A stretch of 64,000 bases of DNA from Rubellicoccus peritrichatus. Its GTDB lineage: Bacteria > Verrucomicrobiota > Verrucomicrobiia > Opitutales > Cerasicoccaceae. The notes under the pieces were generated by a model that was not told the DNA's origin, ran no database searches, and was given only the letters and a program-made list of their open reading frames with translations. The stretch is taken from contig NZ_CP136920.1 of NCBI RefSeq assembly GCF_033100135.1, forward strand, positions 4,521,001 to 4,585,000. The letters are read 5' to 3'. Position 1 is the first letter of the stretch, and each line of letters opens with the position of its first letter. Below, piece after piece: positions 1-64,000 of this stretch. The position numbers and the translations under genes are program-made.

Positions 1-102
1 GCACTTGCACGGTCTTCGATTTCGATTCCTTATCGGATAAGGCACACCGTCACCATGGCCTACGAAATAGGGCAAGTCTACTGCTGTCAGAAAATCTGCC
101 AT
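1..102 (-). CDS. Tail protein, N-terminal 34 residues only (cut by window edge)
   Basis: Start codon at 102 and first 34 codons of the large tail protein that is complete at 33261..35822. The visible part ends in the Cys-Lys-Cys of the N-terminal cysteine cluster. The gene is not broken; the window simply begins inside it. Confidence 0.9.
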   Translation of the reverse strand, partial: MADFLTAVDLPYFVGHGDGVPYPIRNRNRRPCKC

Positions 103-105
103 AGC

Positions 106-702
106 TCAAGCAGCGACAATTACTGCATTTCGATAAATGGTGGAACATCCGGATTCACTGGCACCGGTTTCGACACGTAAGTTTGTCTTCACTGCACTAT
201 AAAATGCAGTTGGAGCGTTCTCACTGGAGTCATACGAAAAGAGAATTGTGTAAAGCGTCGTGGGTATATTCCCGTTATTGCTCGGAGCCTGTGTGACGGG
301 AACAGTCGAAGATTCTTCGATCGTTGCTCCTGTGACTTCGCCTTGCTGGGTAATATTTGTTTCCAGGTAGACGACTCGACCTTCAGCATTACCATTGAGG
401 GTGATTTCTCCATTCCAATTATTAGGCAATTCATTGTTAATGGTACCAGGGATGAGCTTGACCGCCAAAGCGTTGTTAGCATTTCCAGCTGAATATGGCT
501 TCCAGGGGTGATCTTCGCGAACTGTGGATTCACTTCTTGCTGTCAATTCTGCAACCCACCCTAATGGCGTCTGTGTAATTCGTAGTCCTTTATGGCCATT
601 CCCCGGGGCTCCCCTATTGCTCTGCTCAATAAGCTCATTAAGACGAGATACTGTCACCTCATCTTCAATACGCCTTGACCCTTTAAACCGCCAACTAATC
701 AT
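106..702 (-). CDS. Putative tail-tip protein, 198 aa
   Basis: Family not recognised with certainty. It lies between a 232-aa tail gene and the large tail protein, downstream of the tape measure gene, where siphoviruses encode tail-tip and baseplate components. The start ATG at 702 overlaps the previous stop (ATGA), so translation is probably coupled. The N-terminal half begins with basic segment WRFKGSRR followed by 'VSRLNELIEQSNRG'. The rest is rich in T, N, V and G with beta-strand character. No membrane segment or signal peptide is visible. Role inferred from position only. Confidence 0.6.
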   Translation of the reverse strand: MISWRFKGSRRIEDEVTVSRLNELIEQSNRGAPGNGHKGLRITQTPLGWVAELTARSESTVREDHPWKPYSAGNANNALAVKLIPGTINNELPNNWNGEITLNGNAEGRVVYLETNITQQGEVTGATIEESSTVPVTQAPSNNGNIPTTLYTILFSYDSSENAPTAFYSAVKTNLRVETGASESGCSTIYRNAVIVAA

Positions 703-1397
703 TTCCTATAAACTAGTTCATTCCACCCATCCTTGCCTGAAAGCATCCAGCCTTCAGACACAGCAAAAACGTCTGCCTCTTCAGTGTAAGTAAATTCAAT
801 TTTCAACCAATTCCTTGACCCGATAGCGGGCTCGTTGCCAGCTGGTGAATCAATGCTTCCCAGATCCGTCAATCCTGAGGGCTTCGTCCTGGAAAGGTAT
901 CGCTTGCGGAAAATTACGCCTGGGGATAGGAAGCTTTCGATGCCTGCTAATTTTGCACTTTGTACAGCTTCACTTGTTGCATTAAATCCAACAAATAAGC
1001 CATCATCATCCGTGATGATTCCATCGACGCCCACCCCCTGCTCTATAACGCTCCAATTCGAAGAGGTTCTAATTGGCTCAGTGGACATGGTACCAACGAC
1101 TTCATAAACAGGAGGAGGAAGTCCTCCCCCTGTTCCGTTGATTTGCCCTCCCCTAAACTCTGCCGTCCATTCACCCAACCCACCAGGCAAGAAGCGTGGA
1201 CTCACAATCTTACAAACAAGATTTGGATAGTTGGAATGTCTGTTGCCTTGAGTTGGTATTAATCTGAGCAAGTCATTGCCATTGCACTTAAAAGTCTCAC
1301 GCAGTGTCACAAGACCAATATCACTGATGGTAATATCGGGTGGTTGTGTGCAAACTTTTACCCCTGATGTAAGCTTACCTTGACGTGCTACACTCAT
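699..1397 (-). CDS. Putative minor tail protein, 232 aa
   Basis: Unrecognised protein directly downstream of the tape measure gene; its ATG at 1397 overlaps the tape-measure stop by 4 nt. Composition is beta-rich with a Gly/Pro stretch near the middle (GGGLPPPVYE) and no transmembrane segment. Three Cys lie in the first half. Genes in this place normally encode distal tail or tail-tip subunits, which is the basis of the call. Its stop overlaps the start of the 198-aa gene, so the three genes form one translationally coupled block. Confidence 0.6.
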   Translation of the reverse strand: MSVARQGKLTSGVKVCTQPPDITISDIGLVTLRETFKCNGNDLLRLIPTQGNRHSNYPNLVCKIVSPRFLPGGLGEWTAEFRGGQINGTGGGLPPPVYEVVGTMSTEPIRTSSNWSVIEQGVGVDGIITDDDGLFVGFNATSEAVQSAKLAGIESFLSPGVIFRKRYLSRTKPSGLTDLGSIDSPAGNEPAIGSRNWLKIEFTYTEEADVFAVSEGWMLSGKDGWNELVYRK

Positions 1398-2650
1398 GCA
1401 AAACTTGCACCCCCGTCTTTTAGTTTTCGAATCTCATTCTTAATGCCTTCAAGTTTATCAAGTTGCTGTTTGGCCAGCCTTTCAAGGGTTCTAGGATCGG
1501 CACTAGCAAAGCCACCACCGCCACCAATAGCAGTGATGCTAGCTACTTCACCCAAGCCCGCCCTAGACCTGATTTCGTCTAGTTTTGATCTGCCTTTAGC
1601 ATCCTTATCCAGCAATCTTTCAAGGGCTTTCTTTGCAGTTTCGTCACTGCGTGAAGGGCCTGGCTTACGCCTTGTGCGTCTCTTATTGTTCTGCAATATG
1701 GGGTCTCTTGACAATATATCCTGCGCCTCATCGGAGGCTGACTGTGTGCCAGTAGTAATAATACTACCGATGTCTTCTAGGGCATTCTTAGCTTCAGCCT
1801 TCATACTGGAAAGTGTGATTCTGAAATTATCACTAACCCGAGCAAAGGAATCCTTAATCTTGTCAACATCCAAGGATAGGATTCCATCAATCGCTTGGCC
1901 TACTGAAGCAACATTCTCCATTACCAGACTTATCACGTTACCAATTTGCCTGCCCAGAGCTTCAACACTGCGTCTTAATACACCAATAATTCTATTAAAT
2001 ACATCCAACACTGGAAATAGGAAACCTTTGACTGTGTTAGCAAGCAAAGCCAATTGGTCATTGAAGTCTGCGGTTGATTTTACTGCTCCCTCTGAGGCCT
2101 TGCTCGCTCTCGCTAAACCATTTGCAGCGACATCCTGAAGCAGTGGTAGAATTTCTGTATAACGATTGCCTAGGAGCCCAGTTATCGCAGCGAGCCTGTC
2201 ACTTTCTGTAGTTAAGCCTCCTACAGTATTCGCAAGTAGCATAAAGACTTCCTCGGGTGATTTATCTTTGAAGTCTTCAACTGTAAGGCCAAGCGCTTTC
2301 ATTTCATCAGCAATAGATTGCGTCGGTCCACCAGCCCGATTAACTTCCCCTATAAATCTTTTTAGACCCCTTGTTGCATACTCAAGATTAGCTCCCGTAA
2401 GATCGGCTTGAATTGATAAGTCCTGAATAAAATCGGATGTCCCATCCCCCAGCTGCTTGGACAGCTTGTCAATTCGATCCAGATCCGAGTACATGCGCTT
2501 TAAGCCAAGTAAAACTGATGCAAAAGCAAAAGCCTTGGCAAACTGCCGTGCTGCCGTTGTAGCAAAGGCCTGTACCTTGTTCTGTGCCTTCGCTAGACCC
2601 GTATCAAGCAGGGAGTTATCTGTTCCTACTTTTACTTTAACGTCAGCCAT
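1394..2650 (-). CDS. Short tail tape measure protein, 418 aa
   Basis: Tape measure proteins set tail length and are threaded through the tail tube. This one begins with a typical 'VKVGTDNSLLDTGLAKAQNKV' type segment, followed by an Ala-rich hydrophobic helix (about residues 30-52) and long helical stretches with few prolines. A Gly-rich tail lies near residue 380 (IGGGGGF). It is the longest helical protein of the tail cluster and sits after the presumed tube and chaperone genes, as usual. At 418 aa it is short for the family, implying a short tail of very roughly 60 nm by the 1.5 Å per residue rule (inference). It overlaps the upstream gene by 8 nt. Confidence 0.75.
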   Translation of the reverse strand: MADVKVKVGTDNSLLDTGLAKAQNKVQAFATTAARQFAKAFAFASVLLGLKRMYSDLDRIDKLSKQLGDGTSDFIQDLSIQADLTGANLEYATRGLKRFIGEVNRAGGPTQSIADEMKALGLTVEDFKDKSPEEVFMLLANTVGGLTTESDRLAAITGLLGNRYTEILPLLQDVAANGLARASKASEGAVKSTADFNDQLALLANTVKGFLFPVLDVFNRIIGVLRRSVEALGRQIGNVISLVMENVASVGQAIDGILSLDVDKIKDSFARVSDNFRITLSSMKAEAKNALEDIGSIITTGTQSASDEAQDILSRDPILQNNKRRTRRKPGPSRSDETAKKALERLLDKDAKGRSKLDEIRSRAGLGEVASITAIGGGGGFASADPRTLERLAKQQLDKLEGIKNEIRKLKDGGASFA

Positions 2651-3272
2651 TGGGAAATGCCTTTCCTTGACGCTCTGCTAATAATCTTCTGCCAGTCTCT
2701 TCGGCCTGCTTTGCTTGCTCGTCCCACTCAATTAAAGTAGCATCGTCTGGAGCAAATTTGAGTTCCCCGCCCTGAGCCTCAACATTTGAATCAGTCATCC
2801 AACAGAGCAGACCAAAAGGCATTGACCATGCTCTCTCCTCACCGACCAACGGAGCGGCCATGCAAACACGAGTCATAACATATGGTGCAGTGATCGGATC
2901 ACCTTTCGACCCCACCTTTTCCATATGTTCTGGCAACGACATATAATCACTCCAGTAAGTTTGCCATTTTCTAATATGACTAAAAAAATGCCTACGCTTA
3001 AGAACAGAACGGAAAACATGCCAATGCAATAAGCCATCTATCCCTATGTCAGGCGTTCCCTTTGGGACATATGCACCCTGAACAAGCTTAATTGGCCTAG
3101 AGCATACAGAAACAGCTAACGCTAAATCCTCAGGAAGGAGACCTTCGCCGCATACAACTGGAGACTGTATCGCGTCTAGATATAAAAGATGAGCTGCACT
3201 TAAAGGCTGAAGTTTCCGACCGAAAACCCTGCTTTCGGCATTGATGACGCATTCAAGAAATTTTGGGTCCAC
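2643..3272 (-). CDS. Tail assembly protein candidate between tube and tape measure, 209 aa
   Basis: The start codon is GTG at 3272 (GTG GAC CCA); no in-frame ATG lies nearby upstream. The protein is rich in Trp, Cys and Leu and has a central 'WHVFRSVLKRRHFF' segment. Position between the small tail-tube candidate and the tape measure gene is where tail assembly chaperones are encoded, but no slippery sequence or frameshifted extension was found, so a chaperone role is inferred from order alone. Its 3' end overlaps the tape measure start by 8 nt. Confidence 0.55.
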   Translation of the reverse strand: MDPKFLECVINAESRVFGRKLQPLSAAHLLYLDAIQSPVVCGEGLLPEDLALAVSVCSRPIKLVQGAYVPKGTPDIGIDGLLHWHVFRSVLKRRHFFSHIRKWQTYWSDYMSLPEHMEKVGSKGDPITAPYVMTRVCMAAPLVGEERAWSMPFGLLCWMTDSNVEAQGGELKFAPDDATLIEWDEQAKQAEETGRRLLAERQGKAFPNG

Positions 3273-3280
3273 ATTCTAAC

Positions 3281-3643
3281 TTAAGTGGGGTTAATTTGTT
3301 CGTATTTCTCTAAGTCATATGAACATTCTGAGTAACCACGTGCTTGAGATTCGTTACCTTTGCGTACGATCTCATACGTATCGTTGAAGTCAGGGTCGTT
3401 CATATTGGCCAATGTCAACACTTCACCAATGTCAGCTGGAGTATATGAGGACTGGAAGCGCAATCGCACATTTACTTTCTTTACGCGATCATCACGCCTG
3501 GTTTCGACAGTGACGCCATTTTCATCTGGAACAGTGTCGTTGAGGTTAAACTCGTGACCTGCGCTAATAGCGGTTACTGAGGCATTAGTAATGGTTGCCC
3601 CTGTTCCGAATACGTGTGCTGTGCCTTGTACTTTTGCTGACAT
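3281..3643 (-). CDS. Candidate major tail tube protein, 120 aa
   Basis: Small beta-rich protein starting 'MSAKVQGTAHVFGTGATITNA' and ending with 'EKYEQINPT'. It lies after the tail-terminator-like gene and before the tape measure, the usual place of the tail tube subunit. A stretch of charged residues (VETRRDDRVKKVNVRLRF) alternates like a beta hairpin. It is smaller than lambda gpV but in the range of minimal tube domains. Preceded by the 14-nt junction element at 3679..3692. Identity not proven by any signature motif. Confidence 0.5.
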   Translation of the reverse strand: MSAKVQGTAHVFGTGATITNASVTAISAGHEFNLNDTVPDENGVTVETRRDDRVKKVNVRLRFQSSYTPADIGEVLTLANMNDPDFNDTYEIVRKGNESQARGYSECSYDLEKYEQINPT

Positions 3644-3678
3644 TGTAATTATAGTTGAAGAATGGGCTTATAGTGACA

Positions 3679-3692
3679 GCGACTAAGTCAAC
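3679..3692 (-). promoter_or_regulatory. 14-nt junction element GTTGACTTAGTCGC
   Basis: One of four occurrences per unit of GTTGACTTAGTCGC (minus-strand reading), here starting right at the stop of the tail-terminator-like gene and 36 nt before the start of the tube-candidate gene. The identity extends to 19 nt with the copy at 32967..32985. Function unknown: module-boundary sequence, regulator site or processing site. Confidence 0.6.
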
Positions 3693-4176
3693 TTAGCTCG
3701 CTAAAAACTTGAGCTTCAAACACCAAAGTAGTCAGCCATTGCCTATCTTCAGTGGATTCCTGAATGCCTGATGGTACAAGCTCGTGAAATACGATCTCCT
3801 TAACCGCTCGCAAGTCCGGGCCTTCATCTGGAGGATTGAGGGCGGTTAATACCCTCTCCTGATCGCATAACGCATCCGAAATACCTTTTGCCATCTTATC
3901 ATGTATCCTATGTCTTCCCTCATCGGCTGATGAGTAAATCATTATCGCCAATGCAGCCGAGTACTCTCCCGTTCCTGCTGGCATTCCATCAGCATAAGTA
4001 GCCTCCAAACAATGCACCTCACAGCGAGGACTCTTCTTAGTCTCTGAGCTTCGCCCTTCAAGAAATTGTATTGTTGAAAGCATGGGTTTGCGGCGATTAT
4101 TACTCGTAAGGTACCGCGATAAGGCTTTTTCAATCTGTCTTGTTACTTGCATTTTATAGTCCCGACTTTCTAGCAT
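3688..4176 (-). CDS. Putative tail terminator / completion protein, 162 aa
   Basis: Position between an HK97 gp10-like gene and the tube candidate, and an alpha/beta pattern with a short N-terminal helix (MQVTRQIEKALSRYL), fit the tail terminator (lambda gpU-like) group. Evidence is positional; no signature is certain. The ATG at 4176 overlaps the upstream gene by 23 nt. A second ATG at 4152 lies just past the upstream stop and would give 154 aa; it may be the true start because the first eight residues (MLESRDYK) look like read-through of the neighbouring gene. Confidence 0.5.
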   Translation of the reverse strand: MLESRDYKMQVTRQIEKALSRYLTSNNRRKPMLSTIQFLEGRSSETKKSPRCEVHCLEATYADGMPAGTGEYSAALAIMIYSSADEGRHRIHDKMAKGISDALCDQERVLTALNPPDEGPDLRAVKEIVFHELVPSGIQESTEDRQWLTTLVFEAQVFSELS

Positions 4177-4921
4177 TTGCGTCTATAGCTCTATCCAGAA
4201 GATTTGCAGCAACTCTTTCCTCGCGCTTAAATGCAGCCCTGGCACTGGAAGAGGACAGCACATCAGAGGCATAGGGAACTCTATTGTGAAGCTGATAATT
4301 TACACTTCGTGAACCCCTTGACTCGATCACGCTTCCACTTACTTTTGATACACCCTTTTTGCCTTTTGCCCAGGCTGGGATTCCACGAGTTCCACCTAAT
4401 AACCTTGCACATGCTGCCCAGCCTGCTTTTGCCAAACCAACGCGCTTTTGAATTTTCTGCAAATACTTATCTCGCTTTGCATCATCAGGAACAACAGTTT
4501 GCTGACTGTTTTTTTTGGGTACGCGCCCCTTACTATTTCGAGCACTTGAATGTCTTTGCTTTTGTAATGACCTCGTTAAATCAATACCCTCTTCCATTGC
4601 AATTTTACGCGCTTTAGCATATTGATTATTCTGCAAGAATAACCAGAACGCAGAAGCTAAATCTTCGCTTCTCCTGGCAATGGCATCAAAAGCCTTTGAT
4701 GGGGAAAGAAATACGTTCCGTACGTCAATAGCCGTCTTTCGCTTGCCTCGACCATGGGCCCGACTACTGAAGCCATGTGGTTGTGTTTGATAAGCTAAGT
4801 TTACGCTCACCCTTCTTGCACTCTGCTTTGTTACTTGAGGAATTGTTTTCCCGTTTGCAGCAGACAGCCTCCTGAGCTTCGACTTTAAAACCCTGTCATC
4901 AACTGTTGCTGTCAATTTCAT
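4154..4921 (-). CDS. HK97 gp10-like head-tail / minor tail protein, 255 aa
   Basis: Strongly basic, helical protein with many Arg, Lys and Ser residues. It starts 'MKLTATVDDRVLKSKLRRLSA', resembling the opening of HK97 gp10-type connector/tail-completion proteins (central domain 'alpha chain ... RTGALR'-like families), but is longer. It overlaps the upstream adaptor gene by 4 nt (ATGA) and the downstream gene by 23 nt. The middle (about residues 120-150) is Gln/Lys/Ser-rich and probably disordered. Family assignment is moderate, connector location is firm. Confidence 0.5.
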   Translation of the reverse strand: MKLTATVDDRVLKSKLRRLSAANGKTIPQVTKQSARRVSVNLAYQTQPHGFSSRAHGRGKRKTAIDVRNVFLSPSKAFDAIARRSEDLASAFWLFLQNNQYAKARKIAMEEGIDLTRSLQKQRHSSARNSKGRVPKKNSQQTVVPDDAKRDKYLQKIQKRVGLAKAGWAACARLLGGTRGIPAWAKGKKGVSKVSGSVIESRGSRSVNYQLHNRVPYASDVLSSSSARAAFKREERVAANLLDRAIDANARKSGL

Positions 4922-5247
4922 TTAGCAGGATCATCCAGGGAGAAAGTGACACTAAAGTTGTCTTCTGAGGCCCCTACTATCAGGCGCTTCAGTTTTTTCT
5001 TTTTTAAGGTAACTACACGCCCCACCAGTTCATCTACAACAACTGAATCTGGGATTTGGGATAGTAGCACCGTGACCTCGCTACTGCCATCGGGCATAAA
5101 GCCACCGGCCTCAGCTAGATCCTTGCTTCGTTCAATTGTCGGCAATATGCATGGAAGCTCCAAACTCCCAATCTGTAGATAATCAGAATTCCTATTCTCT
5201 TCGAAGACCTCAAAGGCCTCCCCAAGGCTCTCACTTATCTCTGACAT
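4918..5247 (-). CDS. Putative head-tail connector / adaptor protein, 109 aa
   Basis: Small protein with acidic helical N-terminus (SEISESLGEAFEVFEENRN) and a beta-rich remainder. It stands first in the tail cluster after the capsid genes, where head completion or adaptor proteins are encoded. Its start at 5247 is only 9 nt after the hairpin at 5257..5280, so expression may depend on read-through of, or initiation beside, that hairpin. No specific family motif recognised. Confidence 0.5.
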   Translation of the reverse strand: MSEISESLGEAFEVFEENRNSDYLQIGSLELPCILPTIERSKDLAEAGGFMPDGSSEVTVLLSQIPDSVVVDELVGRVVTLKKKKLKRLIVGASEDNFSVTFSLDDPAK

Positions 5248-5256
5248 GGTAAAGAA

Positions 5257-5280
5257 AGGCGGGCCATTACTGACCCGCCT
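5257..5280 (-). terminator. Hairpin with T-rich tail between capsid and tail genes
   Basis: Perfect 7-bp arms AGGCGGG / CCCGCCT with a 10-nt loop, followed on the minus strand by TTCTTTACC. It has the form of an intrinsic terminator of moderate strength after the 73-aa gene that follows the capsid gene. Because the tail-operon start codon lies immediately downstream, it could reduce tail transcription relative to capsid. Confidence 0.6.
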
Positions 5281-5287
5281 CTAATAA

Positions 5288-5509
5288 TTATTTTTTGTTA
5301 CCTTTCTTGGATTCTTCTGGAGGTGAATCAGTGGGTTTTGATTGAGATTTCTGATCTTTGTCGGTTCTAGCCATTTCAGATTCCTCAATCTGGACTGCCT
5401 TATTCATGTTAATGAGCAATCGTCCAATAGAGTCTGAAACTTCGATTTTCTCATCAGTGAATACGGGCTCCCCGCTAATCGCTGTGTCTTTTGTGATCTC
5501 GATAAACAT
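5288..5509 (-). CDS. Small capsid-proximal protein, 73 aa
   Basis: Unrecognised. The first 40 residues look folded (MFIEITKDTAISGEPVFTDE), the last 28 are Lys/Ser/Pro/Glu-rich and probably disordered. It follows the major capsid gene by 18 nt and precedes the hairpin at 5257..5280, so it shares the capsid transcript. Small proteins here may be head decoration or head-completion factors (inference). Confidence 0.55.
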   Translation of the reverse strand: MFIEITKDTAISGEPVFTDEKIEVSDSIGRLLINMNKAVQIEESEMARTDKDQKSQSKPTDSPPEESKKGNKK

Positions 5510-5527
5510 TGTTACCCTTTCATCAGA

Positions 5528-7423
5528 TTACTGGTTTCCTGCATCAGTGCTAACAGCGAAAGACTCAGGATGACGAACACCACAGTCTGTCAAGATTGTA
5601 ACCATGATCTCAACCTTGCCTTCCTTCTTTAGAGAGTAAGGATCGACGATAACGTCAATGCCTGCCCAATCAGCAACAATCAAATCGCTGAAATTGCCAA
5701 ATACAACCCTGTTGGCGGGTACCTGATTTGTGGCAAATGATGGATAGCCATTCACCTCACGCCCAGCCCAAAGGAATTGACCGCTGCCAGCATCCTTTGG
5801 TGTTGTCTTCCATGCTCCCCTGACCCCAGGAGTGGTAAGGTAAGCCATGCTTTCAACATCAGCGTTATCTGTTGCAACAGCGGTTTCAAACTCTACCACC
5901 TTTGCCCATGTGGGAGCAGTAGCAGCGCCAAAGGTAACCGTGTTAATCCCGGTTGTGTTGATGATACCTGTTGGTTGGTTGTCAGCACCTGTGCCAGCAA
6001 TGCACGCCAGATCCTTGGCGATAGCCAACACACGCATCAAGTCATCTCTGACAAATGCCTCAATATCAATCGAAGACTGGGCAAGGAGCATTTTACTATA
6101 AGCCGTGTTGCCTGCGAGTCGCTTTGGAGAAAGCGCCAAACTACCGAATGTTTGAGTGCTTCCAGTAACCGCGTCATTCTCCCCGAGCCAGTAAGCAGTT
6201 GCACCACCGTCTGCACTGGGGATCGCAATGTTTCCCTGCAGCCCACTTAGAGAGCGAGCGCCTAAGCTGGTCACAAAGGTCCTATTTCGCAATAGCTCAA
6301 TAAGGGAACCACCAAGCACAGAGGTTTGCACAGTATGGCCACCGTCAGCACTAACGCCCACAGACAAGTCACGACTGATTTTTCTGTTCTGGCTGGCGAG
6401 AGCGCGCGCGATGCGAGTATCATCATAGCTTTCCATATCCGCAGGGACATAGAAGCCTTGTGCCTCACGCTTGAGCGCCTTAGCAGTCGCCTCTGAGGCT
6501 TCACCCTCAAGGCCATCGACGGGCTTCCCTTCACCGGCAAGTCGCAAGGCACGAGTAAGACTGTACTCCTTTTTTTCCTTCTTACTCATGCCTACATCTG
6601 GCTTAGTTGTGATAGCTTGCGCTTCAAGCTTATCTCTCAGGATATGACCCTGGAAGTCTGCAAGCGGCTTATCGTTTTCGACGTAGTCACGAACAACCTC
6701 GTTATCAACGTTGTATTCACGAGCGAGGCGGGAAATTTCCGCTACGCGATTTTGCTCTGTCTTCTTTGCGCGTTCAATCGCCTTTGGGTCCTCACGAACC
6801 TCAACAACGGTTTTGACCTCTGGAGACGAAGCGGGTTTTTCACGAGTAACCGTCTCGTTTTTGTTTTCTTCTGACATTGTATTATCTAATATTTTTATAG
6901 ATTCGCCGGATTGATTCGCTTTGCCCCGACCAACTCCGACAGTTGTATCGGCTGGGACTGTCACCAGGCTGACTTCGACAGGGGTCCACTTCGTAACGCG
7001 GAAAACGTCTTTTTCGTCCGTTGACGTGGACTCACGCTTTACCTCGTCTATATCGGTAGTGACACTAACCGACCGAAGGATGCTATCTTTGACATCCTGA
7101 AATTTTTCTTCTGCCAGGGGGCCGCGTCCAAATCGAACAACAGCATACCCTTTTCGATCCCTGACCTCAGCGGAAATCACCGCCCCGAGATGCATATCTT
7201 TTTGGTGATTAAATAGCAGGGGTCCATTTGAAAGCAGCCTGCTCAAGTCAACCGATCCCGGTCCATGATCCAAAATATCAAGGTAGCCAAAGCCATCGTC
7301 AATGGGCTCCTCTGATGAGAAGGAAAGCTCAACAGTTCGCTCCTCTTCATCAATTACTGAAACCCTCTCAATTTTAAGCGCTCGTGTAAGCTGCTTTGGA
7401 AATTGTTTTAGATGCTCTGGCAT
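5528..7423 (-). CDS. Prohead protease - major capsid protein fusion, 631 aa
   Basis: The N-terminal ~165 residues match the HK97-type prohead protease (S78) pattern: candidate catalytic His73 in 'FNHQ', then Ser118/Ser120 in 'ILRSVSV', then 'WTPVEVSLVTVPAD'. A Glu/Lys-rich helical linker (about 185-310) resembles a scaffold or delta domain. The C-terminal ~300 residues have HK97 major capsid features ('PSADGGATAYWLGENDAV', 'YPSFATNQVP', 'VIVDPYSL'). Maturation would release protease and capsid subunit. An internal ATG (Met183, base 6877) begins 'MSEENKNETV' and could yield a separate ~449-aa scaffold-capsid product. A junction element stands just before the start. Confidence 0.88.
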   Translation of the reverse strand: MPEHLKQFPKQLTRALKIERVSVIDEEERTVELSFSSEEPIDDGFGYLDILDHGPGSVDLSRLLSNGPLLFNHQKDMHLGAVISAEVRDRKGYAVVRFGRGPLAEEKFQDVKDSILRSVSVTTDIDEVKRESTSTDEKDVFRVTKWTPVEVSLVTVPADTTVGVGRGKANQSGESIKILDNTMSEENKNETVTREKPASSPEVKTVVEVREDPKAIERAKKTEQNRVAEISRLAREYNVDNEVVRDYVENDKPLADFQGHILRDKLEAQAITTKPDVGMSKKEKKEYSLTRALRLAGEGKPVDGLEGEASEATAKALKREAQGFYVPADMESYDDTRIARALASQNRKISRDLSVGVSADGGHTVQTSVLGGSLIELLRNRTFVTSLGARSLSGLQGNIAIPSADGGATAYWLGENDAVTGSTQTFGSLALSPKRLAGNTAYSKMLLAQSSIDIEAFVRDDLMRVLAIAKDLACIAGTGADNQPTGIINTTGINTVTFGAATAPTWAKVVEFETAVATDNADVESMAYLTTPGVRGAWKTTPKDAGSGQFLWAGREVNGYPSFATNQVPANRVVFGNFSDLIVADWAGIDVIVDPYSLKKEGKVEIMVTILTDCGVRHPESFAVSTDAGNQ

Positions 7424-7432
7424 TTACCAGTT

Positions 7433-7446
7433 GCGACTAAGTCAAC
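7433..7446 (-). promoter_or_regulatory. 14-nt junction element GTTGACTTAGTCGC
   Basis: Second occurrence of the junction element. It contains the portal gene's TGA stop and ends 9 nt before the ATG of the protease-capsid gene, filling almost the whole intergenic space. Confidence 0.6.
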
Positions 7447-9010
7447 CCTGCGACTCTTCAACCTGGACAGCAGGCTTAGTTTGATTGGGACGCTTAGGAG
7501 CGCTTTTTATCCCTCTGGCCTCTTTTTCCTTTTCATCTGCCTCAATTTCATCAAGCACGGTTTCATAGTCGTCTCCTATGCCCTCTACAATATCACGATC
7601 ACTTCTCCAATTGTTCTCTCGCAAGAGCGCAAGCCCCTTGACATCTTTCTCAGGGTCAACCCACTGCCATGTTCTGCCTTTGAATTCTGCATTTAAGAAT
7701 TTCTGAAATCGTGAAGCTGGAAGCGGTTGACCATTATCAAGTTTTATTAAACCAAAATCGAGTGAGTGTTTCAACCATGACCTAAAAATTGGGTCTTTAT
7801 CAGACTTGATATACCAATCCTGAATAATTTTGTAACCATCGCGCTCACTTAGCTTCCCTTCTCTGAGGGATGAGTAATTTACTCCCTCTAGATCTCCAGC
7901 CAAAGTATTATATCCGGGGCCGCCAAGGCCAACAGCAGCACCTCGAAGCATTGCCTTTCTGAAATCAGGAAACGCCTGAGTCGGGTGCTGGGGGTCAAAC
8001 TTCTCTATTCCAACGCCCACGGGCAGTTCTTCCATCAGCCCCGGTTCAGCATCCATGCGTATAGGCTCGCGATTCTCCTCGTCTCCCCCATAACCTGCCC
8101 CTTCACCGGGAATGCGCGTAAAGAAGGCCATCTTAGCAGCTGCCGTTGTTGCTGCAACCAGCTCAGCCTCTTCATATCCTCCAAGCATGCGAAGGCGCCG
8201 CATTGCGGTAACAATCCAAGAAACTCCACGAGTTTGGGTAAAGCGTTTCTTCTTTTTTAGAAAGTGAATTTCATTCGCTGGTACACGAACGCGAATCTTA
8301 TTATTGATTCGAGACCAGAAATACAGATCGCCAGGGTGGTCTGTGTCGATCCAATACGCAATAGGCATCTTCCATTCGTTCAGTTCTACCCCCATGCGTA
8401 ACTCATTGCCTGTCTCTGGTGCTTTACCATTCAAATGAATGTCCAACTGATCGGACTCCAAAGGATGAATTGCAAATCCGAATTCGTTATCAATGCCCTT
8501 GACCTCACGTTTAATCATTTCCCCATCTCGTGCAACCGTTCGAATTGAGATTCGGTCTGTCTCAGGGCCGGACGTATCTCTTGTCACCGTGTAATTTTCT
8601 GGAATATTCTGCCTCTTCCACGCTGACTCAATAGCCTTCTTCGCAAGCTTATCTACGGTCCCATCTCCATTTTTTGGCATTGAGTTTAACCTGATGCCAG
8701 TATGGCCAATAATATTTACTTCCAGCTCGTGAAGAAATTTTTCTACAAAATCATTGTTTTCCTCAAGGTCACGCGCTCTTTGCAGGATGACTTTTGCAGC
8801 TTGGTATATGTCTGAATCTCCAGTACTCGCAAATCCACCAGTCCAGTTTTCGGTGAGGCGGTCAACCCTCCCGGCATCATATTGACGTGAAACTGAGGGC
8901 CGCTTGGTAATCTTTAGCCTTTCACCCTGACGCATTACTGCCCACTTCGATTCGGGATTGTTGAGTATCTCAAGCGCCGTTGCACGGTCTCTGGTATTCA
9001 GCTCATTCAT
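7442..9010 (-). CDS. Portal protein, lambda gpB family, 522 aa
   Basis: Forms the dodecameric DNA entry port at the capsid vertex and docks terminase. Diagnostic segments are 'YDAGRVDRLTENW', 'SDIYQAAKVILQRARDLEENNDFVEKFL' and 'VNIIGHTGIRL' in the first 110 residues, the lambda-family portal N-terminus. Later 'WIVTAMRRLRMLGGYEEAELVAATTAAAKMAFFT' matches the family's stem-region helix. Length is typical. The C-terminal 50 residues are Lys/Glu-rich and probably disordered. The start ATG shares one base with the stop region of the gpW-like gene upstream. Confidence 0.9.
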   Translation of the reverse strand: MNELNTRDRATALEILNNPESKWAVMRQGERLKITKRPSVSRQYDAGRVDRLTENWTGGFASTGDSDIYQAAKVILQRARDLEENNDFVEKFLHELEVNIIGHTGIRLNSMPKNGDGTVDKLAKKAIESAWKRQNIPENYTVTRDTSGPETDRISIRTVARDGEMIKREVKGIDNEFGFAIHPLESDQLDIHLNGKAPETGNELRMGVELNEWKMPIAYWIDTDHPGDLYFWSRINNKIRVRVPANEIHFLKKKKRFTQTRGVSWIVTAMRRLRMLGGYEEAELVAATTAAAKMAFFTRIPGEGAGYGGDEENREPIRMDAEPGLMEELPVGVGIEKFDPQHPTQAFPDFRKAMLRGAAVGLGGPGYNTLAGDLEGVNYSSLREGKLSERDGYKIIQDWYIKSDKDPIFRSWLKHSLDFGLIKLDNGQPLPASRFQKFLNAEFKGRTWQWVDPEKDVKGLALLRENNWRSDRDIVEGIGDDYETVLDEIEADEKEKEARGIKSAPKRPNQTKPAVQVEESQG

Positions 9011-9564
9011 TATGGGCGGGTAAAATGTATTGCAATTTGTTTTCGCTCCCTGCCCTCTTCATTCCTGACAAGCTGCTCATAGCGATCCAACTGTTTGTTT
9101 AAGTCGGTGAGATTAACGATTGAATAGCTCTGCCCGTTTACCGTGGCGGTCTGAAGCGTCCGCGAACTCAGTTTCTCTATAGTATCCCTTAGTGCATCTC
9201 GTGTTCGACGATTGAAACTCCTGGTGTCGCCAGAGTTTCTTGTAGGATCTGGAAGCACTGTTATAACATCGGAGTAAACTTGCTCGCGTATTGTTTTGCC
9301 ATTAGTTGCACTATCCTCAATGTAGCCGATGATCCTATAGGTTCCTGCTTTCCACTCGGAGGATTCCTTAGGAGTAATTGCGACCTTGAAGCCAATGTTC
9401 AGGGTTTCAGCAGATATTCTATATGTGTTGCCTTTCTCTGGATTAATTAGCGAATACCTCAAATTGTATGAGCTTGCTGGATAATTGGAGAAGCTCCTTT
9501 GCCAGTTAGCAGAAAAACCCTGTGTCAAATGCACAGGTTCAGATTGAGGAATGGATTTTGCCAT
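9010..9564 (-). CDS. gpW-like head-tail joining protein with extra N-terminal domain, 184 aa
   Basis: The C-terminal ~65 residues (from 'TRDALRDTIEKL' through 'YSIVNLTDLNKQLDRYEQLVRNEEG') align with lambda gpW, which plugs the portal vertex before tail attachment. Gene order terminase - W - portal is the same as in lambda. The first ~110 residues form a separate beta-rich domain ('WKAGTYRIIGYIEDSATNGK...VITVLPDP'), which I know from similar proteins in other prophages but with no assigned function. It is more than twice the length of lambda gpW (68 aa). Confidence 0.78.
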   Translation of the reverse strand: MAKSIPQSEPVHLTQGFSANWQRSFSNYPASSYNLRYSLINPEKGNTYRISAETLNIGFKVAITPKESSEWKAGTYRIIGYIEDSATNGKTIREQVYSDVITVLPDPTRNSGDTRSFNRRTRDALRDTIEKLSSRTLQTATVNGQSYSIVNLTDLNKQLDRYEQLVRNEEGRERKQIAIHFTRP

Positions 9565-9578
9565 GTCGCTTTCCAGAA

Positions 9579-9592
9579 GCGACTAAGTCAAC
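9579..9592 (-). promoter_or_regulatory. 14-nt junction element GTTGACTTAGTCGC
   Basis: Third occurrence of the junction element, 3 nt after the terminase large subunit stop and 14 nt before the gpW-like start. It is followed by a short IR-like GTCGCTT...AAGCGAC. Confidence 0.6.
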
Positions 9593-9595
9593 TGA

Positions 9596-11524
9596 TCAAT
9601 GATGCCTCCAGCGATTGACAAAAGATGTTCTTCTTTGCTGCCTGTAAGGTCTTGGAACGGCTACAGGTCTCGCAGATTCAAGGGGCTTTGGCGCTACCCT
9701 CGCCTCTTCCTTTTGTTTGGTGGCCAGCTTTTCAACATTCTTTGCAATATCATTCCAGCGAGGATCAAGGGACACAGCAGCAGCATAAGCATACTTGCGA
9801 ATGTCCAGTGCTTCATTAGGGAGTTTCTCGGGGTTAATGAATGTCTGATAAGGCCTACCACCTTGATACTTCATAACAAGGCGCTCTGCCGCTACGAGCT
9901 GACGATAATATTCTAAGTCATACCCATTACCTTTTGGAAAATGGCATGTATGTGACCCACCCGGCTCCCTTGCGACATCTGCATAGACAGACTTCTTAGT
10001 CGCAACATCTCCAATCATATAGTGGGGTAGTCTGAGCCGATTATTCTTACTCGGTCTGCCAACGATGGGAGGTGTGTTACGACCCTCTGTTCCTTTGCCC
10101 CTGACTGGATACAGCTTGATCCCGACAGCTAAGCAACTCTTGCAGAATGGTAAAACAAGGTCGTCACGGTGGCCCATATCTATAAAACCACGAGCCAATT
10201 TTAATGACCCACCATTATAAAGTTTCCATTGTTTTTCTAAAAGATCCCTAAACGGCTTCCATGTCTCAGGATCTTCCAGATCCCCCATGAATTGATAGTA
10301 ACCCAAGCCCCACGATTCAAAGCCTTCACCATAGGCGACTACTTCAGCCTCTATGCGAGCAGGACTCCCTTGCACATCGGCACCAAGAACCAGCATCAGA
10401 GAGCCGTCTGGGATCGGTTCATCTGAGGGGTCATAATGCTCAGCTCTAGCGTGGATAGCTTCATAGTCCATTTGCTCGGCAGAATCATCAAATACCTCAG
10501 CCTTGAAGGTATTGGTCCAGACCTGGAGACCCTGGCTACCCTGCTCCTTCGCGTCATAGAATTCTTCAACAAATTGAATCATTTTATTGTTCTTAAAACC
10601 CTTTTTGGCTGGAAACACAGAATACAATCCATTGAGATGATAGCTGCGCACTCCATTAAAGGTAGCCGTTGGTCTCCATTCACCATTACGGACCATGCGA
10701 ACACGCTCTTTGTCATTATGCGCATGACCGCATTCCTCACAGATATATCTAGGATCATCTCTAGTGCCTTGCTTTGACCAATCCAATTGCTCCCACTTCA
10801 AAGTCTGCCAATGGCCGCACGCATCATTGCAACACTTTACAAACCAGTATCTTTGATCTCCTTTCTCAAACCATGTTTGGATTCGAGAAAGTCCCTTTAT
10901 AGTGGGTGTAGATGCCAATACTTGGATAGAGTCTGCGTAGTTATCAGCTCTTTTAAAAAGTAGCGTAATTGGGTCGCCCTCCTTACCGTCCTCCATTGCG
11001 TCGATTTCATCAGCAATAACAATTCTTGCCTGAATCTGCCGAAAACCACTAGGAGAATTAGTGCCTATCGCTGAAATTCTACCACCAGGAAACTTCTTTG
11101 AGCGAATTGTATTATCGCCATCACGGCTTTTTGGTTCGCTTATTTTCGCCTTTATAGAGGGCGTATTATCACGCATTGGCTCAAACATCTCCTTAGCCCA
11201 TTTCTCAGAGCTATCAATGGTGGGATATGCAACTAAAATATTACTTGGGTCACGATCTATTGAGCATCCTTCAAGATTGTTTATACATTCCGTCTTTCCC
11301 TGTCTTGCAGCCCACTGGAGAACCGTTACCTGTACATCATCATCAAAAAATGAATCTTGTGGCTCTTTCTGAAATGGTGCGAACTCTGGGTCATACATGC
11401 CTTGCACAGCAGTTACTTCGCTAGGCAAAAATCGATTCTCAGCTGCCCATTGATACGCAGGAATTGGTTCGGGTATTATAAGCAATTGAAAAGCCCGCTC
11501 GATAACTGTATCCACCCTACCCAT
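9596..11524 (-). CDS. Terminase large subunit, lambda gpA family, 642 aa
   Basis: ATP-driven DNA packaging motor and cos/pac nuclease. Seen: Walker A-like AARQGKTE (72-79), Walker B 'IVIADEID' (168-175), a cysteine cluster KCCNDACG (230-237) with a second pair ICEECG (261-266) that probably binds zinc as in this family, and the nuclease-domain Asp in 'LGADVQ' (about 383). Length equals lambda gpA (641 aa). The ATG at 11524 overlaps the small subunit gene by 8 nt. It belongs to the lambda-type, so DNA is probably cut at cos-like sites (inference). Confidence 0.94.
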   Translation of the reverse strand: MGRVDTVIERAFQLLIIPEPIPAYQWAAENRFLPSEVTAVQGMYDPEFAPFQKEPQDSFFDDDVQVTVLQWAARQGKTECINNLEGCSIDRDPSNILVAYPTIDSSEKWAKEMFEPMRDNTPSIKAKISEPKSRDGDNTIRSKKFPGGRISAIGTNSPSGFRQIQARIVIADEIDAMEDGKEGDPITLLFKRADNYADSIQVLASTPTIKGLSRIQTWFEKGDQRYWFVKCCNDACGHWQTLKWEQLDWSKQGTRDDPRYICEECGHAHNDKERVRMVRNGEWRPTATFNGVRSYHLNGLYSVFPAKKGFKNNKMIQFVEEFYDAKEQGSQGLQVWTNTFKAEVFDDSAEQMDYEAIHARAEHYDPSDEPIPDGSLMLVLGADVQGSPARIEAEVVAYGEGFESWGLGYYQFMGDLEDPETWKPFRDLLEKQWKLYNGGSLKLARGFIDMGHRDDLVLPFCKSCLAVGIKLYPVRGKGTEGRNTPPIVGRPSKNNRLRLPHYMIGDVATKKSVYADVAREPGGSHTCHFPKGNGYDLEYYRQLVAAERLVMKYQGGRPYQTFINPEKLPNEALDIRKYAYAAAVSLDPRWNDIAKNVEKLATKQKEEARVAPKPLESARPVAVPRPYRQQRRTSFVNRWRHH

Positions 11525-11951
11525 CTATGCTTCCTTTGATCTCTGTAATAGCTCCCATACGTAGTTGATTAGCTAGAGCTGATTTTCTTTCCTTTGGAAT
11601 ATCCGCCCATGAATTGATAACCTTTCGCAGTCCTAGCGCTAGTTGTTCTAATTTCTCTTCCACTTCCTCAACTGGCAATGTGACACTCGCCTTCTCATCT
11701 CTCTCTAATTCACGAATATCAGCATCTGCCGTGACCTTCCGTAGTCTCTCCCTTTGGATGGCTTTTTCGAAATCGCTACTTTGCTTCTCCTCTGACGATT
11801 TTTTCAGCAAGGCGATGTAGCCTTGTACAGACTGGCTTAGATCATATTTACCGCGCCCAAGCTTTTTGACTACCTCATCATTTGCCAACTGGGTTATGCG
11901 GGCGGTCGTCAGTCCAAGCACTCTTGCAAGTTCAGTGCGATTGACAATCAT
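11517..11951 (-). CDS. Terminase small subunit, Nu1-like, 144 aa
   Basis: Recognises packaging-start DNA. The N-terminal 45 residues form a winged HTH of the Nu1 type ('ELARVLGLTTARITQLANDEVVKKLGRGKYDL'), followed by a long charged helical segment ('IQRERLRKVTADADIRELERDE') typical of phage packaging Nu1/terS proteins. It lies directly upstream of the large subunit and overlaps it by 8 nt. A cos-like site could lie in or before this gene. Confidence 0.82.
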   Translation of the reverse strand: MIVNRTELARVLGLTTARITQLANDEVVKKLGRGKYDLSQSVQGYIALLKKSSEEKQSSDFEKAIQRERLRKVTADADIRELERDEKASVTLPVEEVEEKLEQLALGLRKVINSWADIPKERKSALANQLRMGAITEIKGSIDG

Positions 11952-12049
11952 TTGTGTAAAAGTAAAATCATTAAAATTCGGATGCCCAAAACTAGGAAAT
12001 GAACAGTAGACGGTTTAACTGCGGTTTGCAGCTCCAGGAAGGACCCATT

Positions 12050-12547
12050 TTAGCGTTTTGCCTCCTTCAAGTAACGCAATCTTGCCTTTCGACATGCCTT
12101 TCTTGCATCGCTGTGATAAAACAAGGAAGATTGAATGCCTAGTTCATCAGCGAGTTTATGAGCGATCTTAGTCACCCCGTAATTTGTCATCCCCAGGCTA
12201 TGTGCCATGTCTGCAAATGAGTTCTCTTTGAATCGAGATGGAGCAATGAGGAAGGCGAGAATGATAATCTTTCTTCCCGCCGCTAAGGGATTCTTGCTGT
12301 TGCCAATAGACAATTGGAATATACCATTCAATGCCTCAAGTGCTTGGTTGGTTTCCTCCTCACCATCCTCCTTGTTCTCCATGATCTCACGTGGATTCAG
12401 TGAGTCATGGGGAACAACGCCTCCATCTGAGCGAGTGTTAAATGCGATGGCACCGGGGGCTTGCGCGTTTCTTCTTTTACTTGGCGATGATCCAGCTGCC
12501 TTAATGTGCAAGGCGCTTATATCAGTATCTTGATTCTCACTATTCAT
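12050..12547 (-). CDS. HTH protein upstream of terminase, 165 aa
   Basis: The N-terminal 75 residues look disordered (Ser, Asn, Gly, Glu-rich). The C-terminal 90 residues contain a helix-turn-helix-like segment 'SFADMAHSLGMTNYGVTKIAHKLADELG' followed by a basic tail 'ARKACRKARLRYLKEAKR'. The layout recalls sigma-region-4-like phage regulators next to the terminase genes, so a late-gene activator role is possible but unproven. 98 nt separate it from the small terminase gene, enough for a late promoter. Confidence 0.6.
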   Translation of the reverse strand: MNSENQDTDISALHIKAAGSSPSKRRNAQAPGAIAFNTRSDGGVVPHDSLNPREIMENKEDGEEETNQALEALNGIFQLSIGNSKNPLAAGRKIIILAFLIAPSRFKENSFADMAHSLGMTNYGVTKIAHKLADELGIQSSLFYHSDARKACRKARLRYLKEAKR

Positions 12548-12585
12548 ATTTCATCAGTTAGTTTGTTGTTGCCTTGTAGCTCCAC

Positions 12586-12954
12586 TCACGAAGCTACCAC
12601 AAAAGAGTTCTCCAGTACAGAAATCTTCTGTAATTTACAGTGTTTCGGGTACGAAATCATATCTCCTTCTTCGAGACATTTACTATCACGCACTGTAGTA
12701 CCGCTAGAAAGCTCTTTGATTCTTTCAAGGATACTCGGCGTACCCGTGACAAAAGAAACGCCTTCTCGCTGATCCTCGTACCAAATAGCCACATTCAGGC
12801 GAGCGTAATCCTCCTCCCTAATAACGATGAGCTTATCTTCTCCAGCTTCCAGACAAGACAGGCCATTCCATTCATCGGTCATGGTGAACTGTCCGAGTGA
12901 GGCCTCACCTATCAAAACCTCGAATGTGTTGATTGGATTTAGTGTTAGTTTCAT
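12586..12954 (-). CDS. Unrecognised early protein, 122 aa
   Basis: No family recognised. Mostly beta-strand pattern in the first 75 residues (LTLNPINTFEVLIGEASLGQFTMT) and three Cys. The ATG at 12954 overlaps the RusA-like gene stop by 4 nt, so it is probably translated from the same mRNA. Confidence 0.55.
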   Translation of the reverse strand: MKLTLNPINTFEVLIGEASLGQFTMTDEWNGLSCLEAGEDKLIVIREEDYARLNVAIWYEDQREGVSFVTGTPSILERIKELSSGTTVRDSKCLEEGDMISYPKHCKLQKISVLENSFVVAS

Positions 12955-13352
12955 AGTTTTTCAATTTGGATAAAGATTCCTGGCTTCTCGGACCAAAACT
13001 TTTCGATGATCTCAGAAGCCACCTGAGCGTCGTCGTTCCAGAACTTAAGATCTGTCATGCAGTCGAAGAGAAGCTTGTTCAGGTTGTGAGCATCTGGTCT
13101 GGTGTCCTTGAATTGCCCGTGGCTTCGTTTCCCCGTCAAAGGGAAGCACCACTTTACAATCACTCTCAACGGACCCGTCATTGATGATCTTGGTACGTGT
13201 TGGCCTAAATGCGCCATGAGCTTTGCTCTCGCCTCTTTGACTTTTGGCGGCTCGAAAAAAATTGGCTTACCATTTTCGACCATGACTTGCTTCTCCTGAT
13301 GGGTTGCTGTTGGTGGTTTCATGTGCATGAAAAATTGAATTTGCTCAGGCAT
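12951..13352 (-). CDS. rusA: RusA-family Holliday junction resolvase, 133 aa
   Basis: RusA-type enzymes cut four-way DNA junctions during phage recombination and packaging. The family signature is visible: 'DTRPDAHNLNKLLFDCMTD' (PDxDNxxK-type motif, here with Asp-Ala-His-Asn) followed by 'FWNDDAQV' carrying the conserved metal-binding Asp pair. N-terminal 'FFMHMKPPTATHQEK' is the usual opening strand. Length typical. The ATG at 13352 overlaps the 79-aa gene upstream by 8 nt. Confidence 0.83.
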   Translation of the reverse strand: MPEQIQFFMHMKPPTATHQEKQVMVENGKPIFFEPPKVKEARAKLMAHLGQHVPRSSMTGPLRVIVKWCFPLTGKRSHGQFKDTRPDAHNLNKLLFDCMTDLKFWNDDAQVASEIIEKFWSEKPGIFIQIEKL

Positions 13353-13584
13353 AGATTTTTTCTTTTCGGAATAGGTTTGGTGTCACTCGCTTTCCACTTG
13401 TGGTAGGTAGGGCCGGGCGTAGCTTGGTCGCCCTGCCTTCCACCTGTGGGCGTGAGGGAGGGAACCCCCTTACTACCTTTAGGTAGGGGGGTTCATGTTC
13501 GAACATGAACACACCCTCAGAAGGGGGTTCGTTCATAAACGCACATTGAACCCCCTTCTGAGGGTTCGTGAAATTAATGGTCAT
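13345..13584 (-). CDS. 79-aa ORF running through an inverted-repeat cluster
   Basis: Start chosen at ATG 13584 because a strong Shine-Dalgarno (GGAGAGGG) stands 5 nt upstream and the ATG overlaps the primase stop (ATGACCATTAA), typical of coupled translation; the longer frame from 13617 lacks an SD. The protein is Pro/Arg/Lys-rich and unrecognised; residues 9-32 are encoded by the palindromic repeats (NEPPSEG, HEPPYL), so its sequence is partly dictated by DNA structure. Real gene or just a frame through a structured element remains open. Confidence 0.45.
   Translation of the reverse strand: MTINFTNPQKGVQCAFMNEPPSEGVFMFEHEPPYLKVVRGFPPSRPQVEGRATKLRPALPTTSGKRVTPNLFRKEKIYA
13394..13565. repeat. 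Cluster of four inverted repeats, candidate replication origin
   Basis: (1) Imperfect 20-nt arms 13394..13413 / 13430..13449, 16 matches. (2) Bulged hairpin 13463..13493 with AACCCCC / GGGGGTT. (3) Perfect 20-bp palindrome GTTCATGTTCGAACATGAAC at 13491..13510. (4) Perfect 18-bp arms ACCCTCAGAAGGGGGTTC 13513..13530 and 13548..13565 with a 17-nt loop. The 9-mer AACCCCCTT or its complement recurs. It stands directly downstream of the primase-helicase gene. Iteron-like repetition plus strong hairpins fit an origin; an mRNA-level role is an alternative. Confidence 0.6.
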
Positions 13585-15790
13585 TTTCACCCTCTCCTTT
13601 CCTGAAAACGAATCCATTCTCTAAGGTGAAACTCTTAGACTTATTGACTCTGAGTCTGACTGTTTTTTCGGTTTTTCCGAGGACCTCAGCAAGTGCTGAA
13701 ACCTTCACATTGCCATTGTCATCTCTAGCCATTTCGAAGGCGTTATTAAAGCTCTCGTCAGCCTCTTTCTTTGAGGCCTTGTTTCTCTCCGACCTGACTC
13801 TCTGAAATTTCTCATATGGGTCCTCTTCGCCGTCCGCTTTTGCGTCTTTGAGTAGCCCATCAGAGTCAACCACATGAATGGGATACCGAAAGAATATCTC
13901 TTTAGCTGGAAAGGTAGCAAACTCCCTAAGAGTTCCCTCAAGTCTCCATCCTGTAGTTATACTGGCTTCAAACTGAGCTTCTAACCTGGAAGATCCTGGT
14001 ACGTTGATACCCTCTTCGCCAGCCCATTCAAGAAGCCTCTCGGGGACTAATGCATCATCCTGTGAACACTTCTCCCACCAATCAGACTTGATCTTAGTAA
14101 GTTCAGCGTGAAGGGCATCACACTCCCATCTTTGTGAAATTTGTTTCCTGCGTCCCTCATCAATCTCCAGCTCAATTAGGTCTACAATAGCATCAGGATC
14201 ACGTGCAAAGACTCCTGAGCCTGAAGATCTGTCTCGACTAGTCTTCTGCCCCTGAGAGCCTTTTGAATGATGGTGGCAATAAATAGTAGCAGCCCCAAGC
14301 TCTACGCAAATCTTGTCGAACTGGTTGCAGAAATGAGCCATCTCTTCTGCGCTGTTCTCGTCACCAGTCAGCACCTTATAGATCGGGTCAATTATGACAG
14401 CCTTGTAGCCCTTCTTGGCAGACCTGCGAATAAGCTTAGGCGCGAGCTTGTCCATGGAGGCGGCACTTCCTCTCAGATTCCAAACATCAATATTTCCATT
14501 ATTCTCAATGTTGAGATGCTGATGAATGTTCCAGAAACGGTGCTTACTGGATCGCTTGTCTAGCTCAAGGTTCACATAGAGTACTCGTCCCTTAGTGCAT
14601 TTCCATCCCATCCATTCGAGCCCCTGAGAAATGGCAATTGAGAGCTGCTGTAGAGAAAATGACTTACCAGCCTTTGAAGGGCCAGCGAGTAGCATTTTAT
14701 GCCCCTCTCGCAAGAGTCCCTTTATCAGCTCAGGTGCAAGCCCTGGCTCACCATCAATTGTAAGTTCTTCAATATCGGGCAACTCATCTCTTAGATCCTC
14801 AATCCACTCACGCCAATCAAGCCAAGAAGACTTGCCAATGCCAGTGGCTAACAGAAATTGTTTTTCACCATTTCGAGCGACCCCTGGCATTCTCGAAAGC
14901 CTGGAGGGATTCCGGTTCTGACGATCCATGGCTAAACCGTTCTTCTCGCAAACCTGATACAAGTAATCCACTCGTTCACGGTATTCTTCGTAGCTGTCAG
15001 CCTCAACCTTTACAACCGCGTGAAGGCTCTTACCACCTGAGTGAACAAGCGTAGCTATTGGCAATTCAAGCTCCTTCAGGAGTGCATACTGTCGAGGTAT
15101 GTCTACGACATCAGACTCAACCAAGGCGTAACGGTAGCTTGTGACATTCTGGTCTTTGACTCCATTACCATCCAATGGATTAAAACGAATCCAGGCACCA
15201 ACTTCAGAGTTCGTGTCACCAATGACAGAGCCTATGTCTCCCTTACAATCATTGAGTAATTCAATGAGTTGACCTGCTGACCTATCAAAGCATCCCTTCT
15301 TAGGAAGGTGCTTTTCTGCATTTTCATTGAACCATGACTCAGTGACATAGCCTACTTGTTCCTCGGACTGAAACAATGTCTCAAGATACGTGATCAAATC
15401 TGAAACAGGATTCCAGTCGTTCGAAGGTTTTTTAATTTCTTCATCTTCAAGCCAATGCTCATTGACGACTTTTAAGTCATCGCTACCTCCGATCTCATCG
15501 TTCCATCCAATTGAACGCCCTGCCTTCTCAGCACTATATTCTACTTCATTCCAGTAGACAGGCTGTCTCCTCCCAAAGATTACTGCATCAGACCATTTAG
15601 ACTCTCCTTCACCTGGATTAATGGAAAGGCTGCCTGCAAGCTTCTCTAAATGGAACAAGTCAACAGCAGATAACGCACCTGTGGCAGCATAACCACCCGC
15701 CAATCTTCCAGTATCCCTTAGGCATGCATGCATGTTCCCCTGGGTCATGCCTTGCTTGAGTTTTTCTTTCAATAATTCAAATGCGTTCAT
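13574..15790 (-). CDS. Primase-helicase replication protein, 738 aa
   Basis: Two-part replication enzyme. Residues ~215-305 resemble an archaeo-eukaryotic-type primase segment ('YALVESDVVD', 'LVHSGGKSLHAVVKV', 'RNPSRLSRMPG'). Residues ~360-540 are an AAA_25/RepA-like helicase: Walker A GPSKAGKS (370-377), Walker B 'VIIDPIY' (465-471), sensor 'CHHHSKG' (505-511). The end carries a small HTH-like region (VKVSALAEVLGKTEKTVRLRV). The N-terminal 130 residues are unassigned. No DNA polymerase is encoded, so this protein probably opens and primes the origin for host replication proteins. No SD precedes ATG 15790. Confidence 0.82.
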   Translation of the reverse strand: MNAFELLKEKLKQGMTQGNMHACLRDTGRLAGGYAATGALSAVDLFHLEKLAGSLSINPGEGESKWSDAVIFGRRQPVYWNEVEYSAEKAGRSIGWNDEIGGSDDLKVVNEHWLEDEEIKKPSNDWNPVSDLITYLETLFQSEEQVGYVTESWFNENAEKHLPKKGCFDRSAGQLIELLNDCKGDIGSVIGDTNSEVGAWIRFNPLDGNGVKDQNVTSYRYALVESDVVDIPRQYALLKELELPIATLVHSGGKSLHAVVKVEADSYEEYRERVDYLYQVCEKNGLAMDRQNRNPSRLSRMPGVARNGEKQFLLATGIGKSSWLDWREWIEDLRDELPDIEELTIDGEPGLAPELIKGLLREGHKMLLAGPSKAGKSFSLQQLSIAISQGLEWMGWKCTKGRVLYVNLELDKRSSKHRFWNIHQHLNIENNGNIDVWNLRGSAASMDKLAPKLIRRSAKKGYKAVIIDPIYKVLTGDENSAEEMAHFCNQFDKICVELGAATIYCHHHSKGSQGQKTSRDRSSGSGVFARDPDAIVDLIELEIDEGRRKQISQRWECDALHAELTKIKSDWWEKCSQDDALVPERLLEWAGEEGINVPGSSRLEAQFEASITTGWRLEGTLREFATFPAKEIFFRYPIHVVDSDGLLKDAKADGEEDPYEKFQRVRSERNKASKKEADESFNNAFEMARDDNGNVKVSALAEVLGKTEKTVRLRVNKSKSFTLENGFVFRKGEGENDH

Positions 15791-15980
15791 AAACTAATAA
15801 TACTTGATGGCTGCTTAGATGTTAGCTCTCGCAATGAACCCGCCCCGGCACCTCACCGAGACGGGCCATTTCACGACACCCATTTGGGTTAATATTGTGA
15901 CACCTCGTCACAAAGACTTTAGAATATAATATTAGAATTCTCATGGTAATGCTGACTCATTCGTTGTTAGTGTCCGTAGA
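15791..15980. promoter_or_regulatory. 190-nt intergenic region with operator-like palindrome
   Basis: Contains TTGTGAC-ACCTC-GTCACAA, a perfect 7-bp inverted repeat at 15895..15913, beside AT-rich sequence (AGAATATAATATTAGAATTC), and a GC-rich imperfect inverted repeat around 15839..15865 (CCCGCCCCGG / CCGAGACGGG). Probably a regulated promoter or leader for the primase-helicase gene; no clear -35/-10 pair was fixed. Confidence 0.45.
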
Positions 15981-16550
15981 TTAGAATTTCTTTCCTCCGT
16001 GTTTGTAAGGTCGGCCTTGGTTGTATTCATCCTTCTCTATCATCGCTGGTGCTACATTCAACTTGGCTTGCGTCGCATAATTCATAATGCGAATTACGGT
16101 ATCTCCCAACTCTACTTCGCGGCCTTCTCTCCAAGGTAGCTTGTCATCAGGTGCGCTGCTTCGAAATGCTTCAAAAGCCTCACAGAGTTCACAAACCATC
16201 AGCATGAACTGAGTGCCATGATCGATGTTACCATCCTCTGCAACGAAGCCCTTATCGCAATTGGTTTGATGTGTGCGCTTGGCCATGAGTAGCCAAGCCT
16301 CAATGAACGGGTGATGAAGATCATATCGTTCCTTGAGGTCATTTGCCAAATCAGGTATTCGCTCTTGGATCGCCTTCGCATACATTGACAATGCTGCTCG
16401 ACAAGCACGAACATGACTTACGTCGCCTCCCTTATAGTCAAGACGCAGGACAAAATACTCAGCATCAGGATCAACAGAACTACCGTCTGCCTTGGTAACT
16501 ACATACTTTTGATGTAGTCCGTTTGGATTCTCTTCTTTTGTGGGTACCAT
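15981..16550 (-). CDS. MazG-like nucleotide pyrophosphohydrolase, 189 aa
   Basis: The C-terminal half has the MazG/all-alpha NTP pyrophosphohydrolase pattern: 'LMVCELCEAFEAF' (ExxE-type metal site) and 'WREGREVELGDTVIRIMNYA' (the second ExxD pair). The N-terminal half begins 'HQKYVVTKADGSSVDPDAEYFVLRLDYKG', a domain often joined to such enzymes in phages. Likely role: hydrolysing dNTPs or alarmone-like nucleotides to adjust pools during replication. Ends with a basic tail (GRPYKHGGKKF). Confidence 0.7.
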   Translation of the reverse strand: MVPTKEENPNGLHQKYVVTKADGSSVDPDAEYFVLRLDYKGGDVSHVRACRAALSMYAKAIQERIPDLANDLKERYDLHHPFIEAWLLMAKRTHQTNCDKGFVAEDGNIDHGTQFMLMVCELCEAFEAFRSSAPDDKLPWREGREVELGDTVIRIMNYATQAKLNVAPAMIEKDEYNQGRPYKHGGKKF

Positions 16551-16589
16551 GATAATATCTCCAGTTTCGTTGTTATCTCGAAAAGTTCG

Positions 16590-16883
16590 TCATGCGTGAT
16601 CAGAGCGATATAGCTCAATTGCTCGGAATGCCTGCTCAACAAGTTCAAGTCGATACGCTCTGTTGCCAGACTCTAAATCCGAAAGATAGGCAGCAGATAT
16701 GCAGAGCCGCCCCGCAAGTTTGCGAAGTGACAGCGCAGCTTGTTCGCGGTACTCTCGCATTAGTTTGCCCGTGTCCTTACAATGCTCCTTCTTGGCAATC
16801 TCCCATTGATGCTGAAGTCTTAGACACTCTTGCTCGCCATCCTGAACGCGCTTTAGTATGTTCGCTTTAATAAGCTTACTCAT
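16590..16883 (-). CDS. XRE-type HTH regulator, 97 aa
   Basis: An HTH_3 domain is visible at about residues 40-80: 'LMREYREQAALSLRKLAGRLCISAAYLSDLESGNRAYRLELVEQAF'. The N-terminal 38 residues are a charged helix. Preceded on the minus strand by AAAGGAGAG, one of few good SD sequences in the operon. It may modulate early expression. Partners unknown. Confidence 0.7.
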   Translation of the reverse strand: MSKLIKANILKRVQDGEQECLRLQHQWEIAKKEHCKDTGKLMREYREQAALSLRKLAGRLCISAAYLSDLESGNRAYRLELVEQAFRAIELYRSDHA

Positions 16884-16919
16884 GATGCTATCACTCTCCT
16901 TTCTTTAATTGGTTTCAGG

Positions 16920-17207
16920 CTAGAAGCCCTCAAACTCTGGAAGTTTCTCGAATTGGTCCTCAGTGAGCTTGATGGTCGTGACGATGCCTCCTTCATACTC
17001 TGGATCTGTGAGAAATTCCGTAAAGGCTCCGACACTATCGATAACAAAAGTCCCATTTAGGTCGAAGCGGTCATACTCCTTAAGCTCAAAGTTCTCGCAC
17101 ATTGGAGAATGGTCCGAAGGCGGATACTCTCCACCATTTGTCTCATGCCAATCGCGACAATAATTCTCACAGCATGGGTAAAAGTGCACATCAAAATCTT
17201 CGTCCAT
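16920..17207 (-). CDS. Unrecognised acidic Cys-rich protein, 95 aa
   Basis: Very acidic; the first 35 residues hold four Cys and two His (HFYPCCENYCRDWHE...PMC) that could bind a metal ion, followed by a folded-looking 'FVIDSVGAFTEFLTDPEYEGGIVTTIKLT'. It stands in a run of small early genes. Function unknown. Confidence 0.6.
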   Translation of the reverse strand: MDEDFDVHFYPCCENYCRDWHETNGGEYPPSDHSPMCENFELKEYDRFDLNGTFVIDSVGAFTEFLTDPEYEGGIVTTIKLTEDQFEKLPEFEGF

Positions 17208-17245
17208 ATTACATTCCTCGTTTGTTGGTTATATTTCTCGTGTCG

Positions 17246-17485
17246 TCATCGTGTTATCGGCGGGAGGGACTCACACCACGCTCTGTCAAAATCCAGATAT
17301 GCGTCTTCAGGTGATTTACCAAAACCTGCGACTCCATCCTGTAAGTTTTCTCCAAACAAAGCACACCATCTATCCCCGTCTATCGAAAGGGATGGGTGAT
17401 AGCGTGTGCTGGGTCGTTCGTCATGTGCTCGTTTGTCACAAGCGTGAGCATATCGCTCGTTCAATATCAACTGTTCGTCTACCAT
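17246..17485 (-). CDS. Small conserved-type phage protein, 79 aa
   Basis: The core 'SLSIDGDRWCALFGENLQDG' and following 'VAGFGKSPEDAYLDFDRAW' resembles a small protein found in many unrelated phages, which has no known function. The N-terminus is His/Arg-rich. Preceded by a leader AATAACAGCACTAA similar to its neighbours' leaders. Confidence 0.65.
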   Translation of the reverse strand: MVDEQLILNERYAHACDKRAHDERPSTRYHPSLSIDGDRWCALFGENLQDGVAGFGKSPEDAYLDFDRAWCESLPPITR

Positions 17486-17515
17486 AGTATTTGATGTTAG
17501 TGCTGTTATTCGGCT

Positions 17516-17719
17516 TCAGCTCAGTGGAAAAAATTGCTTCTCGCCAAGCTTCACAAAAAAATTCAGATCGGATTTGCGGTATCGGTTTCCATCCCCCAGA
17601 CAGCTATATTCCTCCCTTGGTTCTATCTTTGTGATACGGAAGAAGAAGGGCTTACCGTCAACGCAGCCCTGATATTTGTAGTATTTACTACTCTTTTTAA
17701 TTTTTGCGTAGAGTTCCAT
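17516..17719 (-). CDS. Unrecognised small basic protein, 67 aa
   Basis: Basic, Tyr/Lys/Phe-rich (MELYAKIKKSSKYYKYQG). Probably a compact beta domain. It follows the 80-aa gene with a 19-nt gap that contains the ATAACCACTAAA leader motif. Function unknown. Confidence 0.55.
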   Translation of the reverse strand: MELYAKIKKSSKYYKYQGCVDGKPFFFRITKIEPREEYSCLGDGNRYRKSDLNFFVKLGEKQFFPLS

Positions 17720-17738
17720 AACTGTTGATTTTTAGTGG

Positions 17739-17981
17739 TTATTTAGATTCCTTCGTCATCGCGTTATCAGCGGCTTCAGCCTGCACCCTCTGGATGCAGG
17801 CATCCAACGTTGCGATGCCTCCGTAATCTATGCCCATCTTCTCAAGTTTCTGGCGAGCATCAGATGACGCCCATTCAATTACTTGGCGTTGTGTATCGCC
17901 CATGCTGTCACCCTCATCGAGCTGTGCTGCAATTGATAACACATACAAGCGAGCAGCTTTCTTGATTATTGTCTTCTTCAT
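17739..17981 (-). CDS. Unrecognised small helical protein, 80 aa
   Basis: Start set to ATG 17981 (MKKTIIKKAARLYV); an upstream in-frame TTG at 17990 is less likely. N-terminus basic and helical, the rest rich in Ala, Asp, Glu. Preceded by the same ATAACCACTAAA leader motif as the following gene. Function unknown. Confidence 0.55.
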   Translation of the reverse strand: MKKTIIKKAARLYVLSIAAQLDEGDSMGDTQRQVIEWASSDARQKLEKMGIDYGGIATLDACIQRVQAEAADNAMTKESK

Positions 17982-18017
17982 GACATTCAAAATTTAGTGG
18001 TTATCGATCGTCGTTCG

Positions 18018-19613
18018 TCATTGGTTGATCATATGCGGATTAAATTCACATGGCGTAATCCCTGGTGGTACTCTCCAACGATTAGCAGCGACTCTATCAA
18101 TTAGCTTCTTAGCATCATCAAATGCCCATGTACCAACATGTTTAAATCCATAGCGCTCAAGGCATCTTATTTGCTTGGGTGTTGTGAGGCCTTCAGCTCT
18201 TCTCTTGTCCAGTCGATCAAGTATTTTTTTAGCCTTACCAGCATTCTCAATTTCGTCCGGCATGATACCTAGACGCTCTAAGCTGCTCCTCTGTGCAGCT
18301 GAGGGCGGTGCCATTTCCCATCCAAAGGCGGGAACATAATTAGCGAGGTCCTCAGACTCAATTGACATTTCAAATTGAAGTGGATCAACCAGCTTGCGCT
18401 TTCTATTGCGCATTTCAGCAAGCCTTTTTGCGAGTGCTTCCTCACGATCTGAGACACAATCAGCTTCAGCCTTTTCAATTGCCTCCTCCAGGTCAAAAGC
18501 AGCTCCCGCCGCGCCCTCTAGGTTCTTTGTTGCCTTCCTTGCAACCTCTTCCGATTCAGCAATTAAATAGGCTGGCCTGCAAAGCTCATGTTTCTCACTA
18601 TGCCAAAGGAAATCTAAAAGCAAAAGGTGATCCTTGTCTTCTAGAATGCGTGTTCCTCGTCCTACTATCTGACAGTAAAGACTCCTTACTTTAGTTGGAC
18701 GCAAACAGACAATGCAATCAACAGAGGGACAATCCCAGCCTTCTGTAAGTAACATTGAGTTACATAAGATGTCGTACTTACCATGTTCAAAATCTTGAAG
18801 AACCTCATCGCGATCTTTGCTTGATCCATTGACTTCAGCAGCTCTAAATCCGCGTGTCTCAAGCAAGGATCTCATCTTCTGGGACGTTGCAACAAGTGGA
18901 AGAAACACAACAGTCTTACGCCCCTTGCAATGCTCAACCATTTCATCAGCAATTTGCTCAAGGAATGGATCAAGGGCGCTACTTACTTCGGATAATTTAA
19001 AATCGCCCGATTGCATTGAAACTCCAGTAAGATCAAGCTTCAGCGGAATGGTTAGAGCCTTTATAGGGGCCAAGTAGCCCTCTTTGATAGCTTTAGGTAG
19101 AGTGTAGTCAAAGGCCAGCGAATCAAAGAACTGGCCAAGATTCCTCATATCTCCCCTGTCTGGAGTAGCTGTCACACCAAGCACTTTTGCATTTGGAAAA
19201 TGGTCAAAAATCCGCTGATAGCTATCTGCAAGAACGTGATGTGCCTCATCAACTATAATCACCTGATAATGATCACTACTGAACCGATCTAGGCGCTTCT
19301 GTCTCATAAGCGTTTGCACGCTCCCGACAGTAACACGGTAAAAGCTATCCTCGGCTGAGTCTTCAGCTTTCTCAACTGCACATTCAAGACCAGTCGCTTT
19401 GCGCATTTTATCAGCAGCTTGGCTAAGTAGCTCACCTCTGTGTGCAAGAATCAGGCATCTGTCACCTTGCGAAACTTGGTCCTCGATGAGCTTGCAAAAG
19501 ACTATTGTCTTCCCGCATCCAGTGGGCAGAACAAGAAGGGTCCTTTTGACCCCCTTGCTCCACTCCTCTCGGATGGCCTGTTTAGCTTCTGACTGGTATG
19601 GTCGTAATTCCAC
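18018..19613 (-). CDS. SF2 DEAH-box helicase, 531 aa
   Basis: ATP-dependent helicase/translocase. Motif Q region 'LRPYQSEAKQAI', Walker A PTGCGKT (30-36), 'LAHRGEL' motif Ia, DEAH (122-125), 'GVTATPDRGD' motif III, and QIVGRGTR motif VI (315-322) are all intact. The C-terminal ~170 residues are helical and charged and may bind partners. The start is GTG at 19613, just past the stop of the DUF669-like gene; no ATG fits the conserved N-terminus. Likely acts in phage replication or recombination with its upstream neighbours. Confidence 0.9.
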   Translation of the reverse strand: MELRPYQSEAKQAIREEWSKGVKRTLLVLPTGCGKTIVFCKLIEDQVSQGDRCLILAHRGELLSQAADKMRKATGLECAVEKAEDSAEDSFYRVTVGSVQTLMRQKRLDRFSSDHYQVIIVDEAHHVLADSYQRIFDHFPNAKVLGVTATPDRGDMRNLGQFFDSLAFDYTLPKAIKEGYLAPIKALTIPLKLDLTGVSMQSGDFKLSEVSSALDPFLEQIADEMVEHCKGRKTVVFLPLVATSQKMRSLLETRGFRAAEVNGSSKDRDEVLQDFEHGKYDILCNSMLLTEGWDCPSVDCIVCLRPTKVRSLYCQIVGRGTRILEDKDHLLLLDFLWHSEKHELCRPAYLIAESEEVARKATKNLEGAAGAAFDLEEAIEKAEADCVSDREEALAKRLAEMRNRKRKLVDPLQFEMSIESEDLANYVPAFGWEMAPPSAAQRSSLERLGIMPDEIENAGKAKKILDRLDKRRAEGLTTPKQIRCLERYGFKHVGTWAFDDAKKLIDRVAANRWRVPPGITPCEFNPHMINQ

Positions 19614-19615
19614 AA

Positions 19616-20071
19616 TCAGAACTTTCCGGGAGTGTAACCTTGCTCGGCAGGCTCAAGGAACTTATCAACCTTGTTGATAAATCTCTCCTCACTAGTTCCC
19701 TTCTTAATGTATTTTTCTTGGGCTAATTTAAGGCGACCCTTTGACCCGATAACCTTGTCCCAATTCATGCGAAGCTTCTCACCTTTCTTACGCTGACCAA
19801 TTGATGTAAAGAACTGACAAATTAGCCATTCTAGCTTTGTGTGAAGCAACAAGTCTTTTGTTAAATAAGCCTTGCCATGCTCACCCCCATCAACCTCAAG
19901 GCTCAGGACAGCCTTATTGCATGCGCCCAATTTTTCAGAGCCAGGAAATCTACCGCGCTCAAACTTTGTAACAGTGAATGGATATGCTCCATCAGGCAGG
20001 AGAACAAAATCATTCCCCTCGTTTTCGATTTCAGCATCCCATGCTAGTTCACTTCCGTTGTTATCACTCAT
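19616..20071 (-). CDS. DUF669-like single-strand-binding candidate, 151 aa
   Basis: Resembles phage DUF669 proteins: opening 'DFVLLPDGAYPFTVTKFERGRF', then 'CNKAVLSLEVDG' and the end 'GYTPGKF'. Proteins of this type are encoded next to Sak4-like ATPases and are suspected to bind single-stranded DNA. Sandwiched here between the ATPase and the SF2 helicase, which fits. Leader TTAACCTATTAAAGAAAG precedes the start. Confidence 0.7.
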   Translation of the reverse strand: MSDNNGSELAWDAEIENEGNDFVLLPDGAYPFTVTKFERGRFPGSEKLGACNKAVLSLEVDGGEHGKAYLTKDLLLHTKLEWLICQFFTSIGQRKKGEKLRMNWDKVIGSKGRLKLAQEKYIKKGTSEERFINKVDKFLEPAEQGYTPGKF

Positions 20072-20101
20072 CGTATTATACTTTCTTTAATAGGTTAATT
20101 G

Positions 20102-21142
20102 TTAGGCGACTGAATCAAGTTCCAGTTCTTTGATAATCTCCAATACCTTTGGCCAAGCAGCTATTAGGACGCCGTCTACAAAATCATCAGCATAACGGTC
20201 AATCGGTGTTGCCTCAGGATAGTAACCCTTGCTTGCAACGGCTTTTTGAATCTGCTTTGCCGAGATGCTATCCTTCTGCATTAACTCAAATAGCTTAGTC
20301 GGGAATCCTCCAGGGTTATCAAATGGGATTGATGTTCCCGTGGGCTGAGGCTCGGTAACTTTAGGATCGTTAATAGCTTCACGTTCCATTTTCAGTTCTT
20401 CGCTAGACGACTCTGTGAACTCTGCTAGTTCATCATCACCCTGAAAGATATGCTCAATATTGGAGAATTCAAAATCTAGCTCATCGGCTAGACCATGGCG
20501 ATTCTTCGCATCCCAGCACGGATGATGAGAAGTGCGCATAACACGACGACCGCCCTGGGCCTTCTTGCTTTTGGTTTTATCATCTTCAATTACAAAAGTT
20601 TTGTAATTTGCAAATAGAACCATATCAGCCCACTCCTTTACTAGGGGAGAGCATTTCTTAGTAAGCTTTAGCTCCCATCTGTCGTAAGCACCAATCTCAT
20701 CAGGCTGCTCAAACTTGCGCATATGAGCATGGGCAAGCAAAACAACATTGATCCCCTTCTCCCGCACATCATTCAGCAAATTTAAAAGCTTACCAAATTC
20801 CTCTGCCAAGTGAGTATACCCCTTGCCGTATCCAAAATCTTCAATACTGCTCTTGCCAGCGACAGCACATACATATTCTATGCATTGCCTCTCTGCCCAA
20901 TCAATCGTATCGATGATCAAGGTTTTAAACTCAGACTTTGCAACTTCCTCAACTTGAGATAGAATCATTGTCCAGCTTGCGGGTTTCTTTGTGCGAGCTA
21001 CATCAAGGTGATCTGTTGAGTCTTCTGTGTCGATGAAGACGGGATTTGGAAACTTGCTTCCAAATGTACTCTTTCCAATCCCCTCAGGACCATACACAAC
21101 TATTCGCTGCGCCTTGTTCTGTTTTCCTTTTATAATTTCCAT
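20102..21142 (-). CDS. Sak4-like AAA_24 recombination ATPase, 346 aa
   Basis: RecA-fold phage annealing/recombination ATPase. Walker A GPEGIGKS at residues 18-25 from the ATG, 'VFIDTEDSTDHLDV', Walker B 'TLIIDTIDWAE', and 'VVLLAHAHMRKFEQP' are the family's hallmarks. The ATG at 21142 is preferred; the longer frame begins with a TTG three codons upstream. A C-terminal ~100-residue extension (about 245-346) is acidic and then folded. Works with the DUF669-like protein, probably in homologous recombination or strand annealing. Confidence 0.82.
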   Translation of the reverse strand: MEIIKGKQNKAQRIVVYGPEGIGKSTFGSKFPNPVFIDTEDSTDHLDVARTKKPASWTMILSQVEEVAKSEFKTLIIDTIDWAERQCIEYVCAVAGKSSIEDFGYGKGYTHLAEEFGKLLNLLNDVREKGINVVLLAHAHMRKFEQPDEIGAYDRWELKLTKKCSPLVKEWADMVLFANYKTFVIEDDKTKSKKAQGGRRVMRTSHHPCWDAKNRHGLADELDFEFSNIEHIFQGDDELAEFTESSSEELKMEREAINDPKVTEPQPTGTSIPFDNPGGFPTKLFELMQKDSISAKQIQKAVASKGYYPEATPIDRYADDFVDGVLIAAWPKVLEIIKELELDSVA

Positions 21143-21143
21143 A

Positions 21144-21395
21144 TTATACAATATCCGTGTTTACTAATTTATTGATAAGCTCTTGCTTGATGGTATCCAC
21201 AAAGCTCTTAGGTGGCTGACTTATGACATCAGCAGACTGCTTGAATTCCTCTATCATTGAAATCGCTTCATCATAAGTAAGATCACGATTGTCCAAGTAT
21301 TCCTTGACTGCACCTGCCTTAACTCGCCATGAGTCCACAGCAATTTCCTTGGCCGTTTGATCAATTCTTTTTGATAGCTGTTGTAATGTTGTCAT
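21144..21395 (-). CDS. Unrecognised small helical protein, 83 aa
   Basis: Almost wholly helical pattern with heptad-like Leu/Ile spacing (LQQLSKRIDQTAKEIAVDSW). Its ATG overlaps the stop of a 59-aa gene (CTATGA), and its stop abuts the Sak4-like ATG. Probably an accessory factor of the replication block; function unknown. Confidence 0.6.
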   Translation of the reverse strand: MTTLQQLSKRIDQTAKEIAVDSWRVKAGAVKEYLDNRDLTYDEAISMIEEFKQSADVISQPPKSFVDTIKQELINKLVNTDIV

Positions 21396-21571
21396 AGTGA
21401 TGTGAATTTCCGCTTTGTAATTTCGTTAAGCCTTTGATCACCTCTAAGGCGCTTCTTGATAAGCTTCTCAACTGTAGTTCCAGCGCCCCTAACGGGTAGC
21501 CCTCTGTTGTCCCAATAGGTGCCAATGTGCTCCCCGTATTTGTCCTGATAAGTGTAGCGATAGCATGGCAT
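21392..21571 (-). CDS. Short basic protein, 59 aa
   Basis: Translates as MPCYRYTYQDKYGEHIGTYW..., ending ...ITKRKFTSL. The ATG at 21571 is 2 nt after the ATPase stop and its TGA overlaps the next gene's ATG, a fit that random frames rarely show. Tyr- and Arg/Lys-rich; function unknown. Confidence 0.7.
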   Translation of the reverse strand: MPCYRYTYQDKYGEHIGTYWDNRGLPVRGAGTTVEKLIKKRLRGDQRLNEITKRKFTSL

Positions 21572-21573
21572 TG

Positions 21574-22209
21574 TTAGAACCCATCACAGAGGCTTTGAAG
21601 ATCGTGCAATGCAGCACGCATGTTACCATTGCAGCCTTCGGCAATCTTTCTCACTTCGGAAGGATCAAGCCTTGGCCAATGACGCATTGCGAATTCGTGA
21701 ATCTCTTCGGATGTCAGACTCTTAACTTCCAATGGTGTGAATCTGGTTTGAAACCTGTCAGAGAAATTCTCCGTATGGTTGTTGCTAGTTCCAATAATCG
21801 CTACGCACTCGGGAAGCTTGTCTATGACATCAAGCATGAGATCTTGAGCCCTTGCTGGTACGGTGTCTATCTCCTCAATGACGAGCACACGCCAACCAGA
21901 ATAAAGAGACCCAATTCTAAAGTCTCGTTGCCATTGGCGAACCAAATCCACGTCAACATTGATCCCAGAATATGAGAGTATGTTCTCTCTGTGCTCAGCT
22001 ATTGTATTGGCAGCAATTTCAGCTAAGGCTGACTTTCCACAACCAGGATCACCAATGAGAAGCACGGTCCATTTTCCAAACTTGCTAAGACTGAGCTTCT
22101 TAGCCTTCTTGACGAGAGGTTCAGCTAATTCTCTGGCATCTCCGCATAGGTCCTCAACTCTAATGTTCGGATTGTTGATCAAGTCTGATGGTTCTATTTG
22201 AGCAATCAT
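21574..22209 (-). CDS. Clamp-loader-like AAA+ ATPase, 211 aa
   Basis: Compact AAA+ module: Walker A GDPGCGKS (53-60), Walker B 'VLVIEEID' (108-115), sensor 1 'IIGTSNN' (138-144), arginine-finger region 'FSDRFQTRF' (149-157), and a short lid ('EIHEFAMRHWPRLDPSEVRKIAEGCNGNMRAALHDL') as in RFC/DnaX-type proteins. No collar domain is present, so it is shorter than true clamp loaders. May load or remodel replication proteins. The ATG overlaps the upstream gene's stop by 4 nt. Confidence 0.82.
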   Translation of the reverse strand: MIAQIEPSDLINNPNIRVEDLCGDARELAEPLVKKAKKLSLSKFGKWTVLLIGDPGCGKSALAEIAANTIAEHRENILSYSGINVDVDLVRQWQRDFRIGSLYSGWRVLVIEEIDTVPARAQDLMLDVIDKLPECVAIIGTSNNHTENFSDRFQTRFTPLEVKSLTSEEIHEFAMRHWPRLDPSEVRKIAEGCNGNMRAALHDLQSLCDGF

Positions 22210-22430
22210 TTTGACCCCCTTCTTGTTGACCTTCTTGGCTTGTTGTCGCTCTTTAGTTTCAAGTCTGGAAGTAACTCGACGACTTGGTTGTGATCATTAT
22301 CAAGCCATGTTGAGGTATTAATACGAAACAGTTCCCCCGACGGTGAAATCTCTTGGATAATCCCCTCGATGATCTTCTTGCCGCTACGAAAAATCCCGCG
22401 CTTCCCAATATGTTTAATTGTGATATTCAT
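22206..22430 (-). CDS. Unrecognised small basic protein, 74 aa
   Basis: N-terminal 'ITIKHIGKRGIFRSGKKIIEGIIQEI' and a basic C-terminal tail 'KSDNKPRRSTRRGSK' suggest nucleic-acid binding (inference). It directly follows the structure-rich region 22450..22860 and precedes the AAA+ gene with a 4-nt overlap. Function unknown. Confidence 0.55.
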   Translation of the reverse strand: MNITIKHIGKRGIFRSGKKIIEGIIQEISPSGELFRINTSTWLDNDHNQVVELLPDLKLKSDNKPRRSTRRGSK

Positions 22431-22449
22431 AGTTTCCTGTTTACTTTTA

Positions 22450-22860
22450 AAGTTACCCTGTCTCTAGCTGCCTGTAATACGTTTCCAGCCTGCGTCTGGC
22501 GCTAACCTAGCCCGCCATCGTTGCGATTGTTTCCGTTGCAGTCATACGTCTGAGGAGCGACCTCACGACTAGAGACAGGTTTGTGTGTGGACCACGTTTG
22601 AAAAGGTGGAGAGGGCCGGACGCTACTTCGGCACAGCCTGTGCGACTGTTTTGTGACACCACATCGATTGGTTACGTGCTCGGCGTGTCTCGTCTGGCTC
22701 TTTAATAGGCCAGCACTGGCTTCCACGCCGCCTCTCCATAAAGTCACGACAGCGGGGGCAACAAACCCTCCCCCGCTGCCTTTTACCATCATACCACTAC
22801 CATTGCGGATGCTCGCCGCAAAAGACTTAGTAAGAAAATATGTTAGGTTGAAAGTCATTG
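22450..22860 (-). ncRNA. Structure-rich region without convincing gene (candidate structured RNA)
   Basis: About 410 nt, visibly more G+C-rich than its neighbours. Paired arms: CCTGTCTCTAG 22457..22467 with CTAGAGACAGG 22569..22579 (11 bp closing a 101-nt interior that holds TGAGG-AGCGA-CCTCA and CCAG-CCTGCGT-CTGG); GCACAG-C-CTGTGC 22631..22643; CAGCGGGGG / CCCCCGCTG 22750..22778 (9 bp); TTGCGG / CCGCAA 22803..22821 (6 bp). A 118-aa frame (22502..22858) crosses it but has odd composition. Strand given as minus only because neighbours are. Could be an RNA or a DNA site. Confidence 0.4.
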
Positions 22861-22862
22861 GA

Positions 22863-23042
22863 TTATACAGGTTTGGCGGTTAAAATCATTAAGAGACCAA
22901 TAAGCAGAGCGGCTAGAAATAGAACTGTTTCGGCAAACTGTCCTCTAAGCACATAAGCAAACATCCCAATCGATCCAGTGAGGACAAAGCCCACACCAAG
23001 GACGCTGATAACGAGGCCAAATATGCATCTTAGAATTTCCAT
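22863..23042 (-). CDS. Small two-helix membrane protein, 59 aa
   Basis: Starts MEILRCIFGLVISVLGVGF, ends LLMILTAKPV. Two hydrophobic segments (about 6-31 and 40-56) separated by 'LRGQFAET' predict a hairpin in the inner membrane. The ATG shares a base with the upstream stop (TAATG), so coupled translation is likely. In the early operon such proteins can act in superinfection exclusion or early host takeover (inference). Confidence 0.72.
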   Translation of the reverse strand: MEILRCIFGLVISVLGVGFVLTGSIGMFAYVLRGQFAETVLFLAALLIGLLMILTAKPV

Positions 23043-23359
23043 TACATCTTCTTGGCTAAACGATCATAAGCGCGCCTGACCTGGCTTGCGTTCCAATAGC
23101 CACCACGCTTACGAATGCAGGGGCGACCTGTGGCTCTTGATTGTTTTTCATCCCATCGCCTTAATGTGGTTGCGCTGCATCCTGGCTTACCGATGTAAAG
23201 TGCAACTTCTGCGTCGTTCCACATTGGGAGATCTCGCCAATTCTCACGAACAACTGGGCCACCTGGTTCTGGGTTCTCGCCCTTCAGCGATTCAAGACGC
23301 TCGACGCATTCCCGAAGGAGGCTTTCAATTTTTAGAATCTGTTCGGGCGCGGCATTCAT
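23042..23359 (-). CDS. Excisionase-like winged-helix DNA-binding candidate, 105 aa
   Basis: Residues ~44-105 ('LPMWNDAEVALYIGKPGCSATTLRRWDEKQ' then 'ATGRPCIRKRGGYWNASQVRRAYDRLAKK') have the arrangement of MerR/excisionase-type wHTH proteins: recognition helix after 'SATTLRRW', wing around 'KRGGYW'. The first 40 residues are a helical extension. Could be the Xis partner of the integrase or an early regulator. Confidence 0.55.
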   Translation of the reverse strand: MNAAPEQILKIESLLRECVERLESLKGENPEPGGPVVRENWRDLPMWNDAEVALYIGKPGCSATTLRRWDEKQSRATGRPCIRKRGGYWNASQVRRAYDRLAKKM

Positions 23360-23360
23360 C

Positions 23361-23651
23361 TCAAGCAGCGGCTAAAGGGTTCATTGCTTCTGCATAAGCT
23401 TCAGCAGCAAGTGATTCGATAAAGAGGCCCTCTGAGAAGTTGCTACCATCAAAGGCACAATCGATAATTGCCTCCCAGGTTTCGTCATTGATCAGCTTAT
23501 CAACCAGAGGGCGCAGTAGCTCCTCTTCACTGTCTTTGTAATAGACGCGGACAAGGTCTCCTGTTTCGTGCAGGTAGCTCAACTTGATCTCCATCACAAT
23601 TTCGTAATAGTCGTCATTGGTCTCGATGAAGGCTTCGACTAGTTCTGTCAT
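23361..23651 (-). CDS. Very acidic small protein, 96 aa
   Basis: By my count about 23 Asp/Glu against 5 Lys/Arg, spread along helices (TELVEAFIETNDDYYEIVMEI), with an Ala-rich C-terminus. The charge pattern resembles DNA-mimic antirestriction or inhibitor proteins, but no family is recognised. Overlaps the next upstream gene by 4 nt. Confidence 0.6.
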   Translation of the reverse strand: MTELVEAFIETNDDYYEIVMEIKLSYLHETGDLVRVYYKDSEEELLRPLVDKLINDETWEAIIDCAFDGSNFSEGLFIESLAAEAYAEAMNPLAAA

Positions 23652-23896
23652 TGTTTGCCTCCTTGCAGTGCCTCATCGAGATTTTGAATTTCGCTTAAGC
23701 GGGTTTGTCTTTCAGCCCTCCAGACTTTATACATCTCACGGACAATTTGGGGCACTATCCACCATTCAATTGTTGCTGTTATTGTAATAGGCTTGCCCGT
23801 TGGTGAGTCTGCGTAGATTTTAAGCTTCAAGCCCTCACCATAGACTCGATGGGCCTCAACATGGCAGACGTTCTCAATGTTTCTATTGTGCGTCAT
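23648..23896 (-). CDS. Unrecognised small early protein, 82 aa
   Basis: A beta-strand N-terminal half (LKLKIYADSPTGKPITITATIEWWIV) followed by a charged helix 'IVREMYKVWRAERQTRLSEIQNLDEAL'. 4-nt overlaps on both sides place it firmly in the coupled early operon. Function unknown. Confidence 0.6.
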   Translation of the reverse strand: MTHNRNIENVCHVEAHRVYGEGLKLKIYADSPTGKPITITATIEWWIVPQIVREMYKVWRAERQTRLSEIQNLDEALQGGKQ

Positions 23897-24069
23897 GCCG
23901 CCCTCCTATCTTCTGTTTGATTGGCGATCTGACGGCGAAGTTGTAACACTTCGTTATAAGTGCGACGGCTGTAGTCCTCAGACTCCTTTAGCTGCTCACG
24001 AACTGTGAGGGCATAGCCTGTGACGCAAGCTAACAAAAAGATTGGAACGGTTATGGCTAAAGCGATCAT
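23893..24069 (-). CDS. Small membrane protein with coiled-coil tail, 58 aa
   Basis: Starts MIALAITVPIFLLACVTGY: one N-terminal hydrophobic helix with a possible lipobox (LLAC), then a charged helix 'VREQLKESEDYSRRTYNEVLQL'. ATG overlaps the upstream stop, and its TGA overlaps the next ATG. The layout resembles a miniature spanin or membrane anchor, but in an early operon; function unknown. Confidence 0.68.
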   Translation of the reverse strand: MIALAITVPIFLLACVTGYALTVREQLKESEDYSRRTYNEVLQLRRQIANQTEDRRAA

Positions 24070-24461
24070 GCTGCAACTGCCTCCTCTTCTAAAAGATTCC
24101 CGTCTTCATCCGTGAAGAAGTAATCATCACGAGCATTGCGGCGATTGGTCTTCAGCCTGACGATTCTTGCAGCAGAACCATTTGAACGTGGCCTGATGAC
24201 ATCCGTTCCTAGCACTGAAGCCGGAAGAATTGCACCGAGGCCAAGGAGAATGAAGAGACAGACGGTTGATTCAGTGACTACCTTGACTGACTCCTTGCTT
24301 ATTATGCGACCTTGATTGACTGCTTCAGCAGCGAGTGTCTTTAAGTAGGCCGAAATCGAAACATTGGATTCATAGGCGAGCTTGGACAGTTTGAAGTCCA
24401 GCGACTCAGATAAATTCAATGTCCGGTTCTTAGTTCCGGGGCCTAGTGCGTTGGTTGGCAT
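24066..24461 (-). CDS. Ribbon-helix-helix-like protein with membrane segment, 131 aa
   Basis: Residues 12-50 ('NRTLNLSESLDFKLSKLAYESNVSISAYLKTLAAEAV') read like an RHH DNA-binding fold. Residues ~63-84 (VTESTVCLFILLGLGAILPASV) are one hydrophobic helix. A basic stretch (RIVRLKTNRRNARDD) and acidic end follow. A DNA-binding fold tethered to the membrane would be unusual; alternatively the N-terminus is only RHH-like. 1-nt overlap with the gene upstream. Confidence 0.55.
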   Translation of the reverse strand: MPTNALGPGTKNRTLNLSESLDFKLSKLAYESNVSISAYLKTLAAEAVNQGRIISKESVKVVTESTVCLFILLGLGAILPASVLGTDVIRPRSNGSAARIVRLKTNRRNARDDYFFTDEDGNLLEEEAVAA

Positions 24462-24709
24462 TATGACTCCCTCCCTTCTGCTTTAGCTTTTACCTGCTTC
24501 AGCTTCTCAACAAGGTCATCCAGCCTAGCAACATATTCATCCCATTTCTTAGAATGAACTCGGTAATCGCCTAGAGCATCTATAATGAAGGTTAACTCAT
24601 AGGATGCATCTTTCCATTGGGATTCATATAAGTAGCCCAATGTCTTACCTTCGACTATCATGCTGGCTGCTAATTTGACCTTATTACTGGCCTCAATTTC
24701 TTCGCTCAT
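24461..24709 (-). CDS. Unrecognised small helical protein, 82 aa
   Basis: Charged, helical C-terminus (YVARLDDLVEKLKQVKAKAEG) with coiled-coil character, N-terminal part with mixed strands. Second gene of the early operon. Function unknown. Confidence 0.55.
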   Translation of the reverse strand: MSEEIEASNKVKLAASMIVEGKTLGYLYESQWKDASYELTFIIDALGDYRVHSKKWDEYVARLDDLVEKLKQVKAKAEGRES

Positions 24710-24735
24710 GGTATGTGGTGGTTTGGGTTGGTGGT

Positions 24736-24900
24736 TTAGTTGGATTGCTTTTTCGGATTTGTGCCAAAAAGCAGAAATGTGACGTGTTCTTTAACCGTCC
24801 TGCCCTCGATCTTGGCTCGCTTCTCGAAACTCTTCAGTTCCTCGGGTCTCAGTAGCTTAGTAAGATTTAGTGTGACTGTTAGAGGTTTGGTGTTGCTCAT
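24736..24900 (-). CDS. Small RHH-like regulator at head of early operon, 54 aa
   Basis: Starts MSNTKPLTVTLNLTKLLRPE, ends NPKKQSN. A beta strand 'LTVTLNL' then two helices ('PEELKSFEKRAKIEG', 'TVKEHVTFLLFG') is the Arc/CopG ribbon-helix-helix plan. First gene after the divergent promoter and opposite the repressor gene, the place of a Cro-like protein (inference). Confidence 0.68.
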   Translation of the reverse strand: MSNTKPLTVTLNLTKLLRPEELKSFEKRAKIEGRTVKEHVTFLLFGTNPKKQSN

Positions 24901-25000
24901 GTTCTAAAATCTTAGATTTCAAAACATAAAAGTTTGAATTCAAAACTATTGCAACAAAAAAAGTTGTAATTTCTAAACTTTTTCATTTCCTCTTAAGAAT
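24901..25000. promoter_or_regulatory. Divergent promoter / operator region of the genetic switch
   Basis: AT-rich 100 nt between the early operon and the repressor. TTGCAA at 24949..24954 is self-complementary and could act as -35 both ways: plus strand 17 nt to TCTAAA (24972..24977), minus strand 17 nt to TTTTAT (24931..24926). Operator-like inverted repeats: TTTGAATTCAAA 24933..24944, TTGCAAC / GTTGTAA 24949..24969, TCTAA-AATC-TTAGA 24903..24916. Promoter hexamers match only 4 of 6 each. Confidence 0.55.
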
Positions 25001-25582
25001 ATGGCATCCGATATTACACCTGAATCGCTTAAAGAATGGCGAAAAGAACAGAAGATGACCCAAACTGAAATGGGCTCTCTGATGGGCTGGGAAAAACTTG
25101 TCGTAACAAATATAGAGACCGGGAGACGAAAAATCAGTGACGCCGAACAAAGGCTGTTAAAATTGCTTATCCATGGCGAGTTACCCTTTAATGCACCTGT
25201 TTCAGATGACGTACTTGAATTCGATCAAGATGAGTGGGGATTAATCCATCGCATGGCACAAAGAGAGGGCTACAGTGATGCGAAGGATTGGATTGTAAGT
25301 AAAATTAGGGCTTACCTTTCGATGCTGCCTAAGCAGAGTGAGGATATACCAGCCATTGAAGACCTCAAACCCGACCCAATCCCAGCAATTCCAGGAGCCG
25401 CAAGTAAGCCGACTTACACGCTCGAAGAAGCGAGACGACTAGCTGAGGCCGAGGCTGCTTCTCGGGATGACATTTCGGAGGAGCTTTACGATCAACAACA
25501 ACTTGAGAATGATCGTCTTTATGAGGAAGCTCGCAAAAAGAAGAAGGGTAAGCAGAAAAGTCAGAAACGGTTTTCAGCTTAG
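25001..25582 (+). CDS. XRE-type repressor candidate, 193 aa
   Basis: N-terminal HTH_3 domain, residues ~7-60: 'SLKEWRKEQKMTQTEMGSLMGWEKLVVTNIETGRRKISDAEQRLLKLL'. The middle is folded-looking; the last ~70 residues are Ala/Glu/Lys-rich and end in a basic tail (KKKKGKQKSQKRFSA). No LexA/CI-type peptidase domain, so classical RecA-triggered self-cleavage is not expected. It is the only plus-strand gene facing the early operon, the place of the lysogenic repressor. Its last 218 bp lie antisense to the response regulator gene. Confidence 0.75.
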   Translation: MASDITPESLKEWRKEQKMTQTEMGSLMGWEKLVVTNIETGRRKISDAEQRLLKLLIHGELPFNAPVSDDVLEFDQDEWGLIHRMAQREGYSDAKDWIVSKIRAYLSMLPKQSEDIPAIEDLKPDPIPAIPGAASKPTYTLEEARRLAEAEAASRDDISEELYDQQQLENDRLYEEARKKKKGKQKSQKRFSA

Positions 25583-25982
25583 TATCCCAGCGCTTGATTA
25601 ACACCATCAACTCAATCAGGCGAACCGGGTATTTTCCTGTCAGCTCGGCTTTGTCCAGGAATTCGATTGCTCCCAATGCAAGCGCCCGCCGCCGCTTGGT
25701 GTCGGTTGGCTTTGCTGACATGGCAATGATAGCTGGGTAGCGCCTCTGCACCCTCCAGAGATCCTTAATGTCACGCATGAGGGAAAGGCCATCAGTGCCA
25801 TGCCCTATCATCACATCGACAAAGACAGCATCAACCGCTTCGTTCTTAATTGCTTCTAGTTTGAATTCGAGCGGACTGGTGAACGTTGTGACCTTATAAT
25901 GACTTGTTCGTTCTATCTGCTCCTTGATTATTATGTTGTTGTACTCTTGGTCGTCTAAGACCAGAATTTCTCTTTTCTGCAT
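25365..25982 (-). CDS. Stand-alone response regulator (receiver domain), 205 aa
   Basis: From ATG 25982 the protein shows a complete receiver fold: 'REILVLDDQEYN' with acidic pair Asp10-Asp11, phospho-acceptor Asp56 in 'AVFVDVMI', Ser89 in 'AIIAMSAKP', Lys111 in 'EFLDKAEL'. All five key positions are present, so it should be phosphorylatable. No HTH or enzymatic output domain follows; the C-terminal ~70 residues are unrelated and lie antisense to the repressor's 3' end. A TTG at 26009 would add nine residues. It lies between the repressor and integrase. Likely binds another protein according to host kinase signals (inference). Confidence 0.85.
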   Translation of the reverse strand: MQKREILVLDDQEYNNIIIKEQIERTSHYKVTTFTSPLEFKLEAIKNEAVDAVFVDVMIGHGTDGLSLMRDIKDLWRVQRRYPAIIAMSAKPTDTKRRRALALGAIEFLDKAELTGKYPVRLIELMVLIKRWDTKLKTVSDFSAYPSSFCELPHKDDHSQVVVDRKAPPKCHPEKQPRPQLVVSLLRACKSAYLRLLELLGLGRV

Positions 25983-26036
25983 TGTATTAAGCTCGCAGGA
26001 AAGAGGCAAGCTCGCCAGAAAATTTTAAGCATGCAC

Positions 26037-26066
26037 GAACGTTTTTGCACAGCTGCAAATTCGTTC
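26037..26066. promoter_or_regulatory. Imperfect 30-bp palindrome upstream of response regulator
   Basis: GAACGTTTTTGCA-CAGC-TGCAAATTCGTTC: 13-bp arms with two mismatches. Together with a direct repeat AAGCTCGC at 25989..25996 and 26008..26015 (19-bp spacing) it occupies the space between the RHH gene and the response regulator gene, a likely promoter/operator. Confidence 0.45.
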
Positions 26067-26107
26067 AAGGCCACGGAACAAAGGGTTAAAACGCTTGTCC
26101 GCGCGAG

Positions 26108-26281
26108 CTACTTTTTATCCAGCTCCTTGAAATATGCATCAAGGTGGACCGTAAGCCAATTTGACCGTGAGCGAGATTCTTCTGCCGCTGCTTTGTCCAT
26201 GCGCTTAACTAGCTTCTGAGGCAGAGACACGGAGACTTGAGCGTTTTTGGGGTTTCGCTTTGGTACGTGCTTCTTGGCCAT
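26108..26281 (-). CDS. Ribbon-helix-helix (CopG-like) regulator, 57 aa
   Basis: Start at ATG 26281 (MAKKHVPKRNPKNAQVSVSL); an upstream GTG at 26359 would add 26 unlikely residues. 'NAQVSVSLPQKLVKRMDKAA' is the RHH strand and first helix, 'SRSNWLTVHLDAYFKEL' the second. A basic N-terminal arm may contact DNA. It is divergent from a second RHH gene and reads toward the response regulator gene. Confidence 0.75.
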   Translation of the reverse strand: MAKKHVPKRNPKNAQVSVSLPQKLVKRMDKAAAEESRSRSNWLTVHLDAYFKELDKK

Positions 26282-26368
26282 TTCCGCGATGTCACTAGCT
26301 AAAACACTGACATTCAAGACAAAAGAGCCTTGCCATACTGCATGATGTGTCCTACACACTAAGACAAT

Positions 26369-26539
26369 ATGGGCGATGAGAGACAGCGGACATGTATTGT
26401 CCTACCTGAAAATCTGATCAAGCGAATAGACAAATTTGTAGCACAGAAAAACCTTAGCAACAGGAGCGAAGCATTAGAAAAAGCTCTTGAGGAAATACTA
26501 CCTGAAGAAGATGAAACGAAGCTTAACGAAGCTGAATAG
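26369..26539 (+). CDS. Ribbon-helix-helix (CopG-like) regulator, 56 aa
   Basis: Starts MGDERQRTCIVLPENLIKRI; 'RTCIVLPENLIKRIDKFVAQ' then 'SNRSEALEKALEEIL' is a textbook RHH plan, ending in an acidic tail (PEEDETKLNEAE). The 87-nt space to the opposite RHH gene holds GTGT-CCT-ACAC (26347..26357), and TGTCCTAC recurs at 26348 and 26398, possible operator half-sites. Could be an antitoxin-like or phage regulator; no toxin partner seen. Confidence 0.75.
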   Translation: MGDERQRTCIVLPENLIKRIDKFVAQKNLSNRSEALEKALEEILPEEDETKLNEAE

Positions 26540-26626
26540 TGTCCGATACTATTAATGAACCCCCTAAAATATTAGGGCAAGAAATCAACCTAACTCCCCT
26601 CCCTGTCTCAATTCCAGTAAGTGCCG

Positions 26627-27007
26627 ATGAGACAGCTTGACGACATAAACGCACACCTTGAGAGCCTGATAGACAAGTATGGTGGCACTCAAACAGCACT
26701 CCTGACCAAGCTGAAGTTAGAGGGCAAGGACTATCTGCTGTCACGCTTTCGCCGAGATGGGAGCATGGATGAAGTCTTTGTTGCCGCTGCTGTCAATTAC
26801 TTGACCGAAGACGAAGCCCTACCCTTTGCCACCTACTACATCAATGCAATTTTGAAGCCCCCCTACGCGCTAGACGTTGTCAGATACGATAAGCAGAGGC
26901 GAAAGACTGCACACGACCTGGATACTTTACCCAAGAAAGAAGAGAACATGTTTCTGAGGGGGCTTTCGGCTATCATACACATTATCAACCGCCCTGACAA
27001 AAAGTAG
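26627..27007 (+). CDS. Unrecognised immunity-region protein, 126 aa
   Basis: Start set at ATG 26627 (MRQLDDINAHLESLIDKYGG); GTG 26621 is an alternative. 'GTQTALLTKLKLEGKDYLLSRFRR' looks like a helical, possibly DNA-binding segment, and the rest is mixed. Upstream, CCCTAA-AATA-TTAGGG (around 26562..26577) is an inverted repeat. Function unknown; position suggests lysogenic expression. Confidence 0.6.
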   Translation: MRQLDDINAHLESLIDKYGGTQTALLTKLKLEGKDYLLSRFRRDGSMDEVFVAAAVNYLTEDEALPFATYYINAILKPPYALDVVRYDKQRRKTAHDLDTLPKKEENMFLRGLSAIIHIINRPDKK

Positions 27008-27090
27008 ACTCCCTAAAATGAAATGATCGAGCTGATTAAAGTTTTGATATACATAATTCTAGGGCCTGATGACCCTAAGAACCCAGGTAA

Positions 27091-27498
27091 TCATAGCTCC
27101 TCGTCTCGCGTATTGGCAGCTATATCTGGATCATAACCCAGGATCGATTTAGCGACATGGTGAGCGTCCCAATGTTTAGGCGGGATCATGTCTCGCTCCT
27201 GCCGGAACTCCACATTGCGCCAGTGCTCCAAAACGCCTACCTGCTTGCTGATGACCTGCTGTAAGTCCTCAACCTTGTCTGACAGAGCAAGGCCGCTCAA
27301 CATTGGCCAGTCGGGAGCGTGCATTTCAAACCCCGCCTCTTTCGCGGTATCCACATGGGCTTGAAGCTCCTGAAAAAGCATACTGATGGCTTGGCGCAAT
27401 TTCTCCGGGTCATCACAGTTTTGGGCAATGTGCCTCCAGTAAAATGCTCCCTGTTTTGCGCTGCTCATATAGTAAGATGGCTGTCTTTCTGCTGGCAT
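27091..27498 (-). CDS. Unrecognised protein next to integrase, 135 aa
   Basis: Helical, with Gln-rich stretch 'AISMLFQELQAHVDTAKEAG' and 'EDLQQVISKQVGVLEHWRN'. It follows the integrase on the minus strand after 58 nt and converges with the plus-strand 126-aa gene. A weak inverted repeat CTAGGG...CCCTAAG (27060..27076) in between could end both transcripts. Function unknown. Confidence 0.6.
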   Translation of the reverse strand: MPAERQPSYYMSSAKQGAFYWRHIAQNCDDPEKLRQAISMLFQELQAHVDTAKEAGFEMHAPDWPMLSGLALSDKVEDLQQVISKQVGVLEHWRNVEFRQERDMIPPKHWDAHHVAKSILGYDPDIAANTRDEEL

Positions 27499-27556
27499 TT
27501 CACAAGACTAAAAGAGCCTGCGAAAGTGTCTAGGGGAAAGTGATAAAATCTGACCT

Positions 27557-28630
27557 TCACGGCCTCAACTCAGCAAGGTTTGACGCCATCGCCTTTGTAA
27601 TACCCATGCCCTGATAGTTTTGATACAACATATCTTGGTTTCGATGACCCAAATTTTTGGCGGTTGCTGCAGGATCAGCGAAGTAAGCAACGTGATAGGT
27701 GCAATGGGTGTGACGAATAGCGTCATGGGGCCAATCTCGAATAGTTTTACCCCTGTTGGCATATCCCGCTAGTTGCTTCCATCGCTTGGTGACGCTTGAT
27801 GGCATTATTTTACAAACTGGACCCTTTCTCATTTCTTTGGGAATCGACTCTAGCCATTCCCAAATGACATCGAAATGCTTGCTGTCTCCGTCGAGTATGC
27901 GCCCGCTCTCCCCCTTGCTGGTGACATTTGTTAAAGTAATGATCCTGTCAGAAAGATTGATGTCACGTTCCCATGTCATGGCGGGCTTGCTGCCACCGGG
28001 CGCGATCTCATGCGGCCTCAACCCTGCGAAGATTCCAAGAGCAGCCGATGCCCTAAGATTCATTTTGGCACCCCTGAGGATGAAAACTATGTCGTCAAAC
28101 TCAAGAATCCGAGGCTTCCCGGATTCATCCTTAGCTCTGTAATCCTTGCGGGCCGTTGCGTTCGGCATCCTCAGCTTCAGCTTTTGGGCTGGGTTGATCG
28201 GAATCAAGGGAGGCTCCAAACTACAAGCATATCCAAACAAAGCCCTAATGGCCCGATGGTGACAGTTGATGCTTCCAACTGACAGCTTCAGTCCCTCCAA
28301 GTAGCCTACAACGTCATTGCGGGTTAGTTCGCCTATCCGCTTATTGCCGTGTTGATCCAGGAATCCCGGAATAGTGTCTTGGTAGAATTCCAAGGTTTCC
28401 ATGGACATGGGCTTAGGCTGTCCCGATCTCACGCGATTCAGGCACTCCAGGAGCCATTTATCGCATACTTCAGACACAGTAGGACCTGACCCAGTAACAG
28501 AACTATGCCCAATATGAGACTTGCCTATTCGAACAAGCTCAAGGAAGTTAAAACCCGTTCCTTCAGCTTCAGCGACCGCCAAGCGCGTAAGCTGCTTTTG
28601 TTCAGGACTTAATGCGAAATTACTTCTCAT
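27557..28630 (-). CDS. int: Tyrosine-recombinase integrase, 357 aa
   Basis: Site-specific recombinase that inserts and excises the phage. Catalytic-domain landmarks: Arg205 in 'FAGLRPHE', Lys239 in 'TSKG', 'HDAIRHTH' with Arg306 and His307, His329 in 'LGHRNQ', nucleophile Tyr339 in 'YQNYQG'. N-terminal SAM-like core-binding domain ~48-135. The HDAIRHT spacing and C-terminal 'GITKAMASNLAELRP' recall integrases I associate with PVC-group bacteria. It reads away from the att core, 140 nt from it, the normal int-attP layout. Confidence 0.92.
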   Translation of the reverse strand: MRSNFALSPEQKQLTRLAVAEAEGTGFNFLELVRIGKSHIGHSSVTGSGPTVSEVCDKWLLECLNRVRSGQPKPMSMETLEFYQDTIPGFLDQHGNKRIGELTRNDVVGYLEGLKLSVGSINCHHRAIRALFGYACSLEPPLIPINPAQKLKLRMPNATARKDYRAKDESGKPRILEFDDIVFILRGAKMNLRASAALGIFAGLRPHEIAPGGSKPAMTWERDINLSDRIITLTNVTSKGESGRILDGDSKHFDVIWEWLESIPKEMRKGPVCKIMPSSVTKRWKQLAGYANRGKTIRDWPHDAIRHTHCTYHVAYFADPAATAKNLGHRNQDMLYQNYQGMGITKAMASNLAELRP

Positions 28631-28927
28631 GGACCTCCTGATTTTTCATAGGGAGGATTCTCTCGAAAATGCCCCAAAATGTCAATATTTTGCCTATATT
28701 TTGGAGAATTTAGACCGCAAAAAAGGTCGTTTTTCAGCCAAAGATATTCTGTAAGTCGTTGAATATCAAATGGCACGCCGCCAGGGAGTCGAACCCCGAA
28801 CCTCCTGATCCGTAGTCAGGGATTTCAACATTGATTATCAATGGCTTACAAAAGCCATTTTGTACTAAACAGGGCATTTTCCATTTTCTAGGCCCAAATT
28901 CGTCAAATATTACGAGCTATGAGCATG
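28631..28927. other. Integrase upstream / attP region
   Basis: 297 nt without a supported gene. It holds the tRNA-derived att core, an inverted repeat AATGGCTT-ACAA-AAGCCATT at 28840..28859, the small palindrome ATTGA-TTA-TCAAT (28829..28841), GACC-GCAAAAAA-GGTC (28713..28728) and AT-rich sequence that may carry integrase arm sites and the int promoter. Confidence 0.6.
28771..28820 (-). other. attP core: 3' part of tRNA-Arg(ACG)
   Basis: Minus strand reads as a tRNA from anticodon arm to CCA: stem CCTGA, loop CTACGGA (anticodon ACG), stem TCAGG, variable AGGTT, T-stem CGGGG, T-loop TTCGACT, CCCTG, acceptor strand GCGGCGT, G, CCA. Bases beyond 28820 do not form a D-arm or 5' half, so it is not a full tRNA gene. 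Phages carrying such a piece restore the host tRNA on integration. Confidence 0.88.
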
Positions 28928-29158
28928 CTATTCAGGAGGAAAATAACCACTCTCTGAAATCTTCACAAGCTTTCCTGTTTTGCCTTCCTTCTTGAGCAAC
29001 CTTCTGGCCGATGCTTTGTCTGGAAACTGCGTTGCATCCTCGTGATCAGGCGTCGAACAAAGATAAGGCTTTGGCCCCTCGCTCGATCCCCAGTAGCCCG
29101 AGACCTGAGTCCTGACGACCTTCCCCCAGCTACTCCCCATATGGATGATGTATGGCAT
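28928..29158 (-). CDS. Unrecognised accessory protein, 76 aa
   Basis: Small protein with Gly/Ser/Trp-rich start (IHMGSSWGKVVRTQVSGYWG) and Lys-rich middle (ARRLLKKEGKTGKLVKI). First gene beyond attP on the other side from the integrase, where cargo (moron) genes commonly sit. Function unknown. Confidence 0.5.
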   Translation of the reverse strand: MPYIIHMGSSWGKVVRTQVSGYWGSSEGPKPYLCSTPDHEDATQFPDKASARRLLKKEGKTGKLVKISESGYFPPE

Positions 29159-29194
29159 GCGCCTATAGTGAACATATTGCCATATTAAATCAAG

Positions 29195-29563
29195 TCAGTA
29201 AAAAGCAAATTCCAGGGTATTCCAACTATTGTCAGCCTTTTGCTGCACTATGTAAAACTGATGCCTTATCTTAACGCCATAGGGATTCTTTGCATCAACT
29301 GTTCCTATGGTTTTATAATTACCATTAGCCAAACGTTCAGTATCAAGCGCGACAAAGTTAGCACTGTCTGGACTGCTGAGCTGCATTCTAACATAATTCC
29401 TGGAAGCCGCCTTTGCTTCTGAGCTAAAATCGCTAGACTCCTGCTCAAACTTATGGCTTTCCTCAAGGCTTTGGCTAATTGAAATGATGATTGCAATCAG
29501 TGAGAGAGGAAGGCTGATGTAGAATAATGCTTTTAGTTTTTCCACACTTAGCGAATGAGGCAT
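29195..29563 (-). CDS. Membrane-anchored accessory protein, 122 aa
   Basis: One N-terminal hydrophobic helix (about 12-31: LFYISLPLSLIAIIISISQ), a polar linker, then a folded domain ('RNYVRMQLSSPDSANFV', 'KTIGTVDAKNPYGVKIRHQFYIV') like small extracytoplasmic domains found in hypothetical proteins. It lies between lysis genes and attP, so it is a candidate moron acting at the cell envelope, for instance in superinfection exclusion (inference). Confidence 0.6.
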   Translation of the reverse strand: MPHSLSVEKLKALFYISLPLSLIAIIISISQSLEESHKFEQESSDFSSEAKAASRNYVRMQLSSPDSANFVALDTERLANGNYKTIGTVDAKNPYGVKIRHQFYIVQQKADNSWNTLEFAFY

Positions 29564-29606
29564 TGTGTAAAGAATGGCAATCCTAAAGACTCAACAGCTA
29601 CCGACA

Positions 29607-29900
29607 TCAATTCTCACTTGGTCTCGTTAGCCAAAAGTCTTCATAGCCTTTCAGTTCGTACCTCTTTCTTGATTCATCAATAAGAGCGCCTATTTCATCC
29701 TCCTTCTCCATTCGCTGAAGGATCTGAGCATTCGTCTGAGCAAGCTTCTTAGTTTCGGAAGCCTCTTGGTTTGAGCTGTCTACTTTGTAATGCAAAGATG
29801 TGACATAGACACCAAAGGAAAAAGCAACGCCCAGTAGTGAAAACACTGTGAGTAATACGGCTGTGACCGTACCGATGATTTTAATGCCTTGTGTGCTCAT
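29607..29900 (-). CDS. Spanin-like membrane protein, 97 aa
   Basis: N-terminal membrane helix (about 8-34: IIGTVTAVLLTVFSLLGVAFSFGVYV) followed by a helical, coiled-coil-like periplasmic part (VDSSNQEASETKKLAQTNAQILQRMEKEDEI). This is the plan of i-spanins that disrupt the outer membrane with a lipoprotein partner; the 53-aa lipoprotein two genes upstream could be that partner. A holin role is an alternative. Confidence 0.55.
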   Translation of the reverse strand: MSTQGIKIIGTVTAVLLTVFSLLGVAFSFGVYVTSLHYKVDSSNQEASETKKLAQTNAQILQRMEKEDEIGALIDESRKRYELKGYEDFWLTRPSEN

Positions 29901-29902
29901 TC

Positions 29903-30382
29903 TTATTTGCGTCCTCCAGGTGTAAAATAAAACCCGACGATCATTGAGAAGATCGAGACGACCATAAGGGCAATGTGTCCACTAGAGACCGTGACTGTTT
30001 CTCCTGCCCTAATGGGTATGGTGAGAAGCCCCCAGAGCAAGGAGAATGATTGTTGCTGCTCTGGTGGGTAGAATGTGACGATTGGAGCTGTTGGCCAGAG
30101 GAGTGCGAGGATTCCGAGGACTGCGAGTGTTGACACCCCGATGAGAGCAACAATGCGGCGAGTCCAGCGACTAAAGATGTGAAGCGTCTCCCCGTCGCCG
30201 TAGAGGAGCTTCGCAAATTCGATATTGTGTGCATTCTTTTTGGCGTCCCTTAACGCTTCCCGCTTCTCCCTTGCCTCACCCCTGGCCGCATAACTGTCAA
30301 TCAGACCAGCAATAATCTTTAAGATACTGCCAATGCCTGCGCTGCCAACCGACGCAATGAACGTTGCGAGTAAAGCGAGCAT
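29903..30382 (-). CDS. Holin-like membrane protein, 159 aa
   Basis: Predicted membrane segments: about 2-25 (LALLATFIASVGSAGIGSILKIIAG), 77-97 (IVALIGVSTLAVLGILALLWP) and 134-152 (GHIALMVVSIFSMIVGFYF), with a long charged helix between the first two. It resembles the three-segment holin group (3TM holin) used to release phage or gene-transfer particles. Position between a lipoprotein and a spanin-like gene fits lysis. Confidence 0.6.
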   Translation of the reverse strand: MLALLATFIASVGSAGIGSILKIIAGLIDSYAARGEAREKREALRDAKKNAHNIEFAKLLYGDGETLHIFSRWTRRIVALIGVSTLAVLGILALLWPTAPIVTFYPPEQQQSFSLLWGLLTIPIRAGETVTVSSGHIALMVVSIFSMIVGFYFTPGGRK

Positions 30383-30384
30383 GT

Positions 30385-30546
30385 TTAACGAGATTGAATT
30401 TCGAGGTATAGGCTTTCACGCTGCTTATCGATGTCGCCTTTATCTGAAACGTGAATAACTCCGCTGGGGGTATCCGCGGATGTCCGTTCCTGTGACGCGC
30501 AACCAACAAGGGTTACGAGTAATGTGATTAGAATTAATGTTTTCAT
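30385..30546 (-). CDS. Small lipoprotein, o-spanin candidate, 53 aa
   Basis: From ATG 30546: MKTLILITLLVTLVGCASQE, a signal peptide with lipobox LVGC (Cys16) and Ala/Ser following. The mature part is ~38 residues and polar, as in Rz1-like outer-membrane spanins, though without their proline richness. A longer frame from 30651 is unlikely because it would put the signal peptide internally. Confidence 0.7.
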   Translation of the reverse strand: MKTLILITLLVTLVGCASQERTSADTPSGVIHVSDKGDIDKQRESLYLEIQSR

Positions 30547-30571
30547 GTTTATGCTTTCGTTTCGTTTTGTT

Positions 30572-31027
30572 TTAAGACAATCGAGTATTGAACTCTTCAA
30601 ATAGCTCAAGATACCCACTGGGCTGAGGTGACAGTTCTTCAATCTCTCCACTGATGGTCCTTATGGCTGCAACCACCTCCCAGGTGCTACGTATGGCTAG
30701 TTGCTCATCTAATTCATCACCGTTGAGCGTCAGACCTGCTACCTGCTTACCAACAAGGTCCAACATGCGGGCAGTTAAATTTCTCTGCTTCCACTCGGGT
30801 ATGAGTTCAATGATCCTGCGGCCTGCCTCTGACTTGACTGCCGCTTGATACTCAGAGTTGGTACTCCACTTGGGCGCACCCAGGCACACTAACGGAGCAA
30901 TCGCACGCTGTTGTTTAGCGGTCAATTCTACGCCCTGAGGTGTAGCTATCTCACCAGAGAATTCCCAGGCTGTTTGCTGATCAAATCCAAGGACGGTATT
31001 TAATATGTAAGGTGAAACTTTCATCAT
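30572..31027 (-). CDS. Unrecognised protein after fibre gene, 151 aa
   Basis: Helical, with 'LVGKQVAGLTLNGDELDEQLAIRSTWEVVAAIRTISGEI'. The ATG at 31027 overlaps the fibre stop (GGATGATGAAAG), so it is preferred over ATG 31048, which would overlap by 25 nt. Position directly after the fibre suggests a fibre-assembly chaperone; nothing in the sequence proves it. No peptidoglycan hydrolase motif is visible. Confidence 0.55.
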   Translation of the reverse strand: MMKVSPYILNTVLGFDQQTAWEFSGEIATPQGVELTAKQQRAIAPLVCLGAPKWSTNSEYQAAVKSEAGRRIIELIPEWKQRNLTARMLDLVGKQVAGLTLNGDELDEQLAIRSTWEVVAAIRTISGEIEELSPQPSGYLELFEEFNTRLS

Positions 31028-32961
31028 CCAGGAAAGCCGTGAGAGCATGCATAAACAGATAAGCGGTAATCGGCGGCAGTAGCCCCATTTTCGACTTCAT
31101 ATGAAATAGATACGCTCGCGTTATTACTGTTTGGGCCACTTGCTGTTGAGCCTACGGACACGTCATTGACAAACCACTCAACGTTACCATTTAGCGCCTT
31201 AATCTTGATTTGATCCAAGGGGAATAAAGCGATAGTTGTTGATAAATCGACACTGACAACGGAGCCTTCAGCATCGCAGGCAATCCCCCACAGATCGCGG
31301 TCTCGAAGCTCCACGCCAACCCAGTCGCCAACTTGAAGCCCGAATGGCAGAACAGTTGTTTTACCAACAAACATTCTGAAAATACCCTCAGCATTAGGAG
31401 TGATGGCATTAATGCTCAATGCAACCTCAAGTTCGTTAACACTCCACCTAATACCCGCAGTGGAGCCAGGAGCAATTAGCACAGAATTGTTGTTTATACG
31501 AAGCCGAGCCCTTGAATTAGCAGTGGTGAATGTGCGAAGTGCTGCCTTTGAATTCTGCGGCTCAATGCTAGCTGTAGCACTCCCAATGACCTCAGTTGAT
31601 GAGAATTCAAGTAAGCCGAAATTTGTGTATATCGCATTACGTTGGCGCTCAAGTTCCGCTGTGAGATTCGCAACTGTTGCAAGGCTGGCTAAGCTGGCCC
31701 CCTCCAAGGTTGCAGCATCAACACCCGTGAGACCAGAGCCTTCTGCACTAATTGAATTAAAAGTTGCATCATCTGAAGTACTTAAACGCTGGTCTTCAAT
31801 TGGCTGGTATAGTGCATTTGCTTGTTCAGTAGTGGAGTAGCTGGCCTTGGGTGTTGGAACTGTGTCAAGGCTGCTTATTAGGTCATCGATGACTGTTGCG
31901 CTCCCCCTTAACAATGTGAAGGGCTTTCCTCCTAGCGGGGTCCACTCAATCTCAAATTCAGCTTCAGCCTTCCCTGACACAGCATGATTTGTCACAAGAT
32001 CCTCAACCCCATCTGTGTTGAGATTGAAAGCGGCGACTTTCCCCACAGGAACAGATAGCCCCGTGACGTCAATAGAGAGCAGATTATCAATTGCTATCTT
32101 TGACAAAGTACCAGTAAATAATATATCCCATTGAGAGACTGAAGAACTGGTCTTGCTAACAGTAATGTTACCCGACCCCACGTTCTCTAATCCTTCTAAT
32201 GCTAATTGAATAGTGGCAGCATCAGCATCCCATTCAATTAAGCCTGTTGTATGCGCTGAGCCACCATGATCCAAGGTTATTGTGAATGACCCCGCATAGG
32301 GCTGAGGATCTAGAATTATGCGCTGCTTTTCATTAACCTCCGATGTACCGCTAACAAGGCGTACTGCGTCGAATCCAGTATTTGACAAATCGGAAAACAC
32401 GTCCTGATAAGCTGCTGCTGCTTGGATCATTCTAATCCTAAAAATTGCATTTACGGACTCTGAGCCGTCTTGCTTTACAGAGACTAACGGATTGGAGGTT
32501 GGTTGTATCGAGCCAGCATTTACCGTTGGCTCTTCAATTTCTCCCGCCTCCCCCCTGTCGATGACCCAACCCGTCAAGTAGTCGCCCGATACTTCAGCAT
32601 TACTATATCCAAGGCTTAAGCTTGAGCGTATTTCACTTTGTATCGTGCTAGCATCAGCATTGAAATCAATGTCGCCGGTTTCCTGGACATTTTCAGGGTC
32701 AGTAATTCTGAAATTTCCGCTTGTTGGAGGCTCATTTAAAAGGCCCAACTTAGCCTTAAGTGTTCCTGCACCAAGATCCACATAATCCCAAAAATAATCT
32801 TGGCTGTCTGACGCGGCTGGCTCAACCACAAGAACTCTAAGATTATACTCATCCTCTTGATAAAAATCACCAAGCTCAGTCAAATAAGAGCGCGAGAAAA
32901 AACTCTCAACAAGCCTCCTGCTGCTCTTGTCGATTATTAACGTCAAGTCACTTAGTGCCAT
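31024..32961 (-). CDS. Tail fibre protein, 645 aa
   Basis: Start ATG 32961 (MALSDLTLIIDKSSRR), right after a junction element; a GTG at 33018 would absorb that element. Residues 83-135 and 224-287 are two copies of a beta domain with the pattern 'G.F.IT...TG.I...ADA.TIQ..L..L'. Residues ~391-420 ('LSTSDDATFNSISAEGSG') are typical of trimeric tail fibres. The C-terminal 200 residues probably form the receptor-binding part. Confidence 0.72.
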   Translation of the reverse strand: MALSDLTLIIDKSSRRLVESFFSRSYLTELGDFYQEDEYNLRVLVVEPAASDSQDYFWDYVDLGAGTLKAKLGLLNEPPTSGNFRITDPENVQETGDIDFNADASTIQSEIRSSLSLGYSNAEVSGDYLTGWVIDRGEAGEIEEPTVNAGSIQPTSNPLVSVKQDGSESVNAIFRIRMIQAAAAYQDVFSDLSNTGFDAVRLVSGTSEVNEKQRIILDPQPYAGSFTITLDHGGSAHTTGLIEWDADAATIQLALEGLENVGSGNITVSKTSSSVSQWDILFTGTLSKIAIDNLLSIDVTGLSVPVGKVAAFNLNTDGVEDLVTNHAVSGKAEAEFEIEWTPLGGKPFTLLRGSATVIDDLISSLDTVPTPKASYSTTEQANALYQPIEDQRLSTSDDATFNSISAEGSGLTGVDAATLEGASLASLATVANLTAELERQRNAIYTNFGLLEFSSTEVIGSATASIEPQNSKAALRTFTTANSRARLRINNNSVLIAPGSTAGIRWSVNELEVALSINAITPNAEGIFRMFVGKTTVLPFGLQVGDWVGVELRDRDLWGIACDAEGSVVSVDLSTTIALFPLDQIKIKALNGNVEWFVNDVSVGSTASGPNSNNASVSISYEVENGATAADYRLSVYACSHGFPG

Positions 32962-32971
32962 CTTAATGACA

Positions 32972-32985
32972 GCGACTAAGTCAAC
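32972..32985 (-). promoter_or_regulatory. 14-nt junction element GTTGACTTAGTCGC
   Basis: Fourth occurrence of the junction element, including the TGA stop of the zinc-motif gene and ending 10 nt before the fibre start. It shares the extended 19-mer TGACAGCGACTAAGTCAAC (plus strand) with 3674..3692. Confidence 0.6.
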
Positions 32986-33268
32986 CTGCCTTATTAAGCC
33001 TGTCCCGTCGTTGAGCACATGGGCTACCAGGCTTTAGTTGGTCATTTTCATCCAAACATGGGTGTCTTAGAAATTTGGCAACTGGCTTCACAAGCTTCTC
33101 GACTTTGTCGCCAAGTCTTAAATTCCCAGTGCTTTGAACTTCCCTCTTACCCTTATGCAAAGTTTTGCCAGCACGTTTGGCACAGTCGAAATGAGTAAGC
33201 TTGCCTTCTACTTTGTAAAGCTTCTCAGAGCCGGTTAGCTCAATACCACACATGCTACACTTAGGCAT
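32981..33268 (-). CDS. Small zinc-finger-like protein, 95 aa
   Basis: Start ATG 33268, overlapping the tail-protein stop by 8 nt; a TTG at 33298 is less likely. 'MPKCSMCGIELTGSEKLYKVEGKLTHFDCAKR' has a CxxC and a later HxxC, a possible zinc knuckle. The second half is basic, with two more Cys. Location inside the tail cluster is unusual for a zinc-finger protein. Function unknown. Confidence 0.6.
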   Translation of the reverse strand: MPKCSMCGIELTGSEKLYKVEGKLTHFDCAKRAGKTLHKGKREVQSTGNLRLGDKVEKLVKPVAKFLRHPCLDENDQLKPGSPCAQRRDRLNKAG

Positions 33269-35822
33269 TGAAATCAAGGGGTTCCTCTTGCGGCTCAACT
33301 AATATACCATCCTCGTATTCATCTCGCTCACTGCCCTTCAGGTCCTCAATCCAAATAATCTCATTATTTCCGGCATCGATGATTTCATAATCCGCATCCT
33401 TTTTGCTCGATTCACCTTTTTCATAGCTGAATGACTTGGTAATGGTGGTTTCTGTCACAGCCCCGGTGATTACATTCAAGGTTTTTTTCACATAGCTAAA
33501 ATCCTCTGAGCGAGCCTCCAAAGCGGAAGAGGTCAACTCCCCCCGAAACTTCACCCTGAAGCGTTGGCGTTGATACTTGACTTCATTGTTATGCAAATAA
33601 TTCGCCGCAACATATGAGCCGTAAGGAGAGCCAGATAAGCGAGAACCAAGGAGTGTTGGCCAATCACCACTAACCTCAGAATTAAGGCGTGATTTCAATT
33701 GAGCTGTGGTGTATTCGTTGCTGAGAGTCGATTTAAGATTCTGCTCAAGTGTATTTTCATTGCATATAATCTCGCGCTTATATTCGCGTTCGGTATCTGA
33801 CTCAGATTGTGGTTTGAGCGGACGCAATCCCGTAAGCTTTGAGCTTGTAGATGGTTGTAACAGAAATCCTTCTGGCCAGTTTGCACTACCTTGCGCGGCG
33901 ACTAAATCTTCTGAGAATGCGGTGGGAGTTGAGTATACTCCTTCGAGATCCCACTCTCGCACGCCGGAATAACTCTTAGGATCAAGATTGAGATCCTGAC
34001 ATCCGGCAAAGCTGCCATTAAAAGTCTCAGTGCGATAGACCTTGATTGGGTCATTCTCCTGATAGCTGAATACACCCTTCTTCTCGACTGACCCACCTTG
34101 ATATTGTATCTCACCAACGGATAGCTGACTCATACCCTTAACCCCGACAACCGTCACAGACATGTGCTCAGCAGGAGCCGACACCGTAAACCAGCCAGTA
34201 GTTGCCTCGTAATCCCCCTTGTTCGCTGTGACAGTTGCGCTGCGCTCAGTCCAGGTGTAGGTGTCTTTATCGCTGACACCCTCCTCGCGCTGTTCATGCT
34301 GCCAGGTTCGTTCGCGCCAACTTAGTTTAATGCTCACTCCGCCGGTTAGATCATAACCGATAAGTGGCAACCGAACACGGTAGCGCAGCTCACCCTTGGA
34401 CATGCTATCGCGATATTCATTAATCGAGTGATGAGCGACAGAGGATGAAGAGGATAAATAGGTCAGCCAATGCACAGCGGAATTGGTAACGCCTGCTGCT
34501 TTTTTCTTGTTCGCTTCTGACAAGTTCGCTTGAGCAATGGTGAGCTGATCATTCGCCTCGTCAATTGATTCATCATGCCCAGGCAAGCTATCTTCCGTGC
34601 TATGAATTGATGCCAACGTTCCGCTAGGGTTAGGCAACTCAGCTAATAGGTCATCAATTTCACTGGTGAGCTGGTCTCTTTCATTTTCTAAAGCTGACTC
34701 TTCCGACTCAGACAATTCCTTGTAGAGTAGTTGATGGCGAACCCAAATACGGCGATTATCCTTATCGCTGATTTGCTGGCGCTTCTGATTAAACTCCACT
34801 ATCTCGGAGGCGTAGTCACTCTTCAAGCTGGCAATATCCGACTCAGTATCTGCTTTTGCCTGTATTAAGTCCGCAACTCTGTCGGTGTAGAAATCTACGG
34901 TTGATTGAGCACTAATGACATTATCTTCATCATCTTCTACTCGATTTGATAGCGCCTTATTATAACTTTCTTCAGTGTTAAAGTTCAGACGGCGAAGCCT
35001 AGGACGATATGAGCGAAATATGCTCAATGCTATGTTTACATTCAAATAATTAGCCGCTGCTAAGGCGCCATCAGCAAGCGCTTGCATGTCTCCCTCTGTG
35101 AATTCGTCACTCAGCGTTAGACTTCCTGATGTCTGGGTATTTCCAACATTGGGGTCCTTCTTCATCTGAGTATTACTTACGACGGTATCGGCGTAAACAA
35201 TGCCCGCTTGGACGTTTTCCGTTATGTCAGTAACACTTGTTACTGGCTGAAATATTGGTACTCCAGTATCAGGATCTTCCCCGGTTTGTTGGCAACTTGT
35301 GAAAGATGACGTTCCTTCTGCGACATATTCCTTTGAATATCCATCAGCGCAGAAGCCAGTAAATGGACAAACGCCTTCGGGGTTACTCTGCTGAAGCGTT
35401 CCTGACATAGCGATCACTTCGCCGTGTTGATACGTCTCATCACCGCAAGTTGCTTCCATTGTATTGTCCTCATTGCGACTATAAGTGCCATTCAATGCAG
35501 TGAACACATAATTGTCAGCATCATCAGGGGCATTATCATCCACAAGCTGTAATATGCGATCACCGTCTGTCGTCTCCCCTTGGTTGATAACTTCTACTTT
35601 TCCGGTTCCGCTTGATTTGCGGTAGAATGTCCCAGGTGTTTCAAAGCCCGTAAAACCTTTCTTCATGCCTGAACCTGAACGACTTTGATAGACAACACTT
35701 GCACCCGCTGGAACACACACGCACTTGCACGGTCTTCGATTTCGATTCCTTATCGGATAAGGCACACCGTCACCATGGCCTACGAAATAGGGCAAGTCTA
35801 CTGCTGTCAGAAAATCTGCCAT
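33261..35822 (-). CDS. Large tail protein with coiled-coil stalk, 853 aa
   Basis: Probable tail-tip or fibre-base protein. Cys-rich start (Cys32, 34, 36; later 126, 152, 158, 177). Residues ~297-441 are a long coiled coil ('VDFYTDRVADLIQAKADTESDI', 'EESALENERDQLTSEIDDLL'). The remainder (~450-853) is beta-rich with many aromatic residues, like receptor-binding or structural domains. It follows two small tail genes and precedes the fibre gene. No hydrolase motif seen. Confidence 0.65.
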   Translation of the reverse strand: MADFLTAVDLPYFVGHGDGVPYPIRNRNRRPCKCVCVPAGASVVYQSRSGSGMKKGFTGFETPGTFYRKSSGTGKVEVINQGETTDGDRILQLVDDNAPDDADNYVFTALNGTYSRNEDNTMEATCGDETYQHGEVIAMSGTLQQSNPEGVCPFTGFCADGYSKEYVAEGTSSFTSCQQTGEDPDTGVPIFQPVTSVTDITENVQAGIVYADTVVSNTQMKKDPNVGNTQTSGSLTLSDEFTEGDMQALADGALAAANYLNVNIALSIFRSYRPRLRRLNFNTEESYNKALSNRVEDDEDNVISAQSTVDFYTDRVADLIQAKADTESDIASLKSDYASEIVEFNQKRQQISDKDNRRIWVRHQLLYKELSESEESALENERDQLTSEIDDLLAELPNPSGTLASIHSTEDSLPGHDESIDEANDQLTIAQANLSEANKKKAAGVTNSAVHWLTYLSSSSSVAHHSINEYRDSMSKGELRYRVRLPLIGYDLTGGVSIKLSWRERTWQHEQREEGVSDKDTYTWTERSATVTANKGDYEATTGWFTVSAPAEHMSVTVVGVKGMSQLSVGEIQYQGGSVEKKGVFSYQENDPIKVYRTETFNGSFAGCQDLNLDPKSYSGVREWDLEGVYSTPTAFSEDLVAAQGSANWPEGFLLQPSTSSKLTGLRPLKPQSESDTEREYKREIICNENTLEQNLKSTLSNEYTTAQLKSRLNSEVSGDWPTLLGSRLSGSPYGSYVAANYLHNNEVKYQRQRFRVKFRGELTSSALEARSEDFSYVKKTLNVITGAVTETTITKSFSYEKGESSKKDADYEIIDAGNNEIIWIEDLKGSERDEYEDGILVEPQEEPLDFNA

Positions 35823-35825
35823 AGC

Positions 35826-36422
35826 TCAAGCAGCGACAATTACTGCATTTCGATAAATGGTGGAACATCCGGATTCACTGGCACCGGTTTCGACACGTAA
35901 GTTTGTCTTCACTGCACTATAAAATGCAGTTGGAGCGTTCTCACTGGAGTCATACGAAAAGAGAATTGTGTAAAGCGTCGTGGGTATATTCCCGTTATTG
36001 CTCGGAGCCTGTGTGACGGGAACAGTCGAAGATTCTTCGATCGTTGCTCCTGTGACTTCGCCTTGCTGGGTAATATTTGTTTCCAGGTAGACGACTCGAC
36101 CTTCAGCATTACCATTGAGGGTGATTTCTCCATTCCAATTATTAGGCAATTCATTGTTAATGGTACCAGGGATGAGCTTGACCGCCAAAGCGTTGTTAGC
36201 ATTTCCAGCTGAATATGGCTTCCAGGGGTGATCTTCGCGAACTGTGGATTCACTTCTTGCTGTCAATTCTGCAACCCACCCTAATGGCGTCTGTGTAATT
36301 CGTAGTCCTTTATGGCCATTCCCCGGGGCTCCCCTATTGCTCTGCTCAATAAGCTCATTAAGACGAGATACTGTCACCTCATCTTCAATACGCCTTGACC
36401 CTTTAAACCGCCAACTAATCAT
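35826..36422 (-). CDS. Putative tail-tip protein, 198 aa (copy 2)
   Basis: Second copy of the 106..702 gene with the same translation. Here its downstream neighbour, the 853-aa tail protein, is complete, showing a 3-nt gap between the two genes. Confidence 0.6.
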   Translation of the reverse strand: MISWRFKGSRRIEDEVTVSRLNELIEQSNRGAPGNGHKGLRITQTPLGWVAELTARSESTVREDHPWKPYSAGNANNALAVKLIPGTINNELPNNWNGEITLNGNAEGRVVYLETNITQQGEVTGATIEESSTVPVTQAPSNNGNIPTTLYTILFSYDSSENAPTAFYSAVKTNLRVETGASESGCSTIYRNAVIVAA

Positions 36423-37117
36423 TTCCTATAAACTAGTTCATTCCACCCATCCTTGCCTGAAAGCATCCAGCCTTCAGACACAGCAAAAACGTCTGCCTCT
36501 TCAGTGTAAGTAAATTCAATTTTCAACCAATTCCTTGACCCGATAGCGGGCTCGTTGCCAGCTGGTGAATCAATGCTTCCCAGATCCGTCAATCCTGAGG
36601 GCTTCGTCCTGGAAAGGTATCGCTTGCGGAAAATTACGCCTGGGGATAGGAAGCTTTCGATGCCTGCTAATTTTGCACTTTGTACAGCTTCACTTGTTGC
36701 ATTAAATCCAACAAATAAGCCATCATCATCCGTGATGATTCCATCGACGCCCACCCCCTGCTCTATAACGCTCCAATTCGAAGAGGTTCTAATTGGCTCA
36801 GTGGACATGGTACCAACGACTTCATAAACAGGAGGAGGAAGTCCTCCCCCTGTTCCGTTGATTTGCCCTCCCCTAAACTCTGCCGTCCATTCACCCAACC
36901 CACCAGGCAAGAAGCGTGGACTCACAATCTTACAAACAAGATTTGGATAGTTGGAATGTCTGTTGCCTTGAGTTGGTATTAATCTGAGCAAGTCATTGCC
37001 ATTGCACTTAAAAGTCTCACGCAGTGTCACAAGACCAATATCACTGATGGTAATATCGGGTGGTTGTGTGCAAACTTTTACCCCTGATGTAAGCTTACCT
37101 TGACGTGCTACACTCAT
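36419..37117 (-). CDS. Putative minor tail protein, 232 aa (copy 2)
   Basis: Same as 699..1397: beta-rich protein after the tape measure gene, coupled on both sides by ATGA overlaps. Confidence 0.6.
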   Translation of the reverse strand: MSVARQGKLTSGVKVCTQPPDITISDIGLVTLRETFKCNGNDLLRLIPTQGNRHSNYPNLVCKIVSPRFLPGGLGEWTAEFRGGQINGTGGGLPPPVYEVVGTMSTEPIRTSSNWSVIEQGVGVDGIITDDDGLFVGFNATSEAVQSAKLAGIESFLSPGVIFRKRYLSRTKPSGLTDLGSIDSPAGNEPAIGSRNWLKIEFTYTEEADVFAVSEGWMLSGKDGWNELVYRK

Positions 37118-38370
37118 GCAAAACTTGCACCCCCGTCTTTTAGTTTTCGAATCTCATTCTTAATGCCTTCAAGTTTATCAAGTTGCTGTTTGGCCAGCCT
37201 TTCAAGGGTTCTAGGATCGGCACTAGCAAAGCCACCACCGCCACCAATAGCAGTGATGCTAGCTACTTCACCCAAGCCCGCCCTAGACCTGATTTCGTCT
37301 AGTTTTGATCTGCCTTTAGCATCCTTATCCAGCAATCTTTCAAGGGCTTTCTTTGCAGTTTCGTCACTGCGTGAAGGGCCTGGCTTACGCCTTGTGCGTC
37401 TCTTATTGTTCTGCAATATGGGGTCTCTTGACAATATATCCTGCGCCTCATCGGAGGCTGACTGTGTGCCAGTAGTAATAATACTACCGATGTCTTCTAG
37501 GGCATTCTTAGCTTCAGCCTTCATACTGGAAAGTGTGATTCTGAAATTATCACTAACCCGAGCAAAGGAATCCTTAATCTTGTCAACATCCAAGGATAGG
37601 ATTCCATCAATCGCTTGGCCTACTGAAGCAACATTCTCCATTACCAGACTTATCACGTTACCAATTTGCCTGCCCAGAGCTTCAACACTGCGTCTTAATA
37701 CACCAATAATTCTATTAAATACATCCAACACTGGAAATAGGAAACCTTTGACTGTGTTAGCAAGCAAAGCCAATTGGTCATTGAAGTCTGCGGTTGATTT
37801 TACTGCTCCCTCTGAGGCCTTGCTCGCTCTCGCTAAACCATTTGCAGCGACATCCTGAAGCAGTGGTAGAATTTCTGTATAACGATTGCCTAGGAGCCCA
37901 GTTATCGCAGCGAGCCTGTCACTTTCTGTAGTTAAGCCTCCTACAGTATTCGCAAGTAGCATAAAGACTTCCTCGGGTGATTTATCTTTGAAGTCTTCAA
38001 CTGTAAGGCCAAGCGCTTTCATTTCATCAGCAATAGATTGCGTCGGTCCACCAGCCCGATTAACTTCCCCTATAAATCTTTTTAGACCCCTTGTTGCATA
38101 CTCAAGATTAGCTCCCGTAAGATCGGCTTGAATTGATAAGTCCTGAATAAAATCGGATGTCCCATCCCCCAGCTGCTTGGACAGCTTGTCAATTCGATCC
38201 AGATCCGAGTACATGCGCTTTAAGCCAAGTAAAACTGATGCAAAAGCAAAAGCCTTGGCAAACTGCCGTGCTGCCGTTGTAGCAAAGGCCTGTACCTTGT
38301 TCTGTGCCTTCGCTAGACCCGTATCAAGCAGGGAGTTATCTGTTCCTACTTTTACTTTAACGTCAGCCAT
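37114..38370 (-). CDS. Short tail tape measure protein, 418 aa (copy 2)
   Basis: Same as 1394..2650. Identical length in both copies argues that tail length is not altered by recombination between them. Confidence 0.75.
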   Translation of the reverse strand: MADVKVKVGTDNSLLDTGLAKAQNKVQAFATTAARQFAKAFAFASVLLGLKRMYSDLDRIDKLSKQLGDGTSDFIQDLSIQADLTGANLEYATRGLKRFIGEVNRAGGPTQSIADEMKALGLTVEDFKDKSPEEVFMLLANTVGGLTTESDRLAAITGLLGNRYTEILPLLQDVAANGLARASKASEGAVKSTADFNDQLALLANTVKGFLFPVLDVFNRIIGVLRRSVEALGRQIGNVISLVMENVASVGQAIDGILSLDVDKIKDSFARVSDNFRITLSSMKAEAKNALEDIGSIITTGTQSASDEAQDILSRDPILQNNKRRTRRKPGPSRSDETAKKALERLLDKDAKGRSKLDEIRSRAGLGEVASITAIGGGGGFASADPRTLERLAKQQLDKLEGIKNEIRKLKDGGASFA

Positions 38371-38992
38371 TGGGAAATGCCTTTCCTTGACGCTCTGCTA
38401 ATAATCTTCTGCCAGTCTCTTCGGCCTGCTTTGCTTGCTCGTCCCACTCAATTAAAGTAGCATCGTCTGGAGCAAATTTGAGTTCCCCGCCCTGAGCCTC
38501 AACATTTGAATCAGTCATCCAACAGAGCAGACCAAAAGGCATTGACCATGCTCTCTCCTCACCGACCAACGGAGCGGCCATGCAAACACGAGTCATAACA
38601 TATGGTGCAGTGATCGGATCACCTTTCGACCCCACCTTTTCCATATGTTCTGGCAACGACATATAATCACTCCAGTAAGTTTGCCATTTTCTAATATGAC
38701 TAAAAAAATGCCTACGCTTAAGAACAGAACGGAAAACATGCCAATGCAATAAGCCATCTATCCCTATGTCAGGCGTTCCCTTTGGGACATATGCACCCTG
38801 AACAAGCTTAATTGGCCTAGAGCATACAGAAACAGCTAACGCTAAATCCTCAGGAAGGAGACCTTCGCCGCATACAACTGGAGACTGTATCGCGTCTAGA
38901 TATAAAAGATGAGCTGCACTTAAAGGCTGAAGTTTCCGACCGAAAACCCTGCTTTCGGCATTGATGACGCATTCAAGAAATTTTGGGTCCAC
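38363..38992 (-). CDS. Tail assembly protein candidate, 209 aa (copy 2)
   Basis: Same as 2643..3272, again with a GTG start. Confidence 0.55.
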   Translation of the reverse strand: MDPKFLECVINAESRVFGRKLQPLSAAHLLYLDAIQSPVVCGEGLLPEDLALAVSVCSRPIKLVQGAYVPKGTPDIGIDGLLHWHVFRSVLKRRHFFSHIRKWQTYWSDYMSLPEHMEKVGSKGDPITAPYVMTRVCMAAPLVGEERAWSMPFGLLCWMTDSNVEAQGGELKFAPDDATLIEWDEQAKQAEETGRRLLAERQGKAFPNG

Positions 38993-39000
38993 ATTCTAAC

Positions 39001-39363
39001 TTAAGTGGGGTTAATTTGTTCGTATTTCTCTAAGTCATATGAACATTCTGAGTAACCACGTGCTTGAGATTCGTTACCTTTGCGTACGATCTCATACGTA
39101 TCGTTGAAGTCAGGGTCGTTCATATTGGCCAATGTCAACACTTCACCAATGTCAGCTGGAGTATATGAGGACTGGAAGCGCAATCGCACATTTACTTTCT
39201 TTACGCGATCATCACGCCTGGTTTCGACAGTGACGCCATTTTCATCTGGAACAGTGTCGTTGAGGTTAAACTCGTGACCTGCGCTAATAGCGGTTACTGA
39301 GGCATTAGTAATGGTTGCCCCTGTTCCGAATACGTGTGCTGTGCCTTGTACTTTTGCTGACAT
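39001..39363 (-). CDS. Candidate major tail tube protein, 120 aa (copy 2)
   Basis: Same as 3281..3643. Confidence 0.5.
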   Translation of the reverse strand: MSAKVQGTAHVFGTGATITNASVTAISAGHEFNLNDTVPDENGVTVETRRDDRVKKVNVRLRFQSSYTPADIGEVLTLANMNDPDFNDTYEIVRKGNESQARGYSECSYDLEKYEQINPT

Positions 39364-39398
39364 TGTAATTATAGTTGAAGAATGGGCTTATAGTGACA

Positions 39399-39412
39399 GC
39401 GACTAAGTCAAC
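39399..39412 (-). promoter_or_regulatory. 14-nt junction element (copy 2)
   Basis: GTTGACTTAGTCGC before the tube candidate, as at 3679..3692. Confidence 0.6.
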
Positions 39413-39896
39413 TTAGCTCGCTAAAAACTTGAGCTTCAAACACCAAAGTAGTCAGCCATTGCCTATCTTCAGTGGATTCCTGAATGCCTGATGGTACAAG
39501 CTCGTGAAATACGATCTCCTTAACCGCTCGCAAGTCCGGGCCTTCATCTGGAGGATTGAGGGCGGTTAATACCCTCTCCTGATCGCATAACGCATCCGAA
39601 ATACCTTTTGCCATCTTATCATGTATCCTATGTCTTCCCTCATCGGCTGATGAGTAAATCATTATCGCCAATGCAGCCGAGTACTCTCCCGTTCCTGCTG
39701 GCATTCCATCAGCATAAGTAGCCTCCAAACAATGCACCTCACAGCGAGGACTCTTCTTAGTCTCTGAGCTTCGCCCTTCAAGAAATTGTATTGTTGAAAG
39801 CATGGGTTTGCGGCGATTATTACTCGTAAGGTACCGCGATAAGGCTTTTTCAATCTGTCTTGTTACTTGCATTTTATAGTCCCGACTTTCTAGCAT
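39408..39896 (-). CDS. Putative tail terminator, 162 aa (copy 2)
   Basis: Same as 3688..4176; the alternative start corresponds to 39872. Confidence 0.5.
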   Translation of the reverse strand: MLESRDYKMQVTRQIEKALSRYLTSNNRRKPMLSTIQFLEGRSSETKKSPRCEVHCLEATYADGMPAGTGEYSAALAIMIYSSADEGRHRIHDKMAKGISDALCDQERVLTALNPPDEGPDLRAVKEIVFHELVPSGIQESTEDRQWLTTLVFEAQVFSELS

Positions 39897-40641
39897 TTGC
39901 GTCTATAGCTCTATCCAGAAGATTTGCAGCAACTCTTTCCTCGCGCTTAAATGCAGCCCTGGCACTGGAAGAGGACAGCACATCAGAGGCATAGGGAACT
40001 CTATTGTGAAGCTGATAATTTACACTTCGTGAACCCCTTGACTCGATCACGCTTCCACTTACTTTTGATACACCCTTTTTGCCTTTTGCCCAGGCTGGGA
40101 TTCCACGAGTTCCACCTAATAACCTTGCACATGCTGCCCAGCCTGCTTTTGCCAAACCAACGCGCTTTTGAATTTTCTGCAAATACTTATCTCGCTTTGC
40201 ATCATCAGGAACAACAGTTTGCTGACTGTTTTTTTTGGGTACGCGCCCCTTACTATTTCGAGCACTTGAATGTCTTTGCTTTTGTAATGACCTCGTTAAA
40301 TCAATACCCTCTTCCATTGCAATTTTACGCGCTTTAGCATATTGATTATTCTGCAAGAATAACCAGAACGCAGAAGCTAAATCTTCGCTTCTCCTGGCAA
40401 TGGCATCAAAAGCCTTTGATGGGGAAAGAAATACGTTCCGTACGTCAATAGCCGTCTTTCGCTTGCCTCGACCATGGGCCCGACTACTGAAGCCATGTGG
40501 TTGTGTTTGATAAGCTAAGTTTACGCTCACCCTTCTTGCACTCTGCTTTGTTACTTGAGGAATTGTTTTCCCGTTTGCAGCAGACAGCCTCCTGAGCTTC
40601 GACTTTAAAACCCTGTCATCAACTGTTGCTGTCAATTTCAT
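39874..40641 (-). CDS. HK97 gp10-like protein, 255 aa (copy 2)
   Basis: Same as 4154..4921. Confidence 0.5.
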   Translation of the reverse strand: MKLTATVDDRVLKSKLRRLSAANGKTIPQVTKQSARRVSVNLAYQTQPHGFSSRAHGRGKRKTAIDVRNVFLSPSKAFDAIARRSEDLASAFWLFLQNNQYAKARKIAMEEGIDLTRSLQKQRHSSARNSKGRVPKKNSQQTVVPDDAKRDKYLQKIQKRVGLAKAGWAACARLLGGTRGIPAWAKGKKGVSKVSGSVIESRGSRSVNYQLHNRVPYASDVLSSSSARAAFKREERVAANLLDRAIDANARKSGL

Positions 40642-40967
40642 TTAGCAGGATCATCCAGGGAGAAAGTGACACTAAAGTTGTCTTCTGAGGCCCCTACTAT
40701 CAGGCGCTTCAGTTTTTTCTTTTTTAAGGTAACTACACGCCCCACCAGTTCATCTACAACAACTGAATCTGGGATTTGGGATAGTAGCACCGTGACCTCG
40801 CTACTGCCATCGGGCATAAAGCCACCGGCCTCAGCTAGATCCTTGCTTCGTTCAATTGTCGGCAATATGCATGGAAGCTCCAAACTCCCAATCTGTAGAT
40901 AATCAGAATTCCTATTCTCTTCGAAGACCTCAAAGGCCTCCCCAAGGCTCTCACTTATCTCTGACAT
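40638..40967 (-). CDS. Putative head-tail connector, 109 aa (copy 2)
   Basis: Same as 4918..5247, with the hairpin 9 nt before its start. Confidence 0.5.
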   Translation of the reverse strand: MSEISESLGEAFEVFEENRNSDYLQIGSLELPCILPTIERSKDLAEAGGFMPDGSSEVTVLLSQIPDSVVVDELVGRVVTLKKKKLKRLIVGASEDNFSVTFSLDDPAK

Positions 40968-40976
40968 GGTAAAGAA

Positions 40977-41000
40977 AGGCGGGCCATTACTGACCCGCCT
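40977..41000 (-). terminator. Capsid-tail hairpin (copy 2)
   Basis: AGGCGGG / CCCGCCT hairpin with TTCTTT tail, as at 5257..5280. Confidence 0.6.
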
Positions 41001-41007
41001 CTAATAA

Positions 41008-41229
41008 TTATTTTTTGTTACCTTTCTTGGATTCTTCTGGAGGTGAATCAGTGGGTTTTGATTGAGATTTCTGATCTTTGTCGGTTCTAGCCATTTCAGA
41101 TTCCTCAATCTGGACTGCCTTATTCATGTTAATGAGCAATCGTCCAATAGAGTCTGAAACTTCGATTTTCTCATCAGTGAATACGGGCTCCCCGCTAATC
41201 GCTGTGTCTTTTGTGATCTCGATAAACAT
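41008..41229 (-). CDS. Small capsid-proximal protein, 73 aa (copy 2)
   Basis: Same as 5288..5509. Confidence 0.55.
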   Translation of the reverse strand: MFIEITKDTAISGEPVFTDEKIEVSDSIGRLLINMNKAVQIEESEMARTDKDQKSQSKPTDSPPEESKKGNKK

Positions 41230-41247
41230 TGTTACCCTTTCATCAGA

Positions 41248-43143
41248 TTACTGGTTTCCTGCATCAGTGCTAACAGCGAAAGACTCAGGATGACGAACAC
41301 CACAGTCTGTCAAGATTGTAACCATGATCTCAACCTTGCCTTCCTTCTTTAGAGAGTAAGGATCGACGATAACGTCAATGCCTGCCCAATCAGCAACAAT
41401 CAAATCGCTGAAATTGCCAAATACAACCCTGTTGGCGGGTACCTGATTTGTGGCAAATGATGGATAGCCATTCACCTCACGCCCAGCCCAAAGGAATTGA
41501 CCGCTGCCAGCATCCTTTGGTGTTGTCTTCCATGCTCCCCTGACCCCAGGAGTGGTAAGGTAAGCCATGCTTTCAACATCAGCGTTATCTGTTGCAACAG
41601 CGGTTTCAAACTCTACCACCTTTGCCCATGTGGGAGCAGTAGCAGCGCCAAAGGTAACCGTGTTAATCCCGGTTGTGTTGATGATACCTGTTGGTTGGTT
41701 GTCAGCACCTGTGCCAGCAATGCACGCCAGATCCTTGGCGATAGCCAACACACGCATCAAGTCATCTCTGACAAATGCCTCAATATCAATCGAAGACTGG
41801 GCAAGGAGCATTTTACTATAAGCCGTGTTGCCTGCGAGTCGCTTTGGAGAAAGCGCCAAACTACCGAATGTTTGAGTGCTTCCAGTAACCGCGTCATTCT
41901 CCCCGAGCCAGTAAGCAGTTGCACCACCGTCTGCACTGGGGATCGCAATGTTTCCCTGCAGCCCACTTAGAGAGCGAGCGCCTAAGCTGGTCACAAAGGT
42001 CCTATTTCGCAATAGCTCAATAAGGGAACCACCAAGCACAGAGGTTTGCACAGTATGGCCACCGTCAGCACTAACGCCCACAGACAAGTCACGACTGATT
42101 TTTCTGTTCTGGCTGGCGAGAGCGCGCGCGATGCGAGTATCATCATAGCTTTCCATATCCGCAGGGACATAGAAGCCTTGTGCCTCACGCTTGAGCGCCT
42201 TAGCAGTCGCCTCTGAGGCTTCACCCTCAAGGCCATCGACGGGCTTCCCTTCACCGGCAAGTCGCAAGGCACGAGTAAGACTGTACTCCTTTTTTTCCTT
42301 CTTACTCATGCCTACATCTGGCTTAGTTGTGATAGCTTGCGCTTCAAGCTTATCTCTCAGGATATGACCCTGGAAGTCTGCAAGCGGCTTATCGTTTTCG
42401 ACGTAGTCACGAACAACCTCGTTATCAACGTTGTATTCACGAGCGAGGCGGGAAATTTCCGCTACGCGATTTTGCTCTGTCTTCTTTGCGCGTTCAATCG
42501 CCTTTGGGTCCTCACGAACCTCAACAACGGTTTTGACCTCTGGAGACGAAGCGGGTTTTTCACGAGTAACCGTCTCGTTTTTGTTTTCTTCTGACATTGT
42601 ATTATCTAATATTTTTATAGATTCGCCGGATTGATTCGCTTTGCCCCGACCAACTCCGACAGTTGTATCGGCTGGGACTGTCACCAGGCTGACTTCGACA
42701 GGGGTCCACTTCGTAACGCGGAAAACGTCTTTTTCGTCCGTTGACGTGGACTCACGCTTTACCTCGTCTATATCGGTAGTGACACTAACCGACCGAAGGA
42801 TGCTATCTTTGACATCCTGAAATTTTTCTTCTGCCAGGGGGCCGCGTCCAAATCGAACAACAGCATACCCTTTTCGATCCCTGACCTCAGCGGAAATCAC
42901 CGCCCCGAGATGCATATCTTTTTGGTGATTAAATAGCAGGGGTCCATTTGAAAGCAGCCTGCTCAAGTCAACCGATCCCGGTCCATGATCCAAAATATCA
43001 AGGTAGCCAAAGCCATCGTCAATGGGCTCCTCTGATGAGAAGGAAAGCTCAACAGTTCGCTCCTCTTCATCAATTACTGAAACCCTCTCAATTTTAAGCG
43101 CTCGTGTAAGCTGCTTTGGAAATTGTTTTAGATGCTCTGGCAT
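41248..43143 (-). CDS. Prohead protease - major capsid fusion, 631 aa (copy 2)
   Basis: Same as 5528..7423; the internal Met183 start corresponds to base 42597. Confidence 0.88.
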   Translation of the reverse strand: MPEHLKQFPKQLTRALKIERVSVIDEEERTVELSFSSEEPIDDGFGYLDILDHGPGSVDLSRLLSNGPLLFNHQKDMHLGAVISAEVRDRKGYAVVRFGRGPLAEEKFQDVKDSILRSVSVTTDIDEVKRESTSTDEKDVFRVTKWTPVEVSLVTVPADTTVGVGRGKANQSGESIKILDNTMSEENKNETVTREKPASSPEVKTVVEVREDPKAIERAKKTEQNRVAEISRLAREYNVDNEVVRDYVENDKPLADFQGHILRDKLEAQAITTKPDVGMSKKEKKEYSLTRALRLAGEGKPVDGLEGEASEATAKALKREAQGFYVPADMESYDDTRIARALASQNRKISRDLSVGVSADGGHTVQTSVLGGSLIELLRNRTFVTSLGARSLSGLQGNIAIPSADGGATAYWLGENDAVTGSTQTFGSLALSPKRLAGNTAYSKMLLAQSSIDIEAFVRDDLMRVLAIAKDLACIAGTGADNQPTGIINTTGINTVTFGAATAPTWAKVVEFETAVATDNADVESMAYLTTPGVRGAWKTTPKDAGSGQFLWAGREVNGYPSFATNQVPANRVVFGNFSDLIVADWAGIDVIVDPYSLKKEGKVEIMVTILTDCGVRHPESFAVSTDAGNQ

Positions 43144-43152
43144 TTACCAGTT

Positions 43153-43166
43153 GCGACTAAGTCAAC
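43153..43166 (-). promoter_or_regulatory. 14-nt junction element (copy 2)
   Basis: GTTGACTTAGTCGC before the protease-capsid gene, as at 7433..7446. Confidence 0.6.
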
Positions 43167-44730
43167 CCTGCGACTCTTCAACCTGGACAGCAGGCTTAGT
43201 TTGATTGGGACGCTTAGGAGCGCTTTTTATCCCTCTGGCCTCTTTTTCCTTTTCATCTGCCTCAATTTCATCAAGCACGGTTTCATAGTCGTCTCCTATG
43301 CCCTCTACAATATCACGATCACTTCTCCAATTGTTCTCTCGCAAGAGCGCAAGCCCCTTGACATCTTTCTCAGGGTCAACCCACTGCCATGTTCTGCCTT
43401 TGAATTCTGCATTTAAGAATTTCTGAAATCGTGAAGCTGGAAGCGGTTGACCATTATCAAGTTTTATTAAACCAAAATCGAGTGAGTGTTTCAACCATGA
43501 CCTAAAAATTGGGTCTTTATCAGACTTGATATACCAATCCTGAATAATTTTGTAACCATCGCGCTCACTTAGCTTCCCTTCTCTGAGGGATGAGTAATTT
43601 ACTCCCTCTAGATCTCCAGCCAAAGTATTATATCCGGGGCCGCCAAGGCCAACAGCAGCACCTCGAAGCATTGCCTTTCTGAAATCAGGAAACGCCTGAG
43701 TCGGGTGCTGGGGGTCAAACTTCTCTATTCCAACGCCCACGGGCAGTTCTTCCATCAGCCCCGGTTCAGCATCCATGCGTATAGGCTCGCGATTCTCCTC
43801 GTCTCCCCCATAACCTGCCCCTTCACCGGGAATGCGCGTAAAGAAGGCCATCTTAGCAGCTGCCGTTGTTGCTGCAACCAGCTCAGCCTCTTCATATCCT
43901 CCAAGCATGCGAAGGCGCCGCATTGCGGTAACAATCCAAGAAACTCCACGAGTTTGGGTAAAGCGTTTCTTCTTTTTTAGAAAGTGAATTTCATTCGCTG
44001 GTACACGAACGCGAATCTTATTATTGATTCGAGACCAGAAATACAGATCGCCAGGGTGGTCTGTGTCGATCCAATACGCAATAGGCATCTTCCATTCGTT
44101 CAGTTCTACCCCCATGCGTAACTCATTGCCTGTCTCTGGTGCTTTACCATTCAAATGAATGTCCAACTGATCGGACTCCAAAGGATGAATTGCAAATCCG
44201 AATTCGTTATCAATGCCCTTGACCTCACGTTTAATCATTTCCCCATCTCGTGCAACCGTTCGAATTGAGATTCGGTCTGTCTCAGGGCCGGACGTATCTC
44301 TTGTCACCGTGTAATTTTCTGGAATATTCTGCCTCTTCCACGCTGACTCAATAGCCTTCTTCGCAAGCTTATCTACGGTCCCATCTCCATTTTTTGGCAT
44401 TGAGTTTAACCTGATGCCAGTATGGCCAATAATATTTACTTCCAGCTCGTGAAGAAATTTTTCTACAAAATCATTGTTTTCCTCAAGGTCACGCGCTCTT
44501 TGCAGGATGACTTTTGCAGCTTGGTATATGTCTGAATCTCCAGTACTCGCAAATCCACCAGTCCAGTTTTCGGTGAGGCGGTCAACCCTCCCGGCATCAT
44601 ATTGACGTGAAACTGAGGGCCGCTTGGTAATCTTTAGCCTTTCACCCTGACGCATTACTGCCCACTTCGATTCGGGATTGTTGAGTATCTCAAGCGCCGT
44701 TGCACGGTCTCTGGTATTCAGCTCATTCAT
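43162..44730 (-). CDS. Portal protein, lambda gpB family, 522 aa (copy 2)
   Basis: Same as 7442..9010. Confidence 0.9.
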   Translation of the reverse strand: MNELNTRDRATALEILNNPESKWAVMRQGERLKITKRPSVSRQYDAGRVDRLTENWTGGFASTGDSDIYQAAKVILQRARDLEENNDFVEKFLHELEVNIIGHTGIRLNSMPKNGDGTVDKLAKKAIESAWKRQNIPENYTVTRDTSGPETDRISIRTVARDGEMIKREVKGIDNEFGFAIHPLESDQLDIHLNGKAPETGNELRMGVELNEWKMPIAYWIDTDHPGDLYFWSRINNKIRVRVPANEIHFLKKKKRFTQTRGVSWIVTAMRRLRMLGGYEEAELVAATTAAAKMAFFTRIPGEGAGYGGDEENREPIRMDAEPGLMEELPVGVGIEKFDPQHPTQAFPDFRKAMLRGAAVGLGGPGYNTLAGDLEGVNYSSLREGKLSERDGYKIIQDWYIKSDKDPIFRSWLKHSLDFGLIKLDNGQPLPASRFQKFLNAEFKGRTWQWVDPEKDVKGLALLRENNWRSDRDIVEGIGDDYETVLDEIEADEKEKEARGIKSAPKRPNQTKPAVQVEESQG

Positions 44731-45284
44731 TATGGGCGGGTAAAATGTATTGCAATTTGTTTTCGCTCCCTGCCCTCTTCATTCCTGACAAGCTGCTCAT
44801 AGCGATCCAACTGTTTGTTTAAGTCGGTGAGATTAACGATTGAATAGCTCTGCCCGTTTACCGTGGCGGTCTGAAGCGTCCGCGAACTCAGTTTCTCTAT
44901 AGTATCCCTTAGTGCATCTCGTGTTCGACGATTGAAACTCCTGGTGTCGCCAGAGTTTCTTGTAGGATCTGGAAGCACTGTTATAACATCGGAGTAAACT
45001 TGCTCGCGTATTGTTTTGCCATTAGTTGCACTATCCTCAATGTAGCCGATGATCCTATAGGTTCCTGCTTTCCACTCGGAGGATTCCTTAGGAGTAATTG
45101 CGACCTTGAAGCCAATGTTCAGGGTTTCAGCAGATATTCTATATGTGTTGCCTTTCTCTGGATTAATTAGCGAATACCTCAAATTGTATGAGCTTGCTGG
45201 ATAATTGGAGAAGCTCCTTTGCCAGTTAGCAGAAAAACCCTGTGTCAAATGCACAGGTTCAGATTGAGGAATGGATTTTGCCAT
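44730..45284 (-). CDS. gpW-like joining protein, 184 aa (copy 2)
   Basis: Same as 9010..9564, with the additional N-terminal domain. Confidence 0.78.
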   Translation of the reverse strand: MAKSIPQSEPVHLTQGFSANWQRSFSNYPASSYNLRYSLINPEKGNTYRISAETLNIGFKVAITPKESSEWKAGTYRIIGYIEDSATNGKTIREQVYSDVITVLPDPTRNSGDTRSFNRRTRDALRDTIEKLSSRTLQTATVNGQSYSIVNLTDLNKQLDRYEQLVRNEEGRERKQIAIHFTRP

Positions 45285-45298
45285 GTCGCTTTCCAGAA

Positions 45299-45312
45299 GC
45301 GACTAAGTCAAC
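45299..45312 (-). promoter_or_regulatory. 14-nt junction element (copy 2)
   Basis: GTTGACTTAGTCGC between large terminase and gpW-like genes, as at 9579..9592. Confidence 0.6.
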
Positions 45313-45315
45313 TGA

Positions 45316-47244
45316 TCAATGATGCCTCCAGCGATTGACAAAAGATGTTCTTCTTTGCTGCCTGTAAGGTCTTGGAACGGCTACAGGTCTCGCAGATTCA
45401 AGGGGCTTTGGCGCTACCCTCGCCTCTTCCTTTTGTTTGGTGGCCAGCTTTTCAACATTCTTTGCAATATCATTCCAGCGAGGATCAAGGGACACAGCAG
45501 CAGCATAAGCATACTTGCGAATGTCCAGTGCTTCATTAGGGAGTTTCTCGGGGTTAATGAATGTCTGATAAGGCCTACCACCTTGATACTTCATAACAAG
45601 GCGCTCTGCCGCTACGAGCTGACGATAATATTCTAAGTCATACCCATTACCTTTTGGAAAATGGCATGTATGTGACCCACCCGGCTCCCTTGCGACATCT
45701 GCATAGACAGACTTCTTAGTCGCAACATCTCCAATCATATAGTGGGGTAGTCTGAGCCGATTATTCTTACTCGGTCTGCCAACGATGGGAGGTGTGTTAC
45801 GACCCTCTGTTCCTTTGCCCCTGACTGGATACAGCTTGATCCCGACAGCTAAGCAACTCTTGCAGAATGGTAAAACAAGGTCGTCACGGTGGCCCATATC
45901 TATAAAACCACGAGCCAATTTTAATGACCCACCATTATAAAGTTTCCATTGTTTTTCTAAAAGATCCCTAAACGGCTTCCATGTCTCAGGATCTTCCAGA
46001 TCCCCCATGAATTGATAGTAACCCAAGCCCCACGATTCAAAGCCTTCACCATAGGCGACTACTTCAGCCTCTATGCGAGCAGGACTCCCTTGCACATCGG
46101 CACCAAGAACCAGCATCAGAGAGCCGTCTGGGATCGGTTCATCTGAGGGGTCATAATGCTCAGCTCTAGCGTGGATAGCTTCATAGTCCATTTGCTCGGC
46201 AGAATCATCAAATACCTCAGCCTTGAAGGTATTGGTCCAGACCTGGAGACCCTGGCTACCCTGCTCCTTCGCGTCATAGAATTCTTCAACAAATTGAATC
46301 ATTTTATTGTTCTTAAAACCCTTTTTGGCTGGAAACACAGAATACAATCCATTGAGATGATAGCTGCGCACTCCATTAAAGGTAGCCGTTGGTCTCCATT
46401 CACCATTACGGACCATGCGAACACGCTCTTTGTCATTATGCGCATGACCGCATTCCTCACAGATATATCTAGGATCATCTCTAGTGCCTTGCTTTGACCA
46501 ATCCAATTGCTCCCACTTCAAAGTCTGCCAATGGCCGCACGCATCATTGCAACACTTTACAAACCAGTATCTTTGATCTCCTTTCTCAAACCATGTTTGG
46601 ATTCGAGAAAGTCCCTTTATAGTGGGTGTAGATGCCAATACTTGGATAGAGTCTGCGTAGTTATCAGCTCTTTTAAAAAGTAGCGTAATTGGGTCGCCCT
46701 CCTTACCGTCCTCCATTGCGTCGATTTCATCAGCAATAACAATTCTTGCCTGAATCTGCCGAAAACCACTAGGAGAATTAGTGCCTATCGCTGAAATTCT
46801 ACCACCAGGAAACTTCTTTGAGCGAATTGTATTATCGCCATCACGGCTTTTTGGTTCGCTTATTTTCGCCTTTATAGAGGGCGTATTATCACGCATTGGC
46901 TCAAACATCTCCTTAGCCCATTTCTCAGAGCTATCAATGGTGGGATATGCAACTAAAATATTACTTGGGTCACGATCTATTGAGCATCCTTCAAGATTGT
47001 TTATACATTCCGTCTTTCCCTGTCTTGCAGCCCACTGGAGAACCGTTACCTGTACATCATCATCAAAAAATGAATCTTGTGGCTCTTTCTGAAATGGTGC
47101 GAACTCTGGGTCATACATGCCTTGCACAGCAGTTACTTCGCTAGGCAAAAATCGATTCTCAGCTGCCCATTGATACGCAGGAATTGGTTCGGGTATTATA
47201 AGCAATTGAAAAGCCCGCTCGATAACTGTATCCACCCTACCCAT
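45316..47244 (-). CDS. Terminase large subunit, 642 aa (copy 2)
   Basis: Same as 9596..11524; all ATPase, zinc and nuclease residues intact. Confidence 0.94.
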   Translation of the reverse strand: MGRVDTVIERAFQLLIIPEPIPAYQWAAENRFLPSEVTAVQGMYDPEFAPFQKEPQDSFFDDDVQVTVLQWAARQGKTECINNLEGCSIDRDPSNILVAYPTIDSSEKWAKEMFEPMRDNTPSIKAKISEPKSRDGDNTIRSKKFPGGRISAIGTNSPSGFRQIQARIVIADEIDAMEDGKEGDPITLLFKRADNYADSIQVLASTPTIKGLSRIQTWFEKGDQRYWFVKCCNDACGHWQTLKWEQLDWSKQGTRDDPRYICEECGHAHNDKERVRMVRNGEWRPTATFNGVRSYHLNGLYSVFPAKKGFKNNKMIQFVEEFYDAKEQGSQGLQVWTNTFKAEVFDDSAEQMDYEAIHARAEHYDPSDEPIPDGSLMLVLGADVQGSPARIEAEVVAYGEGFESWGLGYYQFMGDLEDPETWKPFRDLLEKQWKLYNGGSLKLARGFIDMGHRDDLVLPFCKSCLAVGIKLYPVRGKGTEGRNTPPIVGRPSKNNRLRLPHYMIGDVATKKSVYADVAREPGGSHTCHFPKGNGYDLEYYRQLVAAERLVMKYQGGRPYQTFINPEKLPNEALDIRKYAYAAAVSLDPRWNDIAKNVEKLATKQKEEARVAPKPLESARPVAVPRPYRQQRRTSFVNRWRHH

Positions 47245-47671
47245 CTATGCTTCCTTTGATCTCTGTAATAGCTCCCATACGTAGTTGATTAGCTAGAGCT
47301 GATTTTCTTTCCTTTGGAATATCCGCCCATGAATTGATAACCTTTCGCAGTCCTAGCGCTAGTTGTTCTAATTTCTCTTCCACTTCCTCAACTGGCAATG
47401 TGACACTCGCCTTCTCATCTCTCTCTAATTCACGAATATCAGCATCTGCCGTGACCTTCCGTAGTCTCTCCCTTTGGATGGCTTTTTCGAAATCGCTACT
47501 TTGCTTCTCCTCTGACGATTTTTTCAGCAAGGCGATGTAGCCTTGTACAGACTGGCTTAGATCATATTTACCGCGCCCAAGCTTTTTGACTACCTCATCA
47601 TTTGCCAACTGGGTTATGCGGGCGGTCGTCAGTCCAAGCACTCTTGCAAGTTCAGTGCGATTGACAATCAT
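47237..47671 (-). CDS. Terminase small subunit, 144 aa (copy 2)
   Basis: Same as 11517..11951. Confidence 0.82.
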   Translation of the reverse strand: MIVNRTELARVLGLTTARITQLANDEVVKKLGRGKYDLSQSVQGYIALLKKSSEEKQSSDFEKAIQRERLRKVTADADIRELERDEKASVTLPVEEVEEKLEQLALGLRKVINSWADIPKERKSALANQLRMGAITEIKGSIDG

Positions 47672-47769
47672 TTGTGTAAAAGTAAAATCATTAAAATTCG
47701 GATGCCCAAAACTAGGAAATGAACAGTAGACGGTTTAACTGCGGTTTGCAGCTCCAGGAAGGACCCATT

Positions 47770-48267
47770 TTAGCGTTTTGCCTCCTTCAAGTAACGCAAT
47801 CTTGCCTTTCGACATGCCTTTCTTGCATCGCTGTGATAAAACAAGGAAGATTGAATGCCTAGTTCATCAGCGAGTTTATGAGCGATCTTAGTCACCCCGT
47901 AATTTGTCATCCCCAGGCTATGTGCCATGTCTGCAAATGAGTTCTCTTTGAATCGAGATGGAGCAATGAGGAAGGCGAGAATGATAATCTTTCTTCCCGC
48001 CGCTAAGGGATTCTTGCTGTTGCCAATAGACAATTGGAATATACCATTCAATGCCTCAAGTGCTTGGTTGGTTTCCTCCTCACCATCCTCCTTGTTCTCC
48101 ATGATCTCACGTGGATTCAGTGAGTCATGGGGAACAACGCCTCCATCTGAGCGAGTGTTAAATGCGATGGCACCGGGGGCTTGCGCGTTTCTTCTTTTAC
48201 TTGGCGATGATCCAGCTGCCTTAATGTGCAAGGCGCTTATATCAGTATCTTGATTCTCACTATTCAT
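47770..48267 (-). CDS. HTH protein upstream of terminase, 165 aa (copy 2)
   Basis: Same as 12050..12547. Confidence 0.6.
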   Translation of the reverse strand: MNSENQDTDISALHIKAAGSSPSKRRNAQAPGAIAFNTRSDGGVVPHDSLNPREIMENKEDGEEETNQALEALNGIFQLSIGNSKNPLAAGRKIIILAFLIAPSRFKENSFADMAHSLGMTNYGVTKIAHKLADELGIQSSLFYHSDARKACRKARLRYLKEAKR

Positions 48268-48305
48268 ATTTCATCAGTTAGTTTGTTGTTGCCTTGTAGC
48301 TCCAC

Positions 48306-48674
48306 TCACGAAGCTACCACAAAAGAGTTCTCCAGTACAGAAATCTTCTGTAATTTACAGTGTTTCGGGTACGAAATCATATCTCCTTCTTCGAGACATT
48401 TACTATCACGCACTGTAGTACCGCTAGAAAGCTCTTTGATTCTTTCAAGGATACTCGGCGTACCCGTGACAAAAGAAACGCCTTCTCGCTGATCCTCGTA
48501 CCAAATAGCCACATTCAGGCGAGCGTAATCCTCCTCCCTAATAACGATGAGCTTATCTTCTCCAGCTTCCAGACAAGACAGGCCATTCCATTCATCGGTC
48601 ATGGTGAACTGTCCGAGTGAGGCCTCACCTATCAAAACCTCGAATGTGTTGATTGGATTTAGTGTTAGTTTCAT
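48306..48674 (-). CDS. Unrecognised early protein, 122 aa (copy 2)
   Basis: Same as 12586..12954. Confidence 0.55.
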   Translation of the reverse strand: MKLTLNPINTFEVLIGEASLGQFTMTDEWNGLSCLEAGEDKLIVIREEDYARLNVAIWYEDQREGVSFVTGTPSILERIKELSSGTTVRDSKCLEEGDMISYPKHCKLQKISVLENSFVVAS

Positions 48675-49072
48675 AGTTTTTCAATTTGGATAAAGATTCC
48701 TGGCTTCTCGGACCAAAACTTTTCGATGATCTCAGAAGCCACCTGAGCGTCGTCGTTCCAGAACTTAAGATCTGTCATGCAGTCGAAGAGAAGCTTGTTC
48801 AGGTTGTGAGCATCTGGTCTGGTGTCCTTGAATTGCCCGTGGCTTCGTTTCCCCGTCAAAGGGAAGCACCACTTTACAATCACTCTCAACGGACCCGTCA
48901 TTGATGATCTTGGTACGTGTTGGCCTAAATGCGCCATGAGCTTTGCTCTCGCCTCTTTGACTTTTGGCGGCTCGAAAAAAATTGGCTTACCATTTTCGAC
49001 CATGACTTGCTTCTCCTGATGGGTTGCTGTTGGTGGTTTCATGTGCATGAAAAATTGAATTTGCTCAGGCAT
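48671..49072 (-). CDS. rusA: RusA-family resolvase, 133 aa (copy 2)
   Basis: Same as 12951..13352. Confidence 0.83.
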   Translation of the reverse strand: MPEQIQFFMHMKPPTATHQEKQVMVENGKPIFFEPPKVKEARAKLMAHLGQHVPRSSMTGPLRVIVKWCFPLTGKRSHGQFKDTRPDAHNLNKLLFDCMTDLKFWNDDAQVASEIIEKFWSEKPGIFIQIEKL

Positions 49073-49304
49073 AGATTTTTTCTTTTCGGAATAGGTTTGG
49101 TGTCACTCGCTTTCCACTTGTGGTAGGTAGGGCCGGGCGTAGCTTGGTCGCCCTGCCTTCCACCTGTGGGCGTGAGGGAGGGAACCCCCTTACTACCTTT
49201 AGGTAGGGGGGTTCATGTTCGAACATGAACACACCCTCAGAAGGGGGTTCGTTCATAAACGCACATTGAACCCCCTTCTGAGGGTTCGTGAAATTAATGG
49301 TCAT
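49065..49304 (-). CDS. 79-aa ORF through inverted repeats (copy 2)
   Basis: Same as 13345..13584, with the SD-backed ATG at 49304. Confidence 0.45.
   Translation of the reverse strand: MTINFTNPQKGVQCAFMNEPPSEGVFMFEHEPPYLKVVRGFPPSRPQVEGRATKLRPALPTTSGKRVTPNLFRKEKIYA
49114..49285. repeat. Inverted-repeat cluster, candidate origin (copy 2)
   Basis: All four inverted repeats of 13394..13565 are intact here, including both perfect ones. Confidence 0.6.
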
Positions 49305-51510
49305 TTTCACCCTCTCCTTTCCTGAAAACGAATCCATTCTCTAAGGTGAAACTCTTAGACTTATTGACTCTGAGTCTGACTGTTTTTTCGGTTTTTCCGA
49401 GGACCTCAGCAAGTGCTGAAACCTTCACATTGCCATTGTCATCTCTAGCCATTTCGAAGGCGTTATTAAAGCTCTCGTCAGCCTCTTTCTTTGAGGCCTT
49501 GTTTCTCTCCGACCTGACTCTCTGAAATTTCTCATATGGGTCCTCTTCGCCGTCCGCTTTTGCGTCTTTGAGTAGCCCATCAGAGTCAACCACATGAATG
49601 GGATACCGAAAGAATATCTCTTTAGCTGGAAAGGTAGCAAACTCCCTAAGAGTTCCCTCAAGTCTCCATCCTGTAGTTATACTGGCTTCAAACTGAGCTT
49701 CTAACCTGGAAGATCCTGGTACGTTGATACCCTCTTCGCCAGCCCATTCAAGAAGCCTCTCGGGGACTAATGCATCATCCTGTGAACACTTCTCCCACCA
49801 ATCAGACTTGATCTTAGTAAGTTCAGCGTGAAGGGCATCACACTCCCATCTTTGTGAAATTTGTTTCCTGCGTCCCTCATCAATCTCCAGCTCAATTAGG
49901 TCTACAATAGCATCAGGATCACGTGCAAAGACTCCTGAGCCTGAAGATCTGTCTCGACTAGTCTTCTGCCCCTGAGAGCCTTTTGAATGATGGTGGCAAT
50001 AAATAGTAGCAGCCCCAAGCTCTACGCAAATCTTGTCGAACTGGTTGCAGAAATGAGCCATCTCTTCTGCGCTGTTCTCGTCACCAGTCAGCACCTTATA
50101 GATCGGGTCAATTATGACAGCCTTGTAGCCCTTCTTGGCAGACCTGCGAATAAGCTTAGGCGCGAGCTTGTCCATGGAGGCGGCACTTCCTCTCAGATTC
50201 CAAACATCAATATTTCCATTATTCTCAATGTTGAGATGCTGATGAATGTTCCAGAAACGGTGCTTACTGGATCGCTTGTCTAGCTCAAGGTTCACATAGA
50301 GTACTCGTCCCTTAGTGCATTTCCATCCCATCCATTCGAGCCCCTGAGAAATGGCAATTGAGAGCTGCTGTAGAGAAAATGACTTACCAGCCTTTGAAGG
50401 GCCAGCGAGTAGCATTTTATGCCCCTCTCGCAAGAGTCCCTTTATCAGCTCAGGTGCAAGCCCTGGCTCACCATCAATTGTAAGTTCTTCAATATCGGGC
50501 AACTCATCTCTTAGATCCTCAATCCACTCACGCCAATCAAGCCAAGAAGACTTGCCAATGCCAGTGGCTAACAGAAATTGTTTTTCACCATTTCGAGCGA
50601 CCCCTGGCATTCTCGAAAGCCTGGAGGGATTCCGGTTCTGACGATCCATGGCTAAACCGTTCTTCTCGCAAACCTGATACAAGTAATCCACTCGTTCACG
50701 GTATTCTTCGTAGCTGTCAGCCTCAACCTTTACAACCGCGTGAAGGCTCTTACCACCTGAGTGAACAAGCGTAGCTATTGGCAATTCAAGCTCCTTCAGG
50801 AGTGCATACTGTCGAGGTATGTCTACGACATCAGACTCAACCAAGGCGTAACGGTAGCTTGTGACATTCTGGTCTTTGACTCCATTACCATCCAATGGAT
50901 TAAAACGAATCCAGGCACCAACTTCAGAGTTCGTGTCACCAATGACAGAGCCTATGTCTCCCTTACAATCATTGAGTAATTCAATGAGTTGACCTGCTGA
51001 CCTATCAAAGCATCCCTTCTTAGGAAGGTGCTTTTCTGCATTTTCATTGAACCATGACTCAGTGACATAGCCTACTTGTTCCTCGGACTGAAACAATGTC
51101 TCAAGATACGTGATCAAATCTGAAACAGGATTCCAGTCGTTCGAAGGTTTTTTAATTTCTTCATCTTCAAGCCAATGCTCATTGACGACTTTTAAGTCAT
51201 CGCTACCTCCGATCTCATCGTTCCATCCAATTGAACGCCCTGCCTTCTCAGCACTATATTCTACTTCATTCCAGTAGACAGGCTGTCTCCTCCCAAAGAT
51301 TACTGCATCAGACCATTTAGACTCTCCTTCACCTGGATTAATGGAAAGGCTGCCTGCAAGCTTCTCTAAATGGAACAAGTCAACAGCAGATAACGCACCT
51401 GTGGCAGCATAACCACCCGCCAATCTTCCAGTATCCCTTAGGCATGCATGCATGTTCCCCTGGGTCATGCCTTGCTTGAGTTTTTCTTTCAATAATTCAA
51501 ATGCGTTCAT
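49294..51510 (-). CDS. Primase-helicase, 738 aa (copy 2)
   Basis: Same as 13574..15790. Confidence 0.82.
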   Translation of the reverse strand: MNAFELLKEKLKQGMTQGNMHACLRDTGRLAGGYAATGALSAVDLFHLEKLAGSLSINPGEGESKWSDAVIFGRRQPVYWNEVEYSAEKAGRSIGWNDEIGGSDDLKVVNEHWLEDEEIKKPSNDWNPVSDLITYLETLFQSEEQVGYVTESWFNENAEKHLPKKGCFDRSAGQLIELLNDCKGDIGSVIGDTNSEVGAWIRFNPLDGNGVKDQNVTSYRYALVESDVVDIPRQYALLKELELPIATLVHSGGKSLHAVVKVEADSYEEYRERVDYLYQVCEKNGLAMDRQNRNPSRLSRMPGVARNGEKQFLLATGIGKSSWLDWREWIEDLRDELPDIEELTIDGEPGLAPELIKGLLREGHKMLLAGPSKAGKSFSLQQLSIAISQGLEWMGWKCTKGRVLYVNLELDKRSSKHRFWNIHQHLNIENNGNIDVWNLRGSAASMDKLAPKLIRRSAKKGYKAVIIDPIYKVLTGDENSAEEMAHFCNQFDKICVELGAATIYCHHHSKGSQGQKTSRDRSSGSGVFARDPDAIVDLIELEIDEGRRKQISQRWECDALHAELTKIKSDWWEKCSQDDALVPERLLEWAGEEGINVPGSSRLEAQFEASITTGWRLEGTLREFATFPAKEIFFRYPIHVVDSDGLLKDAKADGEEDPYEKFQRVRSERNKASKKEADESFNNAFEMARDDNGNVKVSALAEVLGKTEKTVRLRVNKSKSFTLENGFVFRKGEGENDH

Positions 51511-51700
51511 AAACTAATAATACTTGATGGCTGCTTAGATGTTAGCTCTCGCAATGAACCCGCCCCGGCACCTCACCGAGACGGGCCATTTCACGACACC
51601 CATTTGGGTTAATATTGTGACACCTCGTCACAAAGACTTTAGAATATAATATTAGAATTCTCATGGTAATGCTGACTCATTCGTTGTTAGTGTCCGTAGA
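51511..51700. promoter_or_regulatory. Intergenic region with operator-like palindrome (copy 2)
   Basis: Same as 15791..15980; palindrome at 51615..51633. Confidence 0.45.
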
Positions 51701-52270
51701 TTAGAATTTCTTTCCTCCGTGTTTGTAAGGTCGGCCTTGGTTGTATTCATCCTTCTCTATCATCGCTGGTGCTACATTCAACTTGGCTTGCGTCGCATAA
51801 TTCATAATGCGAATTACGGTATCTCCCAACTCTACTTCGCGGCCTTCTCTCCAAGGTAGCTTGTCATCAGGTGCGCTGCTTCGAAATGCTTCAAAAGCCT
51901 CACAGAGTTCACAAACCATCAGCATGAACTGAGTGCCATGATCGATGTTACCATCCTCTGCAACGAAGCCCTTATCGCAATTGGTTTGATGTGTGCGCTT
52001 GGCCATGAGTAGCCAAGCCTCAATGAACGGGTGATGAAGATCATATCGTTCCTTGAGGTCATTTGCCAAATCAGGTATTCGCTCTTGGATCGCCTTCGCA
52101 TACATTGACAATGCTGCTCGACAAGCACGAACATGACTTACGTCGCCTCCCTTATAGTCAAGACGCAGGACAAAATACTCAGCATCAGGATCAACAGAAC
52201 TACCGTCTGCCTTGGTAACTACATACTTTTGATGTAGTCCGTTTGGATTCTCTTCTTTTGTGGGTACCAT
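51701..52270 (-). CDS. MazG-like pyrophosphohydrolase, 189 aa (copy 2)
   Basis: Same as 15981..16550. Confidence 0.7.
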   Translation of the reverse strand: MVPTKEENPNGLHQKYVVTKADGSSVDPDAEYFVLRLDYKGGDVSHVRACRAALSMYAKAIQERIPDLANDLKERYDLHHPFIEAWLLMAKRTHQTNCDKGFVAEDGNIDHGTQFMLMVCELCEAFEAFRSSAPDDKLPWREGREVELGDTVIRIMNYATQAKLNVAPAMIEKDEYNQGRPYKHGGKKF

Positions 52271-52309
52271 GATAATATCTCCAGTTTCGTTGTTATCTCG
52301 AAAAGTTCG

Positions 52310-52603
52310 TCATGCGTGATCAGAGCGATATAGCTCAATTGCTCGGAATGCCTGCTCAACAAGTTCAAGTCGATACGCTCTGTTGCCAGACTCTAAATCC
52401 GAAAGATAGGCAGCAGATATGCAGAGCCGCCCCGCAAGTTTGCGAAGTGACAGCGCAGCTTGTTCGCGGTACTCTCGCATTAGTTTGCCCGTGTCCTTAC
52501 AATGCTCCTTCTTGGCAATCTCCCATTGATGCTGAAGTCTTAGACACTCTTGCTCGCCATCCTGAACGCGCTTTAGTATGTTCGCTTTAATAAGCTTACT
52601 CAT
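52310..52603 (-). CDS. XRE-type HTH regulator, 97 aa (copy 2)
   Basis: Same as 16590..16883. Confidence 0.7.
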   Translation of the reverse strand: MSKLIKANILKRVQDGEQECLRLQHQWEIAKKEHCKDTGKLMREYREQAALSLRKLAGRLCISAAYLSDLESGNRAYRLELVEQAFRAIELYRSDHA

Positions 52604-52639
52604 GATGCTATCACTCTCCTTTCTTTAATTGGTTTCAGG

Positions 52640-52927
52640 CTAGAAGCCCTCAAACTCTGGAAGTTTCTCGAATTGGTCCTCAGTGAGCTTGATGGTCGTG
52701 ACGATGCCTCCTTCATACTCTGGATCTGTGAGAAATTCCGTAAAGGCTCCGACACTATCGATAACAAAAGTCCCATTTAGGTCGAAGCGGTCATACTCCT
52801 TAAGCTCAAAGTTCTCGCACATTGGAGAATGGTCCGAAGGCGGATACTCTCCACCATTTGTCTCATGCCAATCGCGACAATAATTCTCACAGCATGGGTA
52901 AAAGTGCACATCAAAATCTTCGTCCAT
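52640..52927 (-). CDS. Acidic Cys-rich protein, 95 aa (copy 2)
   Basis: Same as 16920..17207. Confidence 0.6.
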   Translation of the reverse strand: MDEDFDVHFYPCCENYCRDWHETNGGEYPPSDHSPMCENFELKEYDRFDLNGTFVIDSVGAFTEFLTDPEYEGGIVTTIKLTEDQFEKLPEFEGF

Positions 52928-52965
52928 ATTACATTCCTCGTTTGTTGGTTATATTTCTCGTGTCG

Positions 52966-53205
52966 TCATCGTGTTATCGGCGGGAGGGACTCACACCACG
53001 CTCTGTCAAAATCCAGATATGCGTCTTCAGGTGATTTACCAAAACCTGCGACTCCATCCTGTAAGTTTTCTCCAAACAAAGCACACCATCTATCCCCGTC
53101 TATCGAAAGGGATGGGTGATAGCGTGTGCTGGGTCGTTCGTCATGTGCTCGTTTGTCACAAGCGTGAGCATATCGCTCGTTCAATATCAACTGTTCGTCT
53201 ACCAT
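52966..53205 (-). CDS. Small conserved-type phage protein, 79 aa (copy 2)
   Basis: Same as 17246..17485. Confidence 0.65.
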   Translation of the reverse strand: MVDEQLILNERYAHACDKRAHDERPSTRYHPSLSIDGDRWCALFGENLQDGVAGFGKSPEDAYLDFDRAWCESLPPITR

Positions 53206-53235
53206 AGTATTTGATGTTAGTGCTGTTATTCGGCT

Positions 53236-53439
53236 TCAGCTCAGTGGAAAAAATTGCTTCTCGCCAAGCTTCACAAAAAAATTCAGATCGGATTTGCGGT
53301 ATCGGTTTCCATCCCCCAGACAGCTATATTCCTCCCTTGGTTCTATCTTTGTGATACGGAAGAAGAAGGGCTTACCGTCAACGCAGCCCTGATATTTGTA
53401 GTATTTACTACTCTTTTTAATTTTTGCGTAGAGTTCCAT
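53236..53439 (-). CDS. Small basic protein, 67 aa (copy 2)
   Basis: Same as 17516..17719. Confidence 0.55.
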   Translation of the reverse strand: MELYAKIKKSSKYYKYQGCVDGKPFFFRITKIEPREEYSCLGDGNRYRKSDLNFFVKLGEKQFFPLS

Positions 53440-53458
53440 AACTGTTGATTTTTAGTGG

Positions 53459-53701
53459 TTATTTAGATTCCTTCGTCATCGCGTTATCAGCGGCTTCAGC
53501 CTGCACCCTCTGGATGCAGGCATCCAACGTTGCGATGCCTCCGTAATCTATGCCCATCTTCTCAAGTTTCTGGCGAGCATCAGATGACGCCCATTCAATT
53601 ACTTGGCGTTGTGTATCGCCCATGCTGTCACCCTCATCGAGCTGTGCTGCAATTGATAACACATACAAGCGAGCAGCTTTCTTGATTATTGTCTTCTTCA
53701 T
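53459..53701 (-). CDS. Small helical protein, 80 aa (copy 2)
   Basis: Same as 17739..17981, ATG start at 53701. Confidence 0.55.
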   Translation of the reverse strand: MKKTIIKKAARLYVLSIAAQLDEGDSMGDTQRQVIEWASSDARQKLEKMGIDYGGIATLDACIQRVQAEAADNAMTKESK

Positions 53702-53737
53702 GACATTCAAAATTTAGTGGTTATCGATCGTCGTTCG

Positions 53738-55333
53738 TCATTGGTTGATCATATGCGGATTAAATTCACATGGCGTAATCCCTGGTGGTACTCTCCAACG
53801 ATTAGCAGCGACTCTATCAATTAGCTTCTTAGCATCATCAAATGCCCATGTACCAACATGTTTAAATCCATAGCGCTCAAGGCATCTTATTTGCTTGGGT
53901 GTTGTGAGGCCTTCAGCTCTTCTCTTGTCCAGTCGATCAAGTATTTTTTTAGCCTTACCAGCATTCTCAATTTCGTCCGGCATGATACCTAGACGCTCTA
54001 AGCTGCTCCTCTGTGCAGCTGAGGGCGGTGCCATTTCCCATCCAAAGGCGGGAACATAATTAGCGAGGTCCTCAGACTCAATTGACATTTCAAATTGAAG
54101 TGGATCAACCAGCTTGCGCTTTCTATTGCGCATTTCAGCAAGCCTTTTTGCGAGTGCTTCCTCACGATCTGAGACACAATCAGCTTCAGCCTTTTCAATT
54201 GCCTCCTCCAGGTCAAAAGCAGCTCCCGCCGCGCCCTCTAGGTTCTTTGTTGCCTTCCTTGCAACCTCTTCCGATTCAGCAATTAAATAGGCTGGCCTGC
54301 AAAGCTCATGTTTCTCACTATGCCAAAGGAAATCTAAAAGCAAAAGGTGATCCTTGTCTTCTAGAATGCGTGTTCCTCGTCCTACTATCTGACAGTAAAG
54401 ACTCCTTACTTTAGTTGGACGCAAACAGACAATGCAATCAACAGAGGGACAATCCCAGCCTTCTGTAAGTAACATTGAGTTACATAAGATGTCGTACTTA
54501 CCATGTTCAAAATCTTGAAGAACCTCATCGCGATCTTTGCTTGATCCATTGACTTCAGCAGCTCTAAATCCGCGTGTCTCAAGCAAGGATCTCATCTTCT
54601 GGGACGTTGCAACAAGTGGAAGAAACACAACAGTCTTACGCCCCTTGCAATGCTCAACCATTTCATCAGCAATTTGCTCAAGGAATGGATCAAGGGCGCT
54701 ACTTACTTCGGATAATTTAAAATCGCCCGATTGCATTGAAACTCCAGTAAGATCAAGCTTCAGCGGAATGGTTAGAGCCTTTATAGGGGCCAAGTAGCCC
54801 TCTTTGATAGCTTTAGGTAGAGTGTAGTCAAAGGCCAGCGAATCAAAGAACTGGCCAAGATTCCTCATATCTCCCCTGTCTGGAGTAGCTGTCACACCAA
54901 GCACTTTTGCATTTGGAAAATGGTCAAAAATCCGCTGATAGCTATCTGCAAGAACGTGATGTGCCTCATCAACTATAATCACCTGATAATGATCACTACT
55001 GAACCGATCTAGGCGCTTCTGTCTCATAAGCGTTTGCACGCTCCCGACAGTAACACGGTAAAAGCTATCCTCGGCTGAGTCTTCAGCTTTCTCAACTGCA
55101 CATTCAAGACCAGTCGCTTTGCGCATTTTATCAGCAGCTTGGCTAAGTAGCTCACCTCTGTGTGCAAGAATCAGGCATCTGTCACCTTGCGAAACTTGGT
55201 CCTCGATGAGCTTGCAAAAGACTATTGTCTTCCCGCATCCAGTGGGCAGAACAAGAAGGGTCCTTTTGACCCCCTTGCTCCACTCCTCTCGGATGGCCTG
55301 TTTAGCTTCTGACTGGTATGGTCGTAATTCCAC
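53738..55333 (-). CDS. SF2 DEAH-box helicase, 531 aa (copy 2)
   Basis: Same as 18018..19613, GTG start. Confidence 0.9.
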   Translation of the reverse strand: MELRPYQSEAKQAIREEWSKGVKRTLLVLPTGCGKTIVFCKLIEDQVSQGDRCLILAHRGELLSQAADKMRKATGLECAVEKAEDSAEDSFYRVTVGSVQTLMRQKRLDRFSSDHYQVIIVDEAHHVLADSYQRIFDHFPNAKVLGVTATPDRGDMRNLGQFFDSLAFDYTLPKAIKEGYLAPIKALTIPLKLDLTGVSMQSGDFKLSEVSSALDPFLEQIADEMVEHCKGRKTVVFLPLVATSQKMRSLLETRGFRAAEVNGSSKDRDEVLQDFEHGKYDILCNSMLLTEGWDCPSVDCIVCLRPTKVRSLYCQIVGRGTRILEDKDHLLLLDFLWHSEKHELCRPAYLIAESEEVARKATKNLEGAAGAAFDLEEAIEKAEADCVSDREEALAKRLAEMRNRKRKLVDPLQFEMSIESEDLANYVPAFGWEMAPPSAAQRSSLERLGIMPDEIENAGKAKKILDRLDKRRAEGLTTPKQIRCLERYGFKHVGTWAFDDAKKLIDRVAANRWRVPPGITPCEFNPHMINQ

Positions 55334-55335
55334 AA

Positions 55336-55791
55336 TCAGAACTTTCCGGGAGTGTAACCTTGCTCGGCAGGCTCAAGGAACTTATCAACCTTGTTGATAA
55401 ATCTCTCCTCACTAGTTCCCTTCTTAATGTATTTTTCTTGGGCTAATTTAAGGCGACCCTTTGACCCGATAACCTTGTCCCAATTCATGCGAAGCTTCTC
55501 ACCTTTCTTACGCTGACCAATTGATGTAAAGAACTGACAAATTAGCCATTCTAGCTTTGTGTGAAGCAACAAGTCTTTTGTTAAATAAGCCTTGCCATGC
55601 TCACCCCCATCAACCTCAAGGCTCAGGACAGCCTTATTGCATGCGCCCAATTTTTCAGAGCCAGGAAATCTACCGCGCTCAAACTTTGTAACAGTGAATG
55701 GATATGCTCCATCAGGCAGGAGAACAAAATCATTCCCCTCGTTTTCGATTTCAGCATCCCATGCTAGTTCACTTCCGTTGTTATCACTCAT
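55336..55791 (-). CDS. DUF669-like protein, 151 aa (copy 2)
   Basis: Same as 19616..20071. Confidence 0.7.
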   Translation of the reverse strand: MSDNNGSELAWDAEIENEGNDFVLLPDGAYPFTVTKFERGRFPGSEKLGACNKAVLSLEVDGGEHGKAYLTKDLLLHTKLEWLICQFFTSIGQRKKGEKLRMNWDKVIGSKGRLKLAQEKYIKKGTSEERFINKVDKFLEPAEQGYTPGKF

Positions 55792-55821
55792 CGTATTATA
55801 CTTTCTTTAATAGGTTAATTG

Positions 55822-56862
55822 TTAGGCGACTGAATCAAGTTCCAGTTCTTTGATAATCTCCAATACCTTTGGCCAAGCAGCTATTAGGACGCCGTCTACA
55901 AAATCATCAGCATAACGGTCAATCGGTGTTGCCTCAGGATAGTAACCCTTGCTTGCAACGGCTTTTTGAATCTGCTTTGCCGAGATGCTATCCTTCTGCA
56001 TTAACTCAAATAGCTTAGTCGGGAATCCTCCAGGGTTATCAAATGGGATTGATGTTCCCGTGGGCTGAGGCTCGGTAACTTTAGGATCGTTAATAGCTTC
56101 ACGTTCCATTTTCAGTTCTTCGCTAGACGACTCTGTGAACTCTGCTAGTTCATCATCACCCTGAAAGATATGCTCAATATTGGAGAATTCAAAATCTAGC
56201 TCATCGGCTAGACCATGGCGATTCTTCGCATCCCAGCACGGATGATGAGAAGTGCGCATAACACGACGACCGCCCTGGGCCTTCTTGCTTTTGGTTTTAT
56301 CATCTTCAATTACAAAAGTTTTGTAATTTGCAAATAGAACCATATCAGCCCACTCCTTTACTAGGGGAGAGCATTTCTTAGTAAGCTTTAGCTCCCATCT
56401 GTCGTAAGCACCAATCTCATCAGGCTGCTCAAACTTGCGCATATGAGCATGGGCAAGCAAAACAACATTGATCCCCTTCTCCCGCACATCATTCAGCAAA
56501 TTTAAAAGCTTACCAAATTCCTCTGCCAAGTGAGTATACCCCTTGCCGTATCCAAAATCTTCAATACTGCTCTTGCCAGCGACAGCACATACATATTCTA
56601 TGCATTGCCTCTCTGCCCAATCAATCGTATCGATGATCAAGGTTTTAAACTCAGACTTTGCAACTTCCTCAACTTGAGATAGAATCATTGTCCAGCTTGC
56701 GGGTTTCTTTGTGCGAGCTACATCAAGGTGATCTGTTGAGTCTTCTGTGTCGATGAAGACGGGATTTGGAAACTTGCTTCCAAATGTACTCTTTCCAATC
56801 CCCTCAGGACCATACACAACTATTCGCTGCGCCTTGTTCTGTTTTCCTTTTATAATTTCCAT
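55822..56862 (-). CDS. Sak4-like ATPase, 346 aa (copy 2)
   Basis: Same as 20102..21142. Confidence 0.82.
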   Translation of the reverse strand: MEIIKGKQNKAQRIVVYGPEGIGKSTFGSKFPNPVFIDTEDSTDHLDVARTKKPASWTMILSQVEEVAKSEFKTLIIDTIDWAERQCIEYVCAVAGKSSIEDFGYGKGYTHLAEEFGKLLNLLNDVREKGINVVLLAHAHMRKFEQPDEIGAYDRWELKLTKKCSPLVKEWADMVLFANYKTFVIEDDKTKSKKAQGGRRVMRTSHHPCWDAKNRHGLADELDFEFSNIEHIFQGDDELAEFTESSSEELKMEREAINDPKVTEPQPTGTSIPFDNPGGFPTKLFELMQKDSISAKQIQKAVASKGYYPEATPIDRYADDFVDGVLIAAWPKVLEIIKELELDSVA

Positions 56863-56863
56863 A

Positions 56864-57115
56864 TTATACAATATCCGTGTTTACTAATTTATTGATAAGC
56901 TCTTGCTTGATGGTATCCACAAAGCTCTTAGGTGGCTGACTTATGACATCAGCAGACTGCTTGAATTCCTCTATCATTGAAATCGCTTCATCATAAGTAA
57001 GATCACGATTGTCCAAGTATTCCTTGACTGCACCTGCCTTAACTCGCCATGAGTCCACAGCAATTTCCTTGGCCGTTTGATCAATTCTTTTTGATAGCTG
57101 TTGTAATGTTGTCAT
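56864..57115 (-). CDS. Small helical protein, 83 aa (copy 2)
   Basis: Same as 21144..21395. Confidence 0.6.
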   Translation of the reverse strand: MTTLQQLSKRIDQTAKEIAVDSWRVKAGAVKEYLDNRDLTYDEAISMIEEFKQSADVISQPPKSFVDTIKQELINKLVNTDIV

Positions 57116-57291
57116 AGTGATGTGAATTTCCGCTTTGTAATTTCGTTAAGCCTTTGATCACCTCTAAGGCGCTTCTTGATAAGCTTCTCAACTGTAGTTC
57201 CAGCGCCCCTAACGGGTAGCCCTCTGTTGTCCCAATAGGTGCCAATGTGCTCCCCGTATTTGTCCTGATAAGTGTAGCGATAGCATGGCAT
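57112..57291 (-). CDS. Short basic protein, 59 aa (copy 2)
   Basis: Same as 21392..21571. Confidence 0.7.
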   Translation of the reverse strand: MPCYRYTYQDKYGEHIGTYWDNRGLPVRGAGTTVEKLIKKRLRGDQRLNEITKRKFTSL

Positions 57292-57293
57292 TG

Positions 57294-57929
57294 TTAGAAC
57301 CCATCACAGAGGCTTTGAAGATCGTGCAATGCAGCACGCATGTTACCATTGCAGCCTTCGGCAATCTTTCTCACTTCGGAAGGATCAAGCCTTGGCCAAT
57401 GACGCATTGCGAATTCGTGAATCTCTTCGGATGTCAGACTCTTAACTTCCAATGGTGTGAATCTGGTTTGAAACCTGTCAGAGAAATTCTCCGTATGGTT
57501 GTTGCTAGTTCCAATAATCGCTACGCACTCGGGAAGCTTGTCTATGACATCAAGCATGAGATCTTGAGCCCTTGCTGGTACGGTGTCTATCTCCTCAATG
57601 ACGAGCACACGCCAACCAGAATAAAGAGACCCAATTCTAAAGTCTCGTTGCCATTGGCGAACCAAATCCACGTCAACATTGATCCCAGAATATGAGAGTA
57701 TGTTCTCTCTGTGCTCAGCTATTGTATTGGCAGCAATTTCAGCTAAGGCTGACTTTCCACAACCAGGATCACCAATGAGAAGCACGGTCCATTTTCCAAA
57801 CTTGCTAAGACTGAGCTTCTTAGCCTTCTTGACGAGAGGTTCAGCTAATTCTCTGGCATCTCCGCATAGGTCCTCAACTCTAATGTTCGGATTGTTGATC
57901 AAGTCTGATGGTTCTATTTGAGCAATCAT
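57294..57929 (-). CDS. Clamp-loader-like AAA+ ATPase, 211 aa (copy 2)
   Basis: Same as 21574..22209. Confidence 0.82.
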   Translation of the reverse strand: MIAQIEPSDLINNPNIRVEDLCGDARELAEPLVKKAKKLSLSKFGKWTVLLIGDPGCGKSALAEIAANTIAEHRENILSYSGINVDVDLVRQWQRDFRIGSLYSGWRVLVIEEIDTVPARAQDLMLDVIDKLPECVAIIGTSNNHTENFSDRFQTRFTPLEVKSLTSEEIHEFAMRHWPRLDPSEVRKIAEGCNGNMRAALHDLQSLCDGF

Positions 57930-58150
57930 TTTGACCCCCTTCTTGTTGACCTTCTTGGCTTGTTGTCGCTCTTTAGTTTCAAGTCTGGAAGTAACTCGAC
58001 GACTTGGTTGTGATCATTATCAAGCCATGTTGAGGTATTAATACGAAACAGTTCCCCCGACGGTGAAATCTCTTGGATAATCCCCTCGATGATCTTCTTG
58101 CCGCTACGAAAAATCCCGCGCTTCCCAATATGTTTAATTGTGATATTCAT
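57926..58150 (-). CDS. Small basic protein, 74 aa (copy 2)
   Basis: Same as 22206..22430. Confidence 0.55.
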   Translation of the reverse strand: MNITIKHIGKRGIFRSGKKIIEGIIQEISPSGELFRINTSTWLDNDHNQVVELLPDLKLKSDNKPRRSTRRGSK

Positions 58151-58169
58151 AGTTTCCTGTTTACTTTTA

Positions 58170-58580
58170 AAGTTACCCTGTCTCTAGCTGCCTGTAATAC
58201 GTTTCCAGCCTGCGTCTGGCGCTAACCTAGCCCGCCATCGTTGCGATTGTTTCCGTTGCAGTCATACGTCTGAGGAGCGACCTCACGACTAGAGACAGGT
58301 TTGTGTGTGGACCACGTTTGAAAAGGTGGAGAGGGCCGGACGCTACTTCGGCACAGCCTGTGCGACTGTTTTGTGACACCACATCGATTGGTTACGTGCT
58401 CGGCGTGTCTCGTCTGGCTCTTTAATAGGCCAGCACTGGCTTCCACGCCGCCTCTCCATAAAGTCACGACAGCGGGGGCAACAAACCCTCCCCCGCTGCC
58501 TTTTACCATCATACCACTACCATTGCGGATGCTCGCCGCAAAAGACTTAGTAAGAAAATATGTTAGGTTGAAAGTCATTG
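58170..58580 (-). ncRNA. Structure-rich region, candidate RNA (copy 2)
   Basis: Same as 22450..22860; every paired arm is preserved. Confidence 0.4.
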
Positions 58581-58582
58581 GA

Positions 58583-58762
58583 TTATACAGGTTTGGCGGT
58601 TAAAATCATTAAGAGACCAATAAGCAGAGCGGCTAGAAATAGAACTGTTTCGGCAAACTGTCCTCTAAGCACATAAGCAAACATCCCAATCGATCCAGTG
58701 AGGACAAAGCCCACACCAAGGACGCTGATAACGAGGCCAAATATGCATCTTAGAATTTCCAT
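58583..58762 (-). CDS. Two-helix membrane protein, 59 aa (copy 2)
   Basis: Same as 22863..23042. Confidence 0.72.
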   Translation of the reverse strand: MEILRCIFGLVISVLGVGFVLTGSIGMFAYVLRGQFAETVLFLAALLIGLLMILTAKPV

Positions 58763-59079
58763 TACATCTTCTTGGCTAAACGATCATAAGCGCGCCTGAC
58801 CTGGCTTGCGTTCCAATAGCCACCACGCTTACGAATGCAGGGGCGACCTGTGGCTCTTGATTGTTTTTCATCCCATCGCCTTAATGTGGTTGCGCTGCAT
58901 CCTGGCTTACCGATGTAAAGTGCAACTTCTGCGTCGTTCCACATTGGGAGATCTCGCCAATTCTCACGAACAACTGGGCCACCTGGTTCTGGGTTCTCGC
59001 CCTTCAGCGATTCAAGACGCTCGACGCATTCCCGAAGGAGGCTTTCAATTTTTAGAATCTGTTCGGGCGCGGCATTCAT
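58762..59079 (-). CDS. Excisionase-like protein, 105 aa (copy 2)
   Basis: Same as 23042..23359. Confidence 0.55.
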   Translation of the reverse strand: MNAAPEQILKIESLLRECVERLESLKGENPEPGGPVVRENWRDLPMWNDAEVALYIGKPGCSATTLRRWDEKQSRATGRPCIRKRGGYWNASQVRRAYDRLAKKM

Positions 59080-59080
59080 C

Positions 59081-59371
59081 TCAAGCAGCGGCTAAAGGGT
59101 TCATTGCTTCTGCATAAGCTTCAGCAGCAAGTGATTCGATAAAGAGGCCCTCTGAGAAGTTGCTACCATCAAAGGCACAATCGATAATTGCCTCCCAGGT
59201 TTCGTCATTGATCAGCTTATCAACCAGAGGGCGCAGTAGCTCCTCTTCACTGTCTTTGTAATAGACGCGGACAAGGTCTCCTGTTTCGTGCAGGTAGCTC
59301 AACTTGATCTCCATCACAATTTCGTAATAGTCGTCATTGGTCTCGATGAAGGCTTCGACTAGTTCTGTCAT
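59081..59371 (-). CDS. Very acidic small protein, 96 aa (copy 2)
   Basis: Same as 23361..23651. Confidence 0.6.
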   Translation of the reverse strand: MTELVEAFIETNDDYYEIVMEIKLSYLHETGDLVRVYYKDSEEELLRPLVDKLINDETWEAIIDCAFDGSNFSEGLFIESLAAEAYAEAMNPLAAA

Positions 59372-59616
59372 TGTTTGCCTCCTTGCAGTGCCTCATCGAG
59401 ATTTTGAATTTCGCTTAAGCGGGTTTGTCTTTCAGCCCTCCAGACTTTATACATCTCACGGACAATTTGGGGCACTATCCACCATTCAATTGTTGCTGTT
59501 ATTGTAATAGGCTTGCCCGTTGGTGAGTCTGCGTAGATTTTAAGCTTCAAGCCCTCACCATAGACTCGATGGGCCTCAACATGGCAGACGTTCTCAATGT
59601 TTCTATTGTGCGTCAT
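59368..59616 (-). CDS. Small early protein, 82 aa (copy 2)
   Basis: Same as 23648..23896. Confidence 0.6.
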   Translation of the reverse strand: MTHNRNIENVCHVEAHRVYGEGLKLKIYADSPTGKPITITATIEWWIVPQIVREMYKVWRAERQTRLSEIQNLDEALQGGKQ

Positions 59617-59789
59617 GCCGCCCTCCTATCTTCTGTTTGATTGGCGATCTGACGGCGAAGTTGTAACACTTCGTTATAAGTGCGACGGCTGTAGTCCTCA
59701 GACTCCTTTAGCTGCTCACGAACTGTGAGGGCATAGCCTGTGACGCAAGCTAACAAAAAGATTGGAACGGTTATGGCTAAAGCGATCAT
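59613..59789 (-). CDS. Small membrane protein, 58 aa (copy 2)
   Basis: Same as 23893..24069. Confidence 0.68.
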   Translation of the reverse strand: MIALAITVPIFLLACVTGYALTVREQLKESEDYSRRTYNEVLQLRRQIANQTEDRRAA

Positions 59790-60181
59790 GCTGCAACTGC
59801 CTCCTCTTCTAAAAGATTCCCGTCTTCATCCGTGAAGAAGTAATCATCACGAGCATTGCGGCGATTGGTCTTCAGCCTGACGATTCTTGCAGCAGAACCA
59901 TTTGAACGTGGCCTGATGACATCCGTTCCTAGCACTGAAGCCGGAAGAATTGCACCGAGGCCAAGGAGAATGAAGAGACAGACGGTTGATTCAGTGACTA
60001 CCTTGACTGACTCCTTGCTTATTATGCGACCTTGATTGACTGCTTCAGCAGCGAGTGTCTTTAAGTAGGCCGAAATCGAAACATTGGATTCATAGGCGAG
60101 CTTGGACAGTTTGAAGTCCAGCGACTCAGATAAATTCAATGTCCGGTTCTTAGTTCCGGGGCCTAGTGCGTTGGTTGGCAT
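59786..60181 (-). CDS. RHH-like protein with membrane segment, 131 aa (copy 2)
   Basis: Same as 24066..24461. Confidence 0.55.
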   Translation of the reverse strand: MPTNALGPGTKNRTLNLSESLDFKLSKLAYESNVSISAYLKTLAAEAVNQGRIISKESVKVVTESTVCLFILLGLGAILPASVLGTDVIRPRSNGSAARIVRLKTNRRNARDDYFFTDEDGNLLEEEAVAA

Positions 60182-60429
60182 TATGACTCCCTCCCTTCTG
60201 CTTTAGCTTTTACCTGCTTCAGCTTCTCAACAAGGTCATCCAGCCTAGCAACATATTCATCCCATTTCTTAGAATGAACTCGGTAATCGCCTAGAGCATC
60301 TATAATGAAGGTTAACTCATAGGATGCATCTTTCCATTGGGATTCATATAAGTAGCCCAATGTCTTACCTTCGACTATCATGCTGGCTGCTAATTTGACC
60401 TTATTACTGGCCTCAATTTCTTCGCTCAT
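60181..60429 (-). CDS. Small helical protein, 82 aa (copy 2)
   Basis: Same as 24461..24709. Confidence 0.55.
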   Translation of the reverse strand: MSEEIEASNKVKLAASMIVEGKTLGYLYESQWKDASYELTFIIDALGDYRVHSKKWDEYVARLDDLVEKLKQVKAKAEGRES

Positions 60430-60455
60430 GGTATGTGGTGGTTTGGGTTGGTGGT

Positions 60456-60620
60456 TTAGTTGGATTGCTTTTTCGGATTTGTGCCAAAAAGCAGAAATGT
60501 GACGTGTTCTTTAACCGTCCTGCCCTCGATCTTGGCTCGCTTCTCGAAACTCTTCAGTTCCTCGGGTCTCAGTAGCTTAGTAAGATTTAGTGTGACTGTT
60601 AGAGGTTTGGTGTTGCTCAT
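60456..60620 (-). CDS. RHH-like early regulator, 54 aa (copy 2)
   Basis: Same as 24736..24900. Confidence 0.68.
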   Translation of the reverse strand: MSNTKPLTVTLNLTKLLRPEELKSFEKRAKIEGRTVKEHVTFLLFGTNPKKQSN

Positions 60621-60720
60621 GTTCTAAAATCTTAGATTTCAAAACATAAAAGTTTGAATTCAAAACTATTGCAACAAAAAAAGTTGTAATTTCTAAACTT
60701 TTTCATTTCCTCTTAAGAAT
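60621..60720. promoter_or_regulatory. Divergent switch promoter/operator (copy 2)
   Basis: Same as 24901..25000; shared TTGCAA at 60669..60674. Confidence 0.55.
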
Positions 60721-61302
60721 ATGGCATCCGATATTACACCTGAATCGCTTAAAGAATGGCGAAAAGAACAGAAGATGACCCAAACTGAAATGGGCTCTCT
60801 GATGGGCTGGGAAAAACTTGTCGTAACAAATATAGAGACCGGGAGACGAAAAATCAGTGACGCCGAACAAAGGCTGTTAAAATTGCTTATCCATGGCGAG
60901 TTACCCTTTAATGCACCTGTTTCAGATGACGTACTTGAATTCGATCAAGATGAGTGGGGATTAATCCATCGCATGGCACAAAGAGAGGGCTACAGTGATG
61001 CGAAGGATTGGATTGTAAGTAAAATTAGGGCTTACCTTTCGATGCTGCCTAAGCAGAGTGAGGATATACCAGCCATTGAAGACCTCAAACCCGACCCAAT
61101 CCCAGCAATTCCAGGAGCCGCAAGTAAGCCGACTTACACGCTCGAAGAAGCGAGACGACTAGCTGAGGCCGAGGCTGCTTCTCGGGATGACATTTCGGAG
61201 GAGCTTTACGATCAACAACAACTTGAGAATGATCGTCTTTATGAGGAAGCTCGCAAAAAGAAGAAGGGTAAGCAGAAAAGTCAGAAACGGTTTTCAGCTT
61301 AG
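60721..61302 (+). CDS. XRE-type repressor candidate, 193 aa (copy 2)
   Basis: Same as 25001..25582. Confidence 0.75.
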   Translation: MASDITPESLKEWRKEQKMTQTEMGSLMGWEKLVVTNIETGRRKISDAEQRLLKLLIHGELPFNAPVSDDVLEFDQDEWGLIHRMAQREGYSDAKDWIVSKIRAYLSMLPKQSEDIPAIEDLKPDPIPAIPGAASKPTYTLEEARRLAEAEAASRDDISEELYDQQQLENDRLYEEARKKKKGKQKSQKRFSA

Positions 61303-61702
61303 TATCCCAGCGCTTGATTAACACCATCAACTCAATCAGGCGAACCGGGTATTTTCCTGTCAGCTCGGCTTTGTCCAGGAATTCGATTGCTCCCAATGCA
61401 AGCGCCCGCCGCCGCTTGGTGTCGGTTGGCTTTGCTGACATGGCAATGATAGCTGGGTAGCGCCTCTGCACCCTCCAGAGATCCTTAATGTCACGCATGA
61501 GGGAAAGGCCATCAGTGCCATGCCCTATCATCACATCGACAAAGACAGCATCAACCGCTTCGTTCTTAATTGCTTCTAGTTTGAATTCGAGCGGACTGGT
61601 GAACGTTGTGACCTTATAATGACTTGTTCGTTCTATCTGCTCCTTGATTATTATGTTGTTGTACTCTTGGTCGTCTAAGACCAGAATTTCTCTTTTCTGC
61701 AT
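61085..61702 (-). CDS. Stand-alone response regulator, 205 aa (copy 2)
   Basis: Same as 25365..25982; phospho-acceptor and pocket residues intact. Confidence 0.85.
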   Translation of the reverse strand: MQKREILVLDDQEYNNIIIKEQIERTSHYKVTTFTSPLEFKLEAIKNEAVDAVFVDVMIGHGTDGLSLMRDIKDLWRVQRRYPAIIAMSAKPTDTKRRRALALGAIEFLDKAELTGKYPVRLIELMVLIKRWDTKLKTVSDFSAYPSSFCELPHKDDHSQVVVDRKAPPKCHPEKQPRPQLVVSLLRACKSAYLRLLELLGLGRV

Positions 61703-61756
61703 TGTATTAAGCTCGCAGGAAAGAGGCAAGCTCGCCAGAAAATTTTAAGCATGCAC

Positions 61757-61786
61757 GAACGTTTTTGCACAGCTGCAAATTCGTTC
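61757..61786. promoter_or_regulatory. 30-bp palindrome upstream of response regulator (copy 2)
   Basis: Same as 26037..26066. Confidence 0.45.
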
Positions 61787-61827
61787 AAGGCCACGGAACA
61801 AAGGGTTAAAACGCTTGTCCGCGCGAG

Positions 61828-62001
61828 CTACTTTTTATCCAGCTCCTTGAAATATGCATCAAGGTGGACCGTAAGCCAATTTGACCGTGAGCGAGATTCT
61901 TCTGCCGCTGCTTTGTCCATGCGCTTAACTAGCTTCTGAGGCAGAGACACGGAGACTTGAGCGTTTTTGGGGTTTCGCTTTGGTACGTGCTTCTTGGCCA
62001 T
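61828..62001 (-). CDS. RHH regulator, 57 aa (copy 2)
   Basis: Same as 26108..26281. Confidence 0.75.
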   Translation of the reverse strand: MAKKHVPKRNPKNAQVSVSLPQKLVKRMDKAAAEESRSRSNWLTVHLDAYFKELDKK

Positions 62002-62088
62002 TTCCGCGATGTCACTAGCTAAAACACTGACATTCAAGACAAAAGAGCCTTGCCATACTGCATGATGTGTCCTACACACTAAGACAAT

Positions 62089-62259
62089 ATGGGCGATGAG
62101 AGACAGCGGACATGTATTGTCCTACCTGAAAATCTGATCAAGCGAATAGACAAATTTGTAGCACAGAAAAACCTTAGCAACAGGAGCGAAGCATTAGAAA
62201 AAGCTCTTGAGGAAATACTACCTGAAGAAGATGAAACGAAGCTTAACGAAGCTGAATAG
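62089..62259 (+). CDS. RHH regulator, 56 aa (copy 2)
   Basis: Same as 26369..26539. Confidence 0.75.
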   Translation: MGDERQRTCIVLPENLIKRIDKFVAQKNLSNRSEALEKALEEILPEEDETKLNEAE

Positions 62260-62346
62260 TGTCCGATACTATTAATGAACCCCCTAAAATATTAGGGCAA
62301 GAAATCAACCTAACTCCCCTCCCTGTCTCAATTCCAGTAAGTGCCG

Positions 62347-62727
62347 ATGAGACAGCTTGACGACATAAACGCACACCTTGAGAGCCTGATAGACAAGTAT
62401 GGTGGCACTCAAACAGCACTCCTGACCAAGCTGAAGTTAGAGGGCAAGGACTATCTGCTGTCACGCTTTCGCCGAGATGGGAGCATGGATGAAGTCTTTG
62501 TTGCCGCTGCTGTCAATTACTTGACCGAAGACGAAGCCCTACCCTTTGCCACCTACTACATCAATGCAATTTTGAAGCCCCCCTACGCGCTAGACGTTGT
62601 CAGATACGATAAGCAGAGGCGAAAGACTGCACACGACCTGGATACTTTACCCAAGAAAGAAGAGAACATGTTTCTGAGGGGGCTTTCGGCTATCATACAC
62701 ATTATCAACCGCCCTGACAAAAAGTAG
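62347..62727 (+). CDS. Immunity-region protein, 126 aa (copy 2)
   Basis: Same as 26627..27007. Confidence 0.6.
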   Translation: MRQLDDINAHLESLIDKYGGTQTALLTKLKLEGKDYLLSRFRRDGSMDEVFVAAAVNYLTEDEALPFATYYINAILKPPYALDVVRYDKQRRKTAHDLDTLPKKEENMFLRGLSAIIHIINRPDKK

Positions 62728-62810
62728 ACTCCCTAAAATGAAATGATCGAGCTGATTAAAGTTTTGATATACATAATTCTAGGGCCTGATGACCCTAAGA
62801 ACCCAGGTAA

Positions 62811-63218
62811 TCATAGCTCCTCGTCTCGCGTATTGGCAGCTATATCTGGATCATAACCCAGGATCGATTTAGCGACATGGTGAGCGTCCCAATGTTTAGG
62901 CGGGATCATGTCTCGCTCCTGCCGGAACTCCACATTGCGCCAGTGCTCCAAAACGCCTACCTGCTTGCTGATGACCTGCTGTAAGTCCTCAACCTTGTCT
63001 GACAGAGCAAGGCCGCTCAACATTGGCCAGTCGGGAGCGTGCATTTCAAACCCCGCCTCTTTCGCGGTATCCACATGGGCTTGAAGCTCCTGAAAAAGCA
63101 TACTGATGGCTTGGCGCAATTTCTCCGGGTCATCACAGTTTTGGGCAATGTGCCTCCAGTAAAATGCTCCCTGTTTTGCGCTGCTCATATAGTAAGATGG
63201 CTGTCTTTCTGCTGGCAT
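62811..63218 (-). CDS. Protein next to integrase, 135 aa (copy 2)
   Basis: Same as 27091..27498. Confidence 0.6.
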   Translation of the reverse strand: MPAERQPSYYMSSAKQGAFYWRHIAQNCDDPEKLRQAISMLFQELQAHVDTAKEAGFEMHAPDWPMLSGLALSDKVEDLQQVISKQVGVLEHWRNVEFRQERDMIPPKHWDAHHVAKSILGYDPDIAANTRDEEL

Positions 63219-63276
63219 TTCACAAGACTAAAAGAGCCTGCGAAAGTGTCTAGGGGAAAGTGATAAAATCTGACCT

Positions 63277-64000
63277 TCACGGCCTCAACTCAGCAAGGTT
63301 TGACGCCATCGCCTTTGTAATACCCATGCCCTGATAGTTTTGATACAACATATCTTGGTTTCGATGACCCAAATTTTTGGCGGTTGCTGCAGGATCAGCG
63401 AAGTAAGCAACGTGATAGGTGCAATGGGTGTGACGAATAGCGTCATGGGGCCAATCTCGAATAGTTTTACCCCTGTTGGCATATCCCGCTAGTTGCTTCC
63501 ATCGCTTGGTGACGCTTGATGGCATTATTTTACAAACTGGACCCTTTCTCATTTCTTTGGGAATCGACTCTAGCCATTCCCAAATGACATCGAAATGCTT
63601 GCTGTCTCCGTCGAGTATGCGCCCGCTCTCCCCCTTGCTGGTGACATTTGTTAAAGTAATGATCCTGTCAGAAAGATTGATGTCACGTTCCCATGTCATG
63701 GCGGGCTTGCTGCCACCGGGCGCGATCTCATGCGGCCTCAACCCTGCGAAGATTCCAAGAGCAGCCGATGCCCTAAGATTCATTTTGGCACCCCTGAGGA
63801 TGAAAACTATGTCGTCAAACTCAAGAATCCGAGGCTTCCCGGATTCATCCTTAGCTCTGTAATCCTTGCGGGCCGTTGCGTTCGGCATCCTCAGCTTCAG
63901 CTTTTGGGCTGGGTTGATCGGAATCAAGGGAGGCTCCAAACTACAAGCATATCCAAACAAAGCCCTAATGGCCCGATGGTGACAGTTGATGCTTCCAACT
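63277..64000 (-). CDS. int: Integrase, N-terminus cut by window edge (copy 2)
   Basis: C-terminal 240 residues of the integrase that is complete at 27557..28630. The whole catalytic domain is present. Its start would lie at 64350, beyond the window, followed by a further att core if the unit repeats. Confidence 0.9.
   Translation of the reverse strand, partial: VGSINCHHRAIRALFGYACSLEPPLIPINPAQKLKLRMPNATARKDYRAKDESGKPRILEFDDIVFILRGAKMNLRASAALGIFAGLRPHEIAPGGSKPAMTWERDINLSDRIITLTNVTSKGESGRILDGDSKHFDVIWEWLESIPKEMRKGPVCKIMPSSVTKRWKQLAGYANRGKTIRDWPHDAIRHTHCTYHVAYFADPAATAKNLGHRNQDMLYQNYQGMGITKAMASNLAELRP

Follow-up and report, generated by a model that had tools for sequence, protein, structure and literature searches.

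A 14-nt sequence, GTTGACTTAGTCGC, that is present as four exact copies in each 35,720-bp unit of a prophage of Rubellicoccus peritrichatus, and only on the minus (late-gene) strand, is probably a phage-specific late-transcription signal, one copy of which would head each of four late units. We favor this reading because of the synteny between the sites and the elements, different in sequence, that related phages carry at the corresponding gene junctions.

The Element and Its Gene Context

The window, a stretch of 64,000 nucleotides of the host chromosome, is a perfect tandem repeat with a period of 35,720 and 0 mismatches, and the copies at 39399, 43153 and 45299 are the same GTTGACTTAGTCGC sites in the next prophage unit; one set of sites is listed in Table 1 along with the genes of interest. 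In the direction of transcription the late genes are terS, terL, gpW-like (preceded by copy C), portal, protease-capsid (copy B) and three small genes, followed by the tube candidate (copy A), p209, tape measure, p232, p198, p853 and the fibre-like gene (copy D). There is no element ahead of terL, as is also the case in the relatives. The tube assignment has a parallel in the related locus L170, where a 130-aa gene lies upstream of the homologue of window gene 2643-3272; no IMG/VR relatives of the tube protein were found.

Table 1. Copies of the 14-nt element and selected genes of the prophage, in window coordinates
Feature	Coordinates	Strand	Remarks
Element copy A	3679..3692	-	35 nt before tube-candidate start; TGA is the stop of gene 3688-4176
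Element copy B	7433..7446	-	9 nt before protease-capsid start; TGA is the portal stop (7442)
Element copy C	9579..9592	-	Between terL and gpW-like gene; 14 nt to ATG
Element copy D	32972..32985	-	10 nt before fibre-like ATG at 32961
Tail-tube candidate, 120 aa	3281..3643	-	Assigned from position only, directly upstream of gene 2643-3272
Protease-major capsid fusion protein	5528..7423	-	phrog_617, E 5e-146
gpW-like head-tail joining protein	9010..9564	-	phrog_5774, E 1e-18
Terminase large subunit (terL)	9596..11524	-	phrog_15
HTH-like protein, 165 aa	12050..12547	-	Upstream of terS; candidate late regulator by synteny only
Fibre-like protein, 645 aa	31024..32961	-	N-terminus weakly similar to the L170 protein after the L170 element (E 0.012, single comparison)

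The initial annotation had described identical 14-mers at these four positions, overlapping or just after stop codons and 9-36 nt before the next structural gene, and the description holds in each respect: all four copies are exact and on the minus strand, the TGA of GTTGACTTAGTCGC is the upstream stop at A, B and D (at D, position 32981, that of a small ORF whose reality is uncertain), the terL stop is 3 nt ahead of the copy at 9579, and the measured gaps are 35, 9, 14 and 10 nt for A to D. Beyond the 14-mer the flanking sequence TGTCAYTA is common to sites 3679 and 32972 and nnCTGGnAA to sites 7433 and 9579. We also agree that one-strand copies at late junctions are not due to chance. No 14-mer exceeded 2 copies in 200 dinucleotide shuffles of one unit, and with ∼6% of the unit lying within 50 nt upstream of a called start the placement of four of four sites there has a chance probability of ∼1e-5; the shuffles and the four one-strand copies before structural genes rule out a chance repeat as the origin of GTTGACTTAGTCGC. 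Finally, the element does include TTGACT without a -10 at 16-18 nt downstream at any of the four sites, as had been remarked, which eliminates an ordinary sigma70 promoter with TTGACT as its -35.

The host chromosome contains 16 copies of GTTGACTTAGTCGC, 16/16 within an array of four prophage units and 0 outside, so that the genome search proposed with the initial annotation returned no scattered copies and a host-wide motif can be ruled out. The four units are flanked by two copies of a ∼50-bp attachment core, of which the right-hand copy falls within a tRNA-Arg(acg) gene. Regarding the array itself, four 35.7-kb prophage copies are arranged head to tail in the tRNA-Arg gene (host contig 4478330-4621276), with units 1-3 essentially identical and the last unit 99.8% identical with 56 gap openings. 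This last unit looks like unpolished sequence, and the copy number of the array may thus be partly a matter of assembly.

Elements of Related Phages at the Corresponding Junctions

In IMG/VR the exact 14-mer occurs in 54 contigs, as one isolated copy in each and never as two, and among 177 related genomes it is found in just one other, again as a single copy. In the search of relatives, also suggested at the outset, the exact sequence is absent as a common element, and at the corresponding junctions each relative has an element that is peculiar to it. Phages with a homologous capsid carry a different element of 12-32 nt in 2-5 copies on the late strand, located at terL/gpW, at the capsid gene or its internal start, at gp25 or the tube gene, and at the sheath or fibre gene. 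For this comparison ∼130 loci with homologous capsids were collected, and the 150 nt upstream of each capsid were searched for their longest exact match elsewhere in the locus, on both strands. Same-strand matches of at least 16 nt were obtained for nine loci, one of which (L155, with a 17-nt repeat) is a coding coincidence and was rejected as a late element, whereas the opposite-strand control never gave a match above 15 nt. A scan of junctions against junctions, through which named phages came into the set, again favored the same strand, although the control was not free of high scores and gave a few. Own elements at terL/gpW, the capsid or a tail gene were found in the G268 prophage, L184, L193, L204, L206, L231 and L162, and at matching junctions in the named phages PPpW-3, Persinger, Alexa, MQ-4, ep3, Arya, M29, Mano and Mica. 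In the G268 prophage, for example, gpW, capsid, gp25 and tail sheath are each preceded by a copy of CGGAAATCCGACCAGTAG, which occurs four times and is confined to the late strand.

The closest parallel is provided by L170, whose head is related to that of the window phage and whose tail genes are similar; gpW, p209 and tape-measure genes are common to the two, at low identity. Its element, ATTAACTGTTGCCGGA (14-16 of 16 positions matching), precedes gpW, the capsid, the neighbor of the p209 homologue and a fibre-like gene, so that all 4/4 window junctions are matched by a different sequence; a fifth copy is located near inserted genes on the opposite strand. No clear element emerged from repeat scans of L160 and L161, the loci with the most similar capsids (49-50%). 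The capsid copy is internal to the protease-capsid ORF in PPpW-3, Persinger, Alexa, MQ-4, L138, L140 and L146, and in Alexa it is found just ahead of an internal ATG with a Shine-Dalgarno-like sequence. Several copies at sheath sites directly follow intrinsic terminators, as is expected at the head of a transcription unit. Two further candidates were set aside. The match in G041 belongs to a satellite-like element whose repeat is a tRNA-like attachment repeat and not a late element, and a weak pair in G030, TCCGMTRACTCRAA, before coat-like and fibre-like genes was chosen after looking and is not counted. As a separate matter, the elements of L240, L242, L244, L279 and L281 lie in both the terL and the capsid ORF, apparently in the same reading frame within each phage, with readings such as AEIPDME and DKPKEE (assessed by eye only). 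No description of elements of this sort was found in the open-licence literature.

A -10-Like Hexamer and an Activator in the Relatives

Downstream of the elements of the 17 relatives tested, at a nearly constant offset, there tends to be a -10-like hexamer of the form nAnnnT, illustrated by CATAAT, TATAAT and TAAAAT at 17 nt in Alexa and by CAGACT, CAAACT, CAGAAT and CAACAT in PPpW-3. Shuffling tests on 12 relatives gave combined p values of 7e-15 (hexamer) and 4e-19 (matrix; Fisher); the pattern had been noticed by eye on these same 12 before testing, and a fresh set therefore matters more. Taken alone, G268 and L231 failed the hexamer test and passed the matrix test. For five further phages (M29, Mica, Mano, ep3 and Arya) the combined p is 9e-11. 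Three of these, M29, Mica and Mano, were picked for encoding the activator described below before their repeats were known, and each has an element in four copies at the predicted places; the repeats of ep3 and Arya were found without looking for the hexamer.

Proteins encoded upstream of lysis and terS in ep3 and Alexa match phrog_836, annotated 'late transcriptional activator', and a phrog_836 protein is present in all nine named element-bearing phages (tblastn). G268 and L206 encode one as well, both matching Pfam Mor, with a score of 27.0 bits for G268 against a cut-off of 24.9 and a score just below it for L206. Named phages lacking the activator have no such repeat in 4/5 cases, the fifth being cyanophage S-LBS1 (L283), which has a repeat, TGATCCATAGCCTG, together with a sigma70-like gene; this comparison is small and related phages are not independent. 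No phrog_836 match was obtained for L170, L162 and L231, whose records are fragments. The elements of the relatives thus have the appearance of late promoters that depend on an activator, like those of phage Mu.

The ATG of the gp25-like baseplate gene is 6-7 nt after the -10-like hexamer in 8/8 named phages inspected (L240, L241, L242, L246, L247, L279, L280 and L281). A gene start at this position predicts a leaderless late mRNA, and for PPpW-3, Persinger and Mano the annotation probably places the gp25-like start a few codons too far upstream.

Promoter Signals and a Candidate Reader in the Window Phage

A search of the window genome for phrog_836/Mor proteins gave no homologue (best E 0.07, outside the prophage), and no significant -10-like hexamer accompanies the four sites (best offset 6 nt, p 0.07). 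In this best register the hexamers are TATAAG, TAAATG, AAAGCG and TAAGAT, and at B and D they overlap the ATG, which would place the transcript start inside the gene; a standard promoter in the 6-nt register can thus not serve those genes. The window element matches the relatives' Mor/C-type late promoters in position, and like them it is a single site repeated along the late strand, ahead of putative late-unit heads, yet membership of the class is not supported, two of its defining features having been looked for and not found. An activator site had been one of three options in the initial annotation and is the best fit among them in view of the relatives' elements, hexamers and activators, but it finds no counterpart in the window in the form of a Mor/C protein or a significant -10. 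Either the element would be a promoter core, with transcripts starting at or just before the ATG, or it would act at another level.

The mechanism that we propose is as follows. In the relatives the element would form the part of a late promoter that binds the Mor/C-type activator or stands in for the -35, with both the site sequence and the activator having diverged between phages. In the window phage, where the four late units headed by the element would be gpW-portal, capsid, tail tube and fibre, it would most likely be recognized by a phage-encoded factor, through which the abundant structural genes would receive additional mRNA that has a very short leader or no leader at all. The candidate for such a factor is the 165-aa HTH-like protein, encoded upstream of terS in the place that the late activator occupies in relatives. 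It does not align with phrog_836 (hhalign probability 0.4%), to which no homology was detected, no IMG/VR relatives of it were found with the patterns used, and its predicted structure is too poor to use (pLDDT 51). We infer for the window phage the same mode of action as in the relatives, the identity of the factor that would read the element and the places at which transcripts would start.

A more specific version, which we regard as tentative and rather unlikely, is that the element is a late start signal of none of the Mor/C, Ogr and Q types, consisting of a 14-bp core adjacent to or overlapping the transcription start that is read by an undescribed phage factor, and giving near-leaderless capsid, gpW-like and fibre mRNA. 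If the rule suggested by the relatives holds, the heads of late units would be fixed in position across a large group of phages with homologous protease-capsid proteins, each phage having its own signal sequence. It would then be possible to predict late promoters, together with their activators, from sequence alone, and many natural activator-site pairs would be available.

Alternative Readings

An mRNA processing or translation element had also been suggested; this rival reading, in which the element would serve translation initiation or processing as a leader sequence of the genes behind it, we consider unlikely. Three of the four copies end 9-14 nt before an ATG, the capsid, tube and fibre genes have no Shine-Dalgarno sequence, and site D folds unusually well with its ATG in a stem (z -3.3); since no standard promoter register was found in the window, a role of this kind retains some probability. 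However, copy A ends 35 nt away from its start, many late genes without the element lack a Shine-Dalgarno sequence as well, and the four sites have no fold in common (z -0.6, -0.6, -0.3 and -3.3), so that a conserved RNA hairpin was rejected. In the relatives, moreover, the element is mostly 20-80 nt from the start, sometimes inside an upstream gene, and is followed by a -10-like box.

It is less probable still that the sites are operators or roadblocks at which a repressor silences the late genes in the lysogen, in the manner of mycobacteriophage stoperators. The asymmetry of the sites, their single orientation relative to transcription, their location in short gene junctions, often at stop codons, and a 4-1-4 inverted repeat in GACTTAGTC (by reading) would be consistent with binding of this type, but there are only four sites, all late, with none in the early region or near immunity genes, and in the relatives the counterparts of these sites come with a -10 box and an activator rather than a repressor. 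The remaining option of the initial annotation, that of conserved boundaries directing the recombination of modules from one phage with those of another, is very improbable: while the copies are exactly at gene boundaries of the head and tail modules, the 14-mer is not common to any of the relatives (beyond the IMG/VR singles and the one related genome noted above) and the corresponding elements vary from phage to phage, so that there is no homology on which an inter-phage boundary could rely.

Comparison with Known Systems

For the preferred late-transcription reading phage Mu offers the nearest described model. Its late promoters Plys, PI, PP and Pmom are activated by C, of the Mor/C family (PMC4461284), and several late-strand promoters, with a non-consensus -10 and an activator site at or upstream of -35, depend on one phage-encoded activator (PMC4461284). 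Activators of the phrog_836/Mor family and the Mu layout are found in the relatives, while the window phage has no recognizable Mor/C protein or significant fixed-distance -10, and its sites mark gpW, capsid, tube and fibre. With the nine named phages it has in common a capsid homologous to theirs and an element on the same strand, which precedes tail genes and is also located at the capsid gene and, in most of them, at terL/gpW. They differ in the sequence of the element, in the -10-like hexamer 15-20 nt after it, in the presence of the activator, in contractile tails, so that the tail sites are gp25 and sheath, and in a capsid copy within the protease-capsid ORF. Phage P2 has four or so late operons, each with its own promoter dependent on the activator Ogr, whose site is TGT-N12-ACA near -55. 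The window 14-mer does not have this pattern, and none of the scanned window proteins, which included only some of the small ORFs, matched the Ogr/Delta zinc finger.

The start-associated sequences of cluster K mycobacteriophages are likewise short asymmetric repeats, mostly in one orientation and next to gene starts (PMC3203893), and in these respects the window element is similar. They are, however, more numerous, follow GGGATAGGAGCCC and are common across the cluster (PMC3203893), whereas the window has four copies of a private sequence other than GGGATAGGAGCCC, at late genes only and at varying gaps (35, 9, 14 and 10 nt). Stoperators, to which the immunity repressor binds, are also many and spread over early and late regions, in contrast to the four late sites here. 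In S-LBS1 there are three exact copies of TGATCCATAGCCTG and one with 3 mismatches, at the gene junctions 2502, 4673, 8068 and 19749. At terL/gpW the TGA of TGATCCATAGCCTG is the terL stop and the element ends 4 nt before the ATG, much as at the window sites, so that the tight element-to-ATG spacing of the window is not unique. The S-LBS1 element differs in sequence, contains TAGCCT (which fits TAnnnT) and is accompanied by a sigma70-like factor, none being seen in the window phage; it could be a second case of the novel kind of late start signal considered above.

Other Features of the Prophage

Some additional features of the prophage were recorded. A 214-aa phage protein (25365-26009, minus strand) carries the receiver domain of response regulators (Pfam Response_reg, E 6e-13), with no output domain recognized. 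A second repeat family, with members at 17221-17259, 17731-17769 and 17993-18031 (39 nt, 69-74% alike), is found near early-gene junctions on the minus strand. Lastly, ATTTCATCAGCAAT occurs as three exact copies, at 2301, 11004 and 18940 on the plus strand, inside the tape measure, terL and helicase coding regions (antisense strand).

Follow-up and report, generated by a model that had tools for sequence, protein, structure and literature searches.

A stand-alone receiver gene between the probable repressor and integrase genes of a tandemly repeated Rubellicoccus peritrichatus prophage

Why would a temperate phage carry a response regulator receiver with no output domain beside the genes for immunity and integration? 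This question is raised by a locus in the window analyzed here, a 64,000 nt stretch of the Rubellicoccus peritrichatus genome (NZ_CP136920.1, bp 4,521,001-4,585,000). The initial annotation had placed a lone receiver between a repressor and an integrase, and this location agrees with the gene order found: the receiver gene is flanked on one side by an HTH gene, to the left of which the early genes are transcribed leftwards on the minus strand from bp 24900, and is separated on the other side from a tyrosine integrase gene by four small genes. The features of the locus, in window coordinates, are as follows.

24899-24927, no strand: ATGTTCTAAAATCT-T-AGATTTCAAAACAT, a near-perfect palindrome with arms of 14 nt around a single central nucleotide, located between the early operon and the HTH gene
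25001-25582, plus strand: HTH_3 (Cro/CI-type) DNA-binding protein, probable repressor (Pfam)
25365-25982, minus strand: stand-alone receiver gene of prophage unit 1, 205 aa, ATG start (open reading frame, Pfam, AlphaFold2)
25365-25583, minus strand: residues 134-205 of the receiver protein, its C-terminal tail (opposite the HTH gene, with codon statistics like those of an antisense frame)
25584-25982, minus strand: receiver domain proper, residues 1-133 (Pfam, coding-like codon statistics, predicted fold)
26037-26066, no strand: palindrome GAACGTTTTTGCA-CAGC-TGCAAATTCGTTC, candidate operator located 55-84 bp before the receiver start codon
26108-26281, minus strand: RHH (CopG/Arc-like) small DNA-binding protein (domain profiles)
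26369-26539, plus strand: second RHH small protein (domain profiles)
26621-27007, plus strand: 128 aa protein without known family (no Pfam, PHROGs or NCBIfam assignment)
27091-27498, minus strand: 135 aa protein without known family (no Pfam, PHROGs or NCBIfam assignment)
27557-28630, minus strand: tyrosine integrase (domain profiles)
28768-28820, no strand: junction of units 1 and 2, with an attachment core of 53 bp that corresponds to the 3' part of a tRNA-Arg gene (converted from genome coordinates)
61085-61702, minus strand: second, identical receiver gene copy, in unit 2 (sequence identity)

The 205 aa protein matches Pfam PF00072 (Response_reg) over residues 6-112 (E-value: 5.1e-13, 49.6 bits), which clears the curated cut-off of 30.2 bits for this profile. 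Its signature set is complete: the acidic pair D10/D11, the phospho-acceptor D56, S89 and K111. The same set is present in many host receivers, and following alignment with 18 other receivers D11, D56, A90 and K111 were invariant. The signature residues are those that the initial annotation had named as evidence of a receiver, a claim confirmed by the profile match and the alignment, and its statement that a DNA-binding output is absent also stands, as Pfam, PHROGs and NCBIfam searches matched only the receiver (PHROG 731: 1.1e-9) and no second or output domain. AlphaFold2 gave a (beta-alpha)5 fold for the receiver alone with a pLDDT of about 90 (blocks of 86-95 over residues 1-110), made up of E5-9, H13-26, E30-34, H37-46 and E50-56 in the first half and H65-78, E84-89, H94-102, E107-110 and H120-138 in the second, and the PDB structures closest to this model are receiver domains. 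Neither of the outcomes named beforehand as counting against a receiver was seen: the fold is not lacking, and the protein is complete rather than a decayed fragment. Judged from its residues and model, it looks like a functional, complete receiver with no output.

In having a receiver with the signature residues and no output, the protein resembles single-domain response regulators such as CheY, Spo0F and DivK, and like these it is likely to work through protein contact. It differs from them in being phage-encoded beside a repressor and an integrase and in having an antisense tail. Its identity to any receiver found is low (at best 37%, over the domain). The top PDB sequence match, also among the two best fold matches, is the receiver of RpfC (PDB 3m6m, E-value: 1.3e-8), but RpfC is a hybrid kinase that contains its receiver as one of its parts, whereas the phage receiver is free-standing. 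Predicted receiver structures are present in BFVD for other viruses, including uncultured tailed phages (e.g. A0A6J5RMP2 and A0A8S5T1F5, 19-22% identity), and phage-borne receivers are therefore not new as such. Exact-phrase searches of open-access text found no phage-encoded response regulator in lysogeny and no receiver-based case. The domain type is known, while its placement in the immunity region of a temperate phage is unusual.

The receiver and HTH genes are convergent and overlap by 218 bp, the last 72 codons (3' end) of the HTH gene lying opposite receiver codons 134-205. The two strands were compared by a codon score, for which 24 long genes of the same phage served as the training set. 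The receiver core scored +0.125 per codon and the tail -0.122, with reference values of +0.178 +/- 0.093 for 72-codon windows of the training genes and about -0.15 to -0.22 (+/- 0.09) for antisense frames. Because the HTH gene scores as coding over the overlap (+0.265 per codon) and the tail scores as antisense, the HTH strand is taken as the coding strand in this stretch. The antisense frame stayed open in 5% of synonymous HTH gene recoding trials, and the tail was predicted to be largely low-confidence coil with one helix (residues 179-199). As its codon statistics are antisense-like, the tail is probably an unselected run-on, though one that is necessarily translated whenever the frame is read. 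This arrangement could also mean that the locus works mainly through transcription, with the receiver transcript running antisense into the repressor gene and onward to the early operon, which has the same orientation. The convergent overlap would fit such a role, as would the result that no convincing minus-strand terminator was found within the HTH gene, but promoter and terminator scans of the locus were near background and the intact receiver pocket would be left unexplained; we regard this as improbable.

A search of 50,697 phage records using tblastn (E-value ≤ 0.01) found no match to the receiver. Pattern scans of viral contigs and genome contigs confirmed no orthologs, plasmids contained only generic receivers, and none of 384 genomes of the class contained an ortholog (best match: 37% identity, domain only). 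It had been suggested that homologues be sought in other prophages at the same locus; this search did not turn up a lone receiver beside the HTH protein homologues of three other genomes, beside related integrases or in six TerL-related prophage regions (one on a 19.7 kb contig), the sole receiver in those six regions being a 444 aa protein some 33 kb from TerL. Scanning viral contigs for the HTH protein, the integrase and TerL turned up no relatives. Thus, among relatives that are few and distant, a conserved association of receiver and repressor was not found, and because no receiver accompanies the relatives of the repressor, integrase or TerL, the gene appears to be accessory rather than a conserved part of a switch.

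Several other receiver matches were set aside. Generic receiver queries had many matches in the phage collection, and those inspected looked like host DNA: gut phage records marked UNVERIFIED carried host-like two-component or flagellar loci, and the match in phage record OQ658365.1 (bp 57295-57603) is close to genes for transaldolase and dihydrouridine synthase and may belong to host flank within the record. Two lone receivers of related genomes (L051 and L052) are outside phages, in ordinary operons where each is next to a histidine kinase. Among the HTH homologues, those at L048 (about bp 2412) and L049 (about bp 10081) are each interrupted by a single in-frame stop past the HTH domain and may be pseudogenes or shortened forms.

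One explanation for an accessory receiver with such a tail is that it was acquired recently as a passenger and is unused or no longer used, the run-on marking the onset of decay. The lack of orthologs in the phages, contigs and class genomes searched is consistent with recent acquisition, as is the third-position GC content of the core (0.58 vs. 0.43 in phage genes), and the tail resembles unselected antisense sequence. However, the catalytic residues are all intact, the codon statistics of the core are coding-like, its fold is well predicted and the gene is identical in 4/4 copies. We consider an unused passenger unlikely.

Cargo genes are commonly located in the interval that separates repressor and integrase. 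Based on the accessory distribution and this cargo-like position, we favor an effect on host signalling and put the probability at roughly 45% that the receiver is a cargo-type single-domain response regulator. On this reading, Asp56 would be phosphorylated by a host histidine kinase, a host phosphorelay or a small phosphodonor, and in lysogeny or at an early stage of infection the protein would act through contact with a partner, most likely a component of host signalling, serving as a connector or a phosphate sink. Besides the phage's own, the host genome contains 58 receiver matches. When 55 host receiver regions were compared with the phage receiver using BLAST, the best (27% identity over 97 residues) was found in a 1328 aa frame, which probably encodes a hybrid kinase. 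These two receivers have three residues in common at the five positions that we take to face the kinase, which were picked from general kinase-regulator contacts. It is this large host protein whose receiver the kinase-facing residues most resemble, which would fit phosphate from a host phosphorelay. Pfam scans of part of the unit's proteins found no kinase, HATPase or Hpt domain. A cargo receiver would give a prophage a compact means to bend host signalling. Counting against it, the gene continues at its end into the antisense strand of the repressor gene, as though it no longer had a stop of its own, and a position adjacent to the repressor fits a role in the switch equally well.

The initial annotation had gone further, suggesting that the receiver could let a host kinase influence the lysis-lysogeny decision. 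On a reading of this kind, the receiver would be phosphorylated by a host kinase, bind the HTH repressor or the RHH proteins and alter repression, permitting SOS-free induction. The adjacency of the two genes and the intact phospho-acceptor pocket are consistent with this, and so is the HTH protein itself. Only the HTH domain of this protein was matched in Pfam, with no S24 peptidase domain detected, and its low-confidence model has helices only, the C-terminal helix being long. As no S24 domain was detected, the classical SOS response, with RecA-stimulated self-cleavage, is not expected, and on sequence and model the repressor is probably non-cleavable. Modules for DNA damage-independent induction are described for other prophages (PMC10432266), and phage VP882 has the quorum-sensing receptor VqmA (PMC10426928). 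Both are cases of phage genes answering cues other than DNA damage, but VqmA is a receptor-transcription factor. Against the proposal, the receiver is not conserved with relatives of the repressor, integrase or TerL, and the identity of the HTH protein as the repressor, though probable, is itself something that we infer. The earlier claim therefore stands in part: a complete, output-less, phage-borne receiver is present in the immunity and integration region, but its membership in the lysis-lysogeny switch is not supported, as the relatives examined are without a lone receiver alongside and position is the one argument for it. We view an input of this kind to the switch as rather unlikely, and it is doubtful that the stand-alone receiver of a temperate phage here reads the host phosphorelay and sets lysis or lysogeny through a non-cleavable repressor or RHH proteins. 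Were the receiver to act on the switch, host two-component signalling would be linked directly to the fate of the prophage, without DNA damage as the trigger.

The palindrome upstream of the receiver gene suggests that a phage regulator may control expression of the receiver. A genome-wide search found it only in the four prophage copies, and the chance of such a palindrome in the 125 bp gap is about 0.015; it is without a U-tract, its half-site occurs at chance-level frequency in the window and the folding energies around it are unremarkable. The palindrome at bp 24899-24927, at the start of the early operon, is not rarer than chance by the same measure and is a candidate repressor operator. 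TGTCCTA-like repeated motifs at bp 26341-26405, between the two divergent RHH genes, are candidate RHH operators.

A 35,720 bp prophage is repeated in tandem here, and the window covers the greater part of two of its units. Four tandem copies occupy a tRNA-Arg site in the genome (about bp 4478380 to 4621278), and the four identical copies of the receiver gene are spaced 35,720, 35,720 and 35,738 bp apart. The 53 bp core that forms the array boundary corresponds to the 3' part of the tRNA-Arg gene (based on identity and on the anticodon ACG, read by eye), and the tRNA is complete at the right end. When the sequence was compared with itself at an offset of 35,720 bp, zero mismatches were seen over 96 kb. 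Three units appear identical, while the fourth unit has 90 differing alignment columns at unit coordinates 17906-20654 (about 2.75 kb). The prophage looks intact and the array looks like a real polylysogen, although it may stem from an assembly effect. Through the four tandem copies, gene dosage also enters the question of what the receiver does. Elsewhere in the genome (L093, bp 3464000-3483000), an integrase 33% identical to that of the phage is located about 4 kb from a protein with MPDAFIEIVTGSLGAGKTYSAVEKW that is Zot-like by eye, and this region is possibly a filamentous prophage.
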